A stretch of DNA of 48,318 bases from Marinitenerispora sediminis (GTDB taxonomy: Bacteria; Actinomycetota; Actinomycetes; Streptosporangiales; Streptosporangiaceae): positions 1 through 48,318 of the forward strand of contig NZ_QEIO01000029.1 of NCBI RefSeq assembly GCF_003336425.1. The letters are read 5' to 3'. The notes beneath the pieces are model-generated. The model did not search any database and was not told where the DNA came from. It worked only from the letters and a program-made list of their open reading frames with translations. This document shows positions 1 through 48,318 of the stretch, in pieces. A program made the translations under genes and the position numbers. Positions within the stretch are counted from its first letter, which is position 1. Every line of letters begins with the position of its first letter.

Positions 1-157
1 GTTCTGTGCCGGCCCACCGTTTGGCCCGCTCCCGCCACGCCGCGGCCAGGTCCTCCACGGAGTCGATCTCGACGACCAGCCACCCCGCGCCGGCGAGCCG
101 GTCCCGGGCCTGCCGCGCCGAGGCGGGAGCGGGCCAAACGGTGGGCCGGCACAGAAC
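1..157. repeat. 36-bp perfect inverted repeat ending at window edge
   Basis: Bases 1-36 are the exact reverse complement of 122-157, separated by 85 bases. The match stops at base 37 against 121. The outer end of the left arm coincides with the window boundary. Both arms lie in the DUF58 reading frame. The right arm encodes residues that fit the protein (a LCRPTVWPAP stretch), while the left arm replaces the expected C-terminus. A fold-back assembly artefact at a contig end is as likely as a real palindrome. Confidence 0.9.
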
Positions 158-1225
158 GGCGACCCGGGTCCGCGCGTCCGCCCGGCCGACCTCGGCGAGC
201 GCGTCGGCCTCGGCCGCCTGGAGGGCGCCGAGCACGGCGACGACCACTCCGCGGCCGGACGCGGACGCCCGGCACAGCCGCTCGACGGCGCCGTGCAGGG
301 TGGGCGAGGGCACCGGCCGCACCACCGCGAGCGCGTCCAGCACGCCCTCGGCGCGGCCGACCGCGCCGACTTCGGTCTCGCCGGCGAGCAGCCGCAGCTC
401 CTGGCCGGTGCCAAGCAGGTGCACGGCCACGGAGGCGGCGGCCGACACCGCGGTCTCCAGCGAGGAGTCCGGCCCGCCGCCGCCGTGCGCGCAGGCCCGG
501 ACGTCGAGCAGCACCGAGCTGTGCTCGCGCCAGCGCCGCTCCTCGCGGCGGACCATCAGCTCGCCGTGCCGCGCGGTCGAGCGCCAGTGCACCCGGCGCA
601 GGTCGTCGCCGTGCCGGAACTCGCGGGGCAGCGTGTCGTCCTCCCCGCTCCGGGCCATGGAAGGGGTCCGGCTGGACCCCTCGTCGGCGGAGCCGCCGCG
701 CGGCAGGCCGTCGAGTGCGACCACGGTCGGCGTGACCAGCAGCGAGACCCCCGACCCCAGGCGCCGCTCCACCTGTGCGCACCCCAGCGGATCGCGGAAC
801 GTCAGGGTGAGCGGGCCGACCGGGAAGCGCCCCCGGACCTGCGAGCGCACCCGGTAGCGCAGTTCGCGGGTCTCCCCCCGGCGCAGCCGCCCGAGGGCGA
901 ACCGCGGCGGGCCGCCGAGGGTGTGCGGGAGGGCGTCGTCCACGAGCACGCCGCTCGCCGGCAGGACCGAGCCGGTGTTCGCGACCCGGATCACCACGCG
1001 GGCGTCGCCGCCCACCGGCACACGGGCGGGGGTGAGCTCGCGGTCGTGCGTCACCAGCCGGGGTGCGCCCAGGACCGAGAGCGCGGACAGCAGCGGCAGC
1101 ACGGTGACCAGCACGCCGACCCGCACCAGGTCGCGCTCGCCCACCGCCAGCGCGCCCGCGACGATCACCGCGCCCACGCACAGGAACACCCGGCCACGCG
1201 CCGTGAAGGCGCGCAGGAACGTCAC
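1..1225 (-). CDS. DUF58 domain protein, 3' end cut by window edge
   Basis: From a GTG at 1225, with GGAGGTG just upstream, the minus strand stays open to the left edge, giving about 408 visible residues. Two hydrophobic segments lie near residues 13-27 and 34-52. They are followed by a beta-rich region and the DUF58 signature REFRHGDDLRRVHWRSTAR near residue 200. DUF58 proteins have a von Willebrand A-like fold and usually sit beside a MoxR ATPase, as here (65 bases downstream of the MoxR stop). The exact role is unknown; the pair is generally thought to act in envelope or metal-cofactor assembly. The family is usually only slightly longer than the visible part, so the stop should lie close to the edge. 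The last codons run into a perfect inverted repeat (1-36 with 122-157) and may not be genuine. Confidence 0.85.
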   Translation of the reverse strand, partial: MTFLRAFTARGRVFLCVGAVIVAGALAVGERDLVRVGVLVTVLPLLSALSVLGAPRLVTHDRELTPARVPVGGDARVVIRVANTGSVLPASGVLVDDALPHTLGGPPRFALGRLRRGETRELRYRVRSQVRGRFPVGPLTLTFRDPLGCAQVERRLGSGVSLLVTPTVVALDGLPRGGSADEGSSRTPSMARSGEDDTLPREFRHGDDLRRVHWRSTARHGELMVRREERRWREHSSVLLDVRACAHGGGGPDSSLETAVSAAASVAVHLLGTGQELRLLAGETEVGAVGRAEGVLDALAVVRPVPSPTLHGAVERLCRASASGRGVVVAVLGALQAAEADALAEVGRADARTRVAVLCRPTVWPAPASARQARDRLAGAGWLVVEIDSVEDLAAAWRERAKRWAGTE

Positions 1226-1289
1226 CTCGCCACCTCCCGCCCGCGCGGCGGGGCGGTCCTCGCCCGTTGTTTCATGGAGGTCCGGTGCG

Positions 1290-2279
1290 CTACCGCCGGT
1301 CGGGGACGGGGAGCCGGGCGACGAGGTCGCGCACGACCTCCTCCGGCAGCCGGCGCTCCAGCTGCGCCTCGGCGCTCGGCAGCAGCCGGTGCGCGAGGAC
1401 CGGCACGGCGAGGGCCTGGACGTCGTCGGGGATCACGTAGGAGCGGTTGTCGAGGGCCGCGAAGGCGCGGGCCGCGCGGACCAGGTGCAGAGTGGCGCGC
1501 GGGGAGGCGCCGAGCCGCAGGGCCGGGGAGGTGCGGGTGGCCGAGACGAGGTCCACCACGTAGCGCCGCACGGCGGGCGAGACGTGGATGGCGCGGACCC
1601 GCTCGACCATGGCGCGCACGTCCGCGGCCGTGGCCACGGGGCGCAGCCCGTCCAGCGGGGAACGCGCGCTGTGCGTGTCGATCATGTCGAGTTCGGCCTG
1701 CGCGGCGGGGTAGCCGACCGCGATGCGCGCCATGAACCGGTCGAGCTGCGCCTCGGGCAGGGGGTAGGTCCCCTCCATGTCGACCGGGTTCTGGGTCGCC
1801 ACGACCATGAACGGCCGCTCCAGGGGGCGGGTGGCACCGTCGACGCTGACCTGCCCCTCCTCCATGCACTCCAGCAGCGCGGACTGCGTCTTGGGGGACG
1901 CCCGGTTGATCTCGTCGCCGACGACGATGTTGGCGAACACCGGGCCGGGCTTGAACTCGAACTCGTGGCGGTCGCGGTGGTAGGCGCTCACCCCGGTGAT
2001 GTCGCTGGGCAGCAGGTCCGGCGTGAACTGGACGCGCTGCACCGAGCAGTCGACGGCCCGGCCCAGCGCCTTGGCGAGCATGGTCTTGCCGACCCCCGGG
2101 ATGTCCTCGATGAGGAGGTGTCCCTCGGCGAGCAGCACGGTGAGCGCGATGCGCACGATCTCGGACTTGCCCTCGATCACCGTCTCCATGGCCGACCGGA
2201 TCCGCTCCGCGGTGGCGAGGACCGCCCCGGCGTCCTCCGGTGCCCCCTCGACGTCCGTGGCCCGCGTATCGAGTGACAC
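1290..2279 (-). CDS. MoxR-family AAA+ ATPase
   Basis: This is a 329-residue AAA+ ATPase of the MoxR class. Walker A is GVGKT near residue 58, with Walker B (VVGDEINRA) and a sensor region (VVATQNPVDMEGTYPLPEAQ) following. The C-terminal lid domain ends in a short polar tail. I chose the GTG at 2279 because GGGAGGGG lies about 5 bases upstream; a more upstream ATG at 2342 would add unlike residues. MoxR ATPases work as chaperone-like oligomers on a partner, here the adjacent DUF58 protein downstream on the same strand. A transglutaminase-like gene often follows in this arrangement, but would lie outside the window. Confidence 0.93.
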   Translation of the reverse strand: MSLDTRATDVEGAPEDAGAVLATAERIRSAMETVIEGKSEIVRIALTVLLAEGHLLIEDIPGVGKTMLAKALGRAVDCSVQRVQFTPDLLPSDITGVSAYHRDRHEFEFKPGPVFANIVVGDEINRASPKTQSALLECMEEGQVSVDGATRPLERPFMVVATQNPVDMEGTYPLPEAQLDRFMARIAVGYPAAQAELDMIDTHSARSPLDGLRPVATAADVRAMVERVRAIHVSPAVRRYVVDLVSATRTSPALRLGASPRATLHLVRAARAFAALDNRSYVIPDDVQALAVPVLAHRLLPSAEAQLERRLPEEVVRDLVARLPVPDRR

Positions 2280-2602
2280 GTGTCCCCTCCCGCAGCGGCT
2301 GGTGTGTCGCAACGAGGCTAGGCGCAAAGCGGAGGTTTGCAAACCTGGATCGCCCGCCGGACCGGGCGCGCAACGCCCGGTGCCGCCGGGCTTCGCGCCC
2401 GGTCGCCGCGGCCCGCGCCCGCCGCGTGCCCGGGCGCGCCGGGCACCGGCCCCCGGCCGCCGCGCTTCGCGGCGCGCGGTCCGGCCCGCCGCGCGTGGCC
2501 GCGGTGGGCCGCCGGCGGGGCCCCGCGGGCGCTCCCGCGCGCCCGCCCGCGGCGACCTGCGGCTTTGGCGCCGCCCCCGCGGTGCGCCGGGGGTTGAATC
2601 TG
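2280..2602. other. Divergent intergenic region rich in hairpins, no gene
   Basis: This stretch separates the minus-strand MoxR gene from mraZ. It is extremely GC-rich and holds short hairpins, for example CCGGGCG/CGCCCGG near 2367 and CGCCGCG/CGCGGCG near 2459. Reading frames through it look like composition artefacts. The mraZ promoter starts just after it. Confidence 0.6.
2333..2346. promoter_or_regulatory. 14-bp perfect palindrome upstream of MoxR gene
   Basis: AGGTTTGCAAACCT is a perfect palindrome about 55 bases upstream of the MoxR start and stands out as AT-richer than its surroundings. It could be a repressor site for the MoxR-DUF58 transcript. No known operator consensus is recognised. 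Confidence 0.35.
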
Positions 2603-2630
2603 TTGACCGTGGGGGATAGTGGAGTACAGT
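2603..2630 (+). promoter_or_regulatory. mraZ promoter (sigma70-like)
   Basis: TTGACC (2603-2608) and TACAGT (2625-2630) are separated by 16 bases, matching a housekeeping actinobacterial promoter. The -10 element lies inside the array of MraZ-type boxes, the layout expected for autoregulation by MraZ. Confidence 0.65.
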
Positions 2631-2648
2631 GGAGCATCGTGGAGAAGG
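2609..2648 (+). promoter_or_regulatory. Four MraZ-type boxes with exact 10-bp spacing
   Basis: GTGG followed by G or A, then G, begins at 2609, 2619, 2629 and 2639, one helical turn apart. MraZ is known to bind direct repeats of TGGG-type boxes upstream of its own gene. The last box also forms a 6-bp inverted repeat with CTCCAC at 2655-2660, just ahead of the ribosome binding site, so the mRNA could also fold there. Confidence 0.75.
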
Positions 2649-2682
2649 GGACTACTCCACGGAGGTACGGGAGGTGCGGCCG

Positions 2683-3114
2683 GTGTTCCTCGGCACACAC
2701 ACTCCCCGCCTCGACGAGAAGGGGCGGTTGTTCCTTCCGGCGAAGTACCGCGACGAACTGTCGGGGGGACTGGTGATCACGAAGGGCCAGGAGCGCTGCC
2801 TCTACGTGTTTCCCGTGCCGGAGTTCGAGCGCGTCACCGAGGCTCTCCGCTCCGCTCCCGTCACCGCCAAGGCAGTGCGCGACTACAGCCGCGTCTTCTT
2901 CGCCAGCGCGTCGGACGAGGTGCCCGACAAGCAAGGGCGCGTCACCATTCCGGCGGGCTTGCGGACCTACGCCGGCCTGAGCCGCGAATGCGTGGTCATC
3001 GGGGCCAACACGCGCCTGGAGATCTGGGACGCATCGGCCTGGGCCGCCTACGAGGCCGAACAGGAACAGGCATTCGCGGATCTGTCGGAGGAGGTGTTGC
3101 CGGGGGTGCTGTGA
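2683..3114 (+). CDS. mraZ: Transcriptional regulator MraZ
   Basis: MraZ is a DNA-binding protein of the AbrB/SpoVT fold that represses or tunes the dcw operon. The 143-residue product starting at GTG 2683 begins [20 protein letters not shown], the typical N-terminus, and has two tandem half-domains with DEKGR near residue 11 and the matching DKQGR near residue 83. GGGAGGT at 2669-2675 sets this start; the longer upstream reading frame would add residues not found in the family and would run through the operator boxes. It is the first gene of the dcw cluster. Confidence 0.97.
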
Positions 3115-3388
3115 CCGCACGGCATCGCCCGTCGGCCTCGACACCCGGCGCGGTGATCCGGAGGTCACGACCAAGCCCTGTCTGGTTCCGGCCTCCAGGC
3201 GCGACCACGGCCAGCTGACGCATCTTCCCCGGCGCCAGGTGGTCCCTCGGGTCCGCGTCTGGAGGCTGACCGGGGCAAGTCCCCAGGGGGAGGACGTCCG
3301 CGGGGGCGGACGTCGAAGGGGCCGCACGCGGCACGGACCGCACGAGGCGGCCGAGACTGGCAACGAGGAGTCGGGGGACACTGTGCTC
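3115..3388 (+). promoter_or_regulatory. Structured leader between mraZ and rsmH
   Basis: This 274-base stretch has no convincing gene. It can fold as a long stem in which 3189-3203 pairs with 3254-3268 (15 pairs, two G-U), enclosing a 6-bp helix (GACCAC 3203-3208 with GTGGTC 3239-3244, which competes for base 3203). GGGG/CCCC at about 3272-3284 and a 9-bp stem GACGTCCGC/GCGGACGTC at 3293-3314 with a GGGG loop follow. A conserved 'mraW' RNA motif has been predicted upstream of this gene in Actinobacteria. I cannot confirm membership without a covariance-model search. It could also act as an attenuator. Confidence 0.5.
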
Positions 3389-4345
3389 ATGGGCGAAACC
3401 GAGGCGGCGCACGTTCCGGTCATGCTGGACCGGATCGCGGAGCTGCTCGCGCCCGCGCTCGCCGCCCCCGGAGCGGTCCTCGTCGACGGCACCCTGGGGC
3501 TCGCCGGCCACTCCGCCGCCCTCCTCGCCGCGCACCCCGGCCTGCGGCTGGTCGGCGTGGACCGCGACCGCACCGCGCTGGCCCGCAGCGAACGCCGCCT
3601 CGCCCCCTTCGGCGACCGGGTGCACCTCGCGCACGCCGTGTACGACGAGATCCCGCGCGTCCTCGACGGGTTCGGCATCGACCGCGCGCACGGCGTGCTG
3701 CTGGACCTCGGCGTCTCCTCACCCCAGCTCGACGAGGCCGAACGCGGCTTCGCCTACTCCTACGACGCGCCGCTGGACATGCGGATGGACCGCACCCAGG
3801 ACCGCACCGCGGCCGACGTCGTCAACGGCTACTCCGCCGCCGAACTCACCCGCGTCCTCCGCGACTACGGCGAGGAGCGCTTCGCCGCCCGCATCGCGCA
3901 CGCCATCGTCCGCGAACGCGCCGCCGCGCCCATCGCCTCCACCCGCCGCCTGGCCGAACTCGTCCGCGAGGCCATCCCCGCCGCCACGCGCCGCACCGGC
4001 GGCAACCCCGCCAAGCGGACCTTCCAGGCGCTGCGCATCGAGGTCAACGCCGAGCTGGCCATCCTGGAGCGCACGCTCCCCGCCGCCATCGGGCGGCTCG
4101 CTCTCGGCGGCCGGATCGCGGTGCTGTCGTACCACTCCCTGGAGGACCGCATCACCAAGCGCGCCCTCGCCGCCCTCTCCACCGACACGACCCCGCCCGA
4201 CCTCCCGGTCCCGCTGCCCGACCGGCAGCCGGAACTGCGCCTGCTCACCCGGGGCGCCGAACTCCCCTCGGACGAGGAGAACGCCCGCAACCCGCGCGCG
4301 GCGTCGGCCCGGCTGCGGGCCGCCGAACGCATCCGGGAGCGGTGA
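3389..4345 (+). CDS. rsmH: 16S rRNA (cytosine(1402)-N4)-methyltransferase RsmH
   Basis: RsmH (MraW) uses S-adenosylmethionine to N4-methylate C1402 in the decoding centre of 16S rRNA. The product (318 residues from ATG 3389) opens with HVPVML and has the SAM-binding motif [16 protein letters not shown] near residue 29. The conserved segments [18 protein letters not shown] and [12 protein letters not shown] and the C-terminal SYHSLEDR follow. A GTG two codons upstream (3383) is an alternative start; the GGGGGA at 3374-3379 is better spaced for 3389. It is the second gene of the dcw cluster, after a 274-base leader. Confidence 0.96.
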
Positions 4346-4430
4346 CCCGGAGGTCGGAGACGACGGTGGAACGCGTCCGCCGGCGGAGGGGCCGGGACGC
4401 GAGCTGAGTGACAGGGAGGCGGGAGGCCAT

Positions 4431-4988
4431 ATGAGCACCGCGACCGAGGACCGCGGGCGCGGCGGGACGGGCGGCGGCCCGCGTACCCGCCCGGCAGCCG
4501 GGCAGAGCGGCGCCACCCGGGCCGCACCGCCGCGCGCACCCCGCGCCACCCCGCGCCGCACGCCGGCCCGGCCGCGCTCGGCCGCGCGGACCGTCCCGCC
4601 GGCGCCCCGGCCGGACCCGGGGGCCGCGCCGCGCATGCCGTTCGTGCTGCTGATCCTCGGCCTGCTCGGCGGTGCCCTCGCGAGCCTGCTGGTGCTGCGC
4701 ACGGTGCTCACCGAGGACGCCTTCGCCATCAGCCAGCTGCAGCAGGAGAACCGCGAGCTGGCCAACCAGGAGGAGGCGCTGCGCGAGCGGACGCTGCACG
4801 CGGAGTCGCCGGAGGCCGTGGCGGAGGCCGCCGAGCGGCTGGGCATGGAACCAGGGGAGGCCCCGCTGTTCATCGAGCTGGAGACCGGCGAGGTCCGGGG
4901 CGATGACAGCGGCGGCTCCGAGGAGCTGCCCGGTACCGGCGAGCAGGCGGAGGCGGGGGCGGCCGACTCCGCGGAGCGCGCCCGGTGA
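4431..4988 (+). CDS. ftsL: Cell division protein FtsL
   Basis: This is a bitopic divisome protein of 185 residues. A long basic, Pro/Arg/Ala-rich cytoplasmic tail (about residues 1-65) precedes one membrane segment (PFVLLILGLLGGALASLLVL, about 67-86). A coiled-coil stretch (SQLQQENRELANQEEALRER) and the segment ESPEAVAEAAERLGM, typical of actinobacterial FtsL, follow. The C-terminus is acidic and probably disordered outside the cell. FtsL bridges FtsQ and the FtsW-FtsI synthase. Assignment rests on topology, the coiled coil and position between rsmH and ftsI, since FtsL sequence conservation is low. GGGAGG-type purines lie upstream of the ATG. Confidence 0.88.
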   Translation: MSTATEDRGRGGTGGGPRTRPAAGQSGATRAAPPRAPRATPRRTPARPRSAARTVPPAPRPDPGAAPRMPFVLLILGLLGGALASLLVLRTVLTEDAFAISQLQQENRELANQEEALRERTLHAESPEAVAEAAERLGMEPGEAPLFIELETGEVRGDDSGGSEELPGTGEQAEAGAADSAERAR

Positions 4989-5097
4989 GCGAGGCGATCC
5001 CGGTGGGGGCGCACCGCCGTGCGACCGGGGCCGTGCGCCGCGTCCCGCACGCCAGCCGGGGGCACGACCGTATTCCGAGACCGGTGAGGAGGCGTCG

Positions 5098-7071
5098 GTG
5101 AGTCCGTCGCGTGAACCGCGTCCCCGCGACCCCCGCAGGCCCGCCGCGTCCACCCGGCGGGCCGCGGCGTCCAGGTCCGCGGGCAAGCCGGGCCGTGCCC
5201 GGGCCGGCGGCGAGCCGCCGCGGCGCCGCGCCGCGCGCGAACCGGCGCCGTCCCGCCGGCGCGCCCCCGAGGGAGCCGTCCCGCCGCCGCGGCGGCCCCG
5301 CGGCCGCGGCGGCGGCCGAACCCCGGTCCCCCCGCTGCGCCGGCGGTTCCGGCGCGGCAACCCGGGGCGGCGCATCAAGATCGCGGTGCTGCTGATGGTG
5401 GTCGTCCTGCTGATCTTCGCCGGCCGGCTGGTGCAGATCCAGGGCATCCAGGCCGCCGACTACGCCTCGGCCGCCTCCGACCTGCGGCTCAACACCATCG
5501 ACATCCCCACCACCCGCGGCGACATCACCGACGTCAACGGCAACCCCTTCGCCATGTCCGTGGCGGTGCGCACCGTCTTCGTCGACCCGGTGGACGTCCG
5601 CGACGACCAGCGCGACGAGATCGTCGACGAGCTGTCGGAGCGCTTCGACCTCGACCCCGACGAGGTGGCGGCCAAGGTCGACGCCGAGCCCAGCCGCTAC
5701 CAGGTCATCATGCGCAACGTCTCGCCGGCGGAGTGGCGGGAGTTGGACGAGCTGGGCTTCCAGGGCGTGGCCGCGCAGACCGACTACAAGCGCGTGTACC
5801 CCGAGGAGACCGGCGCCGCCAACCTCATCGGGTTCGTCGGCAGTGACGGGCACGGCCTGGAGGGCCTGGAGAGCATGCTGGAGAGCACGCTCGCGGGAGA
5901 GCCCGGCACCCAGCAGGTCGAGGTCGGCGCCGAGGGGACCCAGATCCCCATGGCGACCGGACTCGCCCAGGAGCCGGTCCCCGGCCGGGACGTGCGGCTC
6001 ACCCTGGACCAGGACGTCCAGTGGCGCGCGCAGCAGGCACTCGCCGAACGCGTCACCGACCTCGACGCCGAAGGGGGCAGCGTGATCGTCATGCGCCCCA
6101 CCGGCGAGATCGTCGCCATGGCCAGCTACCCCACCTACGACCCCAACGACATCCAGGACTCGACCCCCGAGCAGCGCGGCAACGGCGCGGTGGCGGTCGC
6201 GTTCGAACCCGGGAGCACCAACAAGGTCATCACGGCGGCCGGCGCGCTGGAGGAGGGGCTGACCACCCCCGAGACCGTCTACACGGTGCCCTATGCCATC
6301 CAGCGCTACGACCAGACCTTCCGCGACTCGCACTTCCACGAGACCCAGCGGCTGACCCTGAACGGGATCATGGCGCAGTCCAGCAACGTCGGCACCATCC
6401 AGGTGGCCGAGCAGCTCGGCGCGGACGGGCTGTACACCTACCTCGGGAAGTTCGGCTTCGGCAAGCCCACGGGACTGGACCTGCCCGGTGAGAACGCCGG
6501 CATCCTGACCGACCCCGACGACTGGTGGGGCACCCAGCTCCCCTCGGTCTCGTTCGGGCAGGGCATCTCGGTCAACGCGGTGCAGATGGCCAGCGTCTAC
6601 GCCACGATCGCCAACGACGGCGTCCGGGTGGAACCGCAGGTCGTCGCCGGGACCGTCGACGAGGGCGGGGAGTTCACCGCGTCCCCCGAGCCCCGCCAGG
6701 AGCAGGTCGTCAGCGCCGACACCGCGGAGGAGCTGCGGCTGATGCTGGAGGCGGTCACCGGCGAGGAGGGCACGGCGGAGCAGGCCCAGATCCCCGGCTA
6801 CCGCGTCGCGGGCAAGACCGGAACCGCCAACCGGGTCAACCCCGAGACCGGGCGCTACGCCGGCGGCGGCTACACCAGCACCTTCGTGGGGATGGCGCCG
6901 GCCGACGACCCGGAGCTGATCGTGCAGGTGGTGCTGCACGGCCCGCAGCGCGACTACTACGGGGGCGAGGCCGCCGCACCGGTCTTCACCGACGTGATGT
7001 CCTTCTCACTGAAGACGCTGCAGATCCCGCCGACCGGCACGGAGCCGCCCAACATCCGCCTGGAGGAGTGA
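5098..7071 (+). CDS. ftsI: Septal peptidoglycan transpeptidase FtsI (PBP3, class B PBP)
   Basis: FtsI cross-links septal peptidoglycan. From GTG 5098 (GAGGAGG at 5086-5092) the protein has 657 residues. An Arg/Pro-rich cytoplasmic tail of about 90 residues comes first, then one membrane helix (about 93-113), the PBP dimerisation domain (starting near RGDITDVNGNPFA) and the transpeptidase domain. The catalytic motifs are all present: STNK with Ser373, SSN at 428-430 and KTG at 573-575. There is no PASTA domain. It follows ftsL by 109 bases and precedes murE. It is the expected partner of FtsW and a target of beta-lactams. Confidence 0.96.
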   Translation: MSPSREPRPRDPRRPAASTRRAAASRSAGKPGRARAGGEPPRRRAAREPAPSRRRAPEGAVPPPRRPRGRGGGRTPVPPLRRRFRRGNPGRRIKIAVLLMVVVLLIFAGRLVQIQGIQAADYASAASDLRLNTIDIPTTRGDITDVNGNPFAMSVAVRTVFVDPVDVRDDQRDEIVDELSERFDLDPDEVAAKVDAEPSRYQVIMRNVSPAEWRELDELGFQGVAAQTDYKRVYPEETGAANLIGFVGSDGHGLEGLESMLESTLAGEPGTQQVEVGAEGTQIPMATGLAQEPVPGRDVRLTLDQDVQWRAQQALAERVTDLDAEGGSVIVMRPTGEIVAMASYPTYDPNDIQDSTPEQRGNGAVAVAFEPGSTNKVITAAGALEEGLTTPETVYTVPYAIQRYDQTFRDSHFHETQRLTLNGIMAQSSNVGTIQVAEQLGADGLYTYLGKFGFGKPTGLDLPGENAGILTDPDDWWGTQLPSVSFGQGISVNAVQMASVYATIANDGVRVEPQVVAGTVDEGGEFTASPEPRQEQVVSADTAEELRLMLEAVTGEEGTAEQAQIPGYRVAGKTGTANRVNPETGRYAGGGYTSTFVGMAPADDPELIVQVVLHGPQRDYYGGEAAAPVFTDVMSFSLKTLQIPPTGTEPPNIRLEE

Positions 7072-7095
7072 ACCGGCCGCCCCGCCGACGAAGAA

Positions 7096-7126
7096 TTAAC
7101 CCCCGCCGCCCGCCAGCCGATAGCCT
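7096..7126 (+). promoter_or_regulatory. Candidate promoter for a leaderless murE mRNA
   Basis: TAGCCT at 7121-7126 ends six bases before the murE GTG at 7133, and TTAACC at 7096-7101 could be the -35 (19-base spacer). No purine-rich ribosome binding site precedes murE. A -10 element at this distance is the usual sign of a transcript starting at the start codon. Confidence 0.5.
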
Positions 7127-7132
7127 CACGAC

Positions 7133-8707
7133 GTGCCACCGGTAATGCGACCTGACCAGAACCAGCTCCGTCCGCTGTCCGGCCTCGCCCAGCTCCTGGG
7201 CGCGGCCCCCACGTCCGGGGACGCCCCGGACACGGTGGAAGGGGAGTCCCGCCCCGTCACGGAGACGACGATCACCGGGATCACCCACGACTCCCGTGCG
7301 GTGCGGCCCGGGGACCTCTACGCGGCGCTGCCCGGAGCCAGAGCGCACGGCGCCGAGTTCGCCGCCCAGGCCGCGGCCGCCGGAGCGGTGGCGATCCTCA
7401 CCGACCCCGCCGGCGCCGACCGCGCCGCCGCGACCGGGCTTCCGGTGCTCGCGGTGCCCGCCCCGCGCGCCCGCCTCGGCGAGGTGGCCGCCTGGGTCTA
7501 CGGCCATCCGGGCGAGGACCTGCTGCTGATCGGCACCACCGGAACCAGCGGCAAGACCAGCGTCAGCTACCTGGTGGAGTCCGGCCTGCGGGCCGCCGGG
7601 CTGCGCACAGGGCTGATCGGCACCGTCGAGATCCGGATCGGCGACGAGCGCGTCGACTCCGCGCTCACCACGCCGGAGGCCACCGAGCTGCACGGCCTGT
7701 TCGCCGTCATGCGCGAGCGGGGCGTCGACGCCGCGGCCATGGAGGTGTCGAGCCACGCCCTGGCCCTGGGCCGGGTCGGCGGCGCGAGATTCGACGTCGC
7801 CGTCTTCACCAACCTCTCGCAGGACCACCTGGACTTCCACGCGGACCTGCGCGACTACTTCGACACCAAGGCCCGGCTGTTCACCCCGGAACTCGCCCGG
7901 GTGGCGGTGGTCAACCGCGACGACCGGTTCGGCCGCGCGCTCGTCGACATGGTCGCGGCGCGCGGCGAGATCCCGGTGACCACGTTCTCCGCCGAGGGCG
8001 ACCCCGAGGCCGACTGGCGCGCCGTGGACGTCGAACTGGGCCCCGAGGGCAGCGTGTTCCGGGTGGTCGGCCCCGGCGGGCTGGAGGTCGACGCCGCCGT
8101 GCGGCTGCCCGGCCCCTTCAACGTCTCCAACGCGCTGGCGGCGATCGTCGGACTCGTCGAGGGCGGCGTCCCGCTGGAGGCCGCGCTGCGCGGCGTGGCC
8201 GCCGCCGCGGGCGTCCCCGGCCGGATGGAGCGGGTCGACGAGGGCCAGAACTTCACCGCCCTCGTCGACTACTCTCACAAACCCGGCGCGGTGGAGGCGG
8301 TCCTCGGATCCCTGCGGACGGTGACCGAGGGGCGGCTGACCATCGTCCTGGGCTGCGGGGGCGACCGCGACCGCGCCAAGCGCCCGCTGATGGGTGAGGT
8401 CGCCGCACGGCTCGCCGACGCGGTCATCCTCACCGACGACAACCCGCGCAGTGAGGATTCCATCACGATCATCACCAGCATGCTGGACGGGGTGGCGAAG
8501 GTGCCGGCGGGGGAGCGGGCCCGGGTGACCGTGGAGCCGGACCGCGCAGCCGCCATCGAGATGGCCGTGGAGCGCGCCAAGCCGGGCGACGTGGTGGTCG
8601 TGGCCGGCAAGGGGCACGAGCGCGGCCAGTACGTGGGCGACCGCGTGCTGCCGTTCGACGACCGCGAGGTGCTGCGTGATGCGCTGCGATGGCGCGTCGG
8701 CGGCTGA
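7133..8707 (+). CDS. murE: UDP-MurNAc-L-Ala-D-Glu:meso-DAP ligase MurE
   Basis: MurE adds the third amino acid to the UDP-MurNAc dipeptide, using ATP. The product has 524 residues in the three-domain Mur ligase layout: an N-terminal UMP-binding domain with the DSRAVRPGDLYAALPG motif near residue 49, the P-loop GTTGTSGKTS near 134, and a C-terminal domain carrying DNPR near 436. DNPR is the motif known to select meso-diaminopimelate. GTG 7133 is taken as start; ATG 7145 is an alternative. Neither has a ribosome binding site, so the mRNA may be leaderless. A minisatellite begins nine bases after the stop codon, where murF would normally follow directly. Confidence 0.96.
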   Translation: MPPVMRPDQNQLRPLSGLAQLLGAAPTSGDAPDTVEGESRPVTETTITGITHDSRAVRPGDLYAALPGARAHGAEFAAQAAAAGAVAILTDPAGADRAAATGLPVLAVPAPRARLGEVAAWVYGHPGEDLLLIGTTGTSGKTSVSYLVESGLRAAGLRTGLIGTVEIRIGDERVDSALTTPEATELHGLFAVMRERGVDAAAMEVSSHALALGRVGGARFDVAVFTNLSQDHLDFHADLRDYFDTKARLFTPELARVAVVNRDDRFGRALVDMVAARGEIPVTTFSAEGDPEADWRAVDVELGPEGSVFRVVGPGGLEVDAAVRLPGPFNVSNALAAIVGLVEGGVPLEAALRGVAAAAGVPGRMERVDEGQNFTALVDYSHKPGAVEAVLGSLRTVTEGRLTIVLGCGGDRDRAKRPLMGEVAARLADAVILTDDNPRSEDSITIITSMLDGVAKVPAGERARVTVEPDRAAAIEMAVERAKPGDVVVVAGKGHERGQYVGDRVLPFDDREVLRDALRWRVGG

Positions 8708-8715
8708 GCCCCGGG

Positions 8716-9019
8716 GTCCAGCCGGAGCGGCTGCGGAGCGGGGTCCAGCCCGAGCGGCTGCGGAGCGGGAAGACTGTCCGAGCGGCTGCGGAGCGGGGTC
8801 CAGCCCGAGCGGCTGCGGAGCGGGAAGACTGTCCGAGCGGCTGCGGAGCGGGAAATCCCTCCGAGTGGCTGCGGAGCGGGGTCCAGCCCGAGCGGCTGCG
8901 GAGCGGGAAATCCGTCCGAGCGGCTGCGGAGCGGGAAATCCGTCCGAGCGGCTGCGGAGCGGGAAATCCGTCCGAGCGGCTGCGGAGCGGGAAGACTGTC
9001 CGAGCGGCTGCGGAGCGGG
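8716..9019 (+). repeat. Minisatellite, 11 copies, between murE and murF
   Basis: Eleven copies of the 18-base core GAGCGGCTGCGGAGCGGG (one with a C-to-T change) start at 8725, 8752, 8780, 8807, 8835, 8863, 8890, 8918, 8946, 8974 and 9002. They are separated by three spacer types: GTCCAGCCC (9), AAGACTGTCC (10) and AAATCCGTCC (10), plus one variant (AAATCCCTCC). Periods are therefore 27 or 28 bases. A 55-base block (GTCCAGCCC-core-AAGACTGTCC-core) is itself duplicated at 8743-8797 and 8798-8852. The array is non-coding on the plus strand and lies wholly in the murE-murF gap. Confidence 0.97.
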
Positions 9020-9430
9020 AGACCCGCGCCCGTGCCGTGCTGCGCCGCCCCGTTCGGATCGTGATCGTGCTGTGAACACGGCGGCGGAACCGGGCGCCGC
9101 GGCCCGCGGCGGACAGCCACGGCCCCGTCCGGTCCCGGCGTCCGCCGCCGCACCCACCTGCGGGTTCGTCCGTACCGGGCGGAGGAGGCCGTGGCGGGGC
9201 CGACCGGGCGGTGCCGCTCGGGGGCGGGAGGCCCCGTCGGGTGTTTCGGCTGGGACGCAACCCCGATAACCAAACATGTTCTAAGGTAGGTCCGGCAATT
9301 GCAGCCCGGCACCGTGGCGTCACCCGCCGCCTTGCGGCTCTTGTGCAGCGAATCCCCATACACAGCACGCTGTCTCGTCGTCGAGGCGCCCCGAAGGCGC
9401 GGTGGACCGGGCCCGACATGAGGAGTGGAT
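9020..9430 (+). promoter_or_regulatory. murF upstream region with a weak promoter candidate
   Basis: About 410 bases without a convincing gene follow the repeat array. An AT-richer island at 9261-9300 holds the 8-base palindrome AACATGTT (9273-9280) and a -10-like TAAGGT (9282-9287), but no good -35. It may let murF be transcribed independently of the repeats. Confidence 0.35.
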
Positions 9431-10843
9431 TTGATCGCGCTGACGCTCGATCGGATCGCTGAGATCACCCAATCCCGCATACACGGATCGGCGCGCCCCG
9501 CGGACGTCGTCACCGGTCCGGTCGTGATCGACTCGCGACAGGCTGTCCCGGGAGCGCTCTTCGTGGCGTTGGGTGGCGAGCGGGTCGATGGACATGACTT
9601 CGCCGACGCCGCCGTCGCGGCCGGCGCCGCCGCCGTGCTGGGATCCCGGCCGCTGGCGGCGCCGCAGCTGCTGGTCGACGGCGGCGACGCCGAGGTCGTG
9701 GCCGCGCTCGGGCGCCTGGCGCGGGCCGTCGTCGGCGAACTGCCGCAGGCCGACATCGTGGGCGTCACCGGATCGTCGGGCAAGACGACCACGAAGGACC
9801 TGCTCGCCCAAGTGCTGCGCCGCCTCGGCCCGACGGTCGCGCCCGCCGGCTCGTTCAACAACGAGATCGGCCACCCGCTGACCGTGCTGCGCGCCGACGA
9901 GCACACCCGCTACGTCGTCCTGGAGGTCGCCGCCCGCGGACTGGGGCACATCGCGCACCTGTGCCGGATCGCCCCGCCCCGGATCGGCGTCGTGCTCAAC
10001 GTGGGCAGCGCGCACGTCGGCGAGTTCGGCAGCCGCGCGGCCATCGCCCAGGCCAAGGGAGAGCTCGTCGAGGCGCTGCCCGGCGCCGACGCCGGCGGTG
10101 TGGCGGTCCTGAACGTCGACGACGACGCCGTCATCGGCATGGCGGCGCGTACCGCCGCGCGGGTCGTCGGCTACGGGCTCGGCGAGCGCGCCGACGTGCG
10201 CGGCCGCGACGTCCGGCTCGGCGAGGACGGCCGCGCCGCGTTCACGCTGCAGATCGGCGCGCGATCGGCGCCGGTGCGCCTCGCGCTCGTCGGTGAGCAC
10301 CAGGTCCACAACGCGCTGGCGGTGGCCGCCGTCGCGGCCGAGCTCGGCATGGACCTCGACGACATCGCCGCCGCGCTGGGCGAGGCGGGAGCGGTGAGCC
10401 GCTGGCGTATGGAGGTCGCCGAGGGCCCCGGCGGCGTGACCGTCGTGAACGACGCCTACAACGCCAACCCGGAGTCCATGGGTGCGGCGCTGCGCACGCT
10501 CGCCGCGCTGGCCCGGGCCCGGCGCTCGGTGGCGGTCCTGGGAATCATGGCCGAGCTGGGCCCGGCGCACCAGGTGGAGCACGAGCGCCTCGGGCGGCTG
10601 GTCGCCGAGTCGGGGGTCGACTGCCTCATCGCCGTGGGTGAGGAGGCCGCGCCCATCGTGGATGGCGTGCGGAGTGTGGCCGGGTGGCACGGCGAGGTCC
10701 GGCAGGTGGCCGACACCGCGCAGGCGGTCGCGGCCCTGCGCGGGCTGCTGCGGCCGGAAGACGTTGTCTTGGTGAAGGGATCACGAGTGGCCGGGCTGGA
10801 ACAGGTAGCCGAGCAGCTGACCGCCGAGGAGGCCGCCAAGTGA
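9431..10843 (+). CDS. murF: UDP-MurNAc-tripeptide:D-Ala-D-Ala ligase MurF
   Basis: MurF adds the D-Ala-D-Ala dipeptide, completing the cytoplasmic pentapeptide precursor. The product has 470 residues and shows DSRQAVPGALFVALGGERVD near residue 35, the P-loop GVTGSSGKTTTKD near 111, NNEIGHPLTVL, and NDAYNANPESM in the C-terminal domain. I chose TTG 9431 because AGGAG (9421-9425) is five bases upstream and the product begins with the family-typical MIALTLDRIAEIT. The GTG at 9425 would overlap its own ribosome binding site. The stop overlaps the mraY GTG (GTGA), implying translational coupling. Confidence 0.95.
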   Translation: MIALTLDRIAEITQSRIHGSARPADVVTGPVVIDSRQAVPGALFVALGGERVDGHDFADAAVAAGAAAVLGSRPLAAPQLLVDGGDAEVVAALGRLARAVVGELPQADIVGVTGSSGKTTTKDLLAQVLRRLGPTVAPAGSFNNEIGHPLTVLRADEHTRYVVLEVAARGLGHIAHLCRIAPPRIGVVLNVGSAHVGEFGSRAAIAQAKGELVEALPGADAGGVAVLNVDDDAVIGMAARTAARVVGYGLGERADVRGRDVRLGEDGRAAFTLQIGARSAPVRLALVGEHQVHNALAVAAVAAELGMDLDDIAAALGEAGAVSRWRMEVAEGPGGVTVVNDAYNANPESMGAALRTLAALARARRSVAVLGIMAELGPAHQVEHERLGRLVAESGVDCLIAVGEEAAPIVDGVRSVAGWHGEVRQVADTAQAVAALRGLLRPEDVVLVKGSRVAGLEQVAEQLTAEEAAK

Positions 10844-11895
10844 CCGGCATTCTCGTCGCCGCGGCGCTCTCCCTCCTGGTGTCGCTGCTCATCATGCCGA
10901 TGGTGATCCGGATGCTGTACCGGTTCAAGTTCGGCCAGGAGATCCGGGACGACGGTCCCGAGGGCCACAAGAGCAAGCAGGGCACGCCCACGATGGGCGG
11001 CATCGTCATCATCCTCGGCGCGGTGATCGGCTACTTCGGTGCCCACCTGGCGTCGATGACCCGGCCCACCGTGTCCGGTCTGCTGGTGATGTTCCTGTTC
11101 GTGGGGCTCGGCGCGGTCGGCTTCCTCGACGACTTCATCAAGATCTACAAGCGGCGCAGCCTCGGCCTGCGCAGCGGCGCGAAGATGCTCGGGCAGGCGA
11201 TCGTCGGTATCGGGTTCGCCGTGGGCGTCACGTTCTTCCCGAACAACTACACCTACACCCCCGGCTCCCCGCACCTGTCCTTCCTCCGGGACTTCGGTCC
11301 GGCGCTGGCGCTACCGGTGTTCGCGATCTGGGCGCTCTTCCTGATCGTCGGCTTCTCCAACGCGGTGAACCTCACCGACGGCCTGGACGGCCTGGCCACC
11401 GGCGCCACCATCCTGTCGCTGGTCGCCTACGTCATCATCGGCAACTGGCAGCTGCGGCAGAGCTGCGTCAACGCGCTGGAGGCCAACTGCTACACCGTCC
11501 GCGACCCGCTCGACCTCGCGGTGGTCGCGGCGGCCGGGCTCGGCGGCTGCATCGGGTTCCTCTGGTACAACGCGCCGCCGGCCAAGATCTTCATGGGTGA
11601 CACCGGCTCGCTGGCCCTGGGCGGCCTGATCGTCGGTCTCGCCATCACCACCCGCACCCAGCTGCTGCTGCTCATCATCGGCGGCCTGTTCGTGCTCATC
11701 ACGCTCTCGGTCATGCTGCAGATCGGCTCCTTCCGGCTCACCGGGAAGCGCATCTTCCGCATGGCGCCGCTGCAGCACCACTTCGAGCTGAAGGGCTGGG
11801 CCGAGAGTACGATCGTGATCAGGTTCTGGATCATCCAGGGGCTGTTCGTCGGTGTCGGTATCGGCCTGTTCTACCTGGAATGGATGCCGAGGTAA
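10840..11895 (+). CDS. mraY: Phospho-MurNAc-pentapeptide transferase MraY
   Basis: MraY transfers phospho-MurNAc-pentapeptide from UDP to undecaprenyl phosphate, making lipid I in the membrane. The 351-residue product has about ten membrane helices and the family motifs GHKSKQGTPTMGG, the Asp pair in FLDDFIKIYKRRSLGL, VNLTDGLDGLATG, FMGDTGSLALGG and the C-terminal QHHFELKGW. The GTG at 10840 overlaps the murF stop by four bases and has GAGGAGG at 10826-10832. Longer upstream frames are shadows of murF. The murD ATG follows the stop after four bases. Confidence 0.96.
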   Translation: MTGILVAAALSLLVSLLIMPMVIRMLYRFKFGQEIRDDGPEGHKSKQGTPTMGGIVIILGAVIGYFGAHLASMTRPTVSGLLVMFLFVGLGAVGFLDDFIKIYKRRSLGLRSGAKMLGQAIVGIGFAVGVTFFPNNYTYTPGSPHLSFLRDFGPALALPVFAIWALFLIVGFSNAVNLTDGLDGLATGATILSLVAYVIIGNWQLRQSCVNALEANCYTVRDPLDLAVVAAAGLGGCIGFLWYNAPPAKIFMGDTGSLALGGLIVGLAITTRTQLLLLIIGGLFVLITLSVMLQIGSFRLTGKRIFRMAPLQHHFELKGWAESTIVIRFWIIQGLFVGVGIGLFYLEWMPR

Positions 11896-11899
11896 CCCC

Positions 11900-13498
11900 A
11901 TGGCGGAGATGCCAGCCGGAGCGGCTGCGGAGCGGGGTCCAGCCCGAGCGGCTGCGGAGCGGGAAGAGCTCCGAGCGGCTGCGGAGCGGGAAGAGCTCCG
12001 AGCGGCTGCGGAGCGGGAAGAGCTCCGAGCGGCTGCGGAGCGGGAAGAGCTCCGAACGGCCGCGGAGCGGGCTTTCGCCGCCGCGCTCGCCGGGCGGGCA
12101 GTCTGCGTCACCGGGCTCGGTGTGTCCGGGCCGCCCGTCGCCCGGGCGCTGCTCGACCGGGGGGCCCGCGTCACGGTCATCGACGGCCGGACCGACGAGG
12201 CCACCCGGGAGCGGGCCGAGCGGCTGCGGCACCTCGGCGCGCGGGTGCTGCTCGGCGCCGAGGCGCTCCCCGAGGGCACCGACCTCGTCGTGACCTCCCC
12301 CGGCTGGCGGCCGGACGCCGTCCCGCTGGTCCAGGCCGCCCGCGCCGGTGTCGAGGTCATCGGCGACGTGGAACTCGCGTGGCGGCTCCGGCCGGCCGGG
12401 CAGACCTGGCTCGCCGTCACCGGGACCAACGGCAAGACCACCACGGTGCGGATGCTGGAGGCCATGCTGCGCGCCGACGGCCGGTCCGCCCGCGCGGTCG
12501 GCAACGTGGGCACCCCCGTGGTCGAGGCGGTGTCGCCCGGCCCGGGGGAGGCGGCCGCCGACGTCCTCGCGGTGGAGCTGTCCAGCTTCCAGCTGCACTG
12601 GTCGAACTCGCTGCGGCCGCACGCCGCGACGGTGCTGAACGTGGCTCCGGACCACCTCGACTGGCACGGTGGCCTGGACGCCTACGCCGCGGCCAAGGGC
12701 CGGGTCTACGCGCCCGGCACCGTCCGGGTGGTGAACGCGGCCGACCCGCTGTCGGGGCGGCTGGCGGACCGGGCCGACGAGGCGGACGCCGCGGCTGGCG
12801 CCGCCGCGGCCCGGCGGGTCGCCTTCACGCTGGACACCCCGCGGCCGGGCGAGCTCGGCGTGGTCGAGGACCTGCTGGTGGACCGCGCCTTCGTGGCCGA
12901 CCCCGCGAGTACGGCCGAGGAGCTCGCCACCCTCGCCGACGTCCGGCCGGCCGCGCCGCACAACGTGGCCAACGCGCTGGCCGCCGCGGCGCTGGCCCGT
13001 TCCGTCGGAGTCGCCCCCGCGTCGGTGCGCGCCGGCCTGGCCGCGTTCGCGCCCGAACCGCACCGCATCTCCCCGGTGGCCACCGTCGCCGGCGTCCACT
13101 ACGTCGACGACTCCAAGGCCACCAACCCGCACGCCGCCGCGGCGTCGCTGTCGGCCTACCCGTCGATCGTGTGGGTGGCCGGCGGCCTGCTCAAGGGCGC
13201 CGACGTCGAGGACCTCGTGGCCGCGGCGGCGCCCCGGCTGCGCGGGGCGGTGCTGCTCGGCGCCGACCGCGACCGCCTGCGCGCCGCCCTGGACCGGCAC
13301 GCGCCCGCGCTGCCGGTCGTGGAGGTGGCGCGCTCCGACAGCGGCGCCATGGCCGAGACCGTGGCCGCCGCCGCGGAACTGGCGCGGCCCGGCGACACGG
13401 TGCTGCTCGCCCCTGCGGCCGCGTCGATGGACATGTTCACCGACTACAACGCCCGGGGCGACGCCTTCGCCGCGGCCGTGCGCGCACTCCGCGGCTGA
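11900..13498 (+). CDS. murD: UDP-MurNAc-L-Ala:D-Glu ligase MurD with repeat-encoded N-terminal extension
   Basis: MurD adds D-glutamate to UDP-MurNAc-L-Ala. The catalytic part is complete: the N-terminal Rossmann segment VCVTGLGVSGPPVARALLDR from about residue 69, the P-loop VTGTNGKTTT near 173, the segment LNVAPDHLDWHG and the C-terminal VDDSKATNPHAA. The protein has 532 residues, about 50 more than usual. The excess is residues 7-57, in which six copies of a minisatellite encode AAAER units, four of them preceded by EELR. The ATG at 11900 is set by GAGGTAA at the mraY stop. No ATG, GTG or TTG occurs in frame between the repeats and the first beta strand, so the repeats must be translated. 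The reading frame is intact. Confidence 0.94.
   Translation: MAEMPAGAAAERGPARAAAEREELRAAAEREELRAAAEREELRAAAEREELRTAAERAFAAALAGRAVCVTGLGVSGPPVARALLDRGARVTVIDGRTDEATRERAERLRHLGARVLLGAEALPEGTDLVVTSPGWRPDAVPLVQAARAGVEVIGDVELAWRLRPAGQTWLAVTGTNGKTTTVRMLEAMLRADGRSARAVGNVGTPVVEAVSPGPGEAAADVLAVELSSFQLHWSNSLRPHAATVLNVAPDHLDWHGGLDAYAAAKGRVYAPGTVRVVNAADPLSGRLADRADEADAAAGAAAARRVAFTLDTPRPGELGVVEDLLVDRAFVADPASTAEELATLADVRPAAPHNVANALAAAALARSVGVAPASVRAGLAAFAPEPHRISPVATVAGVHYVDDSKATNPHAAAASLSAYPSIVWVAGGLLKGADVEDLVAAAAPRLRGAVLLGADRDRLRAALDRHAPALPVVEVARSDSGAMAETVAAAAELARPGDTVLLAPAAASMDMFTDYNARGDAFAAAVRALRG
11919..12071 (+). repeat. Minisatellite, 6 in-frame copies, inside 5' end of murD
   Basis: Copies of the same 18-base core as in the murE-murF gap start at 11919, 11946, 11973, 12000, 12027 and 12054 (the last has two changes). 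Spacers are GTCCAGCCC once and AAGAGCTCC four times. Every period is exactly 27 bases, which keeps the murD frame. The AAGAGCTCC units form a 6-bp hairpin (GCTCCG/CGGAGC, 8-base loop). Bases 11912-11967 are identical to 8718-8773. Confidence 0.97.
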
Positions 13499-13536
13499 GG
13501 CGGTCGGCCCGCGGGCCGACCGCCCGGCGCCGGGCG
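13499..13536 (+). terminator. Overlapping GC palindromes right after murD
   Basis: Bases 13499-13524 are a perfect 26-bp palindrome starting at the base after the murD stop. A second palindrome, CGCCCGGCGCCGGGCG, overlaps it at 13521-13536. There is no T tract. It could be a weak terminator, attenuator or RNA processing site that separates murD from ftsW. Confidence 0.5.
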
Positions 13537-13915
13537 GACGCACCGCCCGGCGCGCCGCCGCGGGAGCCCGATCCCCGGCCGTTACCGGTGTCACGCTCAG
13601 AAAAAAACCCAACACGCGCGTAATGTCCACCGTCGTGTCGTCCCCTGCCACCAGACTTGGTCGACGCTGGGGTCTGCCCGAGGAGCGCCGTGCACGGCGC
13701 CGGCCGGCCGCCGGCGCCGCTCTCGCGACGCAGACCGTGCAGGAGGCCGGGCGCGCCACCGGGACCGGCGACCGCCCGCGCCGCCGGGTCGGCGCCGAGG
13801 CCCGCCGGGCGCCCCTCTCCCGACCCGGGACCGTGCGGCGTGGGCGGTGCCGGGCGGACGGCGCGGGACCGGGCCCCCGGCGGACGGGCCCAGGGTGACC
13901 AGGCGGAGGTGGCGT
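13537..13915 (+). promoter_or_regulatory. ftsW upstream region with promoter and stem-loop
   Basis: A run of seven A (13601-13607) lies ahead of a -10-like TAATGT (13621-13626), giving a candidate internal promoter; no clear -35 is seen. A strong stem-loop with a 10-bp stem (CGGCGCCGGC/GCCGGCGCCG, 5-base loop) occupies 13695-13719. If transcription starts near 13633, ftsW has a leader of about 280 bases. The small reading frame from 13623 looks like composition noise. Confidence 0.4.
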
Positions 13916-15256
13916 ATGGCGGTGACGGTTCCGTCGGCCGACAGGGCCGACACGCGTCCGCGGGCCGGCGGATCGGTCCAGACGCTCCTGCGGGAGTTCC
14001 CGCAGCGGTTGGACCGTCCGCTGACGTCCTACTACCTCATCTTCGGCAGCAGCGCGCTGCTCATCGCGCTGGGCCTGGTCATGGTGCTCTCCTCCTCCAT
14101 GGTCGACTCCTACACCGAGACCGGGTCGGCGTACTCCCTCTTCCAGAAGCAGATGCTCGCGGCGGCGATCGGCCTGCCGCTCATGGTGGTCGCCTCGCAC
14201 CTCCCGCTGTCGGTGTTCCGCCTGCTGGGCTACCCCGCGGTGCTCGGCTCGGTCGCGCTGCTGGTGCTCACGGTCTTCCAGGGCCAGGAGTACTACGGCG
14301 CCACCCGGTGGCTGGAGATCGGCGGGCTGACCATCCAGGCGTCGGAGCCGGCCAAGCTCGCCTTCGCGCTGTGGGGCGCCAACGTGCTGGCCCGCAAGGA
14401 CGAGATGCGGCAGTTGCTGGAGTGGCGGCAGCTGCTGATCCCGGTGCTGCCGGGCTGCGGTGTGCTGGTGATCCTGGTGCTGCTGGGGAGCGACCTCGGT
14501 ACCACCTTCGTGCTGATGGCCATCTTCCTGGCGCTGCTGTGGGTGGTGGGGGCACCGGGACGGCTGTTCCTCGGGATGTTCGTGCTCGTCGTCGCCCTCG
14601 TCGGCATCATGATCGCGGTCGAGCCGTTCCGGATGGCCCGGCTCATGTCCTTCCTCGACCCCGAGGCCGACCCGACCGGGTCGGGGTTCCAGCTGCTGCA
14701 CGGCCTCTACGCCCTGGGCACCGGCGGGGTGTTCGGCGTGGGGATCGGCGGCAGCCGCGAGAAGTGGGGGTTCCTCCCGCACCCCGAGAGCGACTTCATC
14801 TTCGCCATCATCGGCGAGGAACTCGGGCTGATCGGAACACTCCTCGTCGTCGGACTCTTCGGGCTCCTCGGCTACGCTGGGCTGCGCGTGGCGTCCCGGG
14901 CCCGGGAGCCGTTCGTGCGGCTGGCCGCGGCCTCGCTGACCGCGTGGATCGTCGTCCAGGCGCTGGTCAACATCGGCACGGTCATCGGGGTGCTGCCGAT
15001 CACGGGCATCCCGCTGCCGCTCGTCTCGGCCGGCGGCTCGTCGCTCATCCCGACCATGCTCGCGCTGGGCATCCTGCTCGCCCTCGCCAAGGCCGAGCCC
15101 GACGCCCGTAAGGCCCTTGCCGCACGCGGTCCGAGCCGGGTGCAAAGGGCTCTAAGCTGGCTTGGCCTGGACAATGTGGGCGCCCCCACCACGAAGGCCG
15201 CTCGGAACCAGGCCACCATCGGATCGCAACAAGCGAGGAGGAATCGACGACGATGA
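13916..15256 (+). CDS. ftsW: Septal peptidoglycan glycosyltransferase FtsW (SEDS family)
   Basis: FtsW polymerises lipid II into septal glycan strands together with FtsI. The 446-residue product has about ten membrane helices, beginning near YYLIFGSSALLIALGLVMVL after a basic N-terminal tail. SEDS motifs visible are GATRWLEIGG followed by QASEPAKLAFALW, the loop ending HPESDFIFAIIGEELG, and PLPLVSAGGSS near the C-terminus. ATG 13916 is set by GGAGGT at 13905-13910. The stop overlaps the murG ATG (ATGA). The C-terminal 60 residues are basic and cytoplasmic. Confidence 0.95.
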   Translation: MAVTVPSADRADTRPRAGGSVQTLLREFPQRLDRPLTSYYLIFGSSALLIALGLVMVLSSSMVDSYTETGSAYSLFQKQMLAAAIGLPLMVVASHLPLSVFRLLGYPAVLGSVALLVLTVFQGQEYYGATRWLEIGGLTIQASEPAKLAFALWGANVLARKDEMRQLLEWRQLLIPVLPGCGVLVILVLLGSDLGTTFVLMAIFLALLWVVGAPGRLFLGMFVLVVALVGIMIAVEPFRMARLMSFLDPEADPTGSGFQLLHGLYALGTGGVFGVGIGGSREKWGFLPHPESDFIFAIIGEELGLIGTLLVVGLFGLLGYAGLRVASRAREPFVRLAAASLTAWIVVQALVNIGTVIGVLPITGIPLPLVSAGGSSLIPTMLALGILLALAKAEPDARKALAARGPSRVQRALSWLGLDNVGAPTTKAARNQATIGSQQARRNRRR

Positions 15257-16410
15257 GGGTAGTCCTCGCCGGAGGCGGCACGGCCGGGCATGTCGAGCCC
15301 GCACTGGCCCTGGCCGACGCGCTGCGGCGCGTCGACCCCGACACCCAGATCCTGTGTCTGGGCACCGAGCGGGGACTCGAAACCCGGCTCGTTCCGCTGC
15401 GCGGCTACGAGCTGGGTCTGATCCCGGCGGTCCCGCTGCCCCGCAAGATCACGCCGCAGCTGCTCTCCGTTCCTGGCAAGCTGGCCAACGCCATCAGCAC
15501 GGCCTCGGGGCACCTGGAGCGCATCCAGGCCGACGTACTGGTCGGCTTCGGCGGATACGTCGCCACGCCGGGCTACCTCGCTGCGCGCCGGCGCCGGGTC
15601 CCCATCGTCGTGCACGAGGCCAACCCGCTGCCCGGCCTGGCCAACCGGCTCGGCGCGCGGCTGACCCCGCACGTCTTCACGGGCCACCCGAACACCGAGA
15701 TGCGCAACGGCCGCTACATCGGCATCCCGCTGCGCGAGCAGATCTCCGGCCTGGACCGCCTCGCCGTCGGCGACAAGGCGCGCGCCCACTTCGGCCTGCA
15801 CCCCGAGATGCCCACGCTGCTGATCTTCGGCGGCTCGCAGGGCGCGCAGACCGTCAACGAGGCCGCGTTCGGCGCCGCCGACGACTTCCGCCGCGCGGGA
15901 GTGCAGGTCCTGCACGTGGTGGGCCCGAAGAACGCGAGCGAACCCGAGGACCGCACCCGCGACGGCGTCCCCTACGTCGTCGTGCCCTACATCGACCGGA
16001 TGGACCTCGCCTACGCCGCCGCCGACGTCGCGATGTGCCGCTCGGGTGCCATGACCTGCGCGGAGCTGACCGCCGTGGGGCTGCCCGGGGCGTTCGTCCC
16101 GCTGCCCATCGGCAACGGCGAGCAGCGGCTGAACGCCGAGCCGGTCGTGGAGGCCGGCGGCGGGCTGCTCGTCGCCAACTCCGAGCTCACGCCGGACTGG
16201 ATCCGCACCCAGCTCATCCCGCTGCTCACCGACACCGACCGCGTCGTCGCGATGTCCGAGGCCGCCGCCAGGCTCGGCCGCCGCGACGCCGACGTCGAGC
16301 TGGCTCGCGAGGTCATGGCCATCGCGCGCGGCGACCGGCCGACCCCCGAGATGCCGATCGACGACGGCGACGACGACACCCACCCGGCCGGACCGGGGGA
16401 CCTCCGATGA
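15253..16410 (+). CDS. murG: Lipid II synthase MurG (GT28 glycosyltransferase)
   Basis: MurG transfers GlcNAc from UDP-GlcNAc to lipid I on the inner membrane face, forming lipid II. The 385-residue product has the N-terminal GGGTAGHVEPALALADAL motif, the membrane-contact region with PLPRKITPQLL, VHEANPLPGLANR, GGSQGAQTVNE at the start of the C-terminal domain, and the UDP-GlcNAc site with CRSGAMTCAELTAVGLPGAF. ATG 15253 overlaps the ftsW stop and has GAGGAGGAA upstream. The C-terminus is acidic and slightly extended. The stop overlaps the ATG of a 24-codon reading frame leading to murC. Confidence 0.96.
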   Translation: MRVVLAGGGTAGHVEPALALADALRRVDPDTQILCLGTERGLETRLVPLRGYELGLIPAVPLPRKITPQLLSVPGKLANAISTASGHLERIQADVLVGFGGYVATPGYLAARRRRVPIVVHEANPLPGLANRLGARLTPHVFTGHPNTEMRNGRYIGIPLREQISGLDRLAVGDKARAHFGLHPEMPTLLIFGGSQGAQTVNEAAFGAADDFRRAGVQVLHVVGPKNASEPEDRTRDGVPYVVVPYIDRMDLAYAAADVAMCRSGAMTCAELTAVGLPGAFVPLPIGNGEQRLNAEPVVEAGGGLLVANSELTPDWIRTQLIPLLTDTDRVVAMSEAAARLGRRDADVELAREVMAIARGDRPTPEMPIDDGDDDTHPAGPGDLR

Positions 16411-16481
16411 CCGGGGCCGGAGCGCCGGGCGCGGCCCGCCGAGGCTCCGCCCCCACCGGCCGCGAGGGGGCGGCGTCATGA
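16407..16481 (+). CDS. 24-codon ORF linking murG and murC by ATGA overlaps
   Basis: An ATG at 16407 overlaps the murG stop (ATGA). The frame ends in a TGA that overlaps the murC ATG, again as ATGA. GGGGGA lies about six bases ahead of its ATG, a usable ribosome binding site. The predicted peptide is 24 residues, Gly/Ala/Arg-rich, without recognisable function. It may serve only to carry ribosomes from murG to murC. It could also be a chance frame in GC-rich DNA, since murC has its own purine-rich site. Confidence 0.4.
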   Translation: MTGAGAPGAARRGSAPTGREGAAS

Positions 16482-17920
16482 GCGGCCTGGTGACCCCGAC
16501 CGACCCCGTTCCCGTCGCCGAACTCGGACGGGTGCACTTCGTCGGCATCGGCGGCGCGGGGATGTCGGGCATCGCGCGCGTGCTCATCCAGCGCGGTGTC
16601 GAGGTCTCCGGCAGCGACGCCCGCGACAGCGCGCTGCTGCGCGAACTGGAGGAGCTGGGCGCGCGGGTGCACGTCGGACACGCCGCCGGCAACGTCGGTG
16701 CCGCCGACACCGTCGTCGTCTCCTCGGCGATCCGCGCCGACAATCCCGAGCTCGCCGCCGCCCGCGAACGCGGCCTGCGCGTGCTGCCGCGCGCCGCGGC
16801 CCTCGGCGCGCTGCTGCTGGACCGGCGCGGTGTCGCGGTGGCCGGCACGCACGGCAAGACCACCACCACCTCGATGCTCACCGTGGTGCTGCGGGAGCTG
16901 GGCACCGAGCCCGGATACGTGATCGGCGGCACGCTGGTCACCACCGGCCGGGGTGCCGACGCCGGCGCCGGCGACGTCATCGTGGTCGAGGCCGACGAGA
17001 GCGACGGCTCGTTCCTGATGCTCGCGCCGAGGGTCGCCGTCGTCACCAACGTCGAGGCCGACCACCTGGACAACTACGGCGGGCTGGCCGAGATCCACGC
17101 GAACTTCGCGGCGTTCACCGAGCGGGTCGCCGAGGCGATGGTCGTCGGGATCGACGACCCCGGCGCGCGCAAGGTGGCCGAGGCGGCGCGGGAGCGCGGC
17201 CTGCGGGTGCGCACCTACGGCGAGTCGCCCGAGGCGGACTTCCGGGTCTCCGGCATCGCCGCCCGGGGCTTCGCCACCGAGTTCACGCTCACCGCGCCCG
17301 GCGGCGAGCCGCTGCGGTGCGCCATCGCGGTGCCCGGCCGGCACAACGTGCTGAACGCCGCGGCCGCCGTCGCGGTGGCCGACGAGCTCGGGCACGACCC
17401 CGAGGTCGCGGTCGAGGCGCTGGCCGCCTACACCGGCGCCGCCCGGCGGTTCGAGCTCAAGGGCGAGGCCGCGGGCGTGCGGGTGTACGACAGCTACGCG
17501 CACCACCCCACCGAGATCGCGGCCGACCTGCGCGCGGCGCGCGCTGCGCTGGACAGCGACCCGGGTGCGGCCGACTCCGAGGGGACGCGCGGCCGGGTCG
17601 TGGCGCTGTTCCAACCGCACCTGTACAGTCGCACCCGGATCTTCGCCACCGAGTTCGCCGAGGCCCTCACGCTCGCCGACGAGGTCGTCGTCCTGTCGAT
17701 CTACGCGGCGCGCGAGGACCCCGAGCCGGGGGTGACCGCCGAGCTGATCACGCGCGGCGTCGGACACGACCGGGTCCGCCACGAGCCCGACCGGGCCGCG
17801 GCGGTGGACCTGGTGGCGTCGCTGGCCCGGCCCGGCGACATCGTGCTGACGATGGGCGCGGGTGACGTCACCGAGCTCGGGCCGGCCATCGTCGAGCGCC
17901 TGGAGCGGGCCGCGGGCTGA
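16478..17920 (+). CDS. murC: UDP-MurNAc:L-alanine ligase MurC
   Basis: MurC adds L-alanine to UDP-MurNAc, the first peptide step. The 480-residue product shows the N-terminal nucleotide-binding motif FVGIGGAGMSGIARVLIQRG near residue 20, the P-loop VAGTHGKTTTTSML near 122, EADESDGSF, NVEADHLDNYG and the C-terminal YDSYAHHPTEIAADL. ATG 16478 has GAGGGGGC upstream and overlaps the stop of a tiny ORF. The ftsQ start lies 32 bases downstream. Confidence 0.96.
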   Translation: MSGLVTPTDPVPVAELGRVHFVGIGGAGMSGIARVLIQRGVEVSGSDARDSALLRELEELGARVHVGHAAGNVGAADTVVVSSAIRADNPELAAARERGLRVLPRAAALGALLLDRRGVAVAGTHGKTTTTSMLTVVLRELGTEPGYVIGGTLVTTGRGADAGAGDVIVVEADESDGSFLMLAPRVAVVTNVEADHLDNYGGLAEIHANFAAFTERVAEAMVVGIDDPGARKVAEAARERGLRVRTYGESPEADFRVSGIAARGFATEFTLTAPGGEPLRCAIAVPGRHNVLNAAAAVAVADELGHDPEVAVEALAAYTGAARRFELKGEAAGVRVYDSYAHHPTEIAADLRAARAALDSDPGAADSEGTRGRVVALFQPHLYSRTRIFATEFAEALTLADEVVVLSIYAAREDPEPGVTAELITRGVGHDRVRHEPDRAAAVDLVASLARPGDIVLTMGAGDVTELGPAIVERLERAAG

Positions 17921-17952
17921 GCTGGTCCGCCGCCGGACGATGGAGGGATGCG

Positions 17953-18717
17953 GTGCGGGAGGCCGACACGGAGACCGGGGCGCCCGCCACCGCGCCCGCG
18001 GCGGAGGGGGCGCGCGGCGGCTCCGGCCGCCCCCGGCGCTCGGACCCCTGGAAGGCCGCCTTCGTCGCGCTGCTGGTCGTGGCGGTCCTCGCCGTCGCCG
18101 CGTGGCTGCTGCTCGGTTCGCGGCTGCTGGTCGTGCGTGACGTCGAGGTCACCGGGACGCAGCGCGTCGGCCGCGACGAGGTGCTCACCGCGGCCGACGT
18201 GCCCACCGGGACCGCGCTGGCCCGGGTGGACACCGAGGCCGTGCGGGAGCGGGTCGCCGACCTCCGGCTCGTGGAGTCGGTGGAGGTGTCGCGTAGCTGG
18301 CCGGCCACCCTGCGGGTGCGGGTGACCGAGCGGGCCCCGGCGCTCAGCGTGGCCGTCGGCGAGGGCTACCGGCTGGTCGACGGGGACGGGGTGACGGTCG
18401 AGGACGTCGCGGAGCGGCCGGCGGACTACCCGCTGGTCGACGTCCGGGGCGAGATCACCGGGAACCCGGGCATCGCCGAGGCCGCGGCCATCGTCGCGGA
18501 ACTCCCCGCCGACGTCCTGGAGCGGATCGGGCGGATCGACGCCACCGACCGGGCCGCCGTCATCCTGCTGCTCGACGACGGCGCCGAGGTGGTGTGGGGC
18601 GACGGCGAGCGCACCGCGGAGAAGGCGCGGCTGCTCGACATCCTCATGCGGGAGCACCCGCCCACCGAGGAGCGCCGCTACGACGTCAGCGCCCCCGACG
18701 TCGCGGTGGTCGAGTAG
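17953..18717 (+). CDS. ftsQ: Cell division protein FtsQ
   Basis: FtsQ is a bitopic divisome scaffold that recruits FtsL and FtsB-type partners. The 254-residue product has a polar cytoplasmic tail of about 35 residues and one membrane helix (about 36-55, AAFVALLVVAVLAVAAWLLL). An extracytoplasmic POTRA domain follows, starting VVRDVEVTGTQRVGRDEVL, then the FtsQ beta domain. GTG 17953 is set by GGAGGG at 17942-17947. It lies between murC and ftsZ in the canonical order. Sequence conservation is modest, but POTRA and position make the call safe. Confidence 0.94.
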   Translation: MREADTETGAPATAPAAEGARGGSGRPRRSDPWKAAFVALLVVAVLAVAAWLLLGSRLLVVRDVEVTGTQRVGRDEVLTAADVPTGTALARVDTEAVRERVADLRLVESVEVSRSWPATLRVRVTERAPALSVAVGEGYRLVDGDGVTVEDVAERPADYPLVDVRGEITGNPGIAEAAAIVAELPADVLERIGRIDATDRAAVILLLDDGAEVVWGDGERTAEKARLLDILMREHPPTEERRYDVSAPDVAVVE

Positions 18718-19122
18718 CGGTGGCCGCGGGCCGGCGCGCTCGGCGCTCGCCGGCGGGCAGGACATTCGGGACGCGACGCGCCGAGCGCGCGTATCGCCTC
18801 CTCATGCGACACGCCGATAGGCTGAACTCGTGGTTAGTTGCTCGTCAGCGGGGCGTCAGCCTACTGTCGTAACGCAATACCTTTAGTTGACATAAGTAGG
18901 GACTCGGACCATTGCGGGAGAGCGTGGGCAGAGGCGCCCAGGTGCGTTCGCCCCGTCCGGGACCTCGTGACCCGGGGACCGGCCGCGCGCCGGCTCCGGT
19001 GCCACACAGCAGACAGTAGATCCGGACAGTCAGGCGGCCGTGCCACCGGCGGCGGGAACGTGGACGTTCCCGCGGGGATGCCGCGGTCGGCTGGCGCAAA
19101 GCGAGCGGAAAGGCCCCTCGTC
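18718..19122 (+). promoter_or_regulatory. ftsZ upstream region: promoter and 5'-UTR hairpin
   Basis: The 405-base ftsQ-ftsZ gap is AT-richer at 18810-18900 and is the likely site of ftsZ-specific promoters. TTGCTC (18838-18843) and TACTGT (18862-18867) are 18 bases apart. A second -10-like TAGGCT lies near 18819. A hairpin with a 9-bp stem GCGGGAACG/CGTTCCCGC and a TGGA loop sits at 19052-19073, about 50 bases ahead of the ftsZ start. Multiple ftsZ promoters are known in related actinomycetes. No gene is seen here. Confidence 0.5.
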
Positions 19123-20514
19123 GTGGCAGCACCGCAGAACTACCTCGCGGTCATCAAAGTCGTCGGTATCGGCGGCGGCGGTGTCAACGCCGTCAATCGG
19201 ATGATCGAGGAGGGACTCAAGGGCGTCGAGTTCATCGCCATCAACACCGACGCCCAGGCGCTGCTGATGAGCGATGCCGACGTCAAGCTCGACGTCGGCC
19301 GGGAGCTGACCCGGGGGCTGGGCGCCGGCGCCAACCCCGACGTCGGGCGCAAGGCCGCCGAGGACCACCGCGAGGAGATCGAGGAAGTCCTCAAGGGCGC
19401 CGACATGGTCTTCGTGACCGCGGGCGAGGGCGGCGGCACCGGTACCGGCGGCGCTCCGGTGGTCGCCAACATCGCCCGTTCGCTCGGCGCGCTGACGATC
19501 GGCGTGGTGACCCGCCCGTTCGGCTTCGAGGGCAAGCGGCGGGCCACCCAGGCCGAGGCGGGGATCGCGATGCTGCGTGAGGAGGTCGACACCCTGATCG
19601 TCATCCCGAACGACCGGCTGCTCTCGATCTCCGACCGCCAGGTCAGCGTCCTCGACGCCTTCAAGGCCGCCGACCAGGTCCTGCTCTCCGGTGTCCAGGG
19701 CATCACGGACCTCATCACCACGCCGGGTCTCATCAACCTCGACTTCGCCGACGTCAAGTCGGTCATGTCCGGTGCCGGATCGGCGCTCATGGGGATCGGC
19801 TCGGCCCGGGGGGACGACCGCGCGGTCGCCGCCGCCGAGATGGCGATCTCCTCGCCGCTGCTGGAGGCCAGCATCGACGGCGCCCACGGCGTGCTGCTCT
19901 CCATCCAGGGCGGGTCCGACCTCGGGCTGTTCGAGATCAACGAGGCCGCCCAGCTGGTGGCCAACTCCGCGGCGCCCGAGGCCAACATCATCTTCGGCGC
20001 GGTGATCGACGACGCGCTCGGCGACGAGGTGCGGGTGACGGTCATCGCGGCCGGCTTCGACGAGCCCGCTCCCGAGATCGTCACCCCGCCGCGGGCCGCC
20101 GTCACCGACCGGGTCGAGCCGCCCGCGCCGCCGCGGGCCGCTCCGCCGCCCGAGCGCCCGGCACCGCCCGCCGAGCCGCAGGTGGAGCGCCCCGCGCCCG
20201 AGCCGGTGCGCGAGGACCCGCCGGCCGAGCAGGCCGCGAGCCCGGAGCCCGAGCCGGAGTCCGCCCCGGAGCCGCCGCGGGCGGAGGAGCCCGCGCAGCC
20301 GCGCCCCGCGGAGCCGCAGCCGCCGGCCGCGCCGGCCGAGGAGGAGCCGTTCCAGCCGCGGGGCATCCGGCCCGTGGGCGAGGGCGCGTCCGGGACGGTG
20401 CGCCGCGGCGGCACGGAGAGCCCGTTCTCCCGCTCCGGTGAGGTGCCCACTCCGCGGCGCCGCGTGATCTTCGACGAGGGCGACGACCTGGACGTCCCCG
20501 ACTTCCTGAAGTGA
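19123..20514 (+). CDS. ftsZ: Cell division GTPase FtsZ
   Basis: FtsZ polymerises into the cytokinetic Z ring. The 463-residue product starts at GTG 19123 with the family-typical residues [19 protein letters not shown], following GGAAAGG at 19107-19113. The tubulin signature [12 protein letters not shown] lies near residue 103-114, and [11 protein letters not shown] and the T7-loop region [13 protein letters not shown] are intact. The globular domain ends near residue 320. A long Pro/Glu-rich linker of about 125 residues leads to the C-terminal tail [10 protein letters not shown], the binding site for partners such as SepF and FtsW. Two strong hairpins follow the stop. Confidence 0.97.
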
Positions 20515-20523
20515 CCGGTTCTC

Positions 20524-20601
20524 GGGCCGGCGGTCCTGGGCGGACCGCCGGCCCCGTCGCATCGGCGGTGCGTCCCCGGGGGCGACCGCCGATATTCTTT
20601 T
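20524..20601 (+). terminator. Tandem hairpin terminators after ftsZ
   Basis: The first hairpin has a perfect 13-bp stem (20524-20536 with 20542-20554, loop TGGGC). The second pairs ATCGGCGGT (20561-20569) with ACCGCCGAT (20585-20593) and is followed by ATTCTTTT, a T-rich tail that is rare in DNA this GC-rich. This pair marks the end of the dcw transcript. The same TATTCT could double as a -10 for pgeF. Confidence 0.8.
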
Positions 20602-20644
20602 CCCGCACGTACTCCCCCCGCCCGCTGGAGGACCGACCCCCGCG

Positions 20645-21367
20645 ATGACTGCCGTGACCGAGATCGGACCGGGCGTCCGCGCCGGATTCACCGAGCGCTA
20701 CGGCGGCGGTGTCAGCGCCGCCCCGTTCGACACGCTCAACCTGGGGGCGGGGGTCGCGGACGACCCGGCCGCCGTCGCCGAGAACCGCCGCATCGCGGCG
20801 AACCGTTTCGGGTTCGACCCCGAGCGGGTGGTGTGGATGACCCAGGTGCACAGCGCCGACGTCGCGGTGGCGGACGCTCCGGGCGACGCGGGCCGGGTCG
20901 ACGCGGTGGTGACCACCCGTCCCGACCTCGTGCTCGCGACCCTGGCGGCGGACTGCCTGCCGATCCTGGCGGCCGACCTGGAGGCGGGCGTCATCGGCGC
21001 GGCGCACTCCGGCCGCCTCGGCACCGTCCGGGGGGTCGCCGCGGCGCTGATCGCCGAGATGGTCAGCCAGGGCGCCTCGGTGGAGCGGGTCTCGGTGCTG
21101 CTCGGCCCGGCCATCTGCGGCGCCTGCTACGAGGTGCCGCCCCAGATGCAGGACGAGGTCGCGGCGGGCACGCCCGAGGCGGCGAGCCGGACCCGTGCCG
21201 GGACGACCGGGGTGGACCTGCGCGCGGGCGTGACCGCCCAGCTCCGGCGGGCCGGGGTCCGGCGGATCGCCGCCGACGGGCGCTGCACGCTGGAGAGCCC
21301 CGAGCTCTTCTCGCACCGGCGCGGCGCCCCGACCGGGCGGCTCGCGGGCTTCGTCTGGAGGGCCTGA
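20645..21367 (+). CDS. pgeF: Polyphenol oxidase/peptidoglycan editing factor (PgeF/YfiH family)
   Basis: The 240-residue product belongs to the YfiH/DUF152 multicopper oxidoreductase-like family. Members have laccase or purine-nucleoside phosphorylase activity and, in E. coli (PgeF), help keep L-Ser out of the peptide stem by acting with MurC. The family's catalytic residues are visible as QVHSADV (His), ADCLPIL, AAHSGRLGTV (His) and CGACYEV (Cys). AAHSGRLG departs from the common AAHAGWRG form. GGAGGAC lies ahead of ATG 20645. It is followed three bases later by the yggS ATG, so the two are probably cotranscribed. Confidence 0.9.
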   Translation: MTAVTEIGPGVRAGFTERYGGGVSAAPFDTLNLGAGVADDPAAVAENRRIAANRFGFDPERVVWMTQVHSADVAVADAPGDAGRVDAVVTTRPDLVLATLAADCLPILAADLEAGVIGAAHSGRLGTVRGVAAALIAEMVSQGASVERVSVLLGPAICGACYEVPPQMQDEVAAGTPEAASRTRAGTTGVDLRAGVTAQLRRAGVRRIAADGRCTLESPELFSHRRGAPTGRLAGFVWRA

Positions 21368-21369
21368 GT

Positions 21370-22101
21370 ATGGCCGCGGAGGCGGAGCGGGCGCGGGCCG
21401 AGCGCGTCGCGGCGAACCTGGCCGCCGTCCGGCGGCGTGTCGCGGCGGCGTGCGCGGCCGCGGGACGCGCGGAGGACGAGGTGACCCTGGTCGCGGTGAC
21501 CAAGACCTACCCGGCGTCAGATGTGCGAATACTGACAAAACTGGGCATTATGGACGTCGGTGAGAACCGGGACCAGGAGGCCGCCGCCAAGGCCGCCGAG
21601 TGCGCCGACCTTCCCCTCATCTGGCACTTCGTCGGTCAGCTGCAGACCAACAAAGCCCGTTCGGTCGTCCGCTACGCCGACGTCGTGCACTCGGTCGACC
21701 GCGTCCGCCTGGCGCGGGAGCTCGGACTGCGGGCACGCGCGGCCGGGCGCGAGCTGAGATGCCTCGTCCAGGTCAACCTGGACCCGGAGTCGGCGGCCGG
21801 CGTGCTCGGGCCGCGCGGCGGTGCCGATCCGCGCGACGTCCTCGCGGTCGCCGACGCGATCCACGCGGAGGAGGGCCTCGCGGTCGGCGGTGTGATGGCC
21901 GTCGCGCCGCGCGGGGGAGACCCGGCGGAGGCGTTCGACCGGCTCGCCGCGGTCGCCGCGCAGGTCCGGGCTCGCTACCCTCAAGCGACGGCCGTGTCCG
22001 CGGGCATGAGCGGTGATCTGGAGGCCGCGATCGAGCGGGGCGCGACACACCTGAGAATCGGTGCGGCGTTGCTCGGCGATCGTGCGGCGAACGTGGGGTA
22101 A
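21370..22101 (+). CDS. yggS: PLP homeostasis protein (YggS/PLPBP family)
   Basis: The 243-residue product is a single-domain TIM-barrel PLP-binding protein that buffers pyridoxal phosphate and has no known catalytic reaction. The PLP lysine lies in [13 protein letters not shown] near residue 43. [24 protein letters not shown] and [22 protein letters not shown] are family hallmarks. ATG 21370 follows pgeF closely with GGAGGG at 21355-21360. This pgeF-yggS-sepF order downstream of ftsZ is standard in actinobacteria. Confidence 0.95.
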
Positions 22102-22219
22102 TGTCCCCACATGGACCTTGGCGCCCATCTGTCGAGTTCGCCCAGCGTGGCGGGCCCGGCCGAGAGCCAGCGATAAGTCATCTGCGGTACAGCACCACAG
22201 GGACGACGGAGGACAAGAG

Positions 22220-22747
22220 ATGGCCGGCGCGATGCGCAAGATGGCGGTCTACCTCGGCCTCGTGGAGGACGACCGTTACGATCACCGCTATGCGGATGAA
22301 TATGATGACTTCGAGGATTTCGATGAGGGCGTCGAGGACCGACGTGACCGCGACCTCGAGCCTCGGGGCGGCGATCCCCGCACCCGGGCTGTGACGGAGG
22401 CGGATGACTACGCCGTGTCCCACGGAGAGCGACGCAACGTCACACACGCCGCGCCGGCCACCGCCGATCTCGCGCGAATTACCACGCTGCATCCACGCAC
22501 GTATAACGAAGCGCGTACTATCGGAGAGCATTTCCGGGAAGGCATACCGGTGATCATGAACCTCACCGAGATGGTCGACAGCGACGCCAAGCGTCTGGTC
22601 GACTTCGCGGCGGGGCTGATCTTCGGTCTGCATGGCAGTATCGAGCGCGTGACCAACAAGGTGTTCCTGCTGTCCCCGGCTAATGTTGAGGTGACCGCTG
22701 AAGACAAGGCACGGATCGCTGAGCGAGGGTTCTTCAATCAGAGCTAG
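22220..22747 (+). CDS. sepF: Cell division protein SepF
   Basis: SepF tethers FtsZ to the membrane and aligns the Z ring in Gram-positive bacteria. The 175-residue product has the N-terminal amphipathic membrane anchor ([13 protein letters not shown]), an acidic linker rich in Asp/Tyr (about residues 17-55), and the conserved core starting [20 protein letters not shown], with [30 protein letters not shown] 22220 has GGAGGA at 22208-22213; a second ATG at 22232 is an alternative. YggT follows about 40 bases later. Confidence 0.96.
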
Positions 22748-22786
22748 ATCATCACAGATGTCCAGGGATTGGGCCGGGGAACGACC

Positions 22787-23080
22787 GTGAGTATCGTCCA
22801 GAACATACTCATCGCCGTGCTGTACCTCTTCATGCTGGTACTCATCGCGCGGCTTGTGTTCGAGATCGTGCAGTCGTTCGCGCGGTCCTGGCGACCCACC
22901 GGGTTCGTGCTGGTGCTCGCCGAGACGACCTACACGATCACCGACCCGCCGTTGAGGTTCCTGCGTCGCTTCATCAAGCCCGTACGCCTGGGGAGCGTTG
23001 CGCTGGATCTGAGCTTCACCGTCCTCTTCCTCCTGGTGGTGATCCTCATCCAGTTCGTGGCCTGGATCCCGGCCATGTAG
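22787..23080 (+). CDS. YggT family membrane protein
   Basis: This is a 97-residue integral membrane protein with two hydrophobic helices (about 3-24, VQNILIAVLYLFMLVLIARL, and 70-92) flanking a cytoplasmic segment with ITDPPLRFLRRFIKPVRLG, the YggT (PF02325) hallmark. The family is linked to osmotic tolerance and to the division cluster, without a defined biochemical role. I chose GTG 22787, with GGGGA six bases before it, over the TTG at 22769. Confidence 0.92.
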   Translation: MSIVQNILIAVLYLFMLVLIARLVFEIVQSFARSWRPTGFVLVLAETTYTITDPPLRFLRRFIKPVRLGSVALDLSFTVLFLLVVILIQFVAWIPAM

Positions 23081-23127
23081 CGGGCCGCAGATGTCGGAAA
23101 GGTAAGCTCCGGTTCCGATATGTGGTC

Positions 23128-23155
23128 TTGGTCATGATCTGGATTGCCGTAAGGT
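23128..23155 (+). promoter_or_regulatory. divIVA promoter candidate
   Basis: TTGGTC (23128-23133) and TAAGGT (23150-23155) are 16 bases apart in the 129-base gap ahead of divIVA. An overlapping alternative is TTGCCG (23144-23149) with TAGCGT (23166-23171). divIVA usually has its own promoter in this position. Confidence 0.5.
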
Positions 23156-23209
23156 CACGATCAGGTAGCGTCCCTACGGACAGAGTCCAAGCGCGCCAAG
23201 GAGACGAAC

Positions 23210-24079
23210 ATGCCGCTGACACCCGCGGATGTACGGAATAAACAGTTCAGTACGACCCGGCTACGGCCGGGGTACGACGAAGAAGAGGTCGACGCCTTCC
23301 TCGACGAGGTCGAGTCCGAGCTCGACCGGCTGATCCAGGAGAACGAGGAGCTGCGCGGCAAGCTCGCGGAGTGCCTGCGGGGGAAGGTGCCCAACGCGGG
23401 CATGCAGGACTTCCAGCCGCAGGAGCCCCAGCTCGCCCCGGAGCCGCCGCCGCAGCCCGAGCCCCCGCGGCCGGAGCCGGTCAAGCAGCCGGAGCCCATG
23501 CCGCAGATGGCCAGCATGGGACTGCCGGGCGCCGAGGACAACATGGACACGGCCGCCCGGGTGCTCGCGCTCGCCCAGCAGACCGCCGACCAGGCGATCT
23601 CCGACGCGCGCCGCGAAGCCGACGAGACCCTCGGACGCGCCCGCCACGAAGCTGACGACATCCTCGGCAAGGCCCGCCGCCAGGCCGAGCAGATCGTCAA
23701 CGAGGCGCGCGCCCGCTCCGAGAACCTCGACCGCGACGCCCAGGAGCGGCACCGCCAGGTCATGGGCTCGCTCGTGCAGCAGCGCGAGGAGCTGGAGCAC
23801 AAGGTCAGCGAGCTCAAGGACTTCGAGCGCGAGTACCGCAGCCGGCTCAAGGACTACTTCGAGCGGCAGCTGCGCGAGCTCGCCGAGGGGGCCAACGACC
23901 ACAACGCCCCGCCCACCACCACCGGTGGGTTCCAGACGATGGCTCCGCCGACCGGGGGCACCCCGGCGCTGCAGCACGCGGGTCCGGGCGGTGCACCCGC
24001 CGGCAACCCGTTCGCCCAGCCCGAGCCCGCGCAGCACGGTGGCTACCACCCCGGTGACGCGCCGCACGACCGCCGCTGA
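23210..24079 (+). CDS. divIVA: Polar growth protein DivIVA/Wag31
   Basis: DivIVA (Wag31) is a coiled-coil protein that marks curved membrane at cell poles and hyphal tips and organises apical growth. The 289-residue product opens MPLTPADVRNKQFSTTRLRP followed by GYDEEEVDAFLDEVE, the lipid-binding N-terminal domain (about 1-60). A Pro/Glu-rich linker (about 70-105) and a long coiled coil (about 115-225, rich in ARREADE-type heptads) follow. The tail is Gly/Pro/His-rich and disordered. AAGGAGA precedes the ATG. The next gene starts 57 bases downstream. Confidence 0.96.
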   Translation: MPLTPADVRNKQFSTTRLRPGYDEEEVDAFLDEVESELDRLIQENEELRGKLAECLRGKVPNAGMQDFQPQEPQLAPEPPPQPEPPRPEPVKQPEPMPQMASMGLPGAEDNMDTAARVLALAQQTADQAISDARREADETLGRARHEADDILGKARRQAEQIVNEARARSENLDRDAQERHRQVMGSLVQQREELEHKVSELKDFEREYRSRLKDYFERQLRELAEGANDHNAPPTTTGGFQTMAPPTGGTPALQHAGPGGAPAGNPFAQPEPAQHGGYHPGDAPHDRR

Positions 24080-24136
24080 CGGTCGGCGAGGCGTCACCAC
24101 ACGACCCCGTGAGTTCCTGAAAAGGCCAACCCTCCA

Positions 24137-25588
24137 GTGATCATCGTTTGCCTCGTCGCCGTCGTCGCGGCCCTGGTCGTCATCGGCGTGGCAGTGGCGC
24201 TCGCAGAGCTGACTCTCGTGTACATCGCTCTCGGACTGGGCGCCGTGGCAGCGGTACTGCTGGTCGTGGAGTTCGTCCGCAACCGGGCGGAGCTCCTCGG
24301 CGGGCGGCGCGGTGATCTCGCATGGGGGACGGCCGCCCCGGTGTCAGCGGCTGGGACGGACGGTTTGGGGAAGGCGTCCGTCCACTCCGCTCCCACCAGG
24401 GAGGGCTACGCGGCTGGCCCGGGGAGCGTCCCGGCGGCCGCACGGCAGCCGGCGCCCGTGGTGCCGGCCGGACACCCATGGGGCAGCAGTGCGCCCGCAC
24501 CCGCGCCGGAACCCGAGCCGGTGCGGGCGGTCGCGTATCCGGCGCACACCGGGGGAGGGGCGCCGGCTGTGGACGTACCCCGGTCCGACCCGAACCCGGA
24601 TCGGACGCACGACGCGGACCCCGGCGCGGCCACCGCCGCGTCCGGCCAGTCGGAGCGGCCGGAACAGCCGACCGCGCCGGTGGAGACCGCGCACAGCCCC
24701 GAGAACCGCGACGCGGATCCCGCCGAGGGGGAGGGAACGGCGCCGGACGACGCCCGGTCGCCCGACCGGGCGGAGACGGTCGCCGTGCCGGACCCCGAGC
24801 CGGTCACCGCCGACCCGGAGCAGCGGCCGGAGCCGGCCGGCGCTCCGCGGACCGGGGAGGACGCCGCGGCTGACGACGGCGGCGCCTCCCGGCCCCGGCC
24901 CGCTGAGGACTCCGAGGACTCCGAGGACGGCGGGTCCGACCTCGTCGAGCCGGGCAGCGGCCGCTCCGAGACCCCGCCGGCCGACCCCGAGGCCGAAGAC
25001 TCCCATGACGCAGCGGCGACCGCCCCCGCCCCGACCGAAACCCCGTCCGCGCCCGAAGCCGCGCCCGAGGCCGCCGCAGGGCCCGCGACCCCCGACATCG
25101 AAACGGCTGACACCGCCGCCGAATCCACGTCCGCCGAGGCCGACGCGGTCGAGTCCGCGCCCGGCCCCGACGAGGACGGGACCGGTACCGAAGTGCCGGC
25201 CGCCAGGTTCTCCTCCTCCGTCGTTGCCGACCCTCCGGCCGCCGCAGCCGATCCCGAACCCGCGGAGCCGACCCCGGCCGATGACCGCGCCGAGCGGCTC
25301 GACGGCGCTGCGGCCGGCTCCGAGCACGCCGGCGACGAGGCGGACCCCGCCCCGGACACCGTGCCCCACGAGGCCGCCGACACCGACCGCCCGGGCGCCG
25401 GCGAGCCCGAGGACGAGCGGGACGCCGAGACCGCCGCCAGCACGGCCGCCGGCGGCGACACCGCCCCGGAGCGCACCGGAGCCGTCCCGCGCCAGGCCGA
25501 TGAGCCGGACCCGGAGCCGGACCCGGACGCCACCGCGGTGCTCCGGCGCCCCGCCTCCGGCACCCGGACCACCGACCGCGACGACTGA
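24137..25588 (+). CDS. Membrane-anchored protein with very long acidic disordered tail
   Basis: I do not recognise this 483-residue protein. Two hydrophobic helices lie at about residues 2-22 and 24-46. The remaining 430 residues are low-complexity and strongly acidic, dominated by Ala, Pro, Glu, Asp and Thr, with repeats such as EDSEDSEDGG and many EPEP and PEP motifs. There is no globular domain. GTG 24137 has AAAAGG about 11 bases upstream. Position directly after divIVA suggests an envelope or polar-growth role, but this is inference. The C-terminus converges on the methyltransferase gene 37 bases away. Confidence 0.75.
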   Translation: MIIVCLVAVVAALVVIGVAVALAELTLVYIALGLGAVAAVLLVVEFVRNRAELLGGRRGDLAWGTAAPVSAAGTDGLGKASVHSAPTREGYAAGPGSVPAAARQPAPVVPAGHPWGSSAPAPAPEPEPVRAVAYPAHTGGGAPAVDVPRSDPNPDRTHDADPGAATAASGQSERPEQPTAPVETAHSPENRDADPAEGEGTAPDDARSPDRAETVAVPDPEPVTADPEQRPEPAGAPRTGEDAAADDGGASRPRPAEDSEDSEDGGSDLVEPGSGRSETPPADPEAEDSHDAAATAPAPTETPSAPEAAPEAAAGPATPDIETADTAAESTSAEADAVESAPGPDEDGTGTEVPAARFSSSVVADPPAAAADPEPAEPTPADDRAERLDGAAAGSEHAGDEADPAPDTVPHEAADTDRPGAGEPEDERDAETAASTAAGGDTAPERTGAVPRQADEPDPEPDPDATAVLRRPASGTRTTDRDD

Positions 25589-25625
25589 GCCCGCGCCAGG
25601 GCCCGCCGATCCCGCGCGGCGCCCG

Positions 25626-26465
25626 TCACGCCCGCTCGGACGGCCGCACCGCGGGGAACCGGTAGCACAGCACCCGGGCCATCCGCCGCACCGCCGGGAT
25701 ACGGACCAGCATCCGGTACGCCCACGGCAGCTTGGCCAGGTCGGCGGGTGAAGCGATGCCCGGGGCGCTCACGAACACCAGCCCCGGAACGGCCGCCTCC
25801 AACTCTCCCGCATCGTCGATCCCCCAGCGCAGGGCGGCGCCGGTCGCGCGCAGGGTGCGGTGCAGCGCAGCCAGCCGCAGCGCCCGCCGGGACAGCGCGT
25901 CGAACGCCGCCTCCCCCTGCGGGAACCGCCCGACGATTCCGCGCAGCAGCGCGACCACCGCCCCCTCCTCCAGGTAGGGAAGCACCCCCTCGGCGACGAC
26001 GGCCACCGGGCGCTCCGACGGGACCTCCGCGAGCCAGGCGGAGCCGGTGAGCGACGCTCCGAGGAGGTGGTACTCCCCCTCGGGCGCGGGCAGCAGCCGC
26101 CGGCGCAGGTCCACGACGTCGGGGTAGTCGACGTCGTACCACGCCCCCGAGGGCGGGACCCCGATCCGCAGCGCCCGGCTGTCCAGACCGCATCCCAGAT
26201 GCAGCACGGCGGCGCCGGGCTCGCGGGCGAGCATCTCCAGCGCCAGCCGGTCGAAGGTCCTGGCGCGCACCGCGACGCTTACCGTATCGGTGCGCCGAGT
26301 CCGCAGCCGGCGGAAGTCGTAGTCGAGCGCGGCGACCGCCTCCACCGCCCACGGGTCGGCCAGGACCGGATCCGGCGCGGCGCTCTGCACCGCGCGCGCG
26401 TACAGGGTGGCGAGCATCGTCGCCTTCGTGCCGGTGAAGGCGACCTTCGGCGTGTCGGGGCTCAT
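25626..26465 (-). CDS. Leucine carboxyl methyltransferase-family SAM methyltransferase
   Basis: This 279-residue class I SAM-dependent methyltransferase belongs to the LCMT (PF04072) group. It opens with the family-typical TGTKATMLATLYARAVQS. The SAM site is VLHLGCGLDSRALRI near residue 92, followed by WYDVDYPDVVDLRR and VAEGVLPYLEE. In bacteria many such enzymes act on polyketide or small-molecule carboxylates or on unknown substrates. ATG 26465 has AGGAGG upstream. It lies downstream of ileS on the same strand, but a strong hairpin separates them, so it probably has its own promoter. Confidence 0.88.
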   Translation of the reverse strand: MSPDTPKVAFTGTKATMLATLYARAVQSAAPDPVLADPWAVEAVAALDYDFRRLRTRRTDTVSVAVRARTFDRLALEMLAREPGAAVLHLGCGLDSRALRIGVPPSGAWYDVDYPDVVDLRRRLLPAPEGEYHLLGASLTGSAWLAEVPSERPVAVVAEGVLPYLEEGAVVALLRGIVGRFPQGEAAFDALSRRALRLAALHRTLRATGAALRWGIDDAGELEAAVPGLVFVSAPGIASPADLAKLPWAYRMLVRIPAVRRMARVLCYRFPAVRPSERA

Positions 26466-26580
26466 GGCGCCCTCCTGACCGCGGCGACCGCGCACTCCCA
26501 TGCTTCCCGCTGCGGGCCCGGCCAACCCGCGGGCCGCCGCGGCCGGGGCGTGGCGGGGCACCGGACCGCCGAAGACGCGC

Positions 26581-26611
26581 GGGGCCGGGAGCGCCAGCCG
26601 CTCCCGGCCCC
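26581..26611 (-). terminator. ileS terminator hairpin
   Basis: A perfect 13-bp stem (26581-26593 with 26599-26611, 5-base loop) begins 15 bases after the ileS stop codon on the minus strand. It has no T tract, as is usual in very GC-rich genomes. Confidence 0.7.
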
Positions 26612-26626
26612 CTCGCGCCGTCTCCG

Positions 26627-29600
26627 TCAGACCTTCCGGAGCCAGAACCGCAGCCCGAAGTCCGGCGCCTCGACCGCGTGCGCCGGGCCGTCCGGAGCAC
26701 CCTCGGCCAGGTCCCGGGCCAGCACCTCGGCGCCGATCACCGCGCCGTGCTCGGCCACGGCCTGGGCGGTCACGGGGTCGGTGGCGGCCCACCACAGGTC
26801 GATGCGGTCCGAGATGTCCAGGCCGCTGGACTTGCGGGCGTCCTGCACCAGCCGGACCACCTCGCGGGCCAGACCGGCGCGCTGTAGCTCCGGGGTGATC
26901 TCCAGGTCCAGCGCGACCGTCTCACCGGACTCCGCGGCCACCGCCCAGCCCTCGCGCGGCTGCTCGGTGACGAGCACCTCCTCGGCGCTGACCTCCACCG
27001 GCTCGCCCGCCACCTCCACGTGCGCCCAGCCGGTCGAGCGCACCTGCTCCACCAGCTTCCTGGCGTCGGCGGCCTGGATGGCCTTGGCGACCAGCGGGGT
27101 GCGCTTGGCGAAGCGCTTCCCGAGTGTCCGGAAGTTCGGCTTCACCACGTAGTCGACGAGGTCGCCGCCCACCGAGGACAGCGGGTCGAGCCGGACCACG
27201 TTCAACTCGTCGGCGACCTGGCCGCGCAGCTGCTCGGGCAGGTCCCCGAAGCCCGCGGCGCCCACCAGCGCCCGCGCCAGCGGCTGGCGGGTGCGCACAC
27301 CCGAGTCGGCCCGGGCGGCGCGGCCGAGCTCGACCAGCCGGCGGGTGAGGGCCATCTGCTCCGACAGCCCGGTGTCGATCAGCTCCTCCCGGACCTGCGG
27401 CCAGCGGGCCAGGTGCACCGACTCCGGTGCGTCGGGGCGCCGCAGCGCCACCCACACGTGGTCGGTGAGGAACGGCACCAGCGGGGCCATCAGCAGCGTG
27501 ACCGTCTCCAGGCATTCGAAGAGCGTCGCGAAGGCCGCCGCGCCTTCGGGAGTGGAGGCTCCGGACCAGAACCGGCGGCGGGACCGGCGCACGTACCAGT
27601 TCGACAGGTCGTCCACGAACGCCGTGAGCAGCCGCCCGGCCGCCGCCGTGTCGAACCGCTCCAGCGCCTCGTCCACCCCCCGGACGACGCGGTTCAGCTC
27701 CGAGAGCACCCAGCGGTCCAGCAGCGGCCGCTCGGCGGGCGCCGGGGCGTCGGCCAGGCGCGCGTGCGACCACGTCTCGCCGGCGTTGGCGTACAGCGTG
27801 AAGAACGACGCCGTGTTGTAGTAGGTGAGCAGGACCTTGCGGACGATCTCCTCCAGCGCCGCGTGCCCGACCCGGCGCGGCGTCCACGGCGAGCCGCTGG
27901 CCGCCATGAACCAGCGCACCGCGTCGGCGCCGTGCCGCTCCATGACCGCCATGGGCTCCAGCACGTTGCCCAAGTGCTTGCTCATCTTGCGGCCGTCCTC
28001 GGCGAGGATGTGGCCCAGGCAGACCACGTTCTTGTAGGAGGTCTGGCCGAAGACGAGGGTGCTCACCGTCATCATCGAGTAGAACCAGCCGCGGGTCTGG
28101 TCGATGGCCTCGCAGATGTACTGGCCGGGGAAGTTCGCGCGGAACACCTCGTCGTTGCGGTGCGGCGCCCCCCACTGCGCGAACGGCATGGAGCCGGAAT
28201 CGTACCAGACGTCGATGACCTCGGGCACCCGCCGGGCGGTGCCGCCGCACTCGGGGCAGTCGAACACCACGTCGTCGACGTAGGGGCGGTGCGGGTCCAG
28301 GGCGCTCAGGTCCCGGCCCGCCAGCCCGCCCAGCTCGGCGAGCGAGCCCACGACCGTGACGTGGTCCTCGACGCAGGTCCAGACCGGCAGCGGGGTGCCC
28401 CAGTAGCGGCTCCGCGACAGCGCCCAGTCGACGTTGTTGCGCAGCCACTCCCCGTAGCGGCCCTCCTTGATGTTGCCCGGTACCCAGTTGGTCGCCGCGT
28501 TCTGCTCCAGCAGCCGGTCCTTGATCGCGGTCGTCCGGATGTACCAGGAGGGCAGCGCGTAGTACATCAGCGGGGTGTGGCAGCGCCAGCAGTGCGGATA
28601 GCTGTGCTCGTAGGCGACGTGCCGGAAGAGCAGCCCGCGCTCCTTCAGGTCGGTCACCAGCGTGGCGTCGGCGGTCTTGAAGAACACCCCGCCGACCAGG
28701 TCGAGGCCGGCCTCGAACGTGCCGTCCGCGCGCACCGGGTTGACCACCGGCAGGCCGTAGGAGCGGCAGACGGCCATGTCGTCGGCGCCGAAGGCGGGGG
28801 ACTGGTGCACCAGGCCGGTGCCGTCCTCGACCGTGACGTAGTCCGCGAGCACCACGTAGTGCGCCGGCTCCTCGAAGGCCACCAGCTCGAACGGCCGCTG
28901 GTAGGTCCAGCGCTCCATCTCCGCACCCTCGAAGCGCTCGCCGGTCGGCTGCCACCCCTCGCCGAGGGCGCTGCCGAGCAGTGGTTCGGCGACGAGCAGC
29001 CGCTCGGTGCCGTTGGTCGCCACCACGTACTGCACCTCCGGGTGCACGGCGACCGCGGTGTTGGACACCAGCGTCCACGGGGTGGTCGTCCAGACCAGCA
29101 GCGAGGTGGGCCGCCCAGGGTCGGCCAGCGGCCCCGAGGTGACCGGGAAGCGCACGTACACCGACGGGTCGGTGACGGTCTCGTACCCCTGCGCGAGCTC
29201 GTGGTCGGCGAGCGTCGTGCCGCACCGCGGGCAGTAGGGGCTGATCCGGTAGTCGCGGAACAGCAGGCCCTTCTCCCAGATGACCTTGAGCGACCACCAG
29301 ACCGACTCGACGTACTCCGGGTCCATGGTGCGGTACGCCTCGTCCATGTTGACCCAGTAGCCCATGCGCTCGGTCATCGCGGTGAACGCGTCGACGTTGC
29401 GCAGCACCGACTCGCGGCACCGGTCGTTGAACTCGGCGACGCCGAAGGTCTCGATGTCCTTCTTGCCGCTGAGCCCGAGCTCCTTCTCCACGGCCACCTC
29501 GACCGGCAGGCCGTGGCAGTCCCAGCCGGCCTTGCGGTCGACGTGGAAGCCCTTCATCGTCTTGAACCGCGGGAAGACGTCCTTGAACACCCGCGCCTCG

Positions 29601-29806
29601 ACGTGGTGCACCCCGGGCTGGCCGTTGGCGGTCGGCGGCCCCTCGAAGAAGACCCAGTTGCGGCCGCCGCGCGTCTGCTCCAGGGAGCGCTCGAACACCT
29701 TCTGGTCGGACCAGCGGCGCAGCACCTCGTGCTCCACGGCGGGCAGGTCGACCTGGGCCGGCAGCGCGGGGAACGGCGGGGACGCGGGTCGTTGCTCTTG
29801 CGACAC
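26627..29806 (-). CDS. ileS: Isoleucyl-tRNA synthetase, eukaryote-like type (IleRS2)
   Basis: IleS charges tRNA-Ile with isoleucine. The 1059-residue protein is a class I synthetase with the connective editing domain, including the GWDCHGLPVE motif and LLVWTTTPWTL. KMSKS is present as DGRKMSKHLGN near residue 605, and an anticodon-binding domain and C-terminal extension follow. The HIGH motif is rearranged to GVHH at residues 65-68 (codons 29603-29614). Sequence and length fit the type 2, eukaryote-like IleRS, a group with naturally low mupirocin sensitivity. GTG 29806 is preceded by GGAAAGG. It is the only ileS in this window and is controlled by a T-box leader. Confidence 0.96.
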   Translation of the reverse strand: MSQEQRPASPPFPALPAQVDLPAVEHEVLRRWSDQKVFERSLEQTRGGRNWVFFEGPPTANGQPGVHHVEARVFKDVFPRFKTMKGFHVDRKAGWDCHGLPVEVAVEKELGLSGKKDIETFGVAEFNDRCRESVLRNVDAFTAMTERMGYWVNMDEAYRTMDPEYVESVWWSLKVIWEKGLLFRDYRISPYCPRCGTTLADHELAQGYETVTDPSVYVRFPVTSGPLADPGRPTSLLVWTTTPWTLVSNTAVAVHPEVQYVVATNGTERLLVAEPLLGSALGEGWQPTGERFEGAEMERWTYQRPFELVAFEEPAHYVVLADYVTVEDGTGLVHQSPAFGADDMAVCRSYGLPVVNPVRADGTFEAGLDLVGGVFFKTADATLVTDLKERGLLFRHVAYEHSYPHCWRCHTPLMYYALPSWYIRTTAIKDRLLEQNAATNWVPGNIKEGRYGEWLRNNVDWALSRSRYWGTPLPVWTCVEDHVTVVGSLAELGGLAGRDLSALDPHRPYVDDVVFDCPECGGTARRVPEVIDVWYDSGSMPFAQWGAPHRNDEVFRANFPGQYICEAIDQTRGWFYSMMTVSTLVFGQTSYKNVVCLGHILAEDGRKMSKHLGNVLEPMAVMERHGADAVRWFMAASGSPWTPRRVGHAALEEIVRKVLLTYYNTASFFTLYANAGETWSHARLADAPAPAERPLLDRWVLSELNRVVRGVDEALERFDTAAAGRLLTAFVDDLSNWYVRRSRRRFWSGASTPEGAAAFATLFECLETVTLLMAPLVPFLTDHVWVALRRPDAPESVHLARWPQVREELIDTGLSEQMALTRRLVELGRAARADSGVRTRQPLARALVGAAGFGDLPEQLRGQVADELNVVRLDPLSSVGGDLVDYVVKPNFRTLGKRFAKRTPLVAKAIQAADARKLVEQVRSTGWAHVEVAGEPVEVSAEEVLVTEQPREGWAVAAESGETVALDLEITPELQRAGLAREVVRLVQDARKSSGLDISDRIDLWWAATDPVTAQAVAEHGAVIGAEVLARDLAEGAPDGPAHAVEAPDFGLRFWLRKV

Positions 29807-30092
29807 CTGGGTACCTTTCCATCAGGACGTGTGCACCTGACGGAGGGACGAGGCCGGGGCCCCGCGGTACCACCCTCCTTGGTAGCGCCGTCGCCGGACG
29901 CTGCCCACTTCGTTCGCTGCCGCAGTCGGGTCTACTTGGCCCGCCGCCTCCGGTGGACGCGGTGGTGGTCGGGACCGTTCTTCCGACGGCTCCGGGGTGA
30001 TCTTCCCGGCCGGGCATACCCTCGGGCTCGCACCGTCCCCGAGTCGCTCCTGGCTGTGTCCGGCGGTACTCGTCCCCATCCAAGCCTCGCTG
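29807..30092 (-). promoter_or_regulatory. T-box riboswitch for ileS
   Basis: The ileS leader contains the T-box sequence GGTGGTACCGCG at 29863-29874 (minus strand), including TGGT, which pairs with the ACCA end of uncharged tRNA-Ile. A Stem I-like hairpin has an AUC isoleucine codon at 29999-30001 as probable specifier (context AAGATCACC). GGAGGG at 29873-29878 can pair with CCCTCC nearby. No terminator with a T tract follows, and the ribosome binding site GGAAAGG is within reach, so control is probably at translation, as known for actinobacterial ileS T-boxes. Transcription probably starts near 30092. Confidence 0.93.
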
Positions 30093-30098
30093 GCACCG

Positions 30099-30104
30099 AG
30101 GATA
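30099..30104 (-). promoter_or_regulatory. -10 element of ileS T-box transcript
   Basis: TATCCT on the minus strand lies upstream of the first T-box helix. No good -35 is seen at the right distance. Confidence 0.4.
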
Positions 30105-30207
30105 ACGCACCGCGGCGGCCGGCCGCCGCTCCCGCCGTCGCCGGGACCGACCGCTGAGCGGCATACTTGCCACTCGGAAGCTGCCGGAGCCGAGGCGGAG
30201 AGGGCAC

Positions 30208-30477
30208 ATGACCGGGGAGACGGGCGCGGGGGACGCGGTGCTGGTGACGCTGCCCGACCGCGAGGACGCCGAGGAACTCGCCGAGCAGCTGCTGGACCAG
30301 GGCTACCAGCCGTGCCTCGTGCACCGCGACATGCTCGCCGGCGAGGACGACGCCGAGGACGTCGACTGGGTGATCGAGGTGCGCACCGGACCGCACGGCG
30401 GCCCCGCGGTCTTCGACGAGCCGCACCTGGCCGCGCTCGCCGAGGACTACGGCGGGTTCGCCGTCGTGGAGTCCTGA
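30208..30477 (+). CDS. Small conserved acidic protein of unknown function
   Basis: This 89-residue acidic protein opens with a beta strand (AVLVTLPDREDAEELAEQLL) followed by a helix, and then a beta-hairpin-like DWVIEVRTGPHG. The layout resembles small ferredoxin-fold domains that handle ligands or partners, but no family is assigned. GGAGAGG lies ahead of ATG 30208. It is divergent from the ileS leader and separated from the traR-lspA genes by 213 bases with a promoter. Codon use is typical of the region, so it is probably a real gene. Confidence 0.7.
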   Translation: MTGETGAGDAVLVTLPDREDAEELAEQLLDQGYQPCLVHRDMLAGEDDAEDVDWVIEVRTGPHGGPAVFDEPHLAALAEDYGGFAVVES

Positions 30478-30533
30478 ACCGCCGACCGAGGACCAGCCGC
30501 CTCCGGCGACGCGGGGGCGGGCCGACGCGGTTG

Positions 30534-30562
30534 TTGCCCTCTCCCGGATCGCGATCTAAGCT
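30534..30562 (+). promoter_or_regulatory. Promoter for traR/dksA-lspA-rluD
   Basis: TTGCCC (30534-30539) and TAAGCT (30557-30562) are 17 bases apart. The spacer contains the 10-base palindrome GATCGCGATC (30547-30556), a possible operator. Transcription would start near 30569, leaving a leader of about 120 bases. Confidence 0.6.
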
Positions 30563-30690
30563 TCGCGTCACCGTGCGGTTCGCGCTGCGATGTCCCACGA
30601 AACCGCATGTCAACGGGAGGGTCCACGGGGGACCGTCAGCGAGCTCTGCGTCGTGCGCCGGGTGGCGGGCCGCGACGTCCGGGGGAGACG

Positions 30691-31176
30691 ATGACCATGG
30701 CGACGGCTGCCAGGACGCGGAACGACGAGCACGGGGGGCGCGGTGGCGACGAGCGGGGGAGAGGTACGCGAGTGACGGATCCGGCGGCCCTCCCCGTCCG
30801 GCCGGGGGAGGACCCCTGGACGGAGGCCGAGCTGGCCGCCGTGCGCGGGGAGCTGGAGGCCGAGATCGCCCGGCTGCGCGGCGAGATCGCCAGCGCCGAG
30901 ACCGAGCTGGCCGAACGGCTGTCGGACTCGGTGGACGGCGCGGGGGACGACCCCGCGGATACCGGGGCGAAGACGTACCAGCGCGAGCACGATCTCGCGT
31001 TGGCATACAATACCCGTGAACTGCTCGCGCAGAGCGAGCGGGCCATCGAACGGATGGCCGCGGGGACCTACGGCGTCTGCGAGTCGTGCGGACAGGCCAT
31101 CGGCAAGGCCAGGCTGCAGGCGTTCCCGCGTGCCACGCAATGTGTGAAGTGCAAACAGCGCGAGGAGCGTCGCTGA
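30691..31176 (+). CDS. TraR/DksA-type zinc-finger protein
   Basis: The 161-residue product has a basic, variable N-terminus, a long coiled-coil stretch (about residues 50-105, ELEAEIARLRGEIASAETEL) and a C-terminal four-cysteine zinc finger, CESCG...CVKCK. This is the DksA/TraR C4 type; such proteins act in the RNA polymerase secondary channel. The acidic tip motif of DksA is not clearly seen. ATG 30691 is preceded by GGGGGAGACG. Starts at ATG 30607 and GTG 30772 are possible. It lies directly upstream of lspA, whose apparent start overlaps its stop, and this traR-lspA-rluD order is common in actinobacteria. Confidence 0.88.
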   Translation: MTMATAARTRNDEHGGRGGDERGRGTRVTDPAALPVRPGEDPWTEAELAAVRGELEAEIARLRGEIASAETELAERLSDSVDGAGDDPADTGAKTYQREHDLALAYNTRELLAQSERAIERMAAGTYGVCESCGQAIGKARLQAFPRATQCVKCKQREERR

Positions 31177-31850
31177 GTGACGTAGAGCCCTCCGGGGACA
31201 ACCAGACCGCGCACGGATCCGCCGCGACGAAGCCGCGGCGGTTCGTGCTTCTGCTCATCGTCGCGGCCGTCGCGCTCGCGGCGGACTACGCCACCAAGGA
31301 GATCGCGCTCGCCCGCTTCTCACCGCAGGATCCGGTGGAGCTGCTGGGTGGGCTGCTGCGGTTCACGCTGATCTTCAACCCGGGCGCGGCGTTCTCGATC
31401 GGCACCGGTGTGACCTGGCTGCTGACCCTGATCGCGCTCGGTGTGGTCGTCTACATCCTGCGGGTGGCGCGGACGCTGCGCAGTACCGGCTGGGCCCTCG
31501 CGCTCGGCCTCATCCTGGGCGGGGCCAGCGGCAACCTGATGGACCGCTTCTTCCGGGAGCCCGCTCCGCTGCACGGCTGGGTGGTCGACTGGATCCAGCT
31601 GCCCAACTGGCCGGTGTTCAACATCGCCGACTCCTGCATCGTCACCGGGGGCGTCCTGGTGGTGATCCTGGCGTTCCGCGGCATCAACCCCGACGGCACC
31701 CGCGAGTCCGAGCGGGAGGCCGCCGCGGCCGCCGCTGCCGCGGAGGGCCCGGTGGAGGACGAGGCGCAGGGCCCGTCCGGCTCCGGCGAGCGGCCGAGCG
31801 GGACGGGCGGCGGGCACGCGCCTGGGACGAAGGAGGACGGCGGTGAGTGA
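31173..31850 (+). CDS. lspA: Prolipoprotein signal peptidase LspA, probable CTG start
   Basis: LspA is the aspartyl protease that removes signal peptides from lipid-modified prolipoproteins. Four membrane helices are visible between about residues 22 and 170. The catalytic aspartates lie in GNLMDRFF and FNIADSCI, and NPGAAFSIG is present. An Ala/Glu-rich acidic tail of about 60 residues is appended. The reading frame has no ATG or GTG with a ribosome binding site. The best start is CTG 31173, which has GAGGAG six bases upstream and overlaps the traR stop as CTGA, giving the family-like MSDVEPSG. ATG 31140 and GTG 31149 are alternatives without ribosome binding sites. The rluD GTG overlaps the end. 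Confidence 0.92.
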
Positions 31851-32769
31851 CCACCGCAGCATGCCGGTGCCCGACGGCCTGGAGGGCGACCGGCTGGACG
31901 CCGCGCTGGCCCGGATGTTCGGGCTCTCGCGCAGCCGCGCCGCCGAGCTGATCGCCGAGGGCAACGTCCTCGTCGACGGCGCCGCCGCGGCCAAGTCCGA
32001 CCGCGTGCGGGGCGGGGCCTGGCTCGACGTCACGCTGCCCCCGCCGCCCAGCGCCCCCGTTCCGCGCCCCGAGCCGGTGCCCGGCCTGCGCGTCGTGTAC
32101 GAGGACTCCGACATCGTCGTGGTCGACAAGCCGGTCGGCGTCGTCGCGCACCCCACGGTGGGCTGGACCGGCCCCTCCGTCATCGAGGGGCTGCTGGCCT
32201 CCGGCGTCCAGGTCACCACGAGCGGCGCCGCCGAGCGGCAGGGCATCGTGCACCGGCTGGACGCCAACACCACCGGGCTCATGGTGGTCGCCAAGAGCGA
32301 GGTGGCCTACAGCGTCCTCAAGCGCGCCTTCAAGGAGCGCACGGTGGACAAGCACTACCACACACTCGTCCAGGGGCACCCCGACCCGCTGCGCGGCACC
32401 ATCGACGCCCCCATCGACCGCCACCCCTCCGGTGACGGCCGGTTCGCCGTGGTGGCCGGCGGGCGGCCCTCGGTCACCCACTACGACACCCTGGAGGCGT
32501 TCCGCGCCGCCAGCCTGCTGGACGTCAAGCTGGAGACCGGCCGCACCCACCAGATCCGGGTGCACATGGCGGCCATGCGGCACCCGTGCGTCGGCGACCA
32601 CCTGTACGGCGCCGACCCCACGCTCGCCGCCCGGCTCGGGATCCGGCGGCAGTGGCTGCACGCCGTCCGGCTCGGCTTCGACCACCCCACGCAGGGGCGC
32701 CCGGTCGAGTTCGAGAGCCCCTATCCGGAGGACCTGGAGAAGGCCGTGGCTCAGCTCCGCGAGGACTGA
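31843..32769 (+). CDS. RluA-family 23S rRNA pseudouridine synthase (RluD-like)
   Basis: The 308-residue product has an N-terminal S4 RNA-binding domain ([19 protein letters not shown] near residue 27) and a RluA-type catalytic domain. Catalytic Asp lies in [19 protein letters not shown] near residue 141. [10 protein letters not shown] and [12 protein letters not shown] are also typical. RluD-type enzymes modify U1911, U1915 and U1917 of 23S rRNA. GTG 31843 overlaps lspA by eight bases and has AAGGAGGA upstream. The 3' end overlaps the convergent EamA gene by 19 bases. Confidence 0.93.
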
Positions 32770-33749
32770 GCCGAGGCGCCCGGCTCCGGGGAGGTACCCG
32801 GTGTGAGCGGCGCGCCCCGGCCGGGCCGCCGCCTCGCGGAGGTCTGGCACAGCGCGGCACCGAGGATGATGACGGCCGCGCCGACCGGCTGGTTCCAGGA
32901 CAGGGTCTCACCGAGGATCAGCACCCCGGCGGCGATCGCCACGACCGGCGCCACGTAGGTGACGGTGGAGGCCACGGTCGCGCCGGCCTGCCGGATGATG
33001 CCGTACATCAGGACGTAGGCCAGTCCGGTCCCCAGCGCCCCCAGCGCGGTCACGGCCAGCACCACGCGCCACGGCAGCGACTCCGGCGCGTCGGCGACCA
33101 GCGGGGTGACCACCAGAAGCTGCGCGGTCCCGGTGATGAGCTGCCCCGTGGACAGCTCCAGGGAGCTGTGCCCCCGCCCGGCGAGGAACCGCCTGGCGTA
33201 CGGCGTGCCGATCCCGTAGCAGAGGGCGGCCCCCAGTGCCAGGAGCATCCCCGCGCCGCCCGCGCCCGCGACACCGGACCACACCCCGAACACGACGAGC
33301 ACCCCGAGGAAGCCGACCCCGAGGCCGACCAGCCGGCGGCGGGTGGGGCGCTCGTCGGAGAGCACCACCAGGCTGACCGCGAGTGTGAACAGCGGGGTCG
33401 TCGCGTTCGCGATGCCGGCGAGCGCTGAGGGGATCAGCTGCTCCGCGTAGCCGAACAGCGTGAACGGTACGACGTTGAGGAAGAACGCCGCGACGGACAG
33501 GTGCGCCCACGTGGCGAGCCCCCGGGGCAGCCGGCCCCGCGTCAGCAGCAGGACAGCGACCAGCGGGATGGCGCCGGTCACCATCCGCCCGAGCGCGATC
33601 TGCGCGGGCTCCAGTGCCTCGGTGCCGATCTTGATGAGGAGGAAGCTCGATCCCCAGATCAGGGAGAGCAGCAGGAACCCCACGCGCCAGTCCAGAGCGC
33701 GCGACAGGGGCGCGGCGGGCGTGCTGGTGGGGGGAGTGGAGACGGACAC
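32751..33749 (-). CDS. EamA/DMT-family transporter (RhaT/YdcZ type)
   Basis: This 332-residue protein has ten predicted membrane helices in two EamA repeats, starting [20 protein letters not shown] near residue 24. Each half contains the expected hydrophobic pattern, for example [16 protein letters not shown] and [20 protein letters not shown]. Such drug/metabolite transporters export amino acids or other small molecules; the substrate cannot be read from sequence. GTG 33749 lacks a ribosome binding site and may be leaderless. The stop overlaps the end of the rluD-like gene on the other strand. Confidence 0.9.
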
Positions 33750-33756
33750 GGCGTCG

Positions 33757-33785
33757 TTTGTACCGTGTGGCGGGCTTCGGGTCCA
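33757..33785 (-). promoter_or_regulatory. Promoter of leaderless EamA transporter gene
   Basis: On the minus strand TACAAA (33757-33762) lies seven bases ahead of the GTG, with TGGACC 17 bases further upstream. No ribosome binding site is present. Confidence 0.4.
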
Positions 33786-34106
33786 CGTTGGTTTGCTTCA
33801 CCGACATGTGAGCGTTTCTTACCGGTCAGGGGGGCCGCCCGGGGTGTGCCCGGGCTGCCTCAAACGGCCCGCCGGTCCGGCGTCCCCGTCACCCGGGCGG
33901 GGCCCCGCGGCAGGGGCGGGCGCCGCGGCCCCGCCCGGCTCCGCGGGGGCTCCCGGACGGCGTGGACCGGCCGGGTCACGCCGGAGCGCCCCGCGAGCCC
34001 CGGCCGCGCGATCCGGACCCGGGCGGGCGAGCCGGTGCCGGAGGTGAGCCAGGCGAGGGCCGCCTGCCATCCGCCCCGCGCCCCGTCGTCCGCGAGCACG
34101 CCGTAT
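33786..34106. other. Gene-free GC-rich spacer
   Basis: No convincing gene is seen. It contains an imperfect hairpin near 33899-33935 (GGGGCCCCGCGGC against GCCGCGGCCCC). Short reading frames on both strands are Arg/Pro/Gly-rich and look like composition artefacts. Confidence 0.5.
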
Positions 34107-34153
34107 CGGCGCGGCCGCCCCGCCACCGACAGGTCGGCGGGGCGGCCGCGCCG
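34107..34153 (-). terminator. Terminator of the DUF4352 gene
   Basis: This is a perfect 18-bp inverted repeat (34107-34124 with 34136-34153) with an 11-base loop, starting five bases after the stop codon of the minus-strand DUF4352 gene. Confidence 0.75.
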
Positions 34154-34158
34154 GGCGG

Positions 34159-34740
34159 TCAGGCCACGTCAGCGGTCACGGAGTCACCGATCAGGCTCTC
34201 CGTGAACGTCACGCGCGCCGGCTCGAAGCTCCCCGACGCGGTCACCGTCCCGGTGGCGTTCTCGCCGGGCGCCAGCGTCACCGCTCCGATCTGCGTCTCG
34301 TCTGCTCCGAGACCGTCCGCGGTGTCGTGGACGGTGCCGTTGGCGTCCGTGATCGTGAAGAAGAGCGGGTTCACCTCGATGCTCTCGTCACCGTTGTTGG
34401 TGACGGTGACCCGCACGGAGGTGTAGTCGTCCCCCTGCGCGAGGATGCTCGGCGTGAAGTCCGCGGGTGTCGCCTCAAGGCCGATCGGGCCCTCCTCGAC
34501 GACCTCCTCCTCCGCGGCCTCCGCGTCGCTGTCCGCTGGCGGGCTCTCCTCCGCGGGTCCGGAGGCGGCGCTACCGCCGCCGGCTGGCGGCGCGGGCGCG
34601 TCGCCGCCGAGTACGGCGACGCAGCCGACGGCCAGAACCAGCACGAGCAGCGCGGCGCCACCGCAGCCGAGGCAGCCCCACAGCCACGGATTGCGCTTCT
34701 TCTGCTGGGGCGGTGGAGGAGGGGGTGGGGGACCGTACAT
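34159..34740 (-). CDS. Membrane-anchored DUF4352-type (telokin-like) protein
   Basis: This 193-residue protein has a proline run at the N-terminus (MYGPPPPPPPP), a basic stop, one membrane helix (about 19-44, WGCLGCGGAALLVLVLAVGC) and a Pro/Glu-rich acidic linker (about 48-85). A beta-sandwich domain follows with VRVTVTNNGDESIEVNPLFF and LAPGENATGTVTASG. This pattern matches DUF4352, a surface-exposed domain of unknown ligand in actinobacteria. AAGGAGA precedes ATG 34740. Stand-alone gene with its own terminator. Confidence 0.85.
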   Translation of the reverse strand: MYGPPPPPPPPQQKKRNPWLWGCLGCGGAALLVLVLAVGCVAVLGGDAPAPPAGGGSAASGPAEESPPADSDAEAAEEEVVEEGPIGLEATPADFTPSILAQGDDYTSVRVTVTNNGDESIEVNPLFFTITDANGTVHDTADGLGADETQIGAVTLAPGENATGTVTASGSFEPARVTFTESLIGDSVTADVA

Positions 34741-35063
34741 GGGGGATCTCCTTTTTGTCCTGGTGAGAGCACCGTAGTGGTGCGGCCCGGCCGGATCCGC
34801 CGATCTGGCCGGGGCAGGTCAGCAGGTGATCCCACGAGCCCCGGTGAGCGTCGTCGGCGCAGCCCCCTGCGCAGGTCACCGCGTGTCCGCGCGGTGTCAC
34901 GCACAGCGGGGGCGCCCGGACGCTCCGGACGGCAACGCGGCCCCGTGACGGCCCGGGCGCGGGGCCCGCCGAGAGGGACGCCGGCGGTCTCCGCGAAGCG
35001 GCGCTGACCGCGTGGGCGGTGTCCGCGGCCGAGGGGGCCGGCCACGCGGAGCCGTCTCGCCGT
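34741..35063. other. Gene-free upstream region of the DUF4352 gene
   Basis: About 320 bases with no convincing gene. They must hold the minus-strand promoter of the DUF4352 gene, but I see no clear -35/-10 pair. Confidence 0.5.
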
Positions 35064-35092
35064 GCGCGGGACTCCCCGGTCCGGGCCCGCGC
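35064..35092 (-). terminator. Hairpin after the TPP enzyme gene
   Basis: GCGCGGG (35064-35070) pairs with CCCGCGC (35086-35092), beginning 22 bases past the stop codon of the minus-strand TPP gene. It is a moderate candidate without a T tract. Confidence 0.45.
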
Positions 35093-35114
35093 GTCCTCCG
35101 GCGCGTCGCCGGCC

Positions 35115-36809
35115 TCAACCGGCACGGTGGCCGCGGCCCAGGAGTTCTGCCATGGTCGCCTCCGGGCTGATCACCTCCGGGTCGGTGCGGGCGTCGACCA
35201 GGGTGGGCAGGTCGCAGGCCAGTGCCTCCCCGAGGGCCTTCTCCAGCTCTTCCGGTGTGGTCGCCGTCGCCCCTCGGGCGCCGAGGCCGCGGGCGTAGCC
35301 GGCGAGGTCGAGCGGGCCCCCGATGCCGACGGCGGCGGTGCGGCCCAGTTCCCGGGCCTGGTGCATGGCGATCGTCCCGTACAGCCCGTTCTGGAACACG
35401 ACGACGATGACCGGCAGCCCCAGCCGGACGGCCGTCTCCAGTTCCTGGCCGGTCATCAGCACGCCGCCGTCGCCGACCACCGCCACCACGGTGCGGTGCG
35501 GTTCCACGAGTTTGGCGGCGACCGCGGCCGGCACCGCGTACCCCATGGCGCCGCTGGTGGGGGCGAGCTGGGTGCGCGGATGGCGGTAGGACCAGCCCCG
35601 GTGCAGGAACGCCGCGAAGTTCCCGGCGTCGTTGGTCACCACGGAGTCCGCTGGCAGCACCCGGCGCATCGTCGTCACGACGGCCCACGGGTGCAGCCGG
35701 CCGCCGGGATGGCCCGCCGCGTCGGCCGGCGGCGTGGTGGTGTCCCGCCACGCCTGGTTGGCCGCCGTCCAGTCGCGGGCCGGGACGGACACGGGCGCCT
35801 CGGCGAGTGCGGTGAGCGCCCGGCCGGCATCGGCCACCGCGCCGAGCCACACCCCGGTGACCGCACCGACCTGGTCGGGGTCGATGTCGAGCTGCGCGAC
35901 GCTCGGCCGGGCGCCGAAGCCCGCGCTCTCGGGCAGCCGGTAGGTCTGGGTGGTGATCTCGCCCAGCCGCGACCCCACGACCAGGACCGCGTCGGCCTCC
36001 TCCAGGCCCCGCAGTACCGCGGCGGGGCAGCCCAGCCCGAGGTGGCCGAGGTAGAGCGGGTGGTCGTTGGGGAACACGTCCTGGCGGCGCCACGAGGTGT
36101 AGACACCCGCGCGGTAGCGCTCGGCCGCCCGGACGAGCGCGTCCCGCGCGTCCCGTGCACCGCCGCCGGCGATGATCACCGGCCGCTCGGCCTCGGCGAG
36201 CCAGGCGGCGATCCGGTCGCGCTCGTGCCCGCCGAGCGGGGGCCGCGGCGGCCAGGCGGTGCCGGGCAACCGACCCGGCGACGGTACCCGCTGCCCGAAC
36301 AGGTCGCCGGGGACGGCGATGGCCACGGGCCCCGGCCGGCCGGTCGTGGCCACCCGGATCGCCTGGGCGGTCACCTCGGCCAGCCGGTCGGCCCTGGTAA
36401 CGGTGGTCGTCCACTTGGTGATGGGGGAGTAGAAGGCGGTGAGGTCCACCTCCTGGAACGCCTCACGGCCCAGGTACTCGGTCTCCACCTGCCCGAGGAA
36501 GACGACCATCGGGGTGGAGTCCTGCCGCGCGGTGTGCACCCCCACGGCCAGGTTCGCGGCTCCGGGACCGCGCGTGGCGGCGGCCACGGCCGGGACGCCC
36601 GTCAGCTTGGCGTCGGCCTCCGCCATGAATCCCGCGCCGTTCTCGTGCCGGGTGGACACCAGCCGCATGGCGGGGTGCCGTTCCATCGCGTCCAGCAGTT
36701 CCAGGAAGCTCTCCCCCGGCACGGTGTAGCAGCGCCGGACTCCGGCGTCGACGAGCACGGACACCACCTGGTCGGCTGCGGTCTCGGGAAGCGAGGGCTG
36801 GGTGTTCAC
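35115..36809 (-). CDS. Thiamine pyrophosphate-dependent enzyme (acetolactate synthase-like)
   Basis: The 564-residue product has the three-domain layout of the ALS/POX/benzoylformate decarboxylase superfamily: an N-terminal Pyr domain with the catalytic Glu in STRHENGAGFMAEA near residue 50, a central domain with RPVIIAGGGARDARDAL, and a C-terminal PP domain with the TPP-magnesium motif VVGDGGVLMTGQEL followed by VVVFQNGLYGTI. Substrate cannot be assigned. No small regulatory subunit (ilvN) is nearby, so biosynthetic acetolactate synthase is unlikely, and an oxo-acid decarboxylase or oxidase is possible. GTG 36809 has GAAGGA upstream. Confidence 0.88.
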   Translation of the reverse strand: MNTQPSLPETAADQVVSVLVDAGVRRCYTVPGESFLELLDAMERHPAMRLVSTRHENGAGFMAEADAKLTGVPAVAAATRGPGAANLAVGVHTARQDSTPMVVFLGQVETEYLGREAFQEVDLTAFYSPITKWTTTVTRADRLAEVTAQAIRVATTGRPGPVAIAVPGDLFGQRVPSPGRLPGTAWPPRPPLGGHERDRIAAWLAEAERPVIIAGGGARDARDALVRAAERYRAGVYTSWRRQDVFPNDHPLYLGHLGLGCPAAVLRGLEEADAVLVVGSRLGEITTQTYRLPESAGFGARPSVAQLDIDPDQVGAVTGVWLGAVADAGRALTALAEAPVSVPARDWTAANQAWRDTTTPPADAAGHPGGRLHPWAVVTTMRRVLPADSVVTNDAGNFAAFLHRGWSYRHPRTQLAPTSGAMGYAVPAAVAAKLVEPHRTVVAVVGDGGVLMTGQELETAVRLGLPVIVVVFQNGLYGTIAMHQARELGRTAAVGIGGPLDLAGYARGLGARGATATTPEELEKALGEALACDLPTLVDARTDPEVISPEATMAELLGRGHRAG

Positions 36810-37231
36810 GGGGGTCCTTCCACGTCGAAGGGGCGGAACCGTCACCGCCTTACTGCCCCGCCCGGCGACCGCCGTCACCTGCCGACCGCCGACGCGCGCC
36901 GCCACGGCGCACACGGGCGCCCGCCGGGGCCGGCCCCATGGCGCGCAAGCCGAAGGAGCACCGGCCCGCCCCGGCCCGCGGGCGGGACCGCCACCGCACG
37001 GGGCCGCGGGCGCTGGGCCGCCGGCCCCGCACCGGGCGGCCCACCGGGGACACGGGGGACGAGGCGTTCGACCACGTGCTACCCACCGCACCCTGGCCGA
37101 CGAGTGGTCCCACGCCGCCCCCACCGGTCCAGGACCGAACGCCGCGCGGCGTTCGGCGCGTGGACGCATCCCTGTGACCCCCACCGGTTCGCACCGCGAT
37201 CGGTGGCCCGCCGCGTCCCGCGTCACCAGCC
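36810..37231. other. Gene-free spacer with a 22-bp palindrome
   Basis: About 420 bases without a convincing gene, between the TPP gene and the PIG-L pseudogene. It contains the palindrome annotated at 37135-37156 and the TPP gene's promoter, which I cannot place. Confidence 0.5.
37135..37156. terminator. 22-bp perfect palindrome downstream of PIG-L gene
   Basis: CCGAACGCCGC followed by GCGGCGTTCGG is a perfect palindrome 75 bases beyond the PIG-L stop. It could end that transcript or be a repressor site for the TPP gene that starts about 325 bases further on. Confidence 0.4.
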
Positions 37232-38028
37232 TCACCGGTCAGAACTCCGGGGGACGATGGTGGAGGCGGGCTTCGCCGCGGGGCTCGTCGCGGGGTCGAC
37301 GAACCACTCGCGGCCGAGGACCAGGCCGAACACCGGAGTGGGGAGCTGGACCAGCAGGCGCATGACGGGGGCGATGCGGCCGCTCCCGTTCACCTCGGAC
37401 CGGTGTGCGGCGAGCGCGGCCTGCTTCTGCCGGGCGTACCTCCGGACATCCAGCCGGTGGGTGATGGCGGCCGCGGGGCTGTAGGCGGAGCGGAGCTGCT
37501 CGTCGTCGAAGCGGAAGGGGATCCGCAGGACGCGGATCAGCCGCACCAGGCGCCCGACCACCTCGCGGGGCATCGTCGCCTCCAGCACGGTGCGCACACC
37601 GGCCATCTCGGCGGCACGCCGGCCGACCTCGTGGACCCGCACGTGGTCGGGGTGCCCGTACCCGCCGTTGCGGTCGTAGCTGAGCAGCACGTCGGCGTCC
37701 TCCTGACGCAGCAGGCGAGGCGTCTCGCGGCCTCCTCCACGTCGGCGCGGACGAACCTGGCGCGGTCCGGCGGGTCGGGGTAGCGGACGGGGCCGTGCCC
37801 GCTGCTGGCGTAGCCCAGGTGCGCGACCCGCTGGGCGCCGAGGACGGCCGCGCTGGCCCGCAGCTCCGCCAGCCGCGGAGGCCCCTCGGGCGGGACGGGA
37901 CCCATGAGCCCGTCCGTCGCCACCACGATCGCCACCCGGTGCCCCTCCGCCGCGGCGCGGGCGAGGGTTCCGCCGGTGAGCAGCACTTCGTCGTCGGGGT
38001 GGGCGTGGAACGCCACGATGGTCGCCAT
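37232..38028 (-). pseudogene. PIG-L family deacetylase, split by a one-base frameshift
   Basis: The N-terminal part from ATG 38028 (MATIVAFHAHPDDEVLLTGG) carries the zinc-binding AHPDDE motif. Near 37714-37716 the frame breaks: a run of three C on the coding strand appears as two. After that the family sequence continues in another frame (LLRQEDADVLLSYDRNGGYG, then HPDHVRVHE with the third zinc ligand) to the stop at 37232. Restoring one base would give a 265-residue protein. Members remove N-acetyl groups from sugar conjugates, for example in mycothiol metabolism. A sequencing error in the C run and a real recent mutation are both possible. The ATG appears leaderless. Confidence 0.85.
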
Positions 38029-38034
38029 CGGCCA

Positions 38035-38063
38035 ATTATGGGGGCCCGGCCGGGGCGGGTCAT
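38035..38063 (-). promoter_or_regulatory. Promoter of leaderless PIG-L gene
   Basis: On the minus strand ATGACC (38058-38063) and CATAAT (38035-38040) are 17 bases apart, and CATAAT ends six bases before the ATG. No ribosome binding site is present. Confidence 0.6.
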
Positions 38064-38236
38064 CTCGCAGGGCGGCCGCCGCGCGTCTGGTGGCGGCCAT
38101 GGCGGAACGGATTCCGGGCGCGGAGCGAGAGGACCGGACGCGCGGCCGGTGCGTCGCTGTCCTGGGGGTGCGGCCGGTCTCCCGCCCCCGAGGGGCCGTC
38201 CGCAAGAACGTTCAAGACGCCCCGGGCCCCGCCGAC

Positions 38237-38242
38237 TAGCGT
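38237..38242 (+). promoter_or_regulatory. -10 element of leaderless azlC
   Basis: TAGCGT ends eight bases ahead of the azlC GTG at 38251, which lacks a ribosome binding site. The -35 is unclear (TTCAAG at 38211 is 20 bases away). Confidence 0.5.
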
Positions 38243-38250
38243 CGTCGGAC

Positions 38251-39000
38251 GTGACACACCGTACGTTCCTCCCACTCTCCCTCTCCCCGCCCGTCCGCGA
38301 CGGCCTCGGCGTCGGCCTCGTCGTGGGCGTGTCCGGTCTGGCCTTCGGCACCACCGCGGTGAGCGCCGGGCTCACGGCGGCGCAGGCCTGCGCGCTCAGC
38401 CTGCTCTGCTTCACCGGTGCCTCGCAGTTCGCGCTGGTGGGCGTGGTCGCCGGCGGCGGCAACGTGATCGCCGGGGCGGTGGGGGCGCTGCTGCTGGGCG
38501 GGCGCAACACGCTGTACGGACTGCGCCTGGCGGAGCTGCTCGGCTGGCGCGGTGTCCGGCGGGTCGTGGCGGCGCACGGGGTGATCGACGAGACCACCGC
38601 GGTGGCCCTCGCCCAGTCGGGCCGGACCGACGCCCGTACCGGGTTCTCGGTCACGTTCGCCACCCTGTTCCTGCTGTGGAACTGCTCGACGCTGGTCGGC
38701 GCGATCGCCACCGAGCAGATCGGCGACACCCGGGTGTTCGGCCTGGACGCGGTCGGCCCGGCGATCTTCCTGGCGCTGCTGTGGCCGCGGCTGCGGGAGG
38801 GCGGCCGGGTGCTGCTCGTGGCCGTGCTGGGAGCGGGAATCGCGGTCGCCGCGACCCCGCTGCTGCCGCCGGGCGTTCCGGTGATGCTGGCCGCCGTGGC
38901 GGCGCTCGCCGGCCCGTCCGGCGCCCCGACCACGGGCGGCCCCGGGTCCGCGGCGGACCCGTCGGCGGCGTCGGCCGCGCCCGAGGGGAGGCAGCCGTGA
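38251..39000 (+). CDS. azlC: Branched-chain amino acid exporter large subunit AzlC
   Basis: AzlC and AzlD form a two-subunit membrane exporter of branched-chain amino acids. The 249-residue product has about seven membrane helices and the AzlC motif FTGASQFALVGVVAGGG, then LLLGGRNTLYGLRLAELL. GTG 38251 begins VTHRTFLPLSLSPPVRDGLG; the upstream extension is not family-like. The stop overlaps the azlD GTG (GTGA). An AraC-type regulator lies convergently downstream, a common pairing. Confidence 0.94.
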   Translation: MTHRTFLPLSLSPPVRDGLGVGLVVGVSGLAFGTTAVSAGLTAAQACALSLLCFTGASQFALVGVVAGGGNVIAGAVGALLLGGRNTLYGLRLAELLGWRGVRRVVAAHGVIDETTAVALAQSGRTDARTGFSVTFATLFLLWNCSTLVGAIATEQIGDTRVFGLDAVGPAIFLALLWPRLREGGRVLLVAVLGAGIAVAATPLLPPGVPVMLAAVAALAGPSGAPTTGGPGSAADPSAASAAPEGRQP

Positions 39001-39311
39001 CCCTGTGGATCGCCATCCTGCTGACCGGTATCGGGTGCTACCTGCTCAAGTACGCCGGCCTGTCCGCCCCGCGCCGCCTGCTGGACCACCCGCTGGTGAA
39101 CCGGTTCGCCATGACCGTCCCGGTCGCGCTGCTCGCGGCGCTGATCGCCCTGCAGGCGATCGCCGACGGCCGCGACCTGGTGCTCGACGTTCCCAAGCTC
39201 GCCGGCCTGGCCACCGCGGTGGTCGCGCTGCTGCTGCGGGCGCCGTTCCTGGTGGTGATCCTCGCGGCGGCCGCCACCGCGGCGGGCCTCCGGCTCCTCG
39301 GGGTGGGGTGA
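38997..39311 (+). CDS. azlD: Branched-chain amino acid exporter small subunit AzlD
   Basis: This 104-residue protein has about four membrane helices, beginning TLWIAILLTGIGCYLLKYAG. The AzlD family pattern is continued by MTVPVALLAALIALQ and a final helix pair. The GTG at 38997 overlaps the azlC stop by four bases, so the subunits are translationally coupled. Confidence 0.93.
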   Translation: MTLWIAILLTGIGCYLLKYAGLSAPRRLLDHPLVNRFAMTVPVALLAALIALQAIADGRDLVLDVPKLAGLATAVVALLLRAPFLVVILAAAATAAGLRLLGVG

Positions 39312-39909
39312 CCTCGCGCCCGACCCGGCGGAGGGCCGTTCGCGCACGGTCGCCAGCTCCGCGAGCCGGGCGGGCGCGGCCGCACCGCGCGACCGCCCGA
39401 GAGGGGAGTCGACCGCCGCGGAGGCGGAGCCGAGCCGGGCCGCGCCCTGTCCGGCGGGAGCCCGGGCATCGCGCGGCGATGCCCAGCTCCGGGGGCGCGC
39501 TCGGGGCCGCCCGGTCGGACGGGCCGGACCACCGGGTGCGCCGGCCGTGAACGGACGCGGGTGCGCGTTGCCGCCGTCATCGGGGTCATCGGAACTCGGC
39601 CCGGCGTCCGGATCGTGGCACGCGTCACCGCCGCGCAGGAGGAGGACCGCTCCCCGGCGCTGGACCCGGCTCGGTCGTGGACGCCACCGGTGGTGGATCG
39701 GCGGCGCCCTGACGCGGCCGGTGGGCCGGGTCTCCCACCGCGGCGGTTCGACCGCCTCGGGGCGGCTCGTCCGCAGCCGCGGGCGGACGCGGGCCGAGGC
39801 CGCTGGTGTGCGGGACCGGGGGAGGGCACCCCTGAGCGCTCCGTCCCCGCCTGCGGCCCGGATCCACCGGCGTGCCGCGCGCGTCCGGTCGCGGCCCGGG
39901 CGGCGCTGG
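39312..39909. other. Gene-free convergent spacer with a hairpin
   Basis: This 598-base stretch lies between the ends of azlD (plus) and the AraC gene (minus). Reading frames inside it are Arg/Gly/Pro-rich without family resemblance. The only clear structure is the hairpin at 39464-39484. Given its length it may hold a decayed gene, but I cannot identify one. Confidence 0.5.
39464..39484. terminator. Hairpin between azlD and the AraC gene
   Basis: GGGCATCGC (39464-39472) and GCGATGCCC (39476-39484) form a perfect 9-bp stem with a 3-base loop. It is a candidate bidirectional terminator for the two converging transcripts. Confidence 0.55.
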
Positions 39910-40785
39910 TCAGTGCGGCGGGAGCGCGTTCCGCTCGGCGGACGCCGTCCCGCGTTGGTAGACGCCCGGCGGAACGCCGAGCCGCCGCTTGAAGTGGCGG
40001 GTGAGGTGTGCCTGGTCGGCGAAGCCGACCCGGGCCGCGACCTCCCCCGGCGCGACGCCGTCGGCCAGCAGCCGGCGGGCGCGGAGCACGCGCTCCTGGT
40101 TGAGGTAGGCGTGCGGGGGCAGCCCGTACGCGGTCCGGAACGCGCGCAGCAGCGCGAACGGGGCGGCGCCGACAGCGGCGGCCAGCTCCGCCAGCGAGGG
40201 CGGGTCGACGAGGTCCGCGTGCAGGATGTCGCGGGCGCGCACGGCGGCCTGCGACCGCGTGGTCCGGCCGGCCTCCGGCGAGCGGAGCGCCGCGTCCGGC
40301 CGGGCGTGCCGGCGGACGAGCTCGCGCAGCGCGGCCGTCGTCAGCGAGGACGCGGCGAGCCGGTCGCCCCGCTCGGCCGCGAGGTGCGCGGCGCGCATCA
40401 GCCGTGCGGTCTCCGGGTCGTCCAGGACGCTGGCCGCGAAGGTCGGCGGAGCCGTGCGCCCCAGTTCGCGGGCGATCTGGGCCACGACCGGGACCTCGGG
40501 GTACAGCATCCGGTACCGCCAGCCCTCCGGCAGCCCGGCGTGGCCGGTGTGCACCTCGCCCGGCTCCACCACGACCACGCCGCCGGCCCCGGCCCGGTGC
40601 AGCTCGCCCCGGTAGCGGTACTCCTCGATCCCCGCCTCGATGACGCCGATCGCGTATTCCTCGTGCACGTGCCGGTCGAAGCGCTGCCGGACGAACGACG
40701 CGCGCAGCAGTTCGACGTCGGGCAGCCCCGGGTGCCGCCAGTACCGAGCGCTCTCTCTGGCGGCCGGGCCGCCCTCACCTGCCAT
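39910..40785 (-). CDS. AraC-family transcriptional regulator with cupin-like sensor domain
   Basis: The 291-residue protein has an N-terminal AraC-binding cupin domain (about 25-130, with FDRHVHEEYAIGVIEAG and VVVVEPGEVHTGH) and two C-terminal helix-turn-helix motifs (LAELAAAVGAAPFALLRAFR and VAARVGFADQAHLTRHFKRR, the AraC signature). Regulators of this type often sit beside azlCD and probably control it, responding to an amino acid. ATG 40785 is chosen because upstream residues are not family-like; the ribosome binding site is weak. Confidence 0.92.
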   Translation of the reverse strand: MAGEGGPAARESARYWRHPGLPDVELLRASFVRQRFDRHVHEEYAIGVIEAGIEEYRYRGELHRAGAGGVVVVEPGEVHTGHAGLPEGWRYRMLYPEVPVVAQIARELGRTAPPTFAASVLDDPETARLMRAAHLAAERGDRLAASSLTTAALRELVRRHARPDAALRSPEAGRTTRSQAAVRARDILHADLVDPPSLAELAAAVGAAPFALLRAFRTAYGLPPHAYLNQERVLRARRLLADGVAPGEVAARVGFADQAHLTRHFKRRLGVPPGVYQRGTASAERNALPPH

Positions 40786-41068
40786 CGTGCTGATTCGTCC
40801 GTCGTCTCTGTGCCGGAGGAGGCGGCCGGTGCCGGACGCGGCGGCCGCCGTCGCGGGGCGGGCGCCCTCGCGCGCCGGGCCCGGAGCCCGAGGGTACCAA
40901 CCCGGTCCCATCGGCGAAGCGCGAGGTCAGGTCGCGGCGCCGGTGGCCGGGGCCGGGACGGTCCGCGCGGCGCGCGGACCGGCAGGGCGGCGCGCGGCCG
41001 CGGCACGTCGGCCGCGTCCCGCAGGCCGCTGACGGAGGCATCACCTGCCCGGCCGTACCCCGCTCCTC

Positions 41069-41074
41069 TACAGT
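41069..41074 (+). promoter_or_regulatory. -10 element of leaderless GNAT gene
   Basis: TACAGT ends eight bases ahead of the ATG at 41083 in the 297-base gap from the divergent AraC gene. No ribosome binding site is seen and no good -35. Confidence 0.5.
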
Positions 41075-41082
41075 TGGTCCCC

Positions 41083-41508
41083 ATGCTGAGCATCAACCTC
41101 GCCGAGTCGTTCCAGGACCGGGCCCGGGTGTTCGTCATCCGGGGCGCGGTCTTCGTGGCCGAGCAGCGGGTCCCCGTCGAGGAGGAGTGGGACGACCGCG
41201 ACCTGGACGCCGACCACTTCCTGGCCCTGCTGGACGGTGTTCCCACGGGCGCCGGGCGGCTCGCGGTCGACGGGGACGAGGGGCTGCTGGGGCGGCTCGC
41301 CGTACTGCCGGAGGCGCGGGGCACCGGGGTGGGCGCGGCGCTCGTGCGGGCGATCGAGCGGCGGGCGGCCGAGCGCGGGCTGCGCGCCGTCGAACTGCAC
41401 GCCCAGACGCACGCCCTCGACTTCTACGCCCGACTCGGCTACACCGCCTACGGCGCGGAGTTCATGGACGCCGGTATCCCGCACCGCCACATGCGCCGGG
41501 AGCTGTGA
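41083..41508 (+). CDS. GNAT-family N-acetyltransferase
   Basis: This 141-residue single-domain GNAT enzyme carries the acetyl-CoA motif A (LGRLAVLPEARGTGVGAALV, with the R-G-x-G-x-G/A P-loop) near residue 68 and motif B (ALDFYARLGYTAYGAEFMDAG, then HRHMRREL). The pattern is that of the ElaA/YjcF subgroup, whose substrates are mostly unknown. ATG 41083 is supported by a -10 element eight bases upstream and by typical length. Confidence 0.9.
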   Translation: MLSINLAESFQDRARVFVIRGAVFVAEQRVPVEEEWDDRDLDADHFLALLDGVPTGAGRLAVDGDEGLLGRLAVLPEARGTGVGAALVRAIERRAAERGLRAVELHAQTHALDFYARLGYTAYGAEFMDAGIPHRHMRREL

Positions 41509-41591
41509 GCGCCGCCGCGGCGCGCCGCCGTCACACCGGGTGGTGTAGGCAGCGCCACACCCCCGAGGGAGGCGTTGGCGGCCGGTTGTAA

Positions 41592-41609
41592 CTTACCGAA
41601 CCGTAGGAT
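41592..41609 (+). promoter_or_regulatory. Possible operator/-10 upstream of thioesterase gene
   Basis: CTTAC-CGAACC-GTAGG is an imperfect inverted repeat in an AT-richer island and overlaps a -10-like TAGGAT (41604-41609). Similar symmetric sites serve TetR-type regulators of lipid genes, but no regulator is next to it. Confidence 0.3.
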
Positions 41610-41661
41610 TTGGCGGTGGACCGCATGGTCCGCCCACCCCCGAGAGACCGGCGAGGCCCCC

Positions 41662-42321
41662 ATGACCGTCGAAGCGCAGCCCGTCGCGGGACTCCCTGAT
41701 CCCACCGACTTCGGGTTCAGCGTGGTGCGCGAGTCCGAGATCCCCGACGAACTGCTCGCCCTGGTGGCACGCGTGCGCGACCTGGTGGACACCGTCGCCC
41801 ACACCGAGGCCGACCCCGCCGAGCTGCGGGAGGTGGACGCGGCGCTCGCCCAGGTGACCGAGCGCCTGGCGGGCCGGCGCCGCGACACCGGCGCCCTCCT
41901 CCTGCACCAGCCCGCCGGCGGGCCGGCCGAGTACGGCACCGTCACCAACCTCGTCGCGGGTCCCACGAACCCCGTCGCGCCGCCGCTGGTCCTGGCGCAC
42001 GCCGACGGCGGGCTGCGCGGCGAGGTCACCCTCAACGGCATCTACCAGGGCCCGCCCGGCCTGGTGCACGGCGGCTGGCTGGCCGCCCTGCTCGACCAGG
42101 CCCTCGGCGCCGCCGCCAGCGCGGCCGGCATGCCCGGGCTGACCGCCAACCTCACCGTGGACTACCGGCGCCCCACACCGCTGAACGTCCCGCTGACGGT
42201 CACCTCGCGGGTCACCGGCACCGAGCGCCGGAAGGTGTTCGTGTCCGCCGAGATCCGCCACGACGGCGAGGTCACCGCCGAGGGGACCGCCGTGATGGTG
42301 CGGCTCGCGATCCCCGAGTGA
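41662..42321 (+). CDS. PaaI/4HBT hotdog-fold thioesterase
   Basis: The 219-residue product has an N-terminal helical region (about 1-95) and a C-terminal hotdog domain with the motif GPPGLVHGGWLAALLDQALG near residue 130, the HGG seen in PaaI/4HBT acyl-CoA thioesterases. LTANLTVDYRRPTPLNVPL and a C-terminal beta pattern complete it. It probably hydrolyses acyl-CoA esters. It is 45 bases upstream of an acyl-CoA synthetase, which suggests a joint lipid or CoA function. Confidence 0.88.
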   Translation: MTVEAQPVAGLPDPTDFGFSVVRESEIPDELLALVARVRDLVDTVAHTEADPAELREVDAALAQVTERLAGRRRDTGALLLHQPAGGPAEYGTVTNLVAGPTNPVAPPLVLAHADGGLRGEVTLNGIYQGPPGLVHGGWLAALLDQALGAAASAAGMPGLTANLTVDYRRPTPLNVPLTVTSRVTGTERRKVFVSAEIRHDGEVTAEGTAVMVRLAIPE

Positions 42322-42366
42322 CCTGAACGCATGACCGGAACGACCGCGGTCGGATAGGCAGGAGCC

Positions 42367-44166
42367 ATGACACTGCACTCCGTCCCCGCCCTCGCCGTCC
42401 CGCCGGAGCACGGCGGCCTCGCCGAACCGCTGTTCCGGGTCGCCGAGACCGACCCCGACCGGGTGCTGCTCGCCCGGCGCGCCGGCGACGGGTGGACCGG
42501 CGTCCGGGCGGCGGATTTCCGCGACGAGGTGTGCCGGGTCGCCGCCGGCCTGGTGGCCGCGGGCGTCGCGCCCGGCGACCGGGTCGCGATCCTGGCCGAC
42601 AACCGGTACGAGTGGACCCTGGCCGACTACGCGGTGTGGGCGGCGGGCGCCGTCACGGTCCCCGTGTACCCGTCCTCCTCGCGCGCCCAGGTCCGGACGA
42701 TCCTCGCCGACTCCGGCGCCCGCGGCTGCTTCGTGGACACGGCGGACCGCGCACGCGCGGTCCAGGCGCTGCGCCCCGACCTCCCCGGGCTGCGCGACAC
42801 GTGGACCTTCGACGAGGGCGCGGTCGCCGGCCTCGCCGAGGCCGGCGCCGGCGTGGACCGGGAGCGGCTGGCCGAGCGGCGCGCGACCGTGCGGCCGGGC
42901 GATCCCGCGACCCTCGTGTACACGTCCGGCACCACCGGGCCGCCCAAGGGGTGCGTGCTCACCCACGCCAACTTCTTCGCCGAGGTCGACAACATCATCG
43001 CCGCGCTGCCCGAGCTCTTCGCCCGCGACGCGGCGGGCCGGCGACCGCGGACCGTGCTCTTCCTGCCGCTCGCGCACGTCTTCGGCCGCATGGTGCAGGT
43101 GTGCGCGGTCCACGCCGGGGTCGAACTCGCGCACAGCGCGAGCGTGCGCGAGCTGCTCGCCGACCTCGCCTCGTTCCGCCCCACCTTCCTGCTCGTCGTG
43201 CCCTACGTCCTGGAGAAGATCCTGGACACCGCCCGCAGGCGCGCCAGTGGCGGCGTGCGCGGCCGGGTCTTCGAGGCGGCGCGCGCCACCGCCGTGGCCT
43301 ACTCCGAGGCCCTGGACACCGGGGGCCCGGGGCCGCTGCTCCGCCTGCGCCGCCGGGTGTTCGCGCGGCTGGTGTACCGGCGCGTGCTCGCCGCCCTCGG
43401 CGGTCACGCCAACCGGGTCGTCTCCGGGGGCGGCGCGCTGGAGCCGTCCACCCTGCACTTCTTCCGGGGGATGGGGCTGGAGGTCATCGAGGGCTACGGC
43501 CTCACCGAGACCACCGCCGCGGTGGCCGCCACGCGGCCGGGCCGGATCCGGCCCGGGACCGTGGGACCCCCGCTGCCCGGCGCCGAGATCCAGGTGGCCG
43601 ACGACGGTGAGGTCCTGGTGCGCGGCGCCCAGACCTTCACCGGCTACTGGAACGACGAGGCCGCCACCGCGGCGGCCCTGCGCGACGGGTGGTTCGCCAC
43701 CGGCGACCTGGGCGCGTTCGACGACGAGGGCAACCTGCGCATCACCGGGCGCAAGAAGGAGATCCTGGTGACCACCGGGGGCAAGAACGTGGTGCCCGGC
43801 CCCCTGGAGGACCGGGTGCGCCGGCACCCCCTGGTCAGCAACTGCATGGCGCTCGGTGACGGCCGGCCCTTCGTCGCCGCCCTCGTCACCGTGGACCGGC
43901 AGGCGCTGCGGCGGTGGTGCGACGAGCACGGCAAGCCGGCCGACCTCGACCCGGCCACCGATCCGGACCTGGCCGCCGAGATCCAGCGCGCGGTCGACGA
44001 GGCCAACGACGACGTCTCGCGTGCCGAGTCGATCCGCGCCTTCCGCGTGCTGCCCGGCGATTTCGGCGTGGACGACGAGACCCTCACCCCCACGTTGAAG
44101 CTGCGGCGCGCCACCATCCTGGAGCGCTACGCCGCCGAGGTCGAGCGCATCTACGCCCGGAAGTGA
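42367..44166 (+). CDS. Long-chain acyl-CoA synthetase (AMP-forming, FadD15-like)
   Basis: This 599-residue adenylate-forming enzyme activates fatty acids with ATP and CoA. The AMP-binding P-loop is LVYTSGTTGPPKGCVLTH near residue 183. A5-type EGYGLTETTA lies near 377, A7 GWFATGDLGAFDDEG near 442, and A8 ITGRKKEILVTTGGKNV near 460. The layout matches the long-chain (FAA1/FadD15) class. CAGGAG precedes ATG 42367. Its 3' end overlaps the convergent YdcF gene by 16 bases. The thioesterase just upstream is probably in the same transcript. Confidence 0.94.
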   Translation: MTLHSVPALAVPPEHGGLAEPLFRVAETDPDRVLLARRAGDGWTGVRAADFRDEVCRVAAGLVAAGVAPGDRVAILADNRYEWTLADYAVWAAGAVTVPVYPSSSRAQVRTILADSGARGCFVDTADRARAVQALRPDLPGLRDTWTFDEGAVAGLAEAGAGVDRERLAERRATVRPGDPATLVYTSGTTGPPKGCVLTHANFFAEVDNIIAALPELFARDAAGRRPRTVLFLPLAHVFGRMVQVCAVHAGVELAHSASVRELLADLASFRPTFLLVVPYVLEKILDTARRRASGGVRGRVFEAARATAVAYSEALDTGGPGPLLRLRRRVFARLVYRRVLAALGGHANRVVSGGGALEPSTLHFFRGMGLEVIEGYGLTETTAAVAATRPGRIRPGTVGPPLPGAEIQVADDGEVLVRGAQTFTGYWNDEAATAAALRDGWFATGDLGAFDDEGNLRITGRKKEILVTTGGKNVVPGPLEDRVRRHPLVSNCMALGDGRPFVAALVTVDRQALRRWCDEHGKPADLDPATDPDLAAEIQRAVDEANDDVSRAESIRAFRVLPGDFGVDDETLTPTLKLRRATILERYAAEVERIYARK

Positions 44167-44957
44167 CCCGGTCCGGGCACCGCGCCGCCGGCCGCCGGCG
44201 GGTCCGCGACGCGGTGCTCGGTGAAGCCCAGCGCGACCAGCCGGTCGTGCGCGGTCCGCACCTCGTCGGGGATCGGCACCGGGGCCGCCCAGCCCCGGCG
44301 GGCGTAGACGTCGAGCCGCTGCAGGTCGCCCACCAGGAAGTGCACCAGCTCCACCTCGGCGGCCGGGGAGCGGGGGTAGCCGTCGTACCCGCCGGGGAAG
44401 CCCCGGAACTCCCACTCGACGCCCGGCCAGCGCAGGGCGGCGGTCGCCAGCGCGCGGCGCCCCATGTAGGGCTTGGCGGTGAGCACCGCCCGCCGGACCC
44501 GCAGCCCGGTCCGTGCCGCCAGCTCCCGGCTGAAGTCGAGGTTCTCCCCGGTGTTGGTCGCCCGCGCCTCCAGCAGCAGGGCGCCCTGGGGCACCCCGTG
44601 GGCGCGCGCGACGGCGGCGAACTCCTCGGCTTCGGGCCGCTCCCACCGGGCGAACCCGTCTCCGCCCGCCGTCCGGCGCCCCCGGTCCCCGGAGAAGAGC
44701 ACGACCGGCGCGACCCCGGCGTGCCACAGCGCCGCGGCGTGCTCGGCCACCCGCAGGTCATGGCTGCCCAGCCCGAGGATGAGGTCGGCCGGCGGCGCCG
44801 GTTCCCCCGGACGTGCGCCGCCGGAGCGGTCGGGCGCGGTGTGGAAGTCCCACAGCACCCGCGCCAGGCGGCGCGCCTCCGCGCCGATCCGCGCGCTCAC
44901 CGCGCCCTCGCCGGACCAGCGCTCCCGCGGCGGCCGGCCCTGCGGTCGAGCGCTCAC
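44151..44957 (-). CDS. ydcF: YdcF family protein (DUF218)
   Basis: The 268-residue product has the DUF218 pattern: LILGLGSHDLRVAEHAAALW near residue 58, VVLFSGDRGRR, ARATNTGENLDFSRE and VLTAKPYMGRRALATA. YdcF-type proteins bind SAM in E. coli, and some of the family act on envelope precursors; the role here is unknown. I chose GTG 44957 because it overlaps the stop of the upstream trypco1 gene as GTGA; a GTG three codons earlier is the alternative. The two are likely cotranscribed. Confidence 0.88.
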   Translation of the reverse strand: MSARPQGRPPRERWSGEGAVSARIGAEARRLARVLWDFHTAPDRSGGARPGEPAPPADLILGLGSHDLRVAEHAAALWHAGVAPVVLFSGDRGRRTAGGDGFARWERPEAEEFAAVARAHGVPQGALLLEARATNTGENLDFSRELAARTGLRVRRAVLTAKPYMGRRALATAALRWPGVEWEFRGFPGGYDGYPRSPAAEVELVHFLVGDLQRLDVYARRGWAAPVPIPDEVRTAHDRLVALGFTEHRVADPPAAGGAVPGPGHFRA

Positions 44958-45265
44958 CGGCGCCACGTCAGGGTGATCTGCAGGCTGCTCTCCGCGGTCG
45001 TGCTGGCGATGAACACGTCGGCCTCGGCGTTGATGTTGACGCCGAGCTCCACGGTGATCTCGTCCGGGCGCGAGGGCAGGTCCGTCAGCTTGCGGGCCAG
45101 GAGCTCCGACACCCCGCGTACGCGGTCGAGGACCGCCTCGAAGGTGCGGTCGGCCGACCGCACGAGGTCGCGGGCGCTGGTGTCGACGATCCCGGACCGG
45201 TCGCCGGAGACCTCGACCAGCACCTCCGTGCCGTTCTCGGTGTCGAAGCGGAGGAGTTCGCTCAT
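44954..45265 (-). CDS. Trypco1-domain protein (CU044_2847 family)
   Basis: This 103-residue protein opens MSELLRFDTENGTEVLVEV and ends ITVELGVNINAEADVFIAST then a LQITLTW strand, the pattern of the trypsin-co-occurring domain 1 (trypco1/CU044_2847). The family is found with trypsin-like peptidases and STAND NTPases in proposed actinobacterial conflict systems, where it probably acts as an adaptor. A STAND/TPR protein lies about 550 bases away on this strand, but no trypsin-like gene is in the window. ATG 45265 has GGGAGA upstream. Confidence 0.85.
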   Translation of the reverse strand: MSELLRFDTENGTEVLVEVSGDRSGIVDTSARDLVRSADRTFEAVLDRVRGVSELLARKLTDLPSRPDEITVELGVNINAEADVFIASTTAESSLQITLTWRR

Positions 45266-45355
45266 CGTCTCCCGATCAATGTCAGGCGCAGGGGCGCTCA
45301 CATTCTGTACCCGAAGGTGCGGAAAGCGTAAGTGAAATGTCCAGGGTTGGCCCAC

Positions 45356-45404
45356 ATGACGGGAAGTCGGGCGGGGATATATACGACGCTGACAGAGTGT
45401 CAGC
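45356..45404 (+). promoter_or_regulatory. Promoter with operator ahead of DUF397 gene
   Basis: ATGACG (45356-45361) and TATATA (45378-45383) are 16 bases apart. Directly after lies the perfect inverted repeat GCTGACA-GAG-TGTCAGC (45388-45404), at about the transcription start, where a repressor would block initiation. The region is clearly AT-richer than its surroundings. Confidence 0.55.
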
Positions 45405-45484
45405 CCCTTTGGTATGGAAAGCGTCCCGTGTCGAACATTGTGCCGGCGGCCACGGATTGGCCGCTTCGAGGACGAGAGATCCGC

Positions 45485-45763
45485 ATGAGCACTGATCAGA
45501 CAGCGCCCAGAGACGGGACCGAGCACCTGCGTCGGGGGGACGCGGCGCCTTCGAAGACCGAGTCCGGCGACGACGCTCCGCTGTCCTGGCGGAAGTCCAG
45601 TTACAGCGGGGGACAGGACGGCCAGTGCGCGGAAGTCGCGATGATCCCGGGCGGGGCGGTCGCGCTCCGCGACTCCAAGCCCCCGGCCTCGGAGGTGATC
45701 CGGCTGTCCGGAACGGCGTGGGGGGCCTTCGTCGCCGCGCTGAAACGCGACGGGTTCGACTGA
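45485..45763 (+). CDS. DUF397 domain protein
   Basis: This 92-residue product has a disordered N-terminal third and a single DUF397 domain: WRKSSYSGGQDGQCAEVA near residue 36, VALRDSKPP, and a C-terminal IRLSGTAWGAFVAALKRDGF. DUF397 proteins are typical of actinomycetes. They usually sit beside an XRE-type (DUF5753) regulator as a BldB/WhiJ-like pair, but no such regulator is in the window. ATG 45485 is preceded by a purine-rich GAGGACGAGAG. Confidence 0.93.
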   Translation: MSTDQTAPRDGTEHLRRGDAAPSKTESGDDAPLSWRKSSYSGGQDGQCAEVAMIPGGAVALRDSKPPASEVIRLSGTAWGAFVAALKRDGFD

Positions 45764-45815
45764 GTGCGCCCCGCGAGGGGGCGCACCCAGGCCGGGCGCA
45801 CCGCGGGGTGCGCCC
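45764..45815. terminator. Twin hairpins between convergent genes
   Basis: GTGCGCCCC/GGGGCGCAC (45764-45786, loop GCGAG) and GGGCGCACC/GGTGCGCCC (45794-45815, loop GCGG) lie in tandem between the DUF397 stop and the FxsT stop. Their arms are nearly the same sequence and can also pair with each other, giving a bidirectional terminator. Confidence 0.75.
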
Positions 45816-45821
45816 CGTCGT

Positions 45822-48318
45822 TCACAGCGCCGTCAGGAAGATGTCGCAATTGGCCCGGGTCCCGCGCTCCGCGCTGATCGTGGCGGGGTGCTCCGGCCCG
45901 AACACCTCGGCGTAGCCGCGCACCACGTCGGCGAGCTCGGCCTCAGTGCCCTTCTCGCCCTTGGCCCGCCGGTCGAGGACGAGGTTGCGGCGGGCCGCCA
46001 GCGTCAGCGGGTGCGCCGGGCGGAAGATGCTGCGGCACCGCTCGACGGTCGCGGCGTCGCGCTCCAGCGCCGCGTCCACCTGGCCGGTGGCGAACTCGTC
46101 GCTGGCCAGGTTGACGGCGCACGCGATGGTGCTCGGATGGTCGTGGCCCAGCCGGTCCACGAGCACCTCGAACGCCGCCTCGTCCATGGTGAGCGCCTCG
46201 GCCGAGCGCCCGGTCATCCGCAGCGCGACGGCCAGGTTGACCGACGCGCTGGCCGTGTGCGAGTGGTCCGGGCCGAAGATCGCGAGGTAGGACTGCCCGA
46301 CCTCCTCGGCGAGCTTCACCGCGGCCTCCATGTCGTCCACCGCCCGCAGCGACAGCGCGTGGCAGGCCGCGGAGCAGACCGTGTCGTGCGCCTCGGGCCC
46401 GTTGCGGTCCAGGCTCATCCGCCACGCCGCCTCCGACAGCCGCAGCGCCTCCTGCGGCATCCCGTTGCGCCGCCGCAGGGTGGCCAGCGTCCGCAGGGCC
46501 GCGAGCCGTCCGGGAGAGTTCTCCGCCGCCGTCCGTGCGATGAGGTGGTCGATCTCCTCCATCTCGGCCATGGCATCGCGGTACCGGCCCGCCTCCATGA
46601 GGTCGATCGCGCGGGCGTGCCGGCTGCCGAGGGTGAACGGGTGCTCGGAGCCGAGCATCTCCGACCGCCGCCGGTAGACCTCGGAGTCGATCTCCAGCGC
46701 CCGCAGGAAGTATCCGGTGTGCCGCAGGCCGACCGCGTGCAGGTGCGCCGCGCCGATCGTGAGGAGGTCGTCCGGCCCGAACAGCCGCTGGTACTTCTCG
46801 TAGACCTCGCGGCCCACCTCCAGCGCACGCTGCAGCTCCCCGATGTTGCGCAGGTCCCAGGTGAACCTGGAGCGCGCGTCGAGCGTCTCCTCGTCGTCCG
46901 GGCCCCTGGTCGCGGTGAGGATGTCCAGCACCTCGCTGCACTGGTCGTAGGCGTCGCGGAACCGCCCCAGCTGGCGCAGGATGTGCGCGTAGGCGAGCAT
47001 GGCCCGCAGCGTCTGGGAGTGGTCCGGTCCCAGGTGCTCCCGCCAGTAGCTCACCGTGTACTCGGCGAGCTCCAGCCCCTCCTCGTAGCCGCCCCAGTGG
47101 GTCAGGAACGCGATCTCGTTGGTGACGAGCTGGCGCGCCCAGTCGTCGTAGCAGTTGACCATGTCCGAAGCCCGCACGTGCGGCAGCAGCTCGGCGTAGC
47201 GCGGCCACTCCTGCGCCGCGGCCGGGTCGCCCGGGTCCAGGTTGGCCAGCAGCATGTGCGCGCAGTGCTCCAGCGTGTCGCGCTCGTCCGGGCCCAGCGG
47301 GAGCTTCAGGGTCTGCTGGACCAGCCGGTGCAGCTGGAAGGACTCGGTCCGGTGGTCCATCCGGACCAGCGCGTACTTGTCGATGGCGCGCAGCGCCCGG
47401 CCGAGCTTGATGGGGTCGGCCAGCACCTCGGTCAGCTCCTGCGGCGCCTCGATGTTGCGGGCGCCGTAGAAGAGCCGCCGCGGGATGGGCTTGGGCGCCA
47501 GGAAGGCGCACACCCGCAGGAGCTGGAGCGCCGCCGGGTTGGTGTCGCGCAACCGGTCCAGCGACATGTTCATCGTGGCCGCCACCGAGTGCGGGTAGTC
47601 CGCGCTCGGCCGCACGCTGGACAGCAGTTCGGTGGCCTTCTGCTCGAAGACGCCGAGCCACTCGGGCACCGGCATCAGCGTCTCGTACAGCCACACCGCG
47701 GTCTGCTCGATGGCCAGCGGCAGGTCGCCGAGCTTCTCGGCGATCTGGTCGGCCTCGTCGTCGGTCAGGGAGGCCGGCCCCCGGCGGCGCAGCAGCTCGA
47801 TGCTCTCGGCGCGTTCGAAGACGTTGACCTCCAGGGCGCTGTCCGGGCTGGTGCGCCACGCCGACTCCCGCGAGGTCACCAGGACCCGGCCGGAGCCGTC
47901 CACCGGGAGGAAACCGCGCAGGTCGGCCGGCTCTCCGGCGTTGTCGTACACCAGGAGCCAGTTGGAGTAGGGCCGCCCGGAGCGCAGCGCCTCCAGCGCG
48001 GCGCGCACCGCGACCGCGGCCTCGCCGCCGCCGGTGTCCAGGCCGAGCCGCGCCGCGAGGTCGATGAGCGACTGCTGGATCTGCGCCGTGGTGTCGGCCG
48101 GCACCCACCAGACGAGCTCGTACTTGTGCCGGCTGCGGTACACGTACTCCAGCGCCAGCTGGGTCTTGCCGACACCGCCCATGCCCTGCAGCGAGTGCGG
48201 GAGCACCGCCGTCGTGCCGCGGCCGAGCCGCTCGTCCAGTGCGCGCAGCAGCTCGGTGCGGCCCACGAAGTTGGGGTTGCGCGGGGGTACCTGGCCCCAG
48301 ACGGGCGGGGGGTCGCCG
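45822..48318 (-). CDS. fxsT: FxSxx-COOH system STAND/TPR protein FxsT, 5' end outside window
   Basis: The visible 831 residues are open at the right edge. The frame upstream of the first internal start still reads GDPPPVWGQVPPRNPNFVGR, which is the FxsT signature, so the true N-terminus lies outside. An NB-ARC/STAND NTPase follows, with Walker A GMGGVGKTQLALEY and Walker B NWLLVYDNA, then an ARC-winged helix region. About nine tetratricopeptide repeats follow, with LG-x-D/E-H-P-x-T/S motifs typical of TPR_10/12. FxsT is part of the FxSxx-COOH cluster, with a short peptide FxsA and a radical SAM enzyme FxsB. The rest would lie beyond the right edge. Confidence 0.9.
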   Translation of the reverse strand, partial: GDPPPVWGQVPPRNPNFVGRTELLRALDERLGRGTTAVLPHSLQGMGGVGKTQLALEYVYRSRHKYELVWWVPADTTAQIQQSLIDLAARLGLDTGGGEAAVAVRAALEALRSGRPYSNWLLVYDNAGEPADLRGFLPVDGSGRVLVTSRESAWRTSPDSALEVNVFERAESIELLRRRGPASLTDDEADQIAEKLGDLPLAIEQTAVWLYETLMPVPEWLGVFEQKATELLSSVRPSADYPHSVAATMNMSLDRLRDTNPAALQLLRVCAFLAPKPIPRRLFYGARNIEAPQELTEVLADPIKLGRALRAIDKYALVRMDHRTESFQLHRLVQQTLKLPLGPDERDTLEHCAHMLLANLDPGDPAAAQEWPRYAELLPHVRASDMVNCYDDWARQLVTNEIAFLTHWGGYEEGLELAEYTVSYWREHLGPDHSQTLRAMLAYAHILRQLGRFRDAYDQCSEVLDILTATRGPDDEETLDARSRFTWDLRNIGELQRALEVGREVYEKYQRLFGPDDLLTIGAAHLHAVGLRHTGYFLRALEIDSEVYRRRSEMLGSEHPFTLGSRHARAIDLMEAGRYRDAMAEMEEIDHLIARTAAENSPGRLAALRTLATLRRRNGMPQEALRLSEAAWRMSLDRNGPEAHDTVCSAACHALSLRAVDDMEAAVKLAEEVGQSYLAIFGPDHSHTASASVNLAVALRMTGRSAEALTMDEAAFEVLVDRLGHDHPSTIACAVNLASDEFATGQVDAALERDAATVERCRSIFRPAHPLTLAARRNLVLDRRAKGEKGTEAELADVVRGYAEVFGPEHPATISAERGTRANCDIFLTAL

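Follow-up and report, generated by a model that had tools for sequence, protein, structure and literature searches.

The repeat behind the murD start codon of Marinitenerispora sediminis is probably one member of a dispersed minisatellite family kept in frame in genes

MurD is an essential enzyme, and in Marinitenerispora sediminis its gene opens with a tandem repeat that lies in the reading frame. This raises the question of whether the array is an adaptation of MurD or a repeat that has come to lie in the gene by another route. We analysed a window of 48,318 nucleotides (contig NZ_QEIO01000029.1 of assembly GCF_003336425.1), in which murD has murE, murF and mraY as its neighbours, and followed the repeat through the genome and its relatives. 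The features with coordinates are collected in Table 1.

Table 1. Features of the murD start region and repeat arrays with coordinates (positions with no locus handle are those of the window).
Feature	Position	Strand	Remarks
GAGGTAACCCC	11889..11899	+	End of mraY including its stop, and probable ribosome site of murD (placed by eye)
murD (UDP-N-acetylmuramoyl-L-alanine--D-glutamate ligase)	11900..13498	+	532 aa, array included; match to TIGR01087 (E 9e-112) starts at residue 68; Pfam MurD-like_N, Mur_ligase_M, Mur_ligase_C
Intragenic murD array	11912..12071	+	CCAGCCG left end, then six 18-base cores, period 27
murD segment predicted as one helix (residues 13-63)	11936..12088	+	Encoded almost wholly by the array; AlphaFold2, block pLDDT 66-93 for residues 11-60
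Second array of the same family	8718..9019	+	11 cores (largest); murE-murF spacer (0.7 kb); spacers of 9 or 10 bases, mixed 27/28 period
Sensor kinase array	L031:5161-5259		Four units; HATPase_c loop that follows the NLVDNA motif; kinase with sCache_3_2 and PAS
ACT-acetyltransferase array	L038:5510-5608		Coding strand, between domains
Formylglycine-generating enzyme array	L039:5453-5551		Four units between two conserved blocks, just before segment RGGSYLCHDSYC; FGE-sulfatase E 2e-80

The murD ATG (11900-11902) lies 4 bases past the mraY stop codon TAA (11893-11895), and a GAGG at 11889-11892 is spaced 7 bases from it. Six copies of an 18-base core had been claimed in an earlier note, made from the letters of the window, to stand right behind this ATG, and this is what we find: the core GAGCGGCTGCGGAGCGGG begins in codon 7 and recurs over 11919-12071, five times exactly and the last time with two mismatches, with a step of 27 bases kept all five times and 9-base spacers of two kinds (GTCCAGCCC once, AAGAGCTCC four times). 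TRF assigned to the array a period of 27, 5.7 copies and 94% matches. A minisatellite, or VNTR, consists of head-to-tail units of about 10-60 bases, and the head-to-tail 27-base units place the array in that class. The window as a whole holds 17 cores, six of them in murD and 11 at 8725-9019, against 0.10 expected from 100 shuffles.

Each unit adds nine residues, as the same note had proposed. The frame gives AAAERGPAR, then AAAEREELR four times, and the start of MurD reads MAEMPAG-AAAERGPAR-AAAEREELR (four times)-TAAER-AFAAALAGRA-VCVTGLG. From the mraY stop to VCVTGLG, the first Rossmann strand, in-frame ATG, GTG or TTG codons occur at two places only, 64 and 67 residues ahead of the strand, which puts both before the array; the claim that none occurs between repeat and strand is thus borne out, and for this reason MurD would have to be translated through the array. 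Judged from the gene itself, such translation is well supported, since no usual start lies downstream, the frame is kept in all steps and the Mur ligase motifs are intact. Past the array the protein is a normal MurD: NCBIfam model TIGR01087 scores 374 bits against a cut-off of 212, its match and that of Pfam MurD-like_N both start at residue 68, and TGTNGKTT aligns together with the other invariant columns of the ligase.

The N-terminus was compared among the best 30 loci (own included) from the 249 of 250 family genomes (own included) that matched at E <= 0.001. Before the Rossmann strand MurD carries 67 residues here versus 12-36, median 19, in the 29 relatives, for each of which the longest possible N-terminus was taken. 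The nearest relative, G023, whose MurD is 82% identical outside the N-terminus, has 15; the excess of 52 agrees with six units (54 residues) and with the earlier estimate that some 50 extra residues are the repeat. No extension of the length of the array was seen in these 29 relatives, nor in the 7 relatives of the MurD alignment described below, and the array occupies a segment that varies in length among relatives anyway. In two relatives of one genus (L102, L110), 153-157 bases separate the mraY stop from the MurD strand, longer than in the other 27. The genome G060 has the same MurD N-terminus as Marinactinospora thermotolerans (L093 and L077), so that the family compared is probably that to which Marinactinospora belongs.

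An extra N-terminal helix had also been postulated, with structure prediction as a check. AlphaFold2 was run with an 8-sequence MurD alignment, 7 of whose MurDs were extracted from 14 homologous loci, and predicts one helix from residue 13 to residue 63 (mean pLDDT of the model 73.5). This predicted helix precedes the MurD fold, and the best PDB match of the model is 3lk7. Helix formation is what one expects of a sequence made up of alanine, glutamate and arginine, so the prediction says little on function. The segment could grow in nine-residue steps on an essential ligase, and such growth would be easy to assay.

The genome (6.01 Mb, 441 contigs) holds 41 exact cores, against none for the reversed-pattern control; with at most two mismatches, 81 cores are found versus 13 for the control. 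Together with the two arrays of the window, the 16 stretches taken around the clearest sites give 15 arrays of at least two units, single units with the usual left end at L036 and L046, and one doubtful single unit at L045; the leftover two-mismatch sites may be chance, given the 13 of the control, and an assembly in 441 contigs may misstate array copy numbers. Arrays lie on both strands, and their surroundings are unrelated between loci. The unit measures 27 or 28 bases, typically (G)TCCAGCC[CG]-GAGCGGCTGCGGAGCGGG at the left end: CCAGCC opens 11 of the 15 arrays and TCAGCC a twelfth, with L041, L043 and L044 having neither. The 18-base core is strictly conserved, the spacers vary between loci, and at each listed site the units run head to tail. 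L044 is the weakest array, made of two units, one with 3 mismatches and the other with 1.

The earlier note had treated the repeat as a feature of MurD, having missed both the 11-core array and the genome-wide family, and in this form its account is not supported. Of the 15 arrays built from these units ten lie between genes, and the units also appear in other proteins and are read in a second coding frame. The murD array is therefore more readily seen as one of the places where a dispersed minisatellite has landed than as an adaptation of MurD.

The family appears confined to this lineage. The searches of relatives brought up no second genome of the genus. The exact core is absent from the 40 relatives searched, and the exact two-unit pattern was found in 0 of 249 other family genomes and in no stretch of a wider collection of genome contigs, from which our own record was possibly excluded. 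When up to three mismatches were allowed, a 24-base pattern matched 46 times here (control 5), and none of 119 other family genomes had more than 4 matches. Compared by BLAST with the 250 family genomes, the array had a match in every one at E <= 10, the best outside its own genome being G258 (4.3e-9, 78% identity), followed by G230 (3.6e-8). An origin from a plasmid or a phage was considered and rejected, one array having been searched in each collection with no match: the murD array (11908-12071) against 72,556 plasmid records and the stretch 8715-9022 against 50,697 phage records, both at E 1e-5 with the BLAST low-complexity filter on. In the literature we recognised no report of this 27-base dispersed repeat, which is not proof of absence.

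Outside genes, the ten intergenic arrays run along the flanking genes in four cases and against them in five, and one lies between divergent genes. By our own crude gene calls, which use a codon-usage score trained on the window, eight of the ten have a called gene edge within 16-44 bases. In the largest array, which lies 3 kb upstream of the murD array, the first core stands 18 bases past the murE stop. The array at L034:5329-5400 lies just upstream of a gene for a penicillin-binding protein (MecA_N, transpeptidase); an open frame runs through it, and it may be coding in antisense.

Within genes, four arrays lie in frame on the coding strand, in murD, in a sensor kinase, in an ACT-acetyltransferase and in a formylglycine-generating enzyme, at the N-terminus, in loops or between domains. 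A fifth, the weaker array L044, runs antisense through the C-terminus of an ABC permease gene. For the three internal coding arrays, alignment with homologues reveals empty sites. For the kinase, the nearest relative aligns on both sides of the array and lacks 36 amino acids, or 108 bases, which is 4 x 27; the array is also missing in the 14 other homologues aligned, after a filter had dropped 5 of 19 loci, namely this nearest relative and four with two matched blocks 30-42 bases apart. In the formylglycine-generating enzyme, the matched blocks are 44 residues apart versus 8 in the solved enzyme 6muj, a net difference of 36 in which the local alignment ends are approximate; the RGGSYLCHDSYC segment that follows we take to have a role in the active site. 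For the ACT-acetyltransferase, the nearest relative lacks 37 amino acids between the domains, and four more distant homologues align poorly there (5 of 7 homologue loci aligned; L165 and L167 left out). At this last site, the one compared at DNA level, no target duplication is evident.

Arrays in genes differ from those between genes in how they keep frame. In each of the 4 coding arrays every step is a multiple of three, as is the case in 2 of 10 intergenic ones (Fisher P = 0.015), and with the antisense L044 included the comparison is 5 of 5 versus 2 of 10 (P = 0.007); at the level of arrays the test is small (14 arrays) and rests on the crude gene calls. Counted by step, 14 of 14 are in frame in coding arrays versus 10 of 34 in intergenic ones (P = 4e-6), where steps within an array are not independent. 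The L034 array was counted as intergenic despite its open frame, a choice that works against the test. The units encode AAAERxxxR in three coding arrays and SGCGAGxxP in the kinase, and an antisense peptide in the permease. What the coding arrays have in common is a kept host frame, more than one peptide, and the peptide itself is probably a by-product, because two coding frames are in use. None of the six frames of the common units contains a stop codon, so that an in-frame landing is possible on either strand; this openness was dropped as a special property, 9,382 of 20,000 shuffled 27-mers being equally open.

In all likelihood, the murD array is a member of a lineage-specific dispersed minisatellite family, kept in genes where it is in frame and probably near-neutral there. 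Its dispersal and the empty sites in other genera suggest that the unit is mobile. No transposase could be tied to it, and a Y1 transposase was not found in the genome. Arrays would then grow locally, most simply by slippage or unequal recombination; landings in genes that were out of frame or harmful would be lost, and those in loops and at termini would stay, their host proteins probably carrying a neutral or nearly neutral insert. In murD, insertion just behind the start codon would have produced a charged segment, predicted as a 51-residue helix before the Rossmann domain. Three of the four coding-strand arrays share the frame AAAERxxxR, which would fit a measure of selection for a soluble helix. 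A dispersed minisatellite entering genes in frame is the larger finding behind the murD array.

A bolder form of this reading, which we advance tentatively and think less probable than not, is that the 27-base unit is still active as an element without a recognisable transposase, reaching new loci, amplifying in place and adding nine-residue units to conserved enzymes. If true, in-frame insertion experiments would be continuing in MurD, the sensor kinase and the formylglycine-generating enzyme within one cell lineage.

It is unlikely, in our judgement, that the helix is a selected part of MurD, docking on partners of the Mur pathway or tuning the amount of enzyme with copy number as the dial. 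Several observations would suit this: a single helix is predicted, a second array lies within the same gene cluster, one frame is common to three of the four coding-strand arrays, and the 5' end of the RNA folds strongly by unit-to-unit pairing, 201 nucleotides from 11885 reaching -116.8 kcal/mol (z = -3.0) with 0 of 200 shuffles as good. The hairpins that the earlier note saw here stand in part, as pairing between neighbouring units is better than chance (two adjacent units, -23.3 kcal/mol, z -2.2, 4 of 200 shuffles as good), but within a single unit it is no better than in shuffles. Against a role in MurD weigh the occurrence of these units in unrelated proteins and at ten intergenic sites in both orientations, their use of a second coding frame, and the fact that none of the 29 + 7 relatives compared has an extension that long. 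As the main reading, a MurD-specific adaptation was rejected once the genome-wide family had been found.

The core could instead be a DNA or RNA signal, such as a protein-binding site, an attenuator or a terminator, with the coding copies accidental. Strict conservation of the core amid spacers that differ by locus would fit such a signal, as would the closeness of called gene edges to intergenic arrays, but these arrays show no orientation bias to genes, the genome has about 17 sites in 6.0 Mb, and the relatives have no arrays. Single units, moreover, fold no better than shuffles, and Rfam finds no family at gathering score in 8600-12200, where 3 matches up to E 1 all lie far below their gathering scores. 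We consider this improbable.

Mobilisation of the REP type, in which the unit would be a REP-like hairpin copied by a RAYT transposase, seems very improbable. The unit shares with REPs a short length, imperfect palindromy and dispersal, and REPs, too, can be tandem; REP/REPIN sequences are described as very short dispersed palindromic repeats that sometimes stand in tandem (PMC3116915). REPs are extragenic and tied to RAYTs. Here, by comparison, some copies are intragenic and units run head to tail instead of in inverted doublets, with no listed site having units on both strands. RAYT mobilisation was rejected on the lack of a Y1 transposase: no Y1_Tnp (PF01797) match was found in the genome, the assembly of which has gaps, by a search that was positive in 5 of 14 control genomes. 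An assembly artefact, by false expansion or chimeric joins at repeats, is hardly credible, for the 441 contigs and an array close to a contig end (C144:73-117) would allow it, but the coding arrays keep frame, both flanks continue the same conserved protein and the spacers are locus-specific.

The preferred reading, a dispersed minisatellite kept in frame, can be set beside known systems. In actinobacterial genomes, dispersed tandem repeats are familiar as the MIRU-VNTR loci of mycobacteria, and intragenic minisatellites are also known; compared with both, the unit here is smaller and the in-frame insertions in the interior of enzymes are clear. The small dispersed repeats (SDR) of Nostoc are, like the unit here, very small and dispersed. 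In-frame dispersed repeats in genes have been described from Rickettsia, Wolbachia and one archaeon (PMC2996958). The Rickettsia palindromic elements and Wolbachia repeats lie in frame in conserved genes as well as between genes, typically within unstructured segments, and are regarded as neutral or slightly harmful; the Rickettsia elements are described as sitting in housekeeping proteins (PMC2229807, PMC10969869, PMC2996958). The arrays share with the Rickettsia elements an in-frame position inside several conserved genes, on the coding strand in four cases and antisense in one, as well as their effect on proteins, but they do not belong to them: those elements measure 105-150 bases and have long stem-loops and terminal inverted repeats, whereas here 27-28-base units form tandem arrays of 2-11 and single-unit hairpins are not above shuffles.

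Two intragenic MITEs with open frames, the Correia element of Neisseria (107 bases) and ERIC/RU-1 of enterobacteria (127 bases), have been found fused in frame within genes (PMC2229807). Both exceed 100 bases, occur singly and have terminal inverted repeats, whereas the units here are tandem and of 27 bases. PARCELs and REPINs are further away than the Rickettsia elements and the MITEs. PARCELs are described as tandem repeats with dyad symmetry and amphipathic coding that are shuffled within genomes, a 25-residue motif in ORFs without assigned function in disparate clades (PMC2996958), whereas the repeat here has a 9-residue period and two different coding frames, lies in known enzymes of one lineage and is also intergenic. 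The present family adds a GC-rich actinobacterium with a much smaller tandem unit, which lies in four conserved proteins and in ten spacers and for which homologues show empty sites. It amounts to a natural experiment on which parts of a protein tolerate repeated additions, and on the way a unit of 27 bases can spread without a recognisable transposase.

The 9- and 10-base spacers bear on how the arrays grew. With L032, L044 and the single units left out, spacers are identical in 26 of 86 pairs from one locus versus 16 of 949 pairs from different loci, and the only ones common to different loci are GTCCAGCCC, of the left-end type, and TGGAGGTCC, shared by L038 and L039. This likeness fits local duplication plus occasional copying between loci. 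The presence of the exact spacer TGGAGGTCC in two unrelated genes may point to whole units having been copied from one locus to another. Homogenisation within a single locus is indicated at L035:4861-4934, where the three units share one core variant (TGTGG).
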